A stretch of 30,329 nucleotides of DNA from a virus: positions 1 to 30,329 of IMG/VR virus record IMGVR_UViG_3300040808_000290; one strand, written 5' to 3'. Below the pieces are notes generated by a model. That model was not told where the DNA came from, searched no databases, and worked only from the letters and a program-made list of their open reading frames with translations. The translations under genes were made by a program, and so were the position numbers. Shown piece after piece: positions 1-30,329 of the stretch (position 1 is its first letter; each line of letters begins with the position of its first letter).

Positions 1-448
1 AGGTTAGAGTGTAGCCGCTAGAATCACCCATAGCAGCACCTCTTGTGATGTTTCCTGCTGTTAGATCCATACCGAATTCTGCACCTGCTAGGAATATGTT
101 TCCGTTGTTATCCTCTACAAATACCTTTGGTCGGTTCGTTGCAATAAATTTGATCTCTTTATGACTTTTAGGAGTCAACTTTTTTAGATTCAATGTGAGT
201 ACCTGCTCATAGAAGGTAGTTCCATTTTCTCGTGATGAAGTGATAGTTTCATTGAAGTCACTTGTTCCACGAAGTTCATATTTAAACGTCTCGGGAGTAC
301 CTGCTATTGCTGAAACTTCTCCATCCGTACCACCAAAAGTGATTTGATCAAATGAAAATGCGTCAAAGTTAGATAGGTAGACCGCCTGTAATCCACCCAC
401 TACATCCTTACAAGGCTCTAGACGTCCTGCTGCAATTTGACATGCCAT
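1..448 (-). CDS. Tail tube (major tail) protein, 3' end beyond left edge
   Basis: The reading frame opens with ATG at 448 and stays open to the left edge, giving 149 visible codons; the C-terminus is outside the window. The protein starts MACQIAAGRLEPCKDVVGGL and continues with a beta-rich sequence including ELRGTSDFNETITSSRENGT, LTLNLKKLTP and VEDNNGNIFLAGAEFG. This pattern resembles the tail tube proteins of flavobacterial siphophages, which polymerise into the tube around the tape measure. The family assignment is from memory of such proteins, not a search. It follows the capsid gene and is separated from it by a strong terminator hairpin. A minor capsid or decoration role is the main alternative. 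Confidence 0.7.
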   Translation of the reverse strand, partial: MACQIAAGRLEPCKDVVGGLQAVYLSNFDAFSFDQITFGGTDGEVSAIAGTPETFKYELRGTSDFNETITSSRENGTTFYEQVLTLNLKKLTPKSHKEIKFIATNRPKVFVEDNNGNIFLAGAEFGMDLTAGNITRGAAMGDSSGYTLT

Positions 449-462
449 AGTTATTTCTTATT

Positions 463-496
463 AAAAAAGGGCAAGCAAGCATCTGCCTACCTGCCC
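463..496 (-). terminator. Intrinsic terminator after the capsid gene
   Basis: Read on the minus strand, GGGCAGGTAGGC pairs with GCTTGCTTGCCC around an AGAT loop (496 down to 469), a 12-bp stem with a few G-U pairs, directly followed by six T residues (468-463). It lies 24 bp after the capsid stop codon and before the tail tube start. It probably reduces read-through from the highly expressed capsid gene. Confidence 0.8.
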
Positions 497-519
497 TCTT
501 GATTAAACCTCAATCAATC

Positions 520-1449
520 TTATGCGTGATACAATACCACGTCACCTGCAATACCAATCTGTACACCTGCTGTGTATCTCATGATCACACGAACATTTTG
601 ACTTCCGTCGACCTCGCTCATGTCAATGACCTTAACCTCATTGTGATCGCTCAACAAACCTGTTCCAAAGAATAGGTTATCACGATATGTTGCTACAGCA
701 GTATTATCTGCCAATCCATTAGCAACAAAGATCTTTACACCATCAAATGATAGTTCGCCTCCGTTGTACCATTGAGTACCTTGTGCGTTTGTACCATTAG
801 CCCCTAGATTAGAAGCAAATCCACCTAAAGCACGAACATACGCTCTTGCTATGTTTTGTGATACATAAAGGAACATGTCCTCACGTCCGTACAAAGTTGA
901 TGGGATAGCGTCTACAATAGATCCTAATTTTGCGATCACATTTGTAGAGTCTACTGCTGCGTGTCCTGAAACGTCAATTACGTCACTATCAGCAAGAGCC
1001 AAAGTAACTAAGCCGTCAAATTCACCTGAGTTAGAGTTAATACCTTCCCAAATAGTCTGCTCAGTTTTTTGAGCGACCTTTGCAGCAACGTGTGCTAAGA
1101 GGAAGTCGCTAAACTTAGGAGGCAAAGAGTCGTATGCGCTAAAGCCCATTTGCTCTGCTTCCCAATCGGAACGAAAATCCTTTTTACATAATTCCAAATT
1201 CACTTGGAATTCTTCAGGTTGCAAGATACGTTCTGCTAAAGTGATCGTAGAAGTATCTGCGAAATCACATGAAGCGTTAGAAACGATTGCGTCTGTACTT
1301 AGAGTCTTTACGACCTCTTTGTACTTTACGTTTGGCTTGATAAGGACACCGCCCTTGTCAAGAGTGTTCGCAGAAAGCAATGCAGCAGAAATGTACTGAC
1401 CTGCAAATTGACCTTCATACGTTGTAGTGATGCTAGTTGTTGTAGCCAT
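520..1449 (-). CDS. Major capsid protein (HK97-fold candidate)
   Basis: A 309-residue protein starting MATTTSITTTYEGQ. It builds the icosahedral head shell. Supporting features are the length, the position directly after a protease and a coiled-coil scaffold candidate, and a C-terminal half typical of HK97-like capsid proteins of Bacteroidetes phages: LYVSQNIARAYVRAL, an FDGVKIFVANGLAD segment, NLFFGTGLLSDHNEVKVIDM and a terminal beta strand VRVIMRYTAGVQIGIAGDVV. The pattern of a loop fixed by FFGTGL followed by an acidic strand is common in these proteins. No cleaved delta domain is obvious at the N-terminus; the separate upstream protein may act as scaffold. The assignment rests on context and remembered family patterns. 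Confidence 0.85.
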   Translation of the reverse strand: MATTTSITTTYEGQFAGQYISAALLSANTLDKGGVLIKPNVKYKEVVKTLSTDAIVSNASCDFADTSTITLAERILQPEEFQVNLELCKKDFRSDWEAEQMGFSAYDSLPPKFSDFLLAHVAAKVAQKTEQTIWEGINSNSGEFDGLVTLALADSDVIDVSGHAAVDSTNVIAKLGSIVDAIPSTLYGREDMFLYVSQNIARAYVRALGGFASNLGANGTNAQGTQWYNGGELSFDGVKIFVANGLADNTAVATYRDNLFFGTGLLSDHNEVKVIDMSEVDGSQNVRVIMRYTAGVQIGIAGDVVLYHA

Positions 1450-1472
1450 GACTTATGTATTTTTTTTTTAAA

Positions 1473-1883
1473 TTAAGTTGATGCGTCTATACCACCTGCT
1501 GCTTCTGCCACGCCACTTACAAGATAATTGCTTCCATCACAATATACCTCAACATAATCTCCAATAGTTTCAGCAGGTAACTTGAAACGTACATATGTTT
1601 GTGACGCTATAGGTACAGCAGTTCCATCTACAATTACTGAACCTTCAAATTTAGTAGCTGTTGGTGATACGATTCTCATATTGCTAGTGGCAAAATTTGC
1701 TCCTACCTGAAAACGAAATCTAAGTCCGTCTTTTAAAGCAGGTAGAGTAACGTCAAATCCTGTCGCAGCATTCAAGACGTAGTTTGTGTTATTATCTTGC
1801 TCGGTCAATGTTGTAGCTGCAGTCAAGATCTCCGATTTAAGAGCAGGCATGCTACCTGCGTGTGTCAATGTTCTTTGAGCCAT
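1473..1883 (-). CDS. Small structural protein, possible head decoration
   Basis: A 136-residue protein between the scaffold candidate and the capsid gene. It is predicted to be mostly beta: NTNYVLNAATGFDVTLPAL, GLRFRFQVGANF and VRFKLPAETIGDYVEVYCDG. Proteins with this look (a smooth beta sandwich with a phrase such as ATGFDVTLPAL) often occur as decoration or fibre-like head proteins in phages. There are no catalytic motifs, no signal peptide and no membrane segment. The start is the only ATG with good spacing after the upstream stop. The function is inferred from position only. Confidence 0.6.
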   Translation of the reverse strand: MAQRTLTHAGSMPALKSEILTAATTLTEQDNNTNYVLNAATGFDVTLPALKDGLRFRFQVGANFATSNMRIVSPTATKFEGSVIVDGTAVPIASQTYVRFKLPAETIGDYVEVYCDGSNYLVSGVAEAAGGIDAST

Positions 1884-1885
1884 TT

Positions 1886-2536
1886 TTAGTTAATTTTAGA
1901 AATTCTTTCAAATACTCTTTGAGCAGTAGTCATAGGACCATTCTTGCCTAGTCGTACTTGTGATTTAGCCTCTACATTGCCTTCAGGGCTGTGTGATATG
2001 CCTTTAGAAGCAGGTTCTTCTGCTAACTTAGCCTGTACCTCTTCGAGATCTTTTTCTGCCGCTGATAGCTGTAATTCTGCTTGCTCTTTTTGTGATGCTA
2101 GATTAGCAAGTTCTTCCTTCATGCTAGTAAATTCACTTCTTAGGCTTTCCATTTCAGCAAAGAAAGTTTCACGAGAAATGGTTTCGCTTTCGAGAACCTT
2201 CTTAGGCTCCATAACCTTTTCTTCGGCTTCCACCTCTACGGGTTCTTCAACAGCCTCTTCCTCTTTCTCTTCGGCTTCCTCTATCATATCTTTGATTACA
2301 CCGATATCATCGACTACCATGATCTTGCCGTCCTCCATTTTGTAAGAGCCTTCAGGCATAGCCATTTTCTCTTTATCCTCGGTGACTACAAATACAGATT
2401 GACCTGATTTGAATTCTTGGGCTTCAACCATAGTGCCGTCCTCTAACTTTTCTTCCGCTAGAGTTACCTCTACAGCCGCTTTCTCGTTCATACCAAGAGC
2501 GACCATAATCTTGTTTAATGTAGTTTGTGCATTCAT
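1886..2536 (-). CDS. Scaffold protein candidate, acidic coiled coil
   Basis: A 216-residue protein with three parts: an N-terminal beta region (residues 1-80) containing GQSVFVVTEDKEKMAMPEGS; a very acidic Glu/Val-rich linker (about 85-120); and a long helical region (about 120-180) with heptad-like ETFFAEMESLRSEFTSMKEE and AELQLSAAEKDLEEVQAKL. The C-terminus is basic (TTAQRVFERISKIN), as in many scaffold proteins that contact the capsid protein by a basic helix-turn-helix tail. Its position between the XkdF-like protease and the capsid gene agrees. It carries no catalytic motif. I infer an internal scaffold that the protease would degrade during head maturation. Confidence 0.65.
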   Translation of the reverse strand: MNAQTTLNKIMVALGMNEKAAVEVTLAEEKLEDGTMVEAQEFKSGQSVFVVTEDKEKMAMPEGSYKMEDGKIMVVDDIGVIKDMIEEAEEKEEEAVEEPVEVEAEEKVMEPKKVLESETISRETFFAEMESLRSEFTSMKEELANLASQKEQAELQLSAAEKDLEEVQAKLAEEPASKGISHSPEGNVEAKSQVRLGKNGPMTTAQRVFERISKIN

Positions 2537-2572
2537 ATCAATAAAACTATCTAGTTTTTCTTTGTCGTATTT

Positions 2573-3487
2573 TTACTCTTCGAGTTGACCTAGTTCCCGT
2601 AATTTGTTTCTTGACCACCCTAGAGCAGCCTTGCCTCCCCATAGTAGATATGAGATAGTTCCACAGGCTTGAGTGTCGCTTGGATCATAGTCCTCTTCTG
2701 CCCTACTTAGATAGCTATACATGCGCTTAATCGTGGACACGCTCAAAGGCTTGCCCTGTGAGATTTGCTGCGCTCTTATCTTCCCCGTTTGGGTGGCGCA
2801 CTTGTTGTTGACTTTCTCGTTTAGAGCAATACCTCGCTTCGCGTTGTTGCGAATACCTTGACCATAGTCAGCATAGCTTTCAAAGTCCTCGCGTATGATC
2901 TTACGAACTGCCTCTAGCTTACTTTCTATTTCATAGTTTCTCTTCTTTTCCTCTTCTTCTTGCTCTCTACGTTTACGATCAATAAACCAACCTTCTATGG
3001 AAAAACCTTTCACAGCACCCGTCTTGACGTACTCCTTCCATACCTCTTCGTTTTCTACCTTCATAGTGACCATCCATGTACCCTCTACAGGATTAAGTCC
3101 GTATAACGCGCTCTTATCGCGTGCAGGATCTTCGACTATCCATGATTCTACTACACTAAGACCTTCTAGCTTGGCTTCGTGTTCTAGTGTGGTCTTGTTT
3201 TGATTGCCCTTCTGTAAGAATAGTTCTGCTGCTCTACGGATAGTGGCTTTGCTAAAATAAACGTAGTATTCCTTATCATCATCTAGCCTGTAGATTGGCT
3301 TATTAGGAATCAATGCTGCACCTATCAATATGCGCTTGTCTTGATCTACCTCTGCAAACTTGACTTGTTGTTGATCCTTAAGTGCTACAAAGTCACTTTC
3401 TATTGCAGGATGCTCTACTATTGAAATGGCATCTATACCATTCAATACAGCGTCCTCGTCTAAAATTAGTTCTACTATATCTACCAT
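2573..3487 (-). CDS. XkdF-like prohead protease with C-terminal extension
   Basis: 304 residues. The first 170 residues match the XkdF-like putative serine protease pattern (Peptidase_S78_2 type): RILIGAALIPNKPIYR (52-67), YYVYFSKATIRRAAELF (74-90), NKTTLEHEAKL (97-107, candidate catalytic His103), VESWIVEDPARDKSALYG (113-130) and VKGFSIEGWF (159-168, candidate nucleophile Ser163). Such proteases process scaffold and capsid proteins in the prohead. Residues about 172-195 are a charged helix. The C-terminal 100 residues form a second unit with RGIALNEKV, KCATQTGKIRAQQ, MYSYLSRAEEDY and ACGTISYLLWGGKAALGW, a segment I recall in Bacteroidetes phage head proteins but whose role I do not know. The scaffold and capsid genes follow. 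Confidence 0.85.
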   Translation of the reverse strand: MVDIVELILDEDAVLNGIDAISIVEHPAIESDFVALKDQQQVKFAEVDQDKRILIGAALIPNKPIYRLDDDKEYYVYFSKATIRRAAELFLQKGNQNKTTLEHEAKLEGLSVVESWIVEDPARDKSALYGLNPVEGTWMVTMKVENEEVWKEYVKTGAVKGFSIEGWFIDRKRREQEEEEKKRNYEIESKLEAVRKIIREDFESYADYGQGIRNNAKRGIALNEKVNNKCATQTGKIRAQQISQGKPLSVSTIKRMYSYLSRAEEDYDPSDTQACGTISYLLWGGKAALGWSRNKLRELGQLEE

Positions 3488-3501
3488 ACTATTATAACGT
3501 G

Positions 3502-5184
3502 TTATCCTGCCAATGTCGCGTTTTGAGTAACGTGTCGATCTAATGAGGCGTTGCTGTTGATGTCCCCTTGTGTGACGTATGCTCTTTGCGGCTCTTGACT
3601 TTGGTTAAACAATGATCCTATTTGTGTTTGTTCCGTACCTCCTATTAGACTTATGCTTGGACCACTTGCTGCCTGTGGACGAGGTGCAGATCCACCTACT
3701 ACTCCTGTGCTATTAAATTTAGTAGTCGCGATCTTACGCACATTTGCAAATCCTGCTATACCTGCGATCACAGAGTTTGCCAAACGCAACGGGAAAGGAA
3801 GTAAAGCATCACCACCTTTAGCAGCCATAGCATCTGTGATAGCTTGGTAGGTACTCATGAGTGTCTGTGCAATCTGTACTTGCTTCTGTATTGCAAAGGC
3901 TCTACGCTGTGTTTTTTCGCTGTCCCCTGCAAAGGCTTGTGCTAGACTTGCTATAGCAGCAAGACTACCTGCTATGATGTTCTTACGAGCGTCTTGTGTA
4001 GCTTGCTCCATAGCTTCTGCCTGCGCGTCTGCTTTGGCTTTCGCTTCTAGCTTCTTCTTCTCTAGTTCCTGCGCGTCCTTAAGTTCTTGCGCCTCGCGCT
4101 CCTTACGCTTGGCTTCTGCTTCGGCTTCTAGGGCATCTATTGCGGCTTGTTCTTCAGCCTTAAATCCTACGATCTGTGCCGTTGTTTCTTTTTGCCTGTT
4201 CAGTTTGTTTGTTTCTAGCTGTATGAGTTCGGCTTTGAGTTGTGCTTCTTCCTCTAAATCCTCTTTGGTAGACTTACCAAGTGCGTTCTCTGCTATCTTC
4301 GCTTGTAGGCGTAATTGAGCAGCAGCAATCTCTTTGTTGGTTATTTCTTCTTCTAGAGCAGCAGCCTGTTCTGTGAAGGCTATACGCTCCTGTAATGTAA
4401 AGTTCTCCTTATCTATGGCTTTCTCCATTAGTTCAGCACGATCACGTTCGGCTTCTGCACGTTGTACGATAAGATCACGTTGCATTTTTTCTGCCTTTGC
4501 GCGTTGGTCTGCTATTTTTGCAGCAGCCTTGCTTTCTTTTTGGATTTCCTTTATTAAACCTTGTGCTGCTTTGGTAGCACCTACTAGCCTTTCTGTTGTA
4601 TTCTCTACTCCTAAGACTATCTTGCCCACAGCATCTGTAGCAACCTTTCCTGCTTCCTTAAATTGACCTGAAAATAACAAATTGACTGCCTTACCAAGTT
4701 TAGGGACTAATTCAAGTAAACCCGTAAATCTGTTTACTACTTGATTCTTAAGTAAGTTTACAAAGCTCATGAGAGCCTCCTTAGGATTTTCAAATGCACC
4801 TATTATCGCTTCGCCTAAATTGGCTATTCTGTCCATAACAACGCCTGTCACAGAACCTATCACGCCCATCAACTTAGCAAACTTGTTCTGCCCTTCTTCG
4901 CTTCTTGTGAAAGCAGCAGCTAATGAACCAATAAGCACGACTAAAGCACCTAGACCTGTGGCTATGATCGCGCCTCTAAGCGTTTTAAAACCTTTTATTA
5001 CACCCTTGACGCTCTGTAAACCACTTTTGAAACCCGACACCATGCCACCTGTGGCTTTATCTGCAGCATCTGTGACCCCATCAAGTTCAACCTTAGTATC
5101 CTTAATGTCCTCCTTTAACTTTTTTGCGCTTTTTTCTGCGTCTTTGGTGTCGAACTTGCCTTTTATATATACTTCTTCCGCCAT
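3502..5184 (-). CDS. Tape measure protein (short)
   Basis: 560 residues beginning MAEEVYIKGKFDTKDAEKSA. Residues 1-60 are charged helices; about 65-95 form a Gly/Ala-rich hydrophobic stretch (GAIIATGLGALVVLIGSLAA), as in tape measure proteins; residues 200-400 are an extreme Ala/Glu/Lys coiled coil; then a second hydrophobic segment (NIIAGSLAAIASLAQAFAG) and a Gly/Ser-rich tail. The protein would set tail length and line the tube. It is short for the family, implying a short tail if it is the only one. The neighbours are tail proteins upstream and the head protease downstream. The start ATG overlaps the small upstream gene by 22 bp. Confidence 0.85.
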   Translation of the reverse strand: MAEEVYIKGKFDTKDAEKSAKKLKEDIKDTKVELDGVTDAADKATGGMVSGFKSGLQSVKGVIKGFKTLRGAIIATGLGALVVLIGSLAAAFTRSEEGQNKFAKLMGVIGSVTGVVMDRIANLGEAIIGAFENPKEALMSFVNLLKNQVVNRFTGLLELVPKLGKAVNLLFSGQFKEAGKVATDAVGKIVLGVENTTERLVGATKAAQGLIKEIQKESKAAAKIADQRAKAEKMQRDLIVQRAEAERDRAELMEKAIDKENFTLQERIAFTEQAAALEEEITNKEIAAAQLRLQAKIAENALGKSTKEDLEEEAQLKAELIQLETNKLNRQKETTAQIVGFKAEEQAAIDALEAEAEAKRKEREAQELKDAQELEKKKLEAKAKADAQAEAMEQATQDARKNIIAGSLAAIASLAQAFAGDSEKTQRRAFAIQKQVQIAQTLMSTYQAITDAMAAKGGDALLPFPLRLANSVIAGIAGFANVRKIATTKFNSTGVVGGSAPRPQAASGPSISLIGGTEQTQIGSLFNQSQEPQRAYVTQGDINSNASLDRHVTQNATLAG

Positions 5185-5321
5185 TTGGCTATCCTTTTAA
5201 TTTGGTTTATGCCTTGTTTCCAAGACGTTATTCTTTCGTATTTCCCTTTGGCTATCTCTACCCTTTCGCTGACGTTGTAGAAGTCATTGACAGCCAACAT
5301 GTCTAGTACCTTTGTGATCAT
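5163..5321 (-). CDS. Small basic protein between tail gene and tape measure
   Basis: A 52-residue frame starting ATG at 5321, overlapping the stop of the upstream 879-residue gene in an ATGA, and ending TAA at 5163 inside the start of the tape measure gene (22 bp overlap). Both overlaps match the style of this genome and support translation. The product is basic and helical (VNDFYNVSERVEIAKGKYER, then lysines and arginines near the end). I do not recognise a family. Position suggests a tail assembly role or a coupling peptide. Confidence 0.65.
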   Translation of the reverse strand: MITKVLDMLAVNDFYNVSERVEIAKGKYERITSWKQGINQIKRIAKWRKKYI

Positions 5322-7957
5322 ATGATATATGCGCTTAGATTAGCAGTAACGTCATAATTTGTGCTTTCTGTTCCTGACGGCTTCTTTATAGCTATCTTAA
5401 TTAGACCACCTGCAACAACGGGTGTAATCGTAGTCAATGTGATGCTGTTAGCGTTGTCACTAGAAATTTCCTTTATAGCCACCCCGTTCAACAAGATTGC
5501 AATGTCTAAAGGATCTGCGCCACTACTATGGTGATAATTAAGATCTGCAATGATCTGCACAAATTGAGTCGCTGTAGGGCTTATTGTGCCGTCCTCTTCT
5601 ACAGGTGTCAAGCCCGTTCCTATTTGAGTGGTCAATCCGTCGGTGTATGAATCTACATCTGTATAGGACGTGGTTACAGCAATCGTAGTTAGCACCTTGT
5701 TCATTTCGCAGTATATAGGACCATTAGTAGCAATAAGTCCATTGACAGCAGTATAGGAGAAGTTGCTCTTACCTCCTGCTCCTACCAAAGTTGGTAGACC
5801 TGTCTGCACATAGTGTGTAGAGCGAATAGTGATCGTATTGTTTAATAGAAGTTGCGTCCTAGTAGGAAAGGCTAAGTTCTCGCTAGCAGGCGTGATGTAT
5901 GTTGTTGGAAGCGTCACTACTCCTGCGCTGCTTGTCGTGGGACTTGTTATTGTCACAGGGGTATAAGTAAATAGTTCTAGTTGCGCTTCACTTGTATTGA
6001 TGTTGTACTTGATGCTCTCAATCTTGTAGTAAAAGTCACCTATCCTTATGGTATTGGCTAGATCTAAATTAAGCCACTCACCAACAGGAATAAATGCCTT
6101 GATAGCAATTCTACGACTGCTCGTAGCAAACAGCCTTGCTATATGACGTTCCCAATAGGTTTTGTACAGGGTGTCTGTAGGTACTTGTTCCCCTAAGTTT
6201 TGCTCTAGACTAAAAGCTAGACTATACCCGTCTGTTGCTGCTTCCTTTTGCATAGTGCCTGCATACGGATAGCTAGTTCTTAAACTGCCTGCTGCATAAT
6301 AGCTGTCGCTTGAGTTTACCTCTGTAGCGTCCATAAAAAACAAGACCATATCATTACATGCAGGTGCTAGTGAGTCGTCTAGCAAGATTGGTACAGGTAG
6401 ATCAGTTACGTCAATAGTCTTGTAATCTTTGTTCACCTTGTTCAACCTTTGTGGAGGCACAATACTGAACGGGCTTTTGATCTCTAATGGCGCATCAGGA
6501 AAGTCTACATCAGGATTATATGACATGCTTCCAAAGTGTCTTTGGTTTTTGTCAAAGAATGCCTTACTAGCCATGTCTTTCATTTCCTTAAATGCAAACG
6601 ATATCTTACGGGGTATCTTAACCTTTTTGTGAGTGATCGTGCTTATATCTACATACTCTGTCCAATCCTGTGTACTGCCTCCGTCGTACCATGTGTCAAC
6701 GTTCTTTATAGCGTAGTTCACCCCTGTTATGTCCTCGCGGTATAAAACAGCGTTGAATGTGCTTAAAACACCTTGTATAAAGTCTGTAATCTTAACGGGA
6801 GGCATAATGTCTGCCATGATTATAGTCCTGCCTCCCCTGCTGTATGGTGATTCTGTACAAGCAAAAGTGATGCTGTCTGCAGTAAAGGAATCTTGGGCAG
6901 CTATTTGTATAGTCACTTTGTCCCCTGCTTGCAGGTTTAACATAAAAGTGTCGGAAAAACTTGACAAATCTCTAGTCTTTTGTATCTCGTGAACTTTGGT
7001 GTTGTTGACAAAGGCACAAACTAGATATTTTGCTGTAGAAAAACTTGGTCTTGCTGTTAGATCAAATGCAAAGCTAAATGTATATCTACCACTTATAGGC
7101 GCGGTGTATATTCCTGTCGTGTGGTCAAAGTTTCCATTTGGATCACTACCTTCTGTGGTATAGGTCTGTATTACAAATCTATTTTCACTTAGTGTCGCAG
7201 GCTGTGAGGTGGCACTTGCTGTGAAGTTGTTATTGGTCTTAATAGCAGGATCATGCAAATAGCCTGCTTTCTCTACAGGCATCATAAATAGATCATCGAA
7301 GTACCCATCACTAAATAGGTTTGTGCCGTTCAATGTGTATCCTGCGTGAGTTATACATGCAGCAAAGAGTGTCTTTAGTTTGATGGCAGGTCTAAGATCA
7401 TCTATTGCAAAGCCCCTTCCTGAAATGGCTATATTGTGAGGTATGTCTACATCAGTATCCCCATACATAACACCTTCATAATGATCCCATAGTGGGTACT
7501 TTATGACACCGCTGAACAGGTTGTCCGTCCATGAGTTGGCTACATTGGTTTGATTGAGCGTATGATCATAGGCACTAAGGTCTAAGTCTTTGAGCGTATC
7601 TTCCCCAAATGCGCTTGCTAGAGACTTTATATCACCATAGAATACTATGCTATAGTCATGCGGTTGATTGTCCTTGAAACTTACTCCTAGCAATTCTATA
7701 ACGCCTTCAAATAGCTGTAGCCCATGCACCTCTATTTTTGCATCTACTTTGACATGTGCATTGTATCCACCTACTATAGAAATATCATAGTAGTGATTAA
7801 ATATGCTGTTGTTATGATCGGAAGCAGGTATAGTGAATGATTGTGTGAAATCACTCTTTGCCGCAACCTCTTGAACTGACTTAACCTGCTTGGTCAAGGT
7901 TACGTTCTCGTCTTGGAATAGTTCTACCTGTGATGTACCTACGAATAGACTAAGCAT
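5318..7957 (-). CDS. Large tail protein, minor tail / baseplate-like
   Basis: 879 residues from ATG at 7957, which overlaps the upstream TGA as TGATG; an in-frame TTG one codon earlier is unlikely to be used. The first 120 residues contain SLFVGTSQVELFQDENVTLT, KSDFTQSFTIPASDHN and IELLGVSF, a pattern I associate with proteins at the distal tail or baseplate of flavobacterial siphophages. The middle (about 270-330) has a beta-sandwich look (TGIYTAPISGRYTFSFAFDL), resembling C1q/TNF-like trimerisation or receptor-binding domains, and the C-terminal 130 residues are again beta-rich. The size and the place just before the tape measure gene fit a hub or tip protein. No enzymatic motif was seen. 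Confidence 0.65.
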   Translation of the reverse strand: MLSLFVGTSQVELFQDENVTLTKQVKSVQEVAAKSDFTQSFTIPASDHNNSIFNHYYDISIVGGYNAHVKVDAKIEVHGLQLFEGVIELLGVSFKDNQPHDYSIVFYGDIKSLASAFGEDTLKDLDLSAYDHTLNQTNVANSWTDNLFSGVIKYPLWDHYEGVMYGDTDVDIPHNIAISGRGFAIDDLRPAIKLKTLFAACITHAGYTLNGTNLFSDGYFDDLFMMPVEKAGYLHDPAIKTNNNFTASATSQPATLSENRFVIQTYTTEGSDPNGNFDHTTGIYTAPISGRYTFSFAFDLTARPSFSTAKYLVCAFVNNTKVHEIQKTRDLSSFSDTFMLNLQAGDKVTIQIAAQDSFTADSITFACTESPYSRGGRTIIMADIMPPVKITDFIQGVLSTFNAVLYREDITGVNYAIKNVDTWYDGGSTQDWTEYVDISTITHKKVKIPRKISFAFKEMKDMASKAFFDKNQRHFGSMSYNPDVDFPDAPLEIKSPFSIVPPQRLNKVNKDYKTIDVTDLPVPILLDDSLAPACNDMVLFFMDATEVNSSDSYYAAGSLRTSYPYAGTMQKEAATDGYSLAFSLEQNLGEQVPTDTLYKTYWERHIARLFATSSRRIAIKAFIPVGEWLNLDLANTIRIGDFYYKIESIKYNINTSEAQLELFTYTPVTITSPTTSSAGVVTLPTTYITPASENLAFPTRTQLLLNNTITIRSTHYVQTGLPTLVGAGGKSNFSYTAVNGLIATNGPIYCEMNKVLTTIAVTTSYTDVDSYTDGLTTQIGTGLTPVEEDGTISPTATQFVQIIADLNYHHSSGADPLDIAILLNGVAIKEISSDNANSITLTTITPVVAGGLIKIAIKKPSGTESTNYDVTANLSAYII

Positions 7958-9096
7958 CAATACACGTTGTTTTTCACATGACCTGTCTCTTTCACAGATA
8001 TAGTGTAGTTCATAACTTTTTGATTTACGCCTTTCTGTAGCAGTTGGCTGTTGCTCATGATCTCTACTCCTATAAAATTGGATTGATCATATAATATGAC
8101 TTGATCACTAAGCAGCAGTTCACGAATACGCACGTCCTCGCTTTCGTCTACATATCCTGTGTTTAAGACGTGGCTCATGTATCCGTTGCTGTTGTAGCCT
8201 ATCTTTTGACCATTCTCACTATCATAGCTTACTGCTGTGCTGACATCACCATAAGACAGGGTGTTGTTCTTATACATAGTTCTAGAGGCTTCTAGCGTAT
8301 TGCTGCTTGCCTTAAAGAACGTCATGTAATCCCACATACCCATGCTGTTAATGTAGATCAACTGCACAGGATCATAGCGTTCCTCGCATAGTATTTCTAG
8401 ATACGCGGTATGAACTACAACGCTGCTCAATGAGTATGTCAACGTAAATTCACCTGTTGTATTGATGCCGTATCCACTAAACTTGTTAGGTGATACGTTC
8501 AAGATCCTGACCTGCTGTCTGCTGTTTGTGTTTGTAGTGAATGTGAACGTCTTAGTGTTTGAGTCACTATCTGTTATGACTAACGTATCAGCAATGGTAG
8601 TGAATAGTGGTATGCTGAGTTTGCCTGTGCTGTGAATCTTTAGTTTGTTTTGTCTTGGAAAGCCTGTAAGCGTGCTATTGATTGCGCCATCTTTGAATAG
8701 GCTATATCCTAGAGTGGCTAAGACTATATTTCCTGTGACTGCTGTGTCACTTCCTGCCGTCCATGAGGCACTAGCTTTGCCTTCTACCCAATAGACATCA
8801 TCTTCACTATTCTTATTTCCTACAGAAACATCTGTAACCTCGGAAGCAGCAGTCAATTTAAGATACTCTTTAACCAACCTAGATACATCAAATACAGCCT
8901 TTCCTGCGCTGTTCGGTTGTTTCTGTAGAGTATATGTCGCATCTGTAGGCTTAGTTCCTGTAGTTCCTTTCCAAATGCGTACCTCTAGTTGGTATTTGTG
9001 TCCTGCCTCTCCATTGTCTGCAGAATGCAGGTCAAAGATCATAGGGCTGTTAGCCAATGATATTGCAGGAGGTTGTGCTACTATAGTGAGTGCCAT
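7957..9096 (-). CDS. Tail protein of unknown function
   Basis: 379 residues starting MALTIVAQPPAISLANSPMI. The N-terminal 100 residues look like an immunoglobulin-like or fibronectin-like sandwich (HKYQLEVRIWKGT, AVFDVSRLVKEYL). The middle region contains NTKTFTFTTNTNSRQQVRIL, EERYDPVQLIYINSMGMWDY and a final beta section ending in YTISVKETGHVKNNVY. The phrase LIYINSMGMWDY is one I recall from tail proteins of Bacteroidetes phages. It overlaps the next gene by one base (TGATG), and I infer that the two proteins act together in the tail tip. No catalytic residues are evident. Confidence 0.6.
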   Translation of the reverse strand: MALTIVAQPPAISLANSPMIFDLHSADNGEAGHKYQLEVRIWKGTTGTKPTDATYTLQKQPNSAGKAVFDVSRLVKEYLKLTAASEVTDVSVGNKNSEDDVYWVEGKASASWTAGSDTAVTGNIVLATLGYSLFKDGAINSTLTGFPRQNKLKIHSTGKLSIPLFTTIADTLVITDSDSNTKTFTFTTNTNSRQQVRILNVSPNKFSGYGINTTGEFTLTYSLSSVVVHTAYLEILCEERYDPVQLIYINSMGMWDYMTFFKASSNTLEASRTMYKNNTLSYGDVSTAVSYDSENGQKIGYNSNGYMSHVLNTGYVDESEDVRIRELLLSDQVILYDQSNFIGVEIMSNSQLLQKGVNQKVMNYTISVKETGHVKNNVY

Positions 9097-9098
9097 GA

Positions 9099-9647
9099 TT
9101 AGTCTGTTAGTTCGTCTGTTATATCTTCGGCATACGCCTTTTCTATTGCTTCAAAGTTCTCCGTCATAGACCTAGTGAATGCAGGAAGCATAAATGGATT
9201 TGGCAGTATTCCAAACGCTTTGATGCTGCGATTGATCATAAACATCAGGCTGTTCAATTTACTTGGTGTCATGGATTCAAATTGGCGTTTTTTACGATTG
9301 AAATAACGTAACTTCTTGCCCTTAGTGATCCACTTTTTTAGAGCAGCAGGCGGTACACCCTTTCCTGCTTTTCTGCCTTCCTCTACATACTTCCCGTAGT
9401 CCTCGAAATACATATTGACAAACGGCACGTCCCTAGTGTCAATGTCGTATCGTATGCTCTTTTGCAAATCGCCTGTAGCTACGGCTCTACGTTTTTTCAT
9501 TTTTATATTCGTGCTAGTAGGTGACATTCCGTTCCATGTGCTTGTTCTACTAGGTCTTGGTTTGTATGTACCAAGTTCTAGCTTTGCTAGCTGTACGGCT
9601 CTTTCTCCTTGCTTCTCAAGGGCTTTTGTGAGTCTTGGGTATCTCAT
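9099..9647 (-). CDS. HK97 gp10-like tail completion protein
   Basis: 182 residues from ATG at 9647, which shares its A with the upstream TAA (TAATG); an in-frame GTG two codons earlier is less likely. The protein is very basic, starting MRYPRLTKALEKQGERAVQL, with ATGDLQKSIRYDI (the common ATGxLxxSI signature of HK97 gp10-like head-tail joining and tail completion proteins), a YGKYVEEGRKAGKG segment, then ILPNPFMLPAFTRSMTENFE (close to the family's P-x-PFMxPAF motif). These proteins act at the neck or tail end during virion joining. Position directly after the tail terminator candidate agrees. Confidence 0.75.
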   Translation of the reverse strand: MRYPRLTKALEKQGERAVQLAKLELGTYKPRPSRTSTWNGMSPTSTNIKMKKRRAVATGDLQKSIRYDIDTRDVPFVNMYFEDYGKYVEEGRKAGKGVPPAALKKWITKGKKLRYFNRKKRQFESMTPSKLNSLMFMINRSIKAFGILPNPFMLPAFTRSMTENFEAIEKAYAEDITDELTD

Positions 9648-10117
9648 TAGCACGCTCCTTGATTAACTGCACTAGACGGCAGCGTGATCACAAACGTAGT
9701 CTCCCAACCTGCAAGTTGATTCTCGAACCTGTCCACGAATGGCGTGCAGTTGATATTGGTGTCTATGTCTACGTTGTTTAGATCTATTTTTCTGTTTATG
9801 ATGTCTGCAGCAATTTGCAACCTGACCAACAAGTCACTAAGCACATCCATCTTGTTGTCTATGCCCTCAAAGGGAATGGCTTGGTCACGCAAATCTTTTT
9901 TATTAAAATCTACTATATCTAAGACAGCTATGTTCATGTTGTAAGTGATCGTGCGCTCTCCTATCGTTGCTGTAGCAGGCGTGATATGTGCTAATGGGAA
10001 TATAGTCTGCCTAGCAAGGTCTACATCCTCAATACTGCCATGAGTAATCGTAGAAAATCCTACCCTGCTGTCCTTTAAGATGTCGTAAAGAATATCTGTG
10101 ATTTCGTAGTATGTCAT
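9647..10117 (-). CDS. Tail terminator candidate
   Basis: 156 residues; ATG at 10117 overlaps the stop of the minus-one frame chaperone ORF in an ATGA. The sequence starts MTYYEITDILYDILKDSRVG and contains FPLAHITPATATIG, ITYNMNIAVLDIVDF and WETTFVITLP. Short alpha/beta proteins with a structure-pattern of N-terminal helix, NMNIAVLD strand and a late WETTF strand in this place are usually tail terminator (gpU-like) or neck proteins that cap the tail tube. No motif proves it; size and context are the basis. Confidence 0.6.
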   Translation of the reverse strand: MTYYEITDILYDILKDSRVGFSTITHGSIEDVDLARQTIFPLAHITPATATIGERTITYNMNIAVLDIVDFNKKDLRDQAIPFEGIDNKMDVLSDLLVRLQIAADIINRKIDLNNVDIDTNINCTPFVDRFENQLAGWETTFVITLPSSAVNQGAC

Positions 10118-10359
10118 TTTCTCTTCGCTATAGTTTCATTTAATTGCTGTAGGTCTGCTTCATATGCAAGCCAATGGAGGCAAGTGTGTAAGGATATATT
10201 TGTGACCTGTTCAAGTCTAAGGATATTTCCTTGAGTGAGTCCGTAAAGTGTGCTAAACCAAGACCATTTTTTAGCAAATGTTCTTTCAGCACCTCGTCCT
10301 TCTCCACCTGCTTCAAAGACTTCAGGGTATCTAGAAGTAAGTCGCTCCCTAAATTCCAA
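10114..10359 (-). CDS. Tail assembly chaperone, minus-one frame extension
   Basis: An 81-codon frame entered at TTG (10359), in the -1 frame relative to the zero-frame chaperone. There is no ATG at its start, so it is best read as the frameshift part of a 242-residue fusion: 161 zero-frame residues then LEFRERLTSRYPEVFEAGG. Its body (TFAKKWSWFSTLYGLTQGNI, then ISLHTCLHWLAYEADLQQLN) is the KKWGWFxxxYxL type domain that I recall as conserved in tail chaperones of flavobacterial phages. Its stop forms an ATGA overlap with the next gene, which supports use of this frame. A sequencing error in the T run is the alternative. Confidence 0.75.
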   Translation of the reverse strand: MEFRERLTSRYPEVFEAGGEGRGAERTFAKKWSWFSTLYGLTQGNILRLEQVTNISLHTCLHWLAYEADLQQLNETIAKRK

Positions 10360-10841
10360 AAAAAAACAACTGCACCTAGAGCCACTCCTAAAGGCATCTG
10401 CTTGTATTGTGACGCATTATCATAACCTTTGTAGTTCTCTATGTCGTATCTGTTCCCAAACGTCTTTAGAAGCGGTCTATACAAGATGCACATAAGTCTA
10501 TGCCAATTATCCACCTCATGACCTACGCTTTCAAGATCTACATACTCACCCATAGTGATCTCGTCTAGATTGGGTATGAAAGCCATTTTAACGCCTTCTA
10601 ACGTAAAGAAACGCTCATGATAAGGCTTAGTATTCAATAGGCTTTCTATGCCTAGACATATCTCCTTAACGTGTTGTGCGTGAAGTTTGTCATAGTGTTT
10701 GACATCTAGATTGCAAAACACACTCAACATCGTTTGTCTAAGTATGTCTTGATCCTCTACACCTTCAGTCAATTTTTGATATCTCTGTAATTGACCTAGC
10801 GTGATGTCATTTAATTCTGTGGGTACTATAACCTTGATCAT
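10140..10841 (-). CDS. Tail assembly chaperone, zero-frame product
   Basis: 233 residues starting MIKVIVPTELNDITLGQLQR, a beginning like that of lambda gpG-type chaperones in flavobacterial phages. Residues about 100-165 contain VDNWHRLMCILYRPL and MPLGVALGAVVFFWNLGSDL. Codons 158-162 read GTT GTT TTT TTT TGG, and this T9 run is a candidate -1 slip site. Beyond it, the zero frame runs on for 73 residues (LDTLKSLKQVEKDEVLKEHL and more), overlapping the minus-one frame for its whole length. Tail assembly chaperones coat the tape measure protein during tail building. Lambda makes a short G and a frameshifted GT product; the same is inferred here. Confidence 0.7.
   Translation of the reverse strand: MIKVIVPTELNDITLGQLQRYQKLTEGVEDQDILRQTMLSVFCNLDVKHYDKLHAQHVKEICLGIESLLNTKPYHERFFTLEGVKMAFIPNLDEITMGEYVDLESVGHEVDNWHRLMCILYRPLLKTFGNRYDIENYKGYDNASQYKQMPLGVALGAVVFFWNLGSDLLLDTLKSLKQVEKDEVLKEHLLKNGLGLAHFTDSLKEISLDLNRSQIYPYTLASIGLHMKQTYSN
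10358..10366 (-). promoter_or_regulatory. T9 slippery site for -1 ribosomal frameshift
   Basis: On the minus strand GTT followed by TTT TTT T is read in the zero frame; the heptamer T TTT TTT (10365-10359) allows tandem slippage of both tRNAs by -1, after which TTG GAA TTT AGG is read. The site sits at the join between the two chaperone frames. I did not identify a clear downstream stimulatory structure. Confidence 0.7.
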
Positions 10842-10885
10842 AATAATATAACGTCTTAGTGTTCATATGTGCCATGACATGACAA

Positions 10886-10921
10886 AGCCACCTTATGGTG
10901 ACTCTGCAGGCAAGATCTTGC
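10886..10921 (-). promoter_or_regulatory. Palindrome and hairpin in a 79-bp gap
   Basis: The gap between 10921 and 10841 holds a perfect 12-bp palindrome GCAAGATCTTGC (10910-10921) followed on the minus strand by AGTCACC-ATAA-GGTGGCT (10903-10886), a 7-bp stem with one G-U pair. Only three T residues follow, so it is a weak terminator at best. It could separate the small-gene operon from the tail operon or be an operator. Confidence 0.4.
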
Positions 10922-11139
10922 TAATAGTCCATGTCATTTATTTTGTCTAAACGCGCTATCCTGTTTCTAAGGTCTGTTAGCCTTTTGGACGCATGCTTCA
11001 ACATTGCTATAGACTCGCATTCTAACTGCTTGTCCTTCATTAGCTTCTCAGCCAATCGAATATACGCTGATATATCTACCAATTCAGTTCCGCAGTAATG
11101 CGAATATTGAATACCTTTTTTCATATGGCTATCTGTCAT
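10921..11139 (-). CDS. Hypothetical small protein
   Basis: 72 residues starting MTDSHMKKGIQYSHYCGTEL; ATG at 11139 overlaps the upstream stop as ATGA. The second half is a charged helix (LKHASKRLTDLRNRIARLDK). No family recognised. It is the last of four small genes transcribed from the promoter at 12 kb, before the hairpin that precedes the tail genes. Translation is supported by the coupled arrangement. Confidence 0.55.
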   Translation of the reverse strand: MTDSHMKKGIQYSHYCGTELVDISAYIRLAEKLMKDKQLECESIAMLKHASKRLTDLRNRIARLDKINDMDY

Positions 11140-11321
11140 TGTGGTTCTTGTTTAATGCGTTCAACATTGTTTTCTAGCAGGCGTTCTATCAAGATCTTGC
11201 AGGTGTGTAACTTGGCATTCTCAATTACTACCTCATCGTCTATGCTCCTGCTCCATGCCTCGTCTAAGGCTCTATTGGCTTCCCTGTAAAGTTCCTGCAC
11301 CTCGTCTGTAAACTTTCTCAT
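11136..11321 (-). CDS. Hypothetical small helical protein
   Basis: 61 residues from ATG at 11321, chosen because it overlaps the upstream TGA as ATGA; longer in-frame starts (ATG at 11348, TTG at 11360) would overlap the neighbour more. The protein is one charged alpha-helical unit with MRKFTDEVQELYREANRALD and KLHTCKILIERLLENNVERI. No known domain. It is translationally coupled on both sides. Confidence 0.55.
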   Translation of the reverse strand: MRKFTDEVQELYREANRALDEAWSRSIDDEVVIENAKLHTCKILIERLLENNVERIKQEPQ

Positions 11322-11698
11322 GCTACTTCTATGTTTTTTTCTAACCATTCTACTACCCAATCATGTATATGTTCCTCGCGCACATATTCGGAAAGGTACT
11401 CAAACTGACTTACAAAAAGGCTGTCTAGGCAGTTCTTGCCCCAATCTATAATATCTATTTCATTAAGCCCATTCCGTACCACATAGTCCCATAGCATGTC
11501 TGTATCTAAGCCCTCTATGTACCATATATTTTCTGCGCGTTCTACGTCTGTATCCTCAATTTTGACACTTATACCTCTTGTCAATGGTTTAAAGCCAACC
11601 TCCATAGGTGCTACTATGGTTAGAAACATGTCGTAGTCATTGCTTTCTGTGGCAACCTCTATAGTGAGGCTGCCTTTCTGTATTGCTATATCAAACAT
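11318..11698 (-). CDS. Hypothetical acidic protein
   Basis: 126 residues, starting MFDIAIQKGSLTIEVATESN. Acidic alpha/beta protein with paired aromatic and acid residues (WYIEGLDTDMLWDYVVRNGL, YVREEHIHDWVVEWLEKN). The composition could suit a small protein that binds or mimics nucleic acid, but no family is recognised and I make no claim. It follows the 88-residue gene by one base and overlaps the next gene by 4 bp. Confidence 0.5.
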   Translation of the reverse strand: MFDIAIQKGSLTIEVATESNDYDMFLTIVAPMEVGFKPLTRGISVKIEDTDVERAENIWYIEGLDTDMLWDYVVRNGLNEIDIIDWGKNCLDSLFVSQFEYLSEYVREEHIHDWVVEWLEKNIEVA

Positions 11699-11699
11699 C

Positions 11700-11966
11700 T
11701 TAATCTAATTTACCAAAGTCAATAGTAAAGTCATTGCGGTCAAAGCCACGTTCCTCGAAGCCGTCAATAACAGCGTTAAAAAAGTATTCGTTGGTCAATG
11801 ATCCCTGTGCAATTTGGTAGGCACATGTCATGCCTTTCCATAATAGTTTCATGCCCATAACACAAGATCCTTTGTCCCCATGTTGTTCTACGATTGCTTC
11901 TCCAATCGCGTAAATGTAATTCTGCCCACCTTCTGTAATTGGGTTCTTGTAAAAAATTGTAACCAT
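11700..11966 (-). CDS. Hypothetical protein, first gene after the 12-kb promoter
   Basis: 88 residues from ATG at 11966 (MVTIFYKNPITEGGQNYIYA). The open frame extends upstream to a TTG at 12026, but that part overlaps the predicted promoter and the transcription start near 11990, so the shorter form is preferred. The sequence is a small alpha/beta protein with ending IDGFEERGFDRNDFTIDFGK. No family recognised. Its leader is about 24 nt. Confidence 0.55.
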   Translation of the reverse strand: MVTIFYKNPITEGGQNYIYAIGEAIVEQHGDKGSCVMGMKLLWKGMTCAYQIAQGSLTNEYFFNAVIDGFEERGFDRNDFTIDFGKLD

Positions 11967-11996
11967 GCTTTCTAGTTTTTTGCTTGTTAATACTCT

Positions 11997-12027
11997 GTAA
12001 AGATACACAAGTTTTTTAAATACCAAA
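11997..12027 (-). promoter_or_regulatory. Bacteroidetes-type promoter, copy 2
   Basis: On the minus strand TTTG (12027-12024) is followed after 18 bp by TATCTTTAC (12005-11997). This matches the Bacteroidetes primary sigma pattern TTTG, about 19 bp, TAnnTTTG, with one mismatch at the last G. It shares GTA..TAAAAAA and TGTGTATCTT with the promoter at 24.4 kb. It lies just after the terminase large subunit stop and before the small genes that precede the tail module. Confidence 0.7.
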
Positions 12028-12057
12028 AATAAAACGTAAAAATTTTTGTTTTTTTTT

Positions 12058-13215
12058 TTATCGGATGCTGTACCTCCCGTAATTAGGACGTGCTAGCGTA
12101 TTGTAAATAGAATAGCGCATAGCATCACATCCATGATTAAAGGCGTCTATAGGCTTGTTAGTGACTCGTCCTTGCTTATCCTCGTGGTACTTGTAGTTGC
12201 GTAATTCCTTGATCAAGTTGCTAGACCTAGATGTTACATGAAGCCTGTATCTCCTGATCATGTCAATACCTATGTTGATGCTGTCCCTGCCCTTTGCTGT
12301 TGCTTTTACATTCAAGCCCCTTCTGCGTAGTTCGTCTATAGTCTTAGGCTCTGCACTATCACCCCATATAGGATCATACTTGCTCAGGTTCAATGAAGCA
12401 ATGGTCTTGTAGATATCACTATTAGTCATGCCAACCCTGTAGATCAATTCGTCTGCGTATAAATCGTCCCCTTCTTGATACACCGCTATAAGAGCAGTAG
12501 GATCTGCGCTGTAGCCAAAGTCAAGACCATAGCCTACAAGATTAGCAGACGTGGGTATCTGTTGACATTCATTGTAGGTAAATATCAATGACTTGGCTTG
12601 ACCACGTTCTCCTAGACCATACACTCTCCAATAGTTCTCGTCAATACTCTTTAGCCGTTCTATTTCTGCTATGACACTATCTTCTAGAAACGGGTTGTCT
12701 AGATAGGTGGTTTGATAAAAGTCTGCATCGTCACGCGTAATGACCTCATCGTATATCCAATGAAATTCGTCACTAGGGTTGTAGTCTATAATGATCCGTT
12801 CTGTGGTACGCAAAGACAATTGACGCCAATCTTCGATGCTTAGTTCATTAGCCTCATTAGCAAACAGGACATCACGCTTGCGTCCCCTAATTTTTTGTGG
12901 TTGATCCATGCCTATGAATTCGACTAGATTTCCATTTAAGGTGATCTCGCTATTGGACTTGTTGTGATAGTCCTCGTTATATAGACCTAGCTTCATAAGA
13001 ATATCTATAAAGTCACGCATTGCTGATGCCCTCAATGAGGGGTAAGTCTTACGACATAATGTAATGGTCTTGCCTGTGTTCCTAAGAGCATAGGATACCA
13101 CAAGCCATATAAGGATGTTGTAAGTCTTGCCTGACCTTGTACCCCCCTGCTCTACAATGATGCGCTTAGTGGACGCCTCAAGGTGTTTGAATACAACATT
13201 AGTCTGTATTTCCAT
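12058..13215 (-). CDS. terL: Terminase large subunit
   Basis: 385 residues. It is the packaging motor: an ATPase that drives DNA into the prohead and a nuclease that cuts the concatemer. Walker A is GGTRSGKT (24-31), Walker B is DVLFANEANEL (115-125), the coupling region includes IIIDYNPSDEFHW (141-153), and the RNase H-like nuclease domain begins at YGLDFGYSADPTALIAV (229-245) with later acidic residues near IWGDSAEPKTIDELRRRG and KPIDAFNHGCDAMRYSI. This is the Terminase_3 / PBSX-like family, at near normal length. The gene overlaps the small subunit by 17 bp and is the last gene of the long coupled cassette before the second promoter. Confidence 0.95.
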   Translation of the reverse strand: MEIQTNVVFKHLEASTKRIIVEQGGTRSGKTYNILIWLVVSYALRNTGKTITLCRKTYPSLRASAMRDFIDILMKLGLYNEDYHNKSNSEITLNGNLVEFIGMDQPQKIRGRKRDVLFANEANELSIEDWRQLSLRTTERIIIDYNPSDEFHWIYDEVITRDDADFYQTTYLDNPFLEDSVIAEIERLKSIDENYWRVYGLGERGQAKSLIFTYNECQQIPTSANLVGYGLDFGYSADPTALIAVYQEGDDLYADELIYRVGMTNSDIYKTIASLNLSKYDPIWGDSAEPKTIDELRRRGLNVKATAKGRDSINIGIDMIRRYRLHVTSRSSNLIKELRNYKYHEDKQGRVTNKPIDAFNHGCDAMRYSIYNTLARPNYGRYSIR

Positions 13216-13564
13216 CTAGTATTCGTACAATGATAGGCTCTGTGTCTGCACCTGTGATTTCTGTACGTTCTACATAGCCCCTGCTCTTGCCCTTTGTCTT
13301 TAAATAGAATATCGTAGCACTTGTGTTGCCATCATTGATCTGTTGGTGCAGTTGACTTTCCGCAAAGTCCAATGCTACGTTCTCCAATTCTTGAGCCTGC
13401 TGTCTGTATTCTTTATCCTCGCGTAACCACCTGTAATGAGTTTCCCTGCTGATGCCTACATTCTTACAGGCAGTAGTCACCACTCCTAGACTTTTTTCTA
13501 GGGCTTCAATCATTGCCTTTTTTCTTGTGTCATTTTTTGTCATCGTGTCTACTTTGGTTTCCAT
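13199..13564 (-). CDS. terS: Terminase small subunit
   Basis: 121 residues. Small subunits recognise packaging sites and stimulate the large subunit. A helix-turn-helix is visible at about residues 24-48 (LGVVTTACKNVGISRETHYR), then a helical oligomerisation section (ALDFAESQLHQQINDGN) and TSATIFYLKTKGKSRGYVER, a phrase frequent in TerS proteins and in the related Terminase_5 type. Its start overlaps the preceding ParB-like gene by 16 bp and its end overlaps TerL by 17 bp. I place high trust in this because of the pairing with TerL. Confidence 0.88.
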   Translation of the reverse strand: METKVDTMTKNDTRKKAMIEALEKSLGVVTTACKNVGISRETHYRWLREDKEYRQQAQELENVALDFAESQLHQQINDGNTSATIFYLKTKGKSRGYVERTEITGADTEPIIVRILDGNTD

Positions 13565-14070
13565 GCTTTTGAATACGGCTTGTCAAGGTCGGGGTGTCCC
13601 ATTACTCCCTGCGTATTGGTTAGTCTTATAACTTCCTCACGTTCCATCTTAAGGCGTTTCATAACCTCCTGTACACTTAGACCGCTGTCCAACATATTCT
13701 GCACTATACGCCCCATTTCTAAGACACCATGTCTACCTCTTGCTCTATTGTGTCTTATGGTAGACATTTGTTGATGTTCTTCGTTTGTTGGTCTTAATAT
13801 GACTACAGGAACAAAGCCTTCTGTTATTGCGTATATCTCGTCATAACCACTACATGTCCATCTATGAAAGCCGTCTACAATGGTCATGTCAGGGTTGGCT
13901 ACTATAGGTTGTGTCCACCCGTCCTCTTTTATACTTGTCACAAGTAGTTCTAATTCAGGGGGTGCTACAGAATTGGGGTTGTAGTTATTCGGTTGAAGTT
14001 CGCTTCTATGTATCCACTTCAATTCGTCTAGTGGCATTGGTCTGCCATCACTTAGCGTTCTTTTTTTCAT
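13549..14070 (-). CDS. ParB/Srx-fold protein, IbrB-like
   Basis: 173 residues. ParB-fold core at 20-115: HRSELQPNNYNPN, VTSIKEDGWTQPIVANPDM, then the ParB box TIVDGFHRW (63-71) and ATIRHNRARGRH-like STIRHNRARGRH (103-114), followed by a helical HTH-like part (LSVQEVMKRLKMEREEVIRL). This arrangement closely matches IbrB of Escherichia coli, encoded with the PAPS-reductase-like IbrA and reported as a regulator of prophage-borne Eib genes. Here too it directly follows an IbrA-like gene (23-bp overlap). ParB-fold domains bind or hydrolyse nucleotides (CTP, ATP) and may cut DNA. What this one does is not known. Confidence 0.85.
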   Translation of the reverse strand: MKKRTLSDGRPMPLDELKWIHRSELQPNNYNPNSVAPPELELLVTSIKEDGWTQPIVANPDMTIVDGFHRWTCSGYDEIYAITEGFVPVVILRPTNEEHQQMSTIRHNRARGRHGVLEMGRIVQNMLDSGLSVQEVMKRLKMEREEVIRLTNTQGVMGHPDLDKPYSKAWKPK

Positions 14071-15334
14071 AGTATCTTTTTATATATTCTGCTGTTCCAA
14101 ATTGATTGACTGCTTCGTCCCTTGTAAGACCTGCTCGTTTTCTTGCTTTCTTAGATAGTGTTGGTACTTTCTGCAGGTTTCTTTCCTTGCTGTCACCCCG
14201 TATAGCTATCCTTGCCAAGAATTCCCATGATACACCTGTGAGTGGGCAGCTATCCTTCTCTGCTTCTGCTATTGGATAGTCTGTTTGGTTGGTGTGCCAC
14301 TTGACAATCTTACGCATAGATCGTTTTACTAGCTTGCGTGACTCAGGTGACATCTTGCTCAATAGAGCCAACGTATATTCACTCCACTTGACGTTATCTT
14401 CTTTCTCTATGTTTGTTCCTGTGTATAAACCATGATTGCAGTATCTCCATGCTGTCTTTATTCCTTCGGCTCGTTCTAATAACTTGTGCCAATAGTCCCC
14501 GTAAAATTCACGCCATTGATCCAATGTCCTTAGACTTTCTTCTGCGTATATACTTCCTACACGTTGCTTGTTTAGCTTCATGTAGTTCTTGCCTTTGTTC
14601 ATGGTGTCGTACTCTGTATTGTATGGTAGACCTGTTTCTCTAATGTACTTCCAAACGTCATGAGCGTTCCAATCATATATTGGATATGCAATAGAATCTA
14701 CACCACTTAGATAGCACTCGTTTTTCTTGCGTGTCATGATCGTATAGCGTGCCATTGACTCTTCTGCTCGTATTCCTACCAACGATATGGCAGTAACGCC
14801 TTTCTTGATGTAGTTATCTCTATGCAAGTCTACCATTTCACCAAAGTCTAGTTTATTCTTGACAGCATTGGCTCTAAAAGGAAGCCCATCGGGGTGTTCG
14901 TAGTTAGGATCTGTTTGAAATACATGACCTTCTAGTTCTGTTATTGCAAAGTCAGGCTTTTGCCTTACCCACAACTGCTTTTCGTCAGGATGCCAAGGAT
15001 ACCAAAGAGGTGCATACATGCTTCCTGCATTTCTTAGACTAAACGGGACAGCATACCAATGTAAATCCACTTCAGGCATAGCGTATATCTCTTCTAGCAG
15101 TTTAATTGTTCCTAGCCCCTCTGCTTCATGATCTATGTATGTGCATTCCACAGGTAGCTTTCCTATTTCTCGTGCTACCTCAATGGTGATATACAGCATT
15201 GCGGTTGAGTCTTTACCCCCTGAAAAGTTTACGATCACTTTGTCGTAGCTATCATACAGGTATTTAATGCGCTTCTTAGCACCCTCTACGCATGTGTAGT
15301 CTTGATAGTCTTTTTTTAAGATTGTACTCGCCAT
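14048..15334 (-). CDS. PP-loop ATPase / PAPS reductase-like, IbrA (DUF3440)-like
   Basis: 428 residues from ATG at 15334 (an in-frame TTG at 15346 is less likely). PP-loop SGGKDS at 38-43 within VIVNFSGGKDSTAMLY binds ATP or PAPS; a second motif SLVGIRAEESMARY lies at 184-197 and AYPIYDWNAHDVWKYI at 216-231, all typical of the PAPS reductase and N-type ATP pyrophosphatase fold. The 200-residue C-terminal part (with IKTAWRYCNHGLYTGTN and a final TAEYIKRYY) resembles the DUF3440 extension of IbrA proteins. PAPS reductases reduce sulfate donors, while relatives adenylate substrates. The family has both roles, so the chemistry is open. It overlaps a glutaminase gene upstream and an IbrB-like gene downstream. 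Confidence 0.88.
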   Translation of the reverse strand: MASTILKKDYQDYTCVEGAKKRIKYLYDSYDKVIVNFSGGKDSTAMLYITIEVAREIGKLPVECTYIDHEAEGLGTIKLLEEIYAMPEVDLHWYAVPFSLRNAGSMYAPLWYPWHPDEKQLWVRQKPDFAITELEGHVFQTDPNYEHPDGLPFRANAVKNKLDFGEMVDLHRDNYIKKGVTAISLVGIRAEESMARYTIMTRKKNECYLSGVDSIAYPIYDWNAHDVWKYIRETGLPYNTEYDTMNKGKNYMKLNKQRVGSIYAEESLRTLDQWREFYGDYWHKLLERAEGIKTAWRYCNHGLYTGTNIEKEDNVKWSEYTLALLSKMSPESRKLVKRSMRKIVKWHTNQTDYPIAEAEKDSCPLTGVSWEFLARIAIRGDSKERNLQKVPTLSKKARKRAGLTRDEAVNQFGTAEYIKRYYEKKNAK

Positions 15335-15852
15335 TCTTTGCTGCAATAATAGTCGGTTGATATGTATTTGTGATGTATCAAAGGTAGTTGCTTTTGATAT
15401 CCTATAAACTTGTAGCTATACTTGGTGTATTCTATAGCTAGAAAAGCACCTTTAATCTTTGCTACGTTGTTTTTAATCATAGGTATCAAGGCTTCGCTGT
15501 CTAGATTAGTTCTTGGTTTGTAGCCTAAGCTATACATGATCATTTTGTGTTCTTTTATGTTTCCATTGTGAACCACAGCCACGCCATCACCTAAGACAGG
15601 TTGACTATTCATGATCTGCATGTCTCCGCTAGTGACTAATCTGCTATGACCTATACCTACAACACATCTAGAAGCAAGGTTTACAAGCAAGTCTACGTCC
15701 ACCCGTCCATGACTTACATGGTATATGTGTTGATCTTTAGCCGTAATCCCAAAGAAGCCATACCCATGACCACCACGCTCGTCTGCTCGTGTTATAATTC
15801 CTTCAAGTTGGTACTCGTCAGGTTTACCCTCAAATCCCCATATTCCGCACAT
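15316..15852 (-). CDS. Stand-alone class II glutamine amidotransferase
   Basis: 178 residues from ATG at 15852, so that Cys2 becomes the N-terminal residue after Met removal; a GTG four codons earlier (15864) would block this. The catalytic set of the Ntn-hydrolase GATase II family (GlmS, PurF, AsnB) is all present: Cys2 in MCGIWGFEG, GIGHSRLVTSGD (66-77, Arg71), VVHNGNIKEH (93-102, Asn96/Gly97), TNLDSEALI (115-123). The fold hydrolyses glutamine and passes ammonia to a partner. No synthetase domain is fused, unlike most members. The gene lies between two PP-loop ATPase genes and overlaps both (23 and 19 bp), which suggests the partner is one of them. Confidence 0.88.
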   Translation of the reverse strand: MCGIWGFEGKPDEYQLEGIITRADERGGHGYGFFGITAKDQHIYHVSHGRVDVDLLVNLASRCVVGIGHSRLVTSGDMQIMNSQPVLGDGVAVVHNGNIKEHKMIMYSLGYKPRTNLDSEALIPMIKNNVAKIKGAFLAIEYTKYSYKFIGYQKQLPLIHHKYISTDYYCSKEWRVQS

Positions 15853-16618
15853 ATGCTTCTGCACTTGGTATTAGAGTTGCTGCTTCTTTCACGACATTAG
15901 GATCTATGCTGTAGACTTCCTGCCAACCTTTTTCTATGCTTCCTGTCCATTGACGGGCTGCCCAACATCCACTACCTACTACCCATCCATTGATCCAATT
16001 ATAGAAAGGTGCTATAGGCAGGTTGTAGTAATGCATGACTCCTAGAGTTTCCTCGTGTGACCAATCATAAATAGGGCTGTATCTTACAACCTGTGTTCCT
16101 TTGTTCTTGTAGATACCATTCTTACCGCAGTAGTTGCTGTCTTTATTCCTGCGTCCTGTGATCAATACGTCTAGATTTTTATCTTTCCAAAAAGTGTTCT
16201 GCGCCTTGTGTTGGATATTGATAAACCATTGCTTGGCTATATTGCTGTCTTTAGGAAAGAGCATATGTAGATTTTCACTAAGCCATTTGAGCGTATGTCC
16301 GCTGTTATACACTTTTAGATCGTGTGGCATGTTGTTAGTCACATACTGCATAAACTCGGGATATTCTAGATCATGAGTCATACCAATACAGCTAGGGAAT
16401 TCTTTACCCAACCTTCGCAGCATGAAATCTACTACAACACTATCCTTACCGCCACTCCACGCACTTCCATATCGCACTTGACCTCCAAGCACTTCTTGCA
16501 TTTTCCATAGCGTCTTATCAATCCTATTGTCTACCTCCCATTTGGATATAATTGTCTCTATGTTGTTCCATGTGTGCAAAAACCTCTTGTTGTCCTCGCG
16601 CTGCTTTCTACCTAACAT
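15830..16618 (-). CDS. PP-loop ATPase / PAPS reductase-like protein
   Basis: 262 residues. The PP-loop is SAWSGGKDSVVVDFM (52-66); other family motifs are VLITGRRNKDSN (151-162) and RYSPIYDWSHEETLGVMHYY (179-198). The protein resembles PAPS reductase, DndC and related N-type ATP pyrophosphatases, but is clearly different in sequence from the larger IbrA-like protein nearby. A C-terminal Cys/aromatic segment (VVGSGCWAARQW) may replace the C-terminal Cys tail of PAPS reductase, though the classic ECGLH-type active site is not visible. Its ATG overlaps the cupin stop as TAATG. The substrate is unknown. Confidence 0.85.
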   Translation of the reverse strand: MLGRKQREDNKRFLHTWNNIETIISKWEVDNRIDKTLWKMQEVLGGQVRYGSAWSGGKDSVVVDFMLRRLGKEFPSCIGMTHDLEYPEFMQYVTNNMPHDLKVYNSGHTLKWLSENLHMLFPKDSNIAKQWFINIQHKAQNTFWKDKNLDVLITGRRNKDSNYCGKNGIYKNKGTQVVRYSPIYDWSHEETLGVMHYYNLPIAPFYNWINGWVVGSGCWAARQWTGSIEKGWQEVYSIDPNVVKEAATLIPSAEAYVRNMGI

Positions 16619-17418
16619 TACTTCGTGCGTATTTCTTCGATTTGATTTGCACTCACCCCATCTACTATAGTCCTGTTAATCATAGGGTGGTCTATGTCTG
16701 TAGCCCCAAAGTCACTATCAGGGTGAAAGGCTATGACATCCATTGACTCGTCAAAGGTTTGGAAGCAATGCGTACCTGTTGGATACATTTCCCCATCTAA
16801 CCCTGTATCATATGACGTGCCGTCCCATTCTTTGATTACGAATATCATACCCTCTGTGAGTGGCAAGTCACCAAAAGGTGTGATGCACTTCCCGTTTCCT
16901 TTGGCTACTATTCCTATCCTGTGGCTAGGGTGTGTGTGAGGCGTTTGTTCAATCTTGCTAGGAAAGTGTAGGTGGTTTAAACAAGGATCACCCATCTTGA
17001 CAGGGGGTATCAATAGACTATCTGTGCAGCCGTCTATATACTTGAGCCTTCCTTCGGCTTCAATAGGACCTCCAATCATGTGCTGTGCCATAAATTTTGT
17101 CTGTGGATATACACCTCTTTCATGAAATACCTCTATGACTATGCACTTTCCGTTGACCTTTGCAAACTTCCACTTTCCTGTGATTGTTGCGTATTGATGC
17201 TGATGAACATGACATAGCCATCTTAACCCAAGCCTATCTAATAGAGTCAAACCTTCATAGCAGTATATGTAATATGAGGCACTTTCTCTTGGCGTGTGCA
17301 TTCCTTGCCCGTCTATTACATTATAATACCTTAGAGGGTATTCTTTGTGGCTTCCTTGGTCAAATATCAACCCTGCCTCTGCTCTGTCAAATGATATAAA
17401 ACTGCTGTTCTCTCTCAT
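16618..17418 (-). CDS. Cupin-fold protein
   Basis: 266 residues. The C-terminal half has the two cupin blocks: motif 1 around LHFP, then TPHTHPSHRIGIVAKGNGKC (159-178; His161, His163 and His166 as possible metal ligands) and motif 2 DGEMYPTGTHCFQT (208-221; the P-x-G-x-H pattern, His217). The first half carries another His-rich sequence (LRWLCHVHQHQYATITGKW, 65-83), possibly a second, weaker cupin block or a partner domain. Cupins include dioxygenases, isomerases and small-molecule sensors, so the function is open. It sits between ParB and PP-loop genes in a coupled operon. No membrane or signal segment. Confidence 0.75.
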   Translation of the reverse strand: MRENSSFISFDRAEAGLIFDQGSHKEYPLRYYNVIDGQGMHTPRESASYYIYCYEGLTLLDRLGLRWLCHVHQHQYATITGKWKFAKVNGKCIVIEVFHERGVYPQTKFMAQHMIGGPIEAEGRLKYIDGCTDSLLIPPVKMGDPCLNHLHFPSKIEQTPHTHPSHRIGIVAKGNGKCITPFGDLPLTEGMIFVIKEWDGTSYDTGLDGEMYPTGTHCFQTFDESMDVIAFHPDSDFGATDIDHPMINRTIVDGVSANQIEEIRTK

Positions 17419-18002
17419 GGCTTGTATTGTTTCACTACGATCATAAGTGCTTCGGCTAATGTGACGTCATGTTCTTTGCGTACTCTTGCAAGCGTTTCTA
17501 CAAGAAACTGCTTATCTTCCTCTAGCATGACTATTTCATAGCGCACATATCCATCGTCTGTTATCTTTGGTTTCTCAATACTAGGCACATCGTCTAGAGG
17601 TTCTGTTTCTTCTTCCATATCTAAGAAACTTGTAGGTGTTCCAAAGTTGTAAGGCTCAAAACCCCACGCTACAAGATCCTCTTGCTTCCAATTATCTGCT
17701 AGCATGTCCCAATCCCATTCACCATAATTTTGATTATCCTTTATTATGAGTTGGTCTTTTTGCTCTTGGCTCAGGTCTTTAGCTACGATTACAGGCACTT
17801 TCTTTAGACCTGCCTCCATACATGCTCGGTATCTCATGTTTCCTGCTAAGATTACATTCTCATCATCGACAATGATTGGTCTGTATTCTAGCATTTCAGG
17901 GAATTCTTTGACGCTGTTGACTAGCTTCTTAAAGGCATGCTCCTTGATCAAACGTGGATTTTCTTCGTTTGGAACAAGTGTTTTAATGTCTACTTTTTTC
18001 AT
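17415..18002 (-). CDS. ParB-like nuclease-domain protein
   Basis: 195 residues. The ParB N-terminal domain covers residues 1-105: IKTLVPNEENPRLIKEHAFK, RPIIVDDENVILAGNMRYRA (41-60, the ParB box, GNMRYRA replacing GERRxRA), then VPVIVAKDLSQEQKDQLIIK and DNQNYGEWDWDMLADNW. Many phage members of this domain are fused to or encoded near DNA methylases or modification enzymes; here no methylase is present. The C-terminal 85 residues are acidic and then helical. It is the first gene of the six-gene cassette, after the HNH gene, and overlaps the cupin start by 4 bp. Confidence 0.85.
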   Translation of the reverse strand: MKKVDIKTLVPNEENPRLIKEHAFKKLVNSVKEFPEMLEYRPIIVDDENVILAGNMRYRACMEAGLKKVPVIVAKDLSQEQKDQLIIKDNQNYGEWDWDMLADNWKQEDLVAWGFEPYNFGTPTSFLDMEEETEPLDDVPSIEKPKITDDGYVRYEIVMLEEDKQFLVETLARVRKEHDVTLAEALMIVVKQYKP

Positions 18003-18255
18003 TTCGTTTTTTCATTTGGCGCATATGCACCTGTTTTAGATATGATTTATGCTCTACAACATCACCTAGTTGATCGTGGTGGTGACGGCATAGTGCCATT
18101 AAGTTTTCTATGACGTCTGCATTTGGATTACCTCCCATACCTCTACGTTCTATGTGGTGTATGTCTACAGCCTTGCTTCCGCATATCTCGCAGGGTATGA
18201 AATCGGAGATGTCGTAATGCATCTCCGTTAGGTATATCCGCGTATGCTTTTTCAT
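17983..18255 (-). CDS. HNH endonuclease
   Basis: 90 residues with one HNH domain: CEIC (22-25) zinc-type pair, DIHHIERRGMGG (31-42), the Asn/acid section VIENLMALCRHHHDQLG (48-64). HNH proteins nick or cut DNA; in many phages an HNH enzyme helps terminase or assists recombination and replication. The gene overlaps its neighbours by 4 bp upstream and 20 bp downstream and is about 4.4 kb before the terminase genes. No intron or intein context is visible, so a homing role is not favoured. Confidence 0.9.
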   Translation of the reverse strand: MKKHTRIYLTEMHYDISDFIPCEICGSKAVDIHHIERRGMGGNPNADVIENLMALCRHHHDQLGDVVEHKSYLKQVHMRQMKKRNEKSRH

Positions 18256-18464
18256 TCATTAGGTCTTGCTTCTAGTTGCTGTAAGTCCTCTAGAAACTCC
18301 TGTATTTCTAATAAGATTGTCACATGCTCTTCTAAGTCAGGAATAATGTCAATACACCAACCTATCTTGCAGTATAAGATCTCTGTAAGTTTCCAATCGG
18401 GTTCAAAGTTTTCGCTAAAGTTGTGATTAGGCAGGTGCTTGTCACATAGTTCTTGAAATGTCAT
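18252..18464 (-). CDS. Hypothetical acidic protein
   Basis: 70 residues, beginning MTFQELCDKHLPNHNFSENF and ending in a helical Leu/Glu stretch (ITLLEIQEFL-like, DLEEHVTILLEIQEFLEDL). The product is strongly acidic. Overlaps both neighbours by 4 bp (ATGA arrangement). No family recognised. Confidence 0.55.
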   Translation of the reverse strand: MTFQELCDKHLPNHNFSENFEPDWKLTEILYCKIGWCIDIIPDLEEHVTILLEIQEFLEDLQQLEARPNE

Positions 18465-18838
18465 AATACGTCCCCTTCTATCTTGTTCTTAAAATGCGAT
18501 ATCAACCTTTCCATTTGGTATTCATAGTACCTCGTGAAATCATTAAAACTTTGTGGATCTGTTTCATACACTCTGTACAAGACGTTCCGCAACCTTTGGC
18601 TAGGTGTCTTGCCGTTGTATTCTGTAGCGTCTGCTTGAATCTTATCTAGCAGGTCTTTCTCAGCACTATTAAATAGTTCCTCTTTGATCATGACATACGC
18701 TGCAGATTGGTGCAGGCTGAACAACCTTCCTGCTTCCGCAGGTGTCAATTCTTGTGTTCCTAGAGTTATCTTTAAAGTCCTGTCGGCTCTTGTTCCAATT
18801 CCCTCAACTATTACGGGTAAAAATATAGGCTCATTCAT
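18461..18838 (-). CDS. Hypothetical protein
   Basis: 125 residues beginning MNEPIFLPVIVEGIGTRADR. The sequence is alpha/beta, with LTPAEAGRLFSLHQSAAYVM (32-51), KTPSQRLRNVLYRVYETDPQ and a final helical DFTRYYEYQMERLISHFKN. This kind of protein with SQRLRNVLYRxxE is one I recall as frequent and uncharacterised in flavobacterial phages. It is coupled to its neighbours by 4-bp overlaps and lies between the early DNA module and the HNH gene. Confidence 0.6.
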   Translation of the reverse strand: MNEPIFLPVIVEGIGTRADRTLKITLGTQELTPAEAGRLFSLHQSAAYVMIKEELFNSAEKDLLDKIQADATEYNGKTPSQRLRNVLYRVYETDPQSFNDFTRYYEYQMERLISHFKNKIEGDVL

Positions 18839-19266
18839 TTGCTTTGATCTACTAAGTATGCTTTGTAAAGTTCGTCTATTTCATGCACTAATCTAGCCCA
18901 CTCACTAGGCGCACAGGTACAAGGCATTTCAGGTTTTTTCTTAAACACCTCTGCGTGGAATTCACTTACCTCTTTTCTTTGTTTGTGAGTCAAGCGCATA
19001 GGATCTACGTTTATGGTTTCCCATCTTAAGGCTTGATCTCTAGTCATGCACTCTATATTCTTGTATCTAAACCTCTCGTTTAGCCAATTCTTACGGCTCT
19101 CACAACCACAATCTACTCCTAAGGCTTCCGATACCACCTCTACCGCTTTCTTAATTCCTGTGGCTTCTGTTACCTTTTCAATCGTATCTCCTAGTCCTTG
19201 ACTTTTTGGACGGCTTACACGCTTTCTTTTCCGTTTTGCCGTAGATTTTTTCGACTTGTCCTCCAT
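18835..19266 (-). CDS. Hypothetical Cys-containing protein, basic N-terminus
   Basis: 143 residues. Residues 1-24 are strongly basic (KKSTAKRKRKRVSRPKSQ). The next part, GLGDTIEKVTEATGIKKAVE (25-44) then ALGVDCGCESRKNWLNERF, is a pattern I recall in an uncharacterised flavobacterial phage family. A late CTC pair (MPCTCAPSEW) with the earlier CGC could bind metal. The start overlaps the sigma-like gene by 89 bp, long for this genome, so a start further in is possible, but the GLGDT segment must be retained. Role unknown. Confidence 0.6.
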   Translation of the reverse strand: MEDKSKKSTAKRKRKRVSRPKSQGLGDTIEKVTEATGIKKAVEVVSEALGVDCGCESRKNWLNERFRYKNIECMTRDQALRWETINVDPMRLTHKQRKEVSEFHAEVFKKKPEMPCTCAPSEWARLVHEIDELYKAYLVDQSK

Positions 19267-19759
19267 GTTTTTCTCGAATTATTTGTTTGACATTCTGTAT
19301 AGTGTTGTTTATGCTTGTTCTAGATATACCTGTTTTGTCTGCAAGTTGACGAATACTCTTACCGCTTCGTATATAAAACAAGAATAGTTCACGATCATAC
19401 CAATGCAGTTCTTGAAGTGTGTCATATATGCTTTGCAGTAAGTGGTGAAATTCATGTTCGTCTGTATTGCTTTCTTGCTCTTCCTTATCATGCAGGTTCA
19501 CTACAAGTGTCTGCTCTTTTTGCTTGCGTCTTAGGGACGTGTGGGCATTGTTTATCATTGCAAAGATATAAATGCTGTTTACATCACCTTCATTATTTGT
19601 TATGCTGCAAAGGTCACCTTCATTAGACGCTTTTAAACACAATTTGTAGTACATGTCTTGCACAATATCTTCAGCCTCGTCTTGGCTTGCTCCACAATAA
19701 ACGGCTATCTTGATCCATTCGTTATGTCTAGAATATATGTACTCAACAGATACACACAT
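19178..19759 (-). CDS. Sigma-70 family factor
   Basis: 193 residues. Region 2 spans about 8-45 with YSRHNEWIKIAVYCGASQDE then AEDIVQDMYYKLCLK, the standard ECF-type core-binding pattern; a linker with charged residues follows; region 4 spans about 115-165 with LQELHWYDRELFLFYI, SGKSIRQLADKTGISRTSIN and NTIQNVKQIIREK (HTH). The tail is basic. Such proteins direct RNA polymerase to a subset of promoters. A phage-borne one near the middle of the genome suggests a switch from early to late genes. The start at 19759 is the only Met before region 2. A TerS-like or other HTH role cannot be excluded. Confidence 0.75.
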   Translation of the reverse strand: MCVSVEYIYSRHNEWIKIAVYCGASQDEAEDIVQDMYYKLCLKASNEGDLCSITNNEGDVNSIYIFAMINNAHTSLRRKQKEQTLVVNLHDKEEQESNTDEHEFHHLLQSIYDTLQELHWYDRELFLFYIRSGKSIRQLADKTGISRTSINNTIQNVKQIIREKHGGQVEKIYGKTEKKACKPSKKSRTRRYD

Positions 19760-19784
19760 TTCGGTTTAGTGTTTTTCAAAAATA

Positions 19785-19991
19785 CTAAAATTTATCTAAT
19801 TGACAAATGATATCTAAGCGTTCTGTGAACGACTTATCACTATTTAGTATCTCTTGAATCACTTTGTTAGGGTGGTGTATGACATTCTTGTATCTGTTTT
19901 GTGCGTCTATGCACTCTGTACACAACCTGTAGCACATAGGATGTGGACATCTTTCTTCTATCGGTTTCTCCATAGCCAATAATTTGGACAT
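19785..19991 (-). CDS. Small Cys-rich protein, possible zinc finger
   Basis: 68 residues from ATG at 19991 (an in-frame Met at 19973 would give a 62-residue form). It holds CPHPMCYRLCTEC (15-27), a C-x4-C-x3-C-x2-C set that may bind zinc, followed by a polar helix and LDIICQLDKF at the end. The start overlaps the upstream nuclease-fold gene by 34 bp. No family recognised; DNA or protein binding is a guess. Confidence 0.55.
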   Translation of the reverse strand: MSKLLAMEKPIEERCPHPMCYRLCTECIDAQNRYKNVIHHPNKVIQEILNSDKSFTERLDIICQLDKF

Positions 19992-20491
19992 TCATAAAGA
20001 TCAGTAGTTGCAATCACCATCATAAGATCCTGTCTGCCTTGTCTTTGATATAACCTATAAAGCAGGTCTTTGTAGGGTGGCATCTTAGACGCTGTTATGG
20101 TAGACTTGTTCTTTTGACTCTTGTATTTATTCCTGACAAAGTTCAGCAGCCACCTCTTAGGGACTATGTGGTAGAACATGCCCATGTCAAATGCAATCAT
20201 GTCTGCTTCGCTAGATTCACTACACCAACCTGCATTCCCTTGTACGTTCTTAACCTCTATGATAGCATATCCCATTTCATGCGACCTCTTAAAGCCTTTC
20301 ACGTCTACCTTTATGTTGCCCCCAATAATGAAATCAACGTGCTTAAATTGCTGCTCTTGGCTTGCAGGAACGCAATCTATACCCATAAAGGTACACATGC
20401 TTATAAAAGTTGCTTCACCTTCCATTCCTGTCTTAAGACTATGCGCTATATGATCCGCGCTGCTCAATGACCTTGCTTTATTTGTTATCAT
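19958..20491 (-). CDS. PD-(D/E)XK nuclease-fold protein
   Basis: 177 residues. Restriction-endonuclease-like pattern: GMEGEATFISMC (22-33, conserved Glu), KHVDFIIGGNIKVDVKG (49-65, Asp then D-x-K) and AIIEVKNVQG (75-84). In this fold Asp and Glu/Asp-x-Lys form the metal centre. The later half contains MFYHIVPKRWLLNFV and a C-terminal basic region. Likely relatives are Holliday junction resolvases or repair nucleases. The gene directly follows a VRR-NUC gene with a 14-bp overlap, suggesting work on the same recombination or replication intermediates. Assignment is by motif only. Confidence 0.65.
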   Translation of the reverse strand: MITNKARSLSSADHIAHSLKTGMEGEATFISMCTFMGIDCVPASQEQQFKHVDFIIGGNIKVDVKGFKRSHEMGYAIIEVKNVQGNAGWCSESSEADMIAFDMGMFYHIVPKRWLLNFVRNKYKSQKNKSTITASKMPPYKDLLYRLYQRQGRQDLMMVIATTDLYECPNYWLWRNR

Positions 20492-20834
20492 CTATCCATG
20501 CTTTTGTCATGATCGCAAATTGGTCTATGCTGCGTACTATCACATAGCAATACCCCATTGCTTTGACTGCTTGTTCAAATTGTTTTTGTTTTGGCGTCTG
20601 CCTTCCTTTAGGCGTTTTCATTTCAATACACAACCCATGATATCCATGAGCAGGCATCATGAGTATCAAATCGGACACACCTGCAACTACGCCTTCTAGT
20701 TTCATGTTCCTTGCTGTAGTGGCTGTCCTATACCCTCCATTGGGTACATGAAATAACAGCATCTTGTATCTAGGATATTGCAGGCGGAAGTATTTCACAC
20801 AAGCCTTCTGTAATTTGCTTTCCTCGTTTCTCAT
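20478..20834 (-). CDS. VRR-NUC domain nuclease
   Basis: 118 residues from ATG at 20834, which shares an A with the upstream stop (TAATG); the longer frame begins with TTG only. It matches VRR-NUC: LLFHVPNGGYRTATTARNMK, EGVVAGVSDLILMMP, GLCIEMKTPKGRQTPKQKQF (D and E-x-K catalytic acids) and GYCYVIVRS. VRR-NUC proteins are structure-specific nucleases such as FAN1 or phage Holliday junction enzymes. Neighbours include replication proteins upstream and another nuclease fold downstream. Catalytic residues look intact. Confidence 0.9.
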   Translation of the reverse strand: MRNEESKLQKACVKYFRLQYPRYKMLLFHVPNGGYRTATTARNMKLEGVVAGVSDLILMMPAHGYHGLCIEMKTPKGRQTPKQKQFEQAVKAMGYCYVIVRSIDQFAIMTKAWIDDNK

Positions 20835-21031
20835 TAGAACCTCAACCAACGCATTCTACGCTCGTATTTTCTTATCAACCAACCTAAGTGACATATGTGT
20901 TTAGACGTTGCGTCTGTCCAACCTACAGCACTTGCAGATATGGTTATGTTAATGATCTCCCATCGTATGTCTAGTAGATACTTTCTAACATACCTTTTGT
21001 GTCTTTGCTTTCTTAGATATTTTTTCATCAT
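20834..21031 (-). CDS. Small basic protein
   Basis: 65 residues starting MMKKYLRKQRHKRYVRKYLL and ending RKYERRMRWLRF. It is strongly basic at both ends with a short hydrophobic middle (IINITISASAVGW). It could be a nucleic-acid-binding peptide or a membrane-associated one; the sequence alone does not decide. The start overlaps the stop of the small membrane gene (TTATGATG) and the stop overlaps the nuclease start. Confidence 0.5.
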   Translation of the reverse strand: MMKKYLRKQRHKRYVRKYLLDIRWEIINITISASAVGWTDATSKHICHLGWLIRKYERRMRWLRF

Positions 21032-21150
21032 AAACTTATTGTAGGGTTAGCGCAAACATAAAGCAAAGCCAATACACTTAAAGCAAACATCGCTATCGTA
21101 AAGGCTAAAAGGTAGAATAGAATCTTTGTTTCTTTCTCTTGCTCATTCAT
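21028..21150 (-). CDS. Single-span membrane peptide
   Basis: 40 residues from ATG at 21150 to TGA at 21028. Residues 1-9 are charged (MNEQEKETK), then one transmembrane helix (FYLLAFTIAMFALSVLALLY, 12-31) and a short tail. It overlaps both neighbours, the upstream stop as TGAATG-type and the downstream start in TTATGATG. A role in superinfection exclusion or host membrane interaction is possible but not shown. Confidence 0.6.
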   Translation of the reverse strand: MNEQEKETKILFYLLAFTIAMFALSVLALLYVCANPTISL

Positions 21151-21353
21151 CTCTCTTTGGTGTTAAAGGTTATTTCTTTAATTGTAAAAGATTTAGATGT
21201 AGAAACTGCATCACCTACATCATTGTTGTGTAGGATAATCATACTTGTAGGAATCACCTCATTCCAAAACCAATCTTTTTCTTCTTGGTCATATGAGTTG
21301 GCACTCCAATCATCATCAATCTCAAAATCTACTTCAATAGTTATGCGTGTCAT
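21147..21353 (-). CDS. Hypothetical acidic small protein
   Basis: 68 residues starting MTRITIEVDFEIDDDWSANS. It contains DDDWSANSYDQEEKDWFWNE and ends FTIKEITFNTKER. Acidic alpha/beta protein of unknown role. The DNA coding for its last residues (FNTKER) is the same 16-bp leader sequence that lies just before its own start codon, see the repeat at 21152 and 21355. Confidence 0.55.
   Translation of the reverse strand: MTRITIEVDFEIDDDWSANSYDQEEKDWFWNEVIPTSMIILHNNDVGDAVSTSKSFTIKEITFNTKER
21152..21167 (-). repeat. 16-bp leader repeat, copy 1
   Basis: The plus-strand word tctctttggtgttaaa occurs here and at 21355-21370. On the minus strand it places TTTAACACCAAAGAGA one base before an ATG in both cases. 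Copy 1 also codes the last residues of the upstream protein. Confidence 0.6.
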
Positions 21354-21456
21354 TTCTCTTTGGTGTTAAATTGCTTCTTTAACTGCTTAAATACTCGTTA
21401 ATGATGCAAATAAGCAGCATTCAATCTGCTTAAATAAACATTATTTCTCTTTTGTT
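21354..21456 (-). promoter_or_regulatory. Leader region with hairpin and direct repeats
   Basis: A 103-bp gap between the 221-residue gene and the next start. It holds TAAGCAG-8 nt-CTGCTTA (21411-21432), an inverted repeat able to form a 7-bp stem, and a direct repeat ctgcttaaata at 21383-21393 and 21426-21436. No T tract follows the stem in the transcript. No -33/-7 promoter pair with correct spacing was found. Regulatory role is a guess. Confidence 0.35.
21355..21370 (-). repeat. 16-bp leader repeat, copy 2
   Basis: Second copy of the 16-bp leader word, directly before the start of the 68-residue gene at 21353. The AAAGAGA core might be a ribosome-binding element, and the duplication links two neighbouring small genes. 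Confidence 0.6.
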
Positions 21457-22122
21457 TTATAGTGTTGGACGTTCACCCTTTGCTATTCTCAATCTAAAAT
21501 GTATTGAAACTATAGCAGCCTTTCTCAAGTCTTTGGGTTCATTGTACTGCTGTGATATTTTCTTAAAAGGGTTAGTTTCGTCTTTATGCAGGTTCTCAAA
21601 GTAGCGTTTATGATACCCTTTCAACCATTCAACCTCGTCCTGTATTTGTTCATCGGTGTATCTTAAAGACACCTTGTCCGCTAGCCAATCATGCAGCACC
21701 TCTAACTGCTTGATCATTATCTTAGTTTCAGTTTCATGTATGCTTTTATAAAAGTCATTCCATGCGTACTTGTAGCTTTTCACCCACATAGCTTCCTCTT
21801 CTTTTGCGCTCCTTTTAGGTTCATAACGCTTGTAGTCATTGTGTTTTTCTTTGGTGGTCAACCGCTTCTGTGTCCTGTACAAATTGATCACCTCTCCTAA
21901 AAACTTTATATTCAACCTGCGCGGCTTCACTATCCTGCTTTCGATTGTGATCCATAGGTCTATGCCCTCGCTTACTTCATCGAGCGTTGCTCTAAACTTG
22001 TCATGCATATATTCTACAAGCATGTTGATGTCTGTCGGTGCATCTATGTCTGCTAGTATGCAGGCTTTCTTTAGCACCTCTACGATCTGTTGTTTTGTAG
22101 CGTTCTCTAACTTAGTTCCCAT
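21457..22122 (-). CDS. Hypothetical protein of the replication module
   Basis: 221 residues, mostly helical. It begins MGTKLENATKQQIVEVLKKA and includes LDEVSEGIDLWITIESRIVK, FLGEVINLYRTQKRLTTKEK, a charged stretch, and a C-terminal helical part with PKDLRKAAIVSIHFRLRIAK. It overlaps the end of the replication initiator gene by 16 bp. A helicase-loading or replisome role is possible from context, but no Walker motif is seen, so it is not a DnaC-type ATPase. Unrecognised family. Confidence 0.6.
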   Translation of the reverse strand: MGTKLENATKQQIVEVLKKACILADIDAPTDINMLVEYMHDKFRATLDEVSEGIDLWITIESRIVKPRRLNIKFLGEVINLYRTQKRLTTKEKHNDYKRYEPKRSAKEEEAMWVKSYKYAWNDFYKSIHETETKIMIKQLEVLHDWLADKVSLRYTDEQIQDEVEWLKGYHKRYFENLHKDETNPFKKISQQYNEPKDLRKAAIVSIHFRLRIAKGERPTL

Positions 22123-22757
22123 CCTGTATTGCTCTTTTGTTCCTCATAAGGTAGTGATTCTTGCCATCTTTTTTGGTTCAAATAGGTAGCAAGGTGTGGT
22201 AAAAATTTCATTTTGCCTGCTGTGTCATGATTTTCTAGGTACTTGGGTATGTGTTCTAGCACCTTCTTGCGATCATTTGCGCCAAGACGTTTCCATGATC
22301 TAAGTGCAGGTTGCTTTCCCACCTTCTTACCATACATATTCCAAACCTTGTCAAATTCGTGGGGGTCTTTAGTGTCTACGTTAGTAGATACTAAAAGGGG
22401 TTTTTCTTCTTTGTTATTACTCTTTGTTATTATACCCCTTAATTCTGTGGGCTGTACCCCATAATTTTGTGGGGTGGTATCCACAAACTTGTGTATCTGC
22501 AAATAACGCTGTCTAAGGACGTTATTTACCCTCATGTGTCTATATACATACCCTTTACCCTCAAGTGCCTGCAAATGCCTTCTAATCGTTTCCTCGCTGC
22601 TGTTCATGATGTTTGCCAAATAGCCATTGCTAGGATAGCATTCTCCATTCTCATCACATAAATTCGATATCACAGCGTACAATATCTTTTGCGTGTCTGT
22701 CAAATTACGATCATAAAGGACATCTGCTGTAAGTACCGCGTACCAATTTCTCTTCAT
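22107..22757 (-). CDS. Replication initiator / replisome organiser with winged HTH
   Basis: 216 residues. The N-terminal 80 residues form a winged HTH (LTDTQKILYAVISNLCDENG, CYPSNGYLANIMNSSEETIR, RHLQALEGKGYVYRHM), as in phage replication organisers. A linker of about 40 residues follows (VDTTPQNYGVQPTELRGIIT), then the C-terminal section FDKVWNMYGKKVGKQPALRS with LPHLATYLNQKRWQESLPYE, typical of DnaD/O-like proteins of phages. Such proteins bind the origin and recruit the helicase. The DNA for the linker carries repeats out of codon phase (22408-22495), as in the lambda O gene, which suggests the origin is inside this gene. Confidence 0.8.
   Translation of the reverse strand: MKRNWYAVLTADVLYDRNLTDTQKILYAVISNLCDENGECYPSNGYLANIMNSSEETIRRHLQALEGKGYVYRHMRVNNVLRQRYLQIHKFVDTTPQNYGVQPTELRGIITKSNNKEEKPLLVSTNVDTKDPHEFDKVWNMYGKKVGKQPALRSWKRLGANDRKKVLEHIPKYLENHDTAGKMKFLPHLATYLNQKRWQESLPYEEQKSNTGWELS
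22408..22495 (-). other. Probable replication origin repeats (iterons and AT-rich 13-mers)
   Basis: Two 18-bp copies with 16 of 18 bases identical lie at 22434-22451 (accccttaattctgtggg) and 22456-22473 (accccataattttgtggg), a 22-bp period; a third, degenerate copy is in phase at 22478-22495 (10 of 18 by eye). Next to them the 12-mer tctttgttatta is repeated with 13-bp period at 22408-22419 and 22421-22432. Neither 22 nor 13 is a multiple of three, so protein repeats do not explain them. The array lies in the linker of the initiator gene. Confidence 0.6.
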
Positions 22758-22852
22758 GTCTTGCTTGTTTCCTATAAATATAGTACATTTACCGCTTCTA
22801 GAATATCTTTACCCGTTTCGGGTTTCATGATCTCTAGTATTGCTTGTAAATG
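22758..22852 (-). other. Short gap with a small hairpin and a possible 18-codon ORF
   Basis: Between the replication gene and the next stop codon lie about 100 bp. A 5-bp hairpin ACCCG-TTT-CGGGT is at 22811-22823. An 18-codon ORF (MKPETGKDILEAVNVLYL) starts within the gap and is in frame with the upstream gene beyond its stop. No clear promoter was found. Confidence 0.35.
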
Positions 22853-22877
22853 GAAAGGGGGTTATTTGCCCCCTTTC
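22853..22877 (-). terminator. Perfect 9-bp stem overlapping a stop codon
   Basis: gaaaggggg (22853-22861) and ccccctttc (22869-22877) form a perfect inverted repeat with a 7-nt loop. On the minus strand the loop contains the TAA stop of the 154-residue gene. The transcript lacks a U tract after the stem (CATTTAC follows), so it is a weak terminator; attenuation, RNA stability or read-through control are other options. Confidence 0.45.
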
Positions 22878-23326
22878 TTTATTTCCTTAAAACGTATAAC
22901 AGGTGCATTACTCTTGTATCCTGCAGGACCTACAATCTCCCCTGTATCCTCGTCTACTAGGATCTGCCCTTTCATGTGCATCTTGTAGGCTTGCTTGTGC
23001 TTCTCCTTTAGGTCTTTAAGTTGTTGTTCTAGTGCAACCACCTCCCTAATACTAGAATAGTCATAGCGTCCACTACCCTCTTGGTGTGTTATTTCATACC
23101 CGTCCTGTATATGTATGCCATGAGGTACACCTTCACACGCTTCTATAGCAGCAGTAGTGACGTGCATCTTAATACCCTTCTCAACGGCTTCTATGGTACG
23201 TCTAACCTCCCTGAGTGCAATCGCTGCACTCAAGGGGTTTACTTTAAATTCTAGGACTGCATGCCCTACCTCAGTAATAGCGTCCAACGCGCTCTGTTTT
23301 TTGCTAATGATCTCGATATTGCTCAT
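22862..23326 (-). CDS. Hypothetical early protein
   Basis: 154 residues beginning MSNIEIISKKQSALDAITEV. Helical, with ALREVRRTIEAVEKGIKMHV, then HIQDGYEITHQEGSGRYDYS, LEQQLKDLKEKHKQAYKMHM and a C-terminal part GEIVGPAGYKSNAPVIRFKE. The QEGSGRYDYSSI part is one I recall in small proteins encoded next to SSB-like genes in flavobacterial phages, of unknown role. The final codons form one arm of the hairpin at 22853-22877. It directly follows the SSB-like gene, which suggests recombination or replication. Confidence 0.6.
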   Translation of the reverse strand: MSNIEIISKKQSALDAITEVGHAVLEFKVNPLSAAIALREVRRTIEAVEKGIKMHVTTAAIEACEGVPHGIHIQDGYEITHQEGSGRYDYSSIREVVALEQQLKDLKEKHKQAYKMHMKGQILVDEDTGEIVGPAGYKSNAPVIRFKEIKKGGK

Positions 23327-23329
23327 AAT

Positions 23330-23809
23330 CTAGAAAGGTAAATCGTCTGTACTTCCGTCGGGTAGATTAGCAGTTGGCTTGTGAGGCACAACGTCTACCT
23401 TCTCATCATACACCCACTTGATCATTTCGTCTGCACACGAGAACAAGTCTTTGCGATCAATAAGTTTTGCAGTAGCCAATTCTGTAGCTGACTTCAATAC
23501 TGCTAGCTTGGCTATACGTCTATCCTTTTCAGGATCTGCTTTGCTCTTGTAGCCGCCTCCACTATAACCCCCTACAGGCTGTGCAGGTTTGATAGTGTAA
23601 AATGTGTTTCCATTGTACTCTCTAGAGGTTATTGTGTATTCTGCCTCCTGCCCTGTCACAAACTTGTTTTGATCTTGTGACTTAGAGCTGTATTCTCCTG
23701 CGTCCCCGTTCTCAAACGAAATCTCAAATTTGTACATCGTTCCATACTTGCTTTCCCAAGTACCATTTCCCTGTGCGCTTGTTACTACGCTCTTCTTAGT
23801 TTCTGCCAT
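23330..23809 (-). CDS. Single-stranded DNA-binding-like protein
   Basis: 159 residues. An OB-fold-like first part (GNGTWESKYGTMYKFEISFE, then EYSSKSQDQNKFVTGQEAEY and YNGNTFYTIKPAQ), a Gly-rich linker (GGYSGGGYKSK), a helical part, and the end STDDLPF. The acidic-hydrophobic tip DDLPF is like the DDIPF tail of SSB proteins that docks replication enzymes. The overall order differs from host SSB, so a phage variant is likely. It overlaps the upstream gene by 25 bp and precedes the replication initiator. Confidence 0.7.
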   Translation of the reverse strand: MAETKKSVVTSAQGNGTWESKYGTMYKFEISFENGDAGEYSSKSQDQNKFVTGQEAEYTITSREYNGNTFYTIKPAQPVGGYSGGGYKSKADPEKDRRIAKLAVLKSATELATAKLIDRKDLFSCADEMIKWVYDEKVDVVPHKPTANLPDGSTDDLPF

Positions 23810-23994
23810 TTTCTTTCGGCTTTTAATTTATAATTGAACTTTTGCAGTATCTCTGCCTTCTTTTCTTCGCTGAGTTTGCCATTGTTGAAAGCGTGCCTCC
23901 ATGTGGCTATGGTGAAATAGTTTCCACCAATTTGGTCAGCTAGTGTTTGGTTATCCTGCCTGAATAACCTATCCAACGCATCGTCTGTGATCAT
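23785..23994 (-). CDS. Small HTH-like protein
   Basis: 69 residues. Pattern: LADQIGGNYFTIATWRHAFN (18-37), a helix-turn-helix-like stretch, then GKLSEEKKAEILQKFNYKLK and a basic end AERKWQKLRRA. This fits small DNA-binding regulators in Bacteroidetes phages. It overlaps the SSB-like gene by 25 bp and the upstream gene by 4 bp. The HTH call is from pattern only. Confidence 0.6.
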   Translation of the reverse strand: MITDDALDRLFRQDNQTLADQIGGNYFTIATWRHAFNNGKLSEEKKAEILQKFNYKLKAERKWQKLRRA

Positions 23995-24227
23995 GTATCT
24001 AGTTTATTAAAATAGTGTTTTATCATTTCTATGGCTTCCGCTTTGGTAGCGTATAAGAGATCACCATACATTAGCTGCTCAAGGTCTATAGTAGTACACC
24101 ACAAAGACCATTTCAACACACCACGCGCATTTGGGTTTTCTAGAGTATCACTAATATCTACGAGCGTTATGTTATGACCTTTTATGGTCAACCAATAGTT
24201 ACCTTTTTGTAGTCTTTTGATTTTCAT
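23991..24227 (-). CDS. Hypothetical small early protein
   Basis: 78 residues from ATG at 24227 (MKIKRLQKGNYWLTIKGHNI), one base after the upstream stop; the frame runs further upstream only through the neighbouring gene. It contains ITLVDISDTLENPNARG, LWCTTIDLEQLMYGDLLYAT and a helical end KAEAIEMIKHYFNKLDT. Alpha/beta, family unknown. It lies in the first operon from the 24.4-kb promoter. Confidence 0.6.
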   Translation of the reverse strand: MKIKRLQKGNYWLTIKGHNITLVDISDTLENPNARGVLKWSLWCTTIDLEQLMYGDLLYATKAEAIEMIKHYFNKLDT

Positions 24228-24228
24228 A

Positions 24229-24387
24229 TTAAAACTGCATAAAGTCAATAAGGCGTTCACTCATAATCTTGCCGTTTCTCCAAATCTCTGTACTTGGGCA
24301 TTCACCTGTTGAAACTGCAAAGTCTACCAATTCTTGTAGGCTGTTGCTTTCAAATTCTACATTCCTAATAATAATCATGTATTCCAT
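24229..24387 (-). CDS. Hypothetical leader-proximal early protein
   Basis: 52 residues from ATG at 24387 to TAA at 24229, about 17 nt after the predicted transcription start. Sequence begins MEYMIIIRNVEFESNSLQEL and ends GKIMSERLIDFMQF. It is the first gene of the early operon. No family recognised. The good distance from the promoter and immediate continuation into the next gene support it. Confidence 0.7.
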   Translation of the reverse strand: MEYMIIIRNVEFESNSLQELVDFAVSTGECPSTEIWRNGKIMSERLIDFMQF

Positions 24388-24410
24388 GTCGTATTGCTTT
24401 TAAATTCTTT

Positions 24411-24442
24411 GCTAAGATACACATTATTTTTTATCTACCAAA
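24411..24442 (-). promoter_or_regulatory. Bacteroidetes-type promoter, copy 1
   Basis: On the minus strand TTTG (24442-24439) is followed after 19 bp by TATCTTAGC (24419-24411). The expected pattern is TTTG, about 19 bp, TAnnTTTG. The start of transcription would be near 24404, 17 nt before the first ATG. The region between lysis genes and early genes, 24388-24465, holds only this element and T-rich DNA. Confidence 0.72.
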
Positions 24443-24465
24443 AAAACATGACAAAAAAAAATGAC

Positions 24466-24903
24466 CTAGCGATCACTTTTCTTTATGCCACCAAAGTAGA
24501 AACTAAATATCATGAGTGCCACACCTTCCACTATTCCTATGAGGTGCGTAAATATGGTTTCATTGTGTTGAGGCACTTCTCGGAATACTATAGTAGTGAC
24601 CAAGAATAAAAACGCCAACAGCCCTACCATTCCCGTTATAGAAAACAGCCAATCCTTTGCTCCTGCCTCTACCATACCAACCTGTCTTTTGCGTGCGGAG
24701 TCCCTGTCTGCTGTCTCCTTTGCGTACATTTCGAGTAAGTGGTCACGCATGGCTTGTTTTTCTACAGGATCTATTGCCTCATCACGATCAATGAGGTTTT
24801 TTACTATACCCAAGACACCCTTATCAGGCAAGAGGTCACCTGCATTGTCTAGCAGTTGAGGTGCTTTAGACTTTAGGTATGATAGTAACTTGTTGTTTTT
24901 CAT
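24466..24903 (-). CDS. Holin candidate with two membrane segments
   Basis: 145 residues. The first 80 residues are helical and charged (LLDNAGDLLPDKGVLGIVKN, RDSARKRQVGM), followed by two predicted transmembrane helices: WLFSITGMVGLLAFLFLVTT (85-104) and THLIGIVEGVALMIFSFYFG (119-138), and a basic tail. The order 'RDSARKR then two membrane helices' is like phage holins of the 3TM/2TM types in Bacteroidetes phages. Holins form membrane holes to let the amidase reach the wall. It lies 0.3 kb after the amidase gene. Alternative: a spanin-like or anti-holin membrane protein. Confidence 0.7.
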   Translation of the reverse strand: MKNNKLLSYLKSKAPQLLDNAGDLLPDKGVLGIVKNLIDRDEAIDPVEKQAMRDHLLEMYAKETADRDSARKRQVGMVEAGAKDWLFSITGMVGLLAFLFLVTTIVFREVPQHNETIFTHLIGIVEGVALMIFSFYFGGIKKSDR

Positions 24904-24913
24904 GTTTTATGTC

Positions 24914-25030
24914 TTATGATCCACAGCCTTCACATTCTTCGGGGTTGTCTACGTTGCATGTAGGTTGAGGCTTGTGTGTCAGTTCGTTAATGAAGCTATC
25001 TAAGCTATCATTATCATGTGTTATGTTCAT
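24914..25030 (-). CDS. Tiny acidic Cys-containing protein
   Basis: 38 residues from ATG at 25030 (immediately after the upstream TAA) to TAA at 24914. It begins MNITHDNDSLDSFINELTHK and ends in PEECEGCGS, with three Cys residues, one earlier and two near the end. No signal peptide is visible. Position in the lysis module is the only clue. Confidence 0.5.
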   Translation of the reverse strand: MNITHDNDSLDSFINELTHKPQPTCNVDNPEECEGCGS

Positions 25031-25183
25031 TTATTCTTCTTTATTCATTAAATACCAACGCTGCGCTGTATAACCTATTGAGGCTATCAACAGCACTATC
25101 TTTAACATAGCCTCTAAATTAGACATTGAGATCAACATCGTAGCAGTATTTATCATATAAACTTTTAAGTCTGTGGAATTCAT
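25031..25183 (-). CDS. Small membrane protein, second holin candidate
   Basis: 50 residues from ATG at 25183, which overlaps the amidase stop as ATGA. It has a short polar start (MNSTDLKVYMINTAT), one transmembrane helix around LEAMLKIVLLIASIGYTAQR (24-42) and a basic-polar tail. This pattern, often with SNLE...LKIVLLxxSIGYT, occurs next to endolysin genes in flavobacterial phages as I recall. It could be a holin, a pinholin, or a regulator of the larger holin gene that follows. Confidence 0.65.
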   Translation of the reverse strand: MNSTDLKVYMINTATMLISMSNLEAMLKIVLLIASIGYTAQRWYLMNKEE

Positions 25184-25593
25184 TTTAGTATGTGTTTAAA
25201 CTTGTCCTGCACATCAAATGACGGGCAGGCTTTGTTAGAAAATTCATTGTGTCCATGAAGCGTTGCATCAGGATAGCGCGTCATAAGATCTTTTAACAAG
25301 TTGGTCATAGCACCCATCTGTCTACCTCTTAACGTATCCTTAGGCTTTCTGCTGCTGTCTAAGCCTCCTGTATAGCATATACCTATACTTGACCTGTTTT
25401 GTCCTTTAGAATGCGCTCCTGTGACGCTCTCAAGCCTTCCTACACCAATAGAGCCGTCTAGTTCTACGACATAGTGATATCCTATATCCTTCCAACCTCG
25501 CTTCAAATGCCATTCGCGTATGGTTTCCGTCTTGATATTTGCGCCCTCTATAGTCGCGCTGCAATGCACTATGATCTTGTCTATCTTTCTCAT
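25180..25593 (-). CDS. N-acetylmuramoyl-L-alanine amidase (endolysin)
   Basis: 137 residues from ATG at 25593, which overlaps the upstream TGA (ATGA); two codons upstream is only TTG. Amidase_2 / T7 lysozyme-like: zinc ligands are His10 (IIVHCSAT), His115 (HGHNEFSN) and Cys123 (KACPSFDV), with Lys121 nearby; GYHYVVELDGSIGVGR (38-53) and GAHSKGQNRSSIGICYTGG (59-77) are typical. It cleaves the bond between N-acetylmuramate and L-alanine in peptidoglycan. It has no signal peptide, so export depends on a holin. It is followed by two membrane protein genes. Confidence 0.93.
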   Translation of the reverse strand: MRKIDKIIVHCSATIEGANIKTETIREWHLKRGWKDIGYHYVVELDGSIGVGRLESVTGAHSKGQNRSSIGICYTGGLDSSRKPKDTLRGRQMGAMTNLLKDLMTRYPDATLHGHNEFSNKACPSFDVQDKFKHILK

Positions 25594-26462
25594 GTCCAAA
25601 TAGTAGGTGTTATGATTGAATTGTCTTTATGAAATTCAGTTTTCTTGGTGGCAAGATCTACATGAAAGTCTGCTACAACACATCCAAGTGGTTTAGGAGG
25701 TGCGCCTCTTTCAACGTGCCAACCCATGTAGCCGTCCTCATATTCGTCTTTGTATGTACCTGTTCGAAAGTGGTGAACGTGTCTATGATCAGGTCTATTC
25801 ATTGTGTTTAGATACTTCTTAGACCACAGCATAGTGTATAATTCGTGAACGTGTCCCATAGTTATGATGTCTGCACCTTCAATATCTGCCATTTGTCTTT
25901 GATGCTGTATAGTCCCTTTGGTCACAGGACCACCGCCTCCTGAACCATGATAGTAGTAGACCTTTGTAGTGGCATTCCTTTTGCTTCCCATGTATGGTCT
26001 TTGACGAATTGTAATCCAACCGCCATACCCACCTGTTTGGATATTGGTCTTGTAGGTCATGTTCATAAGATCTACAAAGCGTTGCAATGGATCTGTTTCT
26101 ACATTCTTTATGATAGCCGTTTCATGATTACCATAGCCAATAAGTAGCAGGATATCACGATAAGGCGCAAACCACTCCACAGCGTCTTGAATTACAGCAT
26201 CTAGATAGTTGGCTTTGTTGTGTTCGGGACGTATGTTCTTTTTGCTACGTCTCGGATCATACTTGCCCTGCATAAGACAAAAGGTGTCACCATTAAGAAT
26301 AACACCACGATTTTCTGCAAGACAGCGGTCTAGGTGCTTTTTAAGAAGCACGCGGTCACAATGCGGATTGTCCCAATGTAGATCACTCATAAAGGCAAAC
26401 TTTGCTTCTTTACCTTTACACTCTATGATGTGACTATTTCTATGAGCCTGTTTTACGATCAT
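25590..26462 (-). CDS. Calcineurin-like metallophosphoesterase
   Basis: 290 residues. All main family motifs: SDLHWDNPH (26-34), ILNGDTF (55-61), IGYGNHETA (108-116), YYHGSGGGGP (170-179) and ITMGHVHELY (200-209), giving a two-metal centre. Members act as phosphodiesterases, protein or nucleotide phosphatases or DNA nucleases; the substrate here is unknown. Its position between fibre and endolysin genes is found in Bacteroidetes phages; a role in phosphate-containing envelope polymers or in DNA metabolism are both possible. It is coupled upstream to the Cys mini-protein and downstream to the amidase by 4-bp overlaps. Confidence 0.88.
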   Translation of the reverse strand: MIVKQAHRNSHIIECKGKEAKFAFMSDLHWDNPHCDRVLLKKHLDRCLAENRGVILNGDTFCLMQGKYDPRRSKKNIRPEHNKANYLDAVIQDAVEWFAPYRDILLLIGYGNHETAIIKNVETDPLQRFVDLMNMTYKTNIQTGGYGGWITIRQRPYMGSKRNATTKVYYYHGSGGGGPVTKGTIQHQRQMADIEGADIITMGHVHELYTMLWSKKYLNTMNRPDHRHVHHFRTGTYKDEYEDGYMGWHVERGAPPKPLGCVVADFHVDLATKKTEFHKDNSIITPTIWT

Positions 26463-26605
26463 GACGCGGCTCTAGTTCTACCTACTCCTTGAGCCTGTAG
26501 TGATCCGTCACAACACTCTCTACGATATTTGTTGTCTTCGCACAAACATCCTCTTTTGCTGTTTCTAGGACTTGTTCTGCTTGGTGTTTTGTCTTGACTA
26601 TTCAT
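26459..26605 (-). CDS. Cys-rich mini-protein
   Basis: 48 residues from ATG at 26605 to TGA at 26459; it overlaps the next gene by 4 bp (ATGA) and the upstream gene by 8 bp. It is basic with a Cys motif RGCLCEDNKYRRECCDGSLQ then AQGVGRT. I recall a recurring family in flavobacterial phages with CxC, Y, xxCCxGxxxAQGIG, of unknown role. The four cysteines could form a small metal site or two disulfides. The frame is short but conserved in appearance. Confidence 0.7.
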   Translation of the reverse strand: MNSQDKTPSRTSPRNSKRGCLCEDNKYRRECCDGSLQAQGVGRTRAAS

Positions 26606-26969
26606 TTTCTACAGGTTTAGGTGGATTGCAGTATTCGCTATCGGGGTACAACTCACAATAAGTCTTAGCGTACTCATCTCTTTGACTTGAACTGCCAAAG
26701 TTATGAATACCCATAGGCGTAGGAAATACCATAGCACTATCCCAAGATTGTAGAGGCGTTATAGACCAAGATACATCTACTGCGTACATTGTAGACACTA
26801 CGGCTTCTTTTATGGTGTTGCCTTCCTCATCTATTACGGGAGGTTCAATAGTTAGGTAGCCTAACTTAACCACCGATTGCGTAAGACTGCCTTCTTCGTT
26901 TCTTAAAAGGTCTATTGCAGCATCTGCTGCTGCCTCATCTACAAACTCGTATTTTCTTGTTATTCTCAT
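26598..26969 (-). CDS. Fibre-associated hypothetical protein
   Basis: 123 residues, starting MRITRKYEFVDEAAADAAID and with a central VVSTMYAVDVSWSITPLQSW and a later FPTPMGIHNFGSSSQ and ending in acidic residues with CELYPDSEYCNPPKP. ATG overlaps the fibre stop as ATGA. A chaperone or attachment protein for the fibre is plausible by position alone. No motif identifies it. Confidence 0.6.
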   Translation of the reverse strand: MRITRKYEFVDEAAADAAIDLLRNEEGSLTQSVVKLGYLTIEPPVIDEEGNTIKEAVVSTMYAVDVSWSITPLQSWDSAMVFPTPMGIHNFGSSSQRDEYAKTYCELYPDSEYCNPPKPVENE

Positions 26970-29113
26970 AGCGTAGTAAGTGCTTTACAATTATCTTCCG
27001 ATAAAACCTCTTTATAGATTATAGACTCCTTCACTATACCGCCTAACTCATTATTAGTAGTACCATCTTCTGCCGTTCCTATATACACATCCGTAGTAGC
27101 GGGTACTGAAGCCGAAGTATCGGTAAATTCAAGTTCACCATCTAAATAAACTTTATACTCGTTTGCTTTGTAACTTATGGCTACTTTATGGCTTCCTATT
27201 ATTGAGGTTCCCGCTATTGCTTGGAATACTTGAGTAGTGCCACCAGTAACGGCAAAAGCTACAAGTTCTGCGGTAGTGTTATTCTTTGCAAGTAATATCC
27301 TATTTTGAGTAACGCCCGTTCCTAAACCAATAATGCGATTAAATACGCCACTATCTGCCGCTCCGTTGTATTCAAACTCACAATAGATAGTACCTTCCGT
27401 TTGACCTATTAAACCGCTTATGCTTGTCTTGGTACATTCATCCGCATTCCTCGTTTCTGAACCTCCCGAATGGTTTGGGATATATGAGGTAGGGTATGAG
27501 CCTTCTTCCATTTGTGCGCCCCATAAATAATAACCTTTACCCGTACCAAGATAAGATGGAATAGGATTGGTAGTTGAATTTGTTATACCTGCAACAAAGC
27601 TAATCGTAGCCAATGTATAAGTCATATGAATTCTATACCACCCATTTGAATAATCTACTACACCACTTGAAATAATATCCGAACCTTCATCAACAATAGT
27701 AGCGGTATCAAAATCAAAAATAATATAAGAATTTCCACCAACTCCGTTAGTTCTCAATGAGGCATATATTCCGCTATCTTTCTTTTTTACAAAAGCAGAT
27801 TGAGTATAGGTTGTAGAAGAAGTTGTCGTTACACCTTTTAACAAATAATGTGAGCTAGTTGAAGATTCTTCATAAACCAAAGCAGCAGAATTTTTACCGC
27901 TTGGCGATTGCGTTGCATTATGTGATACATCAGTTCCGTAAGGACTTAATTCTGATTGGGCTATATATTCCGAGTACTCAACCAAATTAGTCCTACTCGG
28001 CTCTAAAAGCAGACTCGGACAACTTGCCCCACCGCTATAGTCAAATCTTGGCTCTTGTTCTAATAGTCCCGCCTTGCCGCTACTCGCTCCCGATTCAATG
28101 TAGTCTGTTGCTACTAAACCTTGTTCTAATTGGGCATCTTGATATAAAATGCTTCCTGTAGTTCCTCCTGTTGAACCATTAAGAGCAGGTCTAAAATTAA
28201 TTTTTGTTATCGTAGCATTACACGATAAAATACAACGATACCATCCATTACCTACATCTACTTTATCAGCGGCTATTGAAAGTCCCGATACACTTGGAAC
28301 AACACTATTAGTAAGGTTAAATGAAACAGACAAAGTTCCTCCACTATGGTTTATTCTAAACTGTACTTGATTCACATCAGTTTCCCCACTTGGAAGTTTA
28401 GCATATATTGATATAGTGCTTATGCCGCTAACTGATGATACACTTTGATTAAGTCCATCAAAAGCACCTGCCTTTGTATACTTCCAAGCATCGTTAGTTC
28501 CGTCATAGCCTTCAAATCCACTTACGATTGTACCGCCATCATCAGCCCAAGTAGTGTCAAACTGATTACTTTGCTTCAAAAGATTCTCCCTTCCTTTCTC
28601 TATCAGTCCGTTGCTATCTACCCTTGTAGCCGTTAGGTTTGAACCTCTTGAAAAGGTGAAGTCCCCATCTCCTACAATTACTTCTCTAACTGATACATTA
28701 TCAATTACTGCCGTTGTTGTAGCAAACGAACTATCTCTCCTAATGTCTAAATATGTATTTGTAGCCGTAAAGGTTACTGAAGCTATACCACTATTTGTAA
28801 TTACTTGCGATGTAGCAACCCTTAAACCTCCTACAATAGAATTTATATCAAAAGTTGCTTTGTATGTTTTCCCAATGGTTAAAACATTAGTTTGAACTAC
28901 TGCAGCATAAGCATAACCCGTGCTTGTAATAGTTGCAACACCACCACTTATAGTAGCATTTGTTTTAGTCCAATCGCTATCAGTATCAAAACCACCATTA
29001 GTAACCAACTCATTCCCGTATTCGGGAACGGGCTTTATACTATAAGCCTTCCCATCTTTCCCCGCACCACCGCTTGGTAAGAAAACTAAACTTGCATCAT
29101 CGTAAAAACTCAT
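26966..29113 (-). CDS. Fibre-like protein with carbohydrate-binding and LamG-type modules
   Basis: 715 residues. It begins MSFYDDASLVFLPSGGAGKD, then a carbohydrate-binding-like module (NELVTNGGFDTDSDWTKTNA, about 34-145), a phage linker motif FTFSRGSNLTATRVDSNGLI (about 153-172), a second module (NLLKQSNQFDTTWADDGG and later ILYQDAQLEQG), a third (TNLVEYSEYI, GYYLWGAQMEEGSYPTSYIP), and a C-terminal LamG/concanavalin-like module (EGTIYCEFEYNGAADSG, HKVAISYKANEYKVYLDGE, DVYIGTAEDGTTNNELGG). Such proteins usually bind host polysaccharide and form fibres or tail appendages. Codons look different from the core: Leu TTA and Arg AGG appear often, compared with CTA/CTT and CGT/AGA elsewhere. Module transfer is plausible. 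Confidence 0.82.
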   Translation of the reverse strand: MSFYDDASLVFLPSGGAGKDGKAYSIKPVPEYGNELVTNGGFDTDSDWTKTNATISGGVATITSTGYAYAAVVQTNVLTIGKTYKATFDINSIVGGLRVATSQVITNSGIASVTFTATNTYLDIRRDSSFATTTAVIDNVSVREVIVGDGDFTFSRGSNLTATRVDSNGLIEKGRENLLKQSNQFDTTWADDGGTIVSGFEGYDGTNDAWKYTKAGAFDGLNQSVSSVSGISTISIYAKLPSGETDVNQVQFRINHSGGTLSVSFNLTNSVVPSVSGLSIAADKVDVGNGWYRCILSCNATITKINFRPALNGSTGGTTGSILYQDAQLEQGLVATDYIESGASSGKAGLLEQEPRFDYSGGASCPSLLLEPSRTNLVEYSEYIAQSELSPYGTDVSHNATQSPSGKNSAALVYEESSTSSHYLLKGVTTTSSTTYTQSAFVKKKDSGIYASLRTNGVGGNSYIIFDFDTATIVDEGSDIISSGVVDYSNGWYRIHMTYTLATISFVAGITNSTTNPIPSYLGTGKGYYLWGAQMEEGSYPTSYIPNHSGGSETRNADECTKTSISGLIGQTEGTIYCEFEYNGAADSGVFNRIIGLGTGVTQNRILLAKNNTTAELVAFAVTGGTTQVFQAIAGTSIIGSHKVAISYKANEYKVYLDGELEFTDTSASVPATTDVYIGTAEDGTTNNELGGIVKESIIYKEVLSEDNCKALTTL

Positions 29114-29117
29114 ATCG

Positions 29118-29324
29118 TTAAGGGTTTTGAGTTAGAAATTCAACATCAGTAGTAAGACAAGCAGTATTCTCTACACTACCACCATCAGCCTCTACACGAG
29201 TTTTAAAAGCACTAACAAGTTGAGGTGCAATGCTTCCTAAATTAGCATAGACAATACCCCAACTAATGTTGTTATCTCTTCCTACACCCCACCAAGTGGT
29301 ATCATATATTTTTCCGTAACTCAT
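29118..29324 (-). CDS. Small structural-region protein
   Basis: 68 residues starting MSYGKIYDTTWWGVGRDNNI, with SWGIVYANLGS and a C-terminal VENTACLTTDVEFLTQNP. The MSYGKxYxxxWWGxG...WGxVY pattern is one I recall as recurrent next to fibre genes in flavobacterial phages. It may be a capsid or fibre attachment piece. No motif gives a function. It ends 4 bp before the fibre gene start. Confidence 0.6.
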   Translation of the reverse strand: MSYGKIYDTTWWGVGRDNNISWGIVYANLGSIAPQLVSAFKTRVEADGGSVENTACLTTDVEFLTQNP

Positions 29325-29403
29325 TTTTCTTTTGCTTTTTTAGGAACGTGATCAATTTCTTGACGTTTACCTCTTTTGGCTTATACGTTTTTATAGTACC
29401 CAT
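29302..29403 (-). CDS. Possible coupled small basic peptide
   Basis: 33 residues from ATG at 29403 to TGA at 29302, overlapping the adaptor gene stop (13 bp) and the start of the following gene (23 bp). Strongly basic (KTYKPKEVNVKKLITFLKKQ). The gap between the flanking genes is only 66 bp, and the frame bridges it. It may be a real coupling peptide or chance. Confidence 0.4.
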   Translation of the reverse strand: MGTIKTYKPKEVNVKKLITFLKKQKKNELRKNI

Positions 29404-29897
29404 CCTGTAGAATATCTAGTCCTTTGATTAGGATACATATCGTCATTGGTGTTTGTGTAGTATTCAGGATACTTGCTAGGTGCTTCAAAGTTTAAGAAGT
29501 CTAACAGCCTTCTACGATAGTGATCCCCTATATCTTTTTGCCTTTGCACTAAGGCGTCTATTTCGTTTTTTGAGGGTGTTGTGCTGTTCTCGCTTTGGTG
29601 TCTAAAGATGCCACCATTGGCGATCTCGTAACCATGAAATAAATAGAAGTCAGCAGCAGCTAAATGACACAAGACAGGTTGGACATAAGTCACTAGTAGT
29701 GTATTGTAGTCTGCAGTTAGATTGTCGTTCTGCACCCCATCTATAAGTTTCTCAAATAGCTTTGTTCCAAGTATGTCTTGGATATGTATATCCTGTGCGC
29801 TCTTGATAAAAGGCGTGATCTTATCTGTATCCACATTCCCGTTAATAGGAGTTAGTTTCAATATGTCTTGACGTCTAACTAATAGTACCTGTGCCAT
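29391..29897 (-). CDS. Head-tail connector / adaptor candidate
   Basis: 168 residues. The sequence begins MAQVLLVRRQDILKLTPING and includes ITPFIKSAQDIHIQDILGTK (27-46), LVTYVQPVLCHLAAADFYLF and a helical Gln/Arg-rich end DHYRRRLLDFLNFEAP. The 'KSAQDIHIQDILGTKLFEKL' pattern is one I recall from adaptor proteins (DUF6712-like) of Bacteroidetes phages, which join portal to tail. It directly follows the partial head gene by one base. Function is by recall and context. Confidence 0.7.
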   Translation of the reverse strand: MAQVLLVRRQDILKLTPINGNVDTDKITPFIKSAQDIHIQDILGTKLFEKLIDGVQNDNLTADYNTLLVTYVQPVLCHLAAADFYLFHGYEIANGGIFRHQSENSTTPSKNEIDALVQRQKDIGDHYRRRLLDFLNFEAPSKYPEYYTNTNDDMYPNQRTRYSTGWVL

Positions 29898-29898
29898 C

Positions 29899-30329
29899 TT
29901 AATTCAATTTTCCTCGTGAGGGTGTGTCTATTGGCTTCGTTGAAACTTGTGCAGGATTGGTTGGTATTGGCGCACCCTTTCCTTTTGCTTCACTTACACT
30001 TGATACACGTTCATTTTCTAGATCTTTAGTGGTACTCTTAGGCAAAAATTGACCACCCTCTCCACGCTTGCGGAAGTAGACCTTTCTTGTCCAATAGTGA
30101 TGGCAGTATGCACCGCCTTTCCAAAGCCATATAGAGTACGTTGACTTACCTCTAGGTGCAAATTGTCCGTTTACACCCTGTGATCCCATTTTAAGGATAT
30201 CCTCTTTGCGATATACCACCCCGTCCTTGCTCGCAGCAACCATTCTTGAACAAAAATCACGCGAATTTGCGCTATCTCGTTTTGGAGCGTAACCATAACG
30301 AACCTTGAATAGACCTCTGTCTTGATCAC
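29899..30329 (-). CDS. C-terminal part of head/portal-region protein, cut by right edge
   Basis: The frame does not begin at the ATG at 30243: it is open upstream to the right edge with in-frame LFKVRYGYAPKRDSANSRDF then CSRMVAASKD. About 143 residues are visible. Key segments are YRKEDILKMGSQGVNGQFAP, STYSIWLWKGGAYCHHYWTR and KVYFRKR, then a low-complexity Ser/Lys/Pro tail. The YSIWLxKGGxxCHHxW pattern is one I recall at the C-terminus of a large minor head or portal-region protein in flavobacterial phages. The internal ATG is treated as not a start. Its exact family cannot be stated from a fragment. Confidence 0.75.
   Translation of the reverse strand, partial: DQDRGLFKVRYGYAPKRDSANSRDFCSRMVAASKDGVVYRKEDILKMGSQGVNGQFAPRGKSTYSIWLWKGGAYCHHYWTRKVYFRKRGEGGQFLPKSTTKDLENERVSSVSEAKGKGAPIPTNPAQVSTKPIDTPSRGKLN

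Follow-up and report, generated by a model that had tools for sequence, protein, structure and literature searches.

The window analysed here is an entire IMG/VR record of 30,329 bases from a bacterial virus. Next to the terminase genes it has a cassette whose core consists of an IbrA-like PP-loop enzyme and two ParB proteins, ParB1 and ParB2. A cupin, a second PP-loop enzyme (PPL1), a glutaminase (GAT) and a symporter are exchangeable parts around this core in related loci. The cassette has a defined gene content and order, is modular, retains intact active-site motifs and has been transferred between phages, and it recurs in many unrelated viruses. We consider the chances about even that this mobile cassette carries out a chemical hypermodification whose most likely target is the bases of phage DNA.

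The six cassette ORFs of the window form an unbroken, overlapping series on the minus strand, from 18002 to 13549, and their domain matches, together with the predicted fold of the cupin, confirm the set and order that an earlier note on this DNA had proposed, ParB1-cupin-PPL1-GAT-IbrA-ParB2, with the terminase subunits TerS and TerL following. The cassette limits given in that note, 13549-18002, suit the six genes but not the overlapping run, which comprises nine genes from an HNH nuclease through the terminase and extends past both limits. The features of the locus are listed below.

17983..18255, minus strand: HNH endonuclease (Pfam HNH, 1e-5), overlapping ParB1 by 20 nt
17415..18002, minus strand: ParB1 (Pfam ParB_N, E 7.6e-10)
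16618..17418, minus strand: bicupin (predicted fold; no sequence-family match)
15830..16618, minus strand: PPL1 (Pfam PAPS_reduct, E 5e-10)
15316..15852, minus strand: GAT, glutaminase (GATase_6, E 1e-6)
14048..15334, minus strand: IbrA-like PP-loop enzyme (PAPS_reduct, E 1.8e-12; DUF3440, E 1.9e-7)
13549..14070, minus strand: ParB2, IbrB-like (ParB_N, E 7.5e-6; phrog_2159, 1.1e-61)
15316..16617, minus strand: detachable module of PPL1 and GAT (blastn gap against L092, L093 and L094)
13199..13564, minus strand: terminase small subunit, TerS (phrog_4102, 4e-7), downstream and overlapping the run
12058..13215, minus strand: terminase large subunit, TerL (phrog_2, 7e-44)

The HNH endonuclease gene opens the overlapping run, upstream of ParB1. 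An HNH endonuclease adjoining the terminase is a usual phage arrangement, and this one is probably packaging-related and outside the cassette proper.

Four variants of the cassette were mapped. Form A (67 loci) has the order symporter-PPL1-ParB1-IbrA-ParB2, form D (57 loci) is ParB1-cupin-IbrA-ParB2, form E (14 loci) is form D with a diverged PPL1, and form B (13 loci) is the six-gene set of the window. Another 12 viral loci, some with unrelated terminases, show the six-gene order either in full or truncated where the contig stops, and the order is therefore more than chance. Gene order and position beside the terminase are conserved across loci. The co-occurrence check, which could have refuted the proposal that the six genes form one unit, supports it; the six-gene set does recur, and it is one of several forms within a broader modular family. 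Cassette proteins remain 55-78% alike even where the terminases of the phages are 23% alike or fail to match, indicating that the cassette moves between phages, and ParB2 is 72-78% identical across four form B loci.

A Na+/solute symporter gene, which overlaps or abuts the cassette, is present in 61 of the 67 form A loci and in none of the 86 others, most of which bear a cupin, and cupin profile matches were confined to forms B, D and E. This distribution suggests that the symporter of form A and the cupin are alternative sources of a small molecule. Enzymes like the cupin and the glutaminase typically work on small molecules, and the serine-kinase model SerK matches ParB1 weakly (E 0.044). 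Together with the adjoining transporter, these features would also suit a cassette whose target is a small molecule or nucleotide and whose product, a metabolite or signal, blocks host defence or reprograms the host, with the ParB-fold proteins as kinases or NTPases. We regard this as rather unlikely given that the terminase-side position, in a slot common to ParB-methyltransferases, and the helicase neighbours described below point to DNA.

The cupin gave no match in Pfam, PHROG or NCBIfam. Its AlphaFold2 model was confident (pLDDT 90.7) and matched bicupins with Z up to 18.2, and 7 His and 3 Cys columns are 97-100% conserved among 66 distinct sequences. The best fold matches were to the (S)-ureidoglycine aminohydrolase family (Z 16.7-18.2 at 10-13% identity), with other bicupins reaching 16.2; because this margin is small, we did not adopt ureidoglycine aminohydrolase activity, and we propose that the bicupin makes or trims a small molecule. 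A search for the cupin in cultured phages found none, and it occurs in at least 187 viral loci.

GAT is a free-standing protein of 178 amino acids with no fused synthetase, as the earlier reading had it, and its true start is the ATG-TGT that gives MCGIWGF, with Cys at position 2. The window protein also carries GHSRLVT, VHNGN and DSE, and among 18 distinct family sequences the Cys, R, N, G and D residues are 100% conserved and T is 94% conserved. By its catalytic Cys and glutamine-site residues, GAT is a class II glutaminase domain. PPL1 and the IbrA-like protein are N-type ATP pyrophosphatases by their SGGKDS-type loop and, for PPL1, by a PP-loop fold (AlphaFold2 model, pLDDT 94); SxGKD is present in 96 of 98 PPL1 family members and in 146 of 146 IbrA-like proteins. 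PPL1 has no QueC match in Pfam or NCBIfam, and it occurs in at least 107 viral loci.

Within the cassette family, GAT is always near PPL1. When the window cassette was aligned by blastn with three form D relatives (L092, L093 and L094), both flanks aligned and exactly the PPL1 and GAT block, absent from those loci between cupin and IbrA, was skipped; the pair is therefore a two-gene module. In 18 form D records, which are possibly fragments, the pair was not found elsewhere. Two records have PPL1 and GAT outside the cassette, and in L073 they lie far from a complete ParB1-cupin-IbrA-ParB2 set on the same contig. GAT-linked PPL1 proteins form a single clade (SH-aLRT 91), which is the sole result we use from a quick PPL1 tree with long branches. 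The glutaminase had been noted as flanked by two PP-loop enzymes; the two-gene block and the records with the pair outside the cassette assign it to PPL1 and not to IbrA. The exact block, the clade and the L073 arrangement support the reading of the pair as, most likely, a split glutamine-dependent amidotransferase in which PPL1 is the synthetase subunit and GAT the ammonia-producing subunit. No fusions among the six families were found that would lend domain-fusion support. GAT matches in MT835595 and MT835749 were dropped as ordinary GlmS, and two genome matches (L167 and L168) as AsnB-like proteins in polysaccharide-type clusters.

The IbrA-like protein, which scored 31.4 bits against DUF3440 (cut-off 25) and whose nearest tree relative is that of the form D locus L092 (82% identical), is proposed to be the core adenylating enzyme of the cassette. 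Its Pfam PAPS_reduct match, shared with PPL1, the corresponding PHROG names, the placement of phrog 424/2302 under host metabolism in a prophage survey (PMC11318856) and a weak DndC match (34 bits, to IbrA only, in a PADLOC scan of the six cassette proteins) would fit PAPS reductases that act in sulfate assimilation as auxiliary cysH, or sulfur insertion in DNA. This is very improbable: the ECGxH motif of PAPS reductase is absent from all 244 PPL1 and IbrA proteins, neither alignment has an invariant Cys column, the SxGKD of ATP pyrophosphatases is nearly always kept, and the cassette has no cysteine desulfurase. Relatives of these PP-loop proteins usually carry the annotation phage PAPS reductase and so pass for sulfur-metabolism genes; given that those studied here lack reductase signatures and lie in a modular cassette with ParB proteins, tallies that treat such genes as metabolic would be inflated.

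tRNA provides the best-known cases of PP-loop enzymes activating base carbonyls, and TtuA and NcsA are among the Foldseek matches of PPL1, so that the cassette might modify tRNA and aid phage translation, in the manner of TilS, TtcA, MnmA or Gat-QueC relatives. We consider such a role unlikely, given the lack of invariant Cys in PPL1 or IbrA, the absence of tRNA genes from the window, and the two ParB proteins and terminase slot, which suggest DNA.

Compared with the ParB of ParABS partition systems, ParB1 and ParB2 match ParB_N only, with scores under the TIGR00180 cut-off. ParB1, a proposed candidate for the DNA-loading partner, matches the PADLOC MTase_II model in its N-terminal region (2.1e-11) and is 42% identical over 114 residues to gp51 of Bacteroides phage BS-TP3, whose gene precedes a ParB-methyltransferase and then TerS/TerL. 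ParB2 directly follows the IbrA-like gene, with an overlap of 23 nt. In a few chosen examples from other phages, a comparison that is positional only, the slot beside the terminase holds ParB_N-N6_N4 methyltransferase or ParB_N-Methyltransf_23 genes. IbrA-like genes adjoin SNF2/ResIII helicases and, in Microbacterium phages, lie beside glycosyl-, acetyl- and methyltransferases. Cultured phages that carry the minimal set include Mycobacterium phage Baloo (Pipefishvirus, grown on M. smegmatis mc2 155) and Microbacterium phages Leaf and Rasputia, so that IbrA-ParB relatives can be propagated on harmless laboratory hosts. The shared slot and helicase neighbours favour DNA as substrate, and the modification of DNA is further supported by the glycosyltransferase neighbours and by closely analogous systems studied by experiment (PMC12783734, PMC6884629).

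No base-altering enzyme (methyltransferase, TGT or hydroxymethylase) is recognisable in the cassette, which counts against DNA, and a product with tRNA, a nucleotide or a signal as its target would suit the enzymes equally well. The case for DNA is also weakened because ParB-fold proteins have other activities as well and because IbrA/IbrB, whose E. coli counterparts also include YbdN/YbdM, were reportedly first described as regulators. The cassette resembles that pair in having a DUF3440 PP-loop protein adjoining a ParB-domain protein, domains and adjacency common to phage genes annotated IbrA/IbrB, but it adds a second ParB, a cupin, PPL1 and a glutaminase and is terminase-linked. A regulatory role in the expression of prophage or host genes is improbable, since intact enzymatic motifs and the glutaminase, cupin and symporter speak against pure regulation, and regulation could be secondary to a modification.

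The CmoA-CmoX-CmoY system of phage DNA hypermodification yields 5-carboxymethylcytosine amides; CmoY is a PP-loop AMP-forming amide ligase, a class II glutaminase domain occurs in one cluster of these ligases, and ParBc proteins often neighbour CmoY ligases (PMC12783734). The cassette likewise combines a PP-loop enzyme, class II glutaminase and ParB neighbours, whereas its glutaminase is a separate protein and IbrA, cupin and symporter are added. That pathway was excluded in the 18 cassette records searched, which are possibly fragments: CmoA (TIGR00740) and Asn_synthase-family ligase (PF00733; control, 11 of 14) were each found in none, and C5-methyltransferase (PF00145) in none over cut-off, with one sub-threshold match in G007. 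Gat-QueC of phage 9g and relatives, which makes deoxyarchaeosine, joins a class II glutaminase with a PP-loop ATPase (PMC6884629). The cassette pairs the same two activities, but in two polypeptides and with a PAPS-reductase-type PP-loop protein. With GAT unfused, no QueC match and TGT/DpdA (PF01702) in none of the 18 records, possibly fragments (control, 14 of 14), a 7-deazaguanine pathway was likewise excluded in the records searched. Thymidylate-synthase-type dUMP/dCMP hydroxymethylase (PF00303) was found in 0 of 18 (control, 9 of 14), and no N6/N4 methyltransferase scored over cut-off in the cassette records. ParB_N-DNA methyltransferase genes (phrog_498) share a related ParB_N domain and the genomic slot, whereas the cassette has no methyltransferase domain. 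In Dnd/Ssp/BrxP phosphorothioation, too, the PP-loop protein has a partner of the ParB superfamily (DndB), but PPL1 and IbrA lack the conserved DndC cysteine pair and any invariant Cys, and desulfurase, DndD and DndE are absent among the six genes. In keeping with the earlier remark that no described system with the full set is known, we found no paper describing it in the literature covered, chiefly open-access journal articles.

That the genes form one modifying pathway, as had been suggested, agrees with their behaviour as a unit and with a context favouring DNA; we infer base modification itself, with DNA as its target, and likewise the sequence of steps and the chemical product. ParB1 and ParB2, as ParB/Srx-fold NTP-binding proteins, would load the machinery on DNA. 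With ATP, IbrA would adenylate a base-borne group, which a nucleophile would then replace or join. In form A this nucleophile would be a small molecule that the symporter imports, and in forms B, D and E one that the bicupin makes. In the window form, PPL1 and free GAT may cooperate as a split AsnB-like amidotransferase, GAT freeing ammonia from glutamine and PPL1 adenylating a carboxylate (or carbonyl) to give an amide (or amine) product. We tentatively suggest, as a possibility short of probable, a hitherto undescribed class of DNA hypermodification: two ParB clamps would hold an IbrA-type PP-loop enzyme on DNA, where it would directly activate a base, the small molecule would come from an interchangeable source (symporter or cupin), and a plug-in pair of glutaminase and PP-loop protein would amidate the product. 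If DNA is the substrate, the loci counted above would represent an unreported, common phage DNA chemistry that likely counters restriction by the host. Because the window and L092 differ by exactly these two genes, the proposed part of the glutaminase can be expressed as a predicted mass difference of one dalton.

The window spans a complete IMG/VR virus record (30,329 bases). All six of its cassette genes lie on the minus strand (18002-13549) and are transcribed in the order ParB1 (a ParB_N protein), cupin, PPL1 (a PP-loop enzyme), GAT (a free-standing class II glutaminase), IbrA (an IbrA-like PP-loop enzyme) and ParB2 (an IbrB-like ParB_N protein). Neighbouring cassette genes overlap by 1 to 23 nucleotides and the flanking genes overlap likewise, so that HNH to TerL forms a single nine-gene run without gaps. 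Family matches confirmed five of the six gene names proposed in an earlier note; the cupin protein had no family match by sequence, and its identity was borne out by a confident bicupin predicted fold, with ureidoglycine aminohydrolase-type bicupins as top matches by a small margin only. Upstream of the run, a sigma-70 region 4-like protein (window 19178-19759; E 4e-6) is possibly a late-gene regulator.

The PPL1 and cupin profiles matched 107 and 187 viral loci, respectively, of which 80 each were kept and mapped with family HMMs. The co-occurrence in viruses that the earlier note had proposed looking for was found as four recurring arrangements among the 160 mapped loci; given that these loci were picked by profile and capped in number, the counts below are not abundances. 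IMG/VR records can be fragments.

Cassette arrangements among the mapped loci
Form A: PPL1-ParB1-IbrA-ParB2; 67 loci
Form D: ParB1-cupin-IbrA-ParB2; 57 loci
Form E: ParB1-cupin-PPL1'-IbrA-ParB2, PPL1' being a diverged PPL1; 14 loci
Form B: ParB1-cupin-PPL1-GAT-IbrA-ParB2; 13 loci, window included, some cut by contig ends
C loci: PPL1 and GAT without IbrA nearby; 2 loci

Cassette proteins of the window were 55-78% identical to those of the form B relatives L009, L010, L012 and L014 (40-45% for GAT). The window terminase was 23% identical to that of L014 and had no BLASTP match in L010, L012, L015 or L016. The cassette has moved between phages, still adjoining the terminase, and is real, recurrent, mobile and modular. 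In cultured phages (a few examples chosen from the matches), its slot is occupied by ParB-methyltransferases. Bacteroides phage BS-TP3 carries gp51 (which shares 42% identity with ParB1 across 114 residues), then gp52 (ParB_N plus Methyltransf_23), then TerS/TerL, and a ParB_N-N6_N4 methylase lies upstream of TerL in Streptococcus Javan476. Acutalibacteraceae phage NatCom_991 (L180:3983-6039) has HNH, a ParB_N-N6_N4 methylase and directly thereafter a PAPS_reduct PP-loop protein, possibly a further variant.

The nearest IbrA relative of the window in a thinned tree (82% identical) belongs to the form D locus L092. In nucleotide alignments of the cassette to L092, L093 and L094, both flanks aligned at 74-78% and cassette bases 1639-2940, exactly PPL1 and GAT, were skipped. 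GAT-linked PPL1 proteins formed a single clade (SH-aLRT 91, quick tree) separate from the form A and E types, and on the L073 contig PPL1-GAT lies distant from a complete ParB1-cupin-IbrA-ParB2 set. PPL1 and GAT therefore constitute a unit, and the glutaminase partner is likely PPL1 rather than IbrA.

A Na+/solute symporter (Pfam SSF, 3e-23; PHROG 20720) was present in 61 of the 67 form A loci, directly upstream in 60 of these, its frame meeting or overlapping that of PPL1; in three of the six loci without it, the contig ends too close upstream to hold one. Two examples from tailed phages are as follows.

L006:7912-9294, SSS-family symporter (phrog_20720, function unknown in PHROGs), form A cassette
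L047:7075-8499, SSS-family symporter (phrog_20720), form A cassette

Of the 86 remaining loci with an assigned form, none has the symporter; a whole-record search detected it in 5/5 form A and 0/9 form B/D records. The cupin profile matched forms B, D and E and not form A; in the distant form B locus L084, the cupin's place is taken by one of a different type (Cupin_2, 7.6e-15). Symporter and cupin therefore look like alternative sources of a small molecule. The nearest solved structure to the symporter is the urea symporter DUR3, a likeness that does not fix the substrate. Downstream of the high-GC cassette of L084 (13219-15226) are an aldehyde dehydrogenase-like gene and a second small cupin-like gene, as read by eye from the translation.

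The SxGKD motif was kept in 146/146 IbrA and 96/98 PPL1 proteins; the ECGxH motif of PAPS reductase occurred in none of them, and neither alignment contained an invariant Cys column. In established enzymology, such a pattern indicates ATP-dependent adenylation rather than sulfate reduction or sulfur transfer. The predicted PP-loop ATPase fold of PPL1 most resembles that of CysH; structures of TtuA and GMP synthetase matched as well. GAT retains its catalytic Cys and glutamine-site residues, and its start context, ATG-TGT, places this Cys directly after the initiator Met.

From these parts, their order, their modularity and the intact motifs, we infer a pathway in which ParB1 and ParB2 would position the machinery on DNA, IbrA would adenylate the target, the symporter or the cupin would supply a small molecule that joins, and PPL1-GAT would use ammonia from glutamine to turn a carboxylate or carbonyl into an amide or amine. 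Its mode of action would resemble those of two phage systems that have been studied by experiment. One is Gat-QueC of phage 9g (PMC6884629); the other is the CmoY group of amide ligases, one cluster of which has a predicted glutaminase domain and near which ParBc genes are common (PMC12783734). The cassette nevertheless lies outside both, given that TGT (for Gat-QueC), CmoA and Asn_synthase (for CmoY) and any over-threshold C5-methyltransferase were absent from the 18 cassette records, which may be fragments. The earlier note knew of no described system with the full set, and our literature search likewise found no paper on the six genes or the modular family. In that literature, a prophage survey files the PP-loop genes under host metabolism (PMC11318856), and YbdN/YbdM of E. 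coli, a pair of IbrA/IbrB type, figures only as a regulated operon (PMC9068703).

We give DNA modification about an even chance. Its less probable rivals are production of a metabolite or signal, action on tRNA, regulation and, least probably, sulfur chemistry. Should DNA be the target, the cassette would add a new variant to phage modification systems, and the natural two-gene difference (PPL1 and GAT) yields a clean one-dalton prediction.

IbrA relatives occurred in 215 of 50,697 phage records, and some cultured phages carry minimal forms of the cassette. In Mycobacterium phage Baloo, a ParB with a weak match comes first, followed by two small genes, IbrA, ParB2 and the terminase. IbrA genes of Flavobacterium, Streptococcus and Pseudomonas phages lie beside SNF2 or ResIII helicases. 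The Microbacterium phages Rasputia and Leaf have, at one genome end, glycosyl-, acetyl- and methyltransferase genes that lead into a PP-loop gene (IbrA by profile in Rasputia); their other end begins with three ParB genes and the terminase. This gene group, in Microbacterium Rogerhendrixvirus, looks like a separate hypermodification cluster.

L171:2086-7143, glycosyltransferases, an acetyltransferase and a methyltransferase, leading into an IbrA-type PP-loop gene
L182:5278-10333, the same gene group
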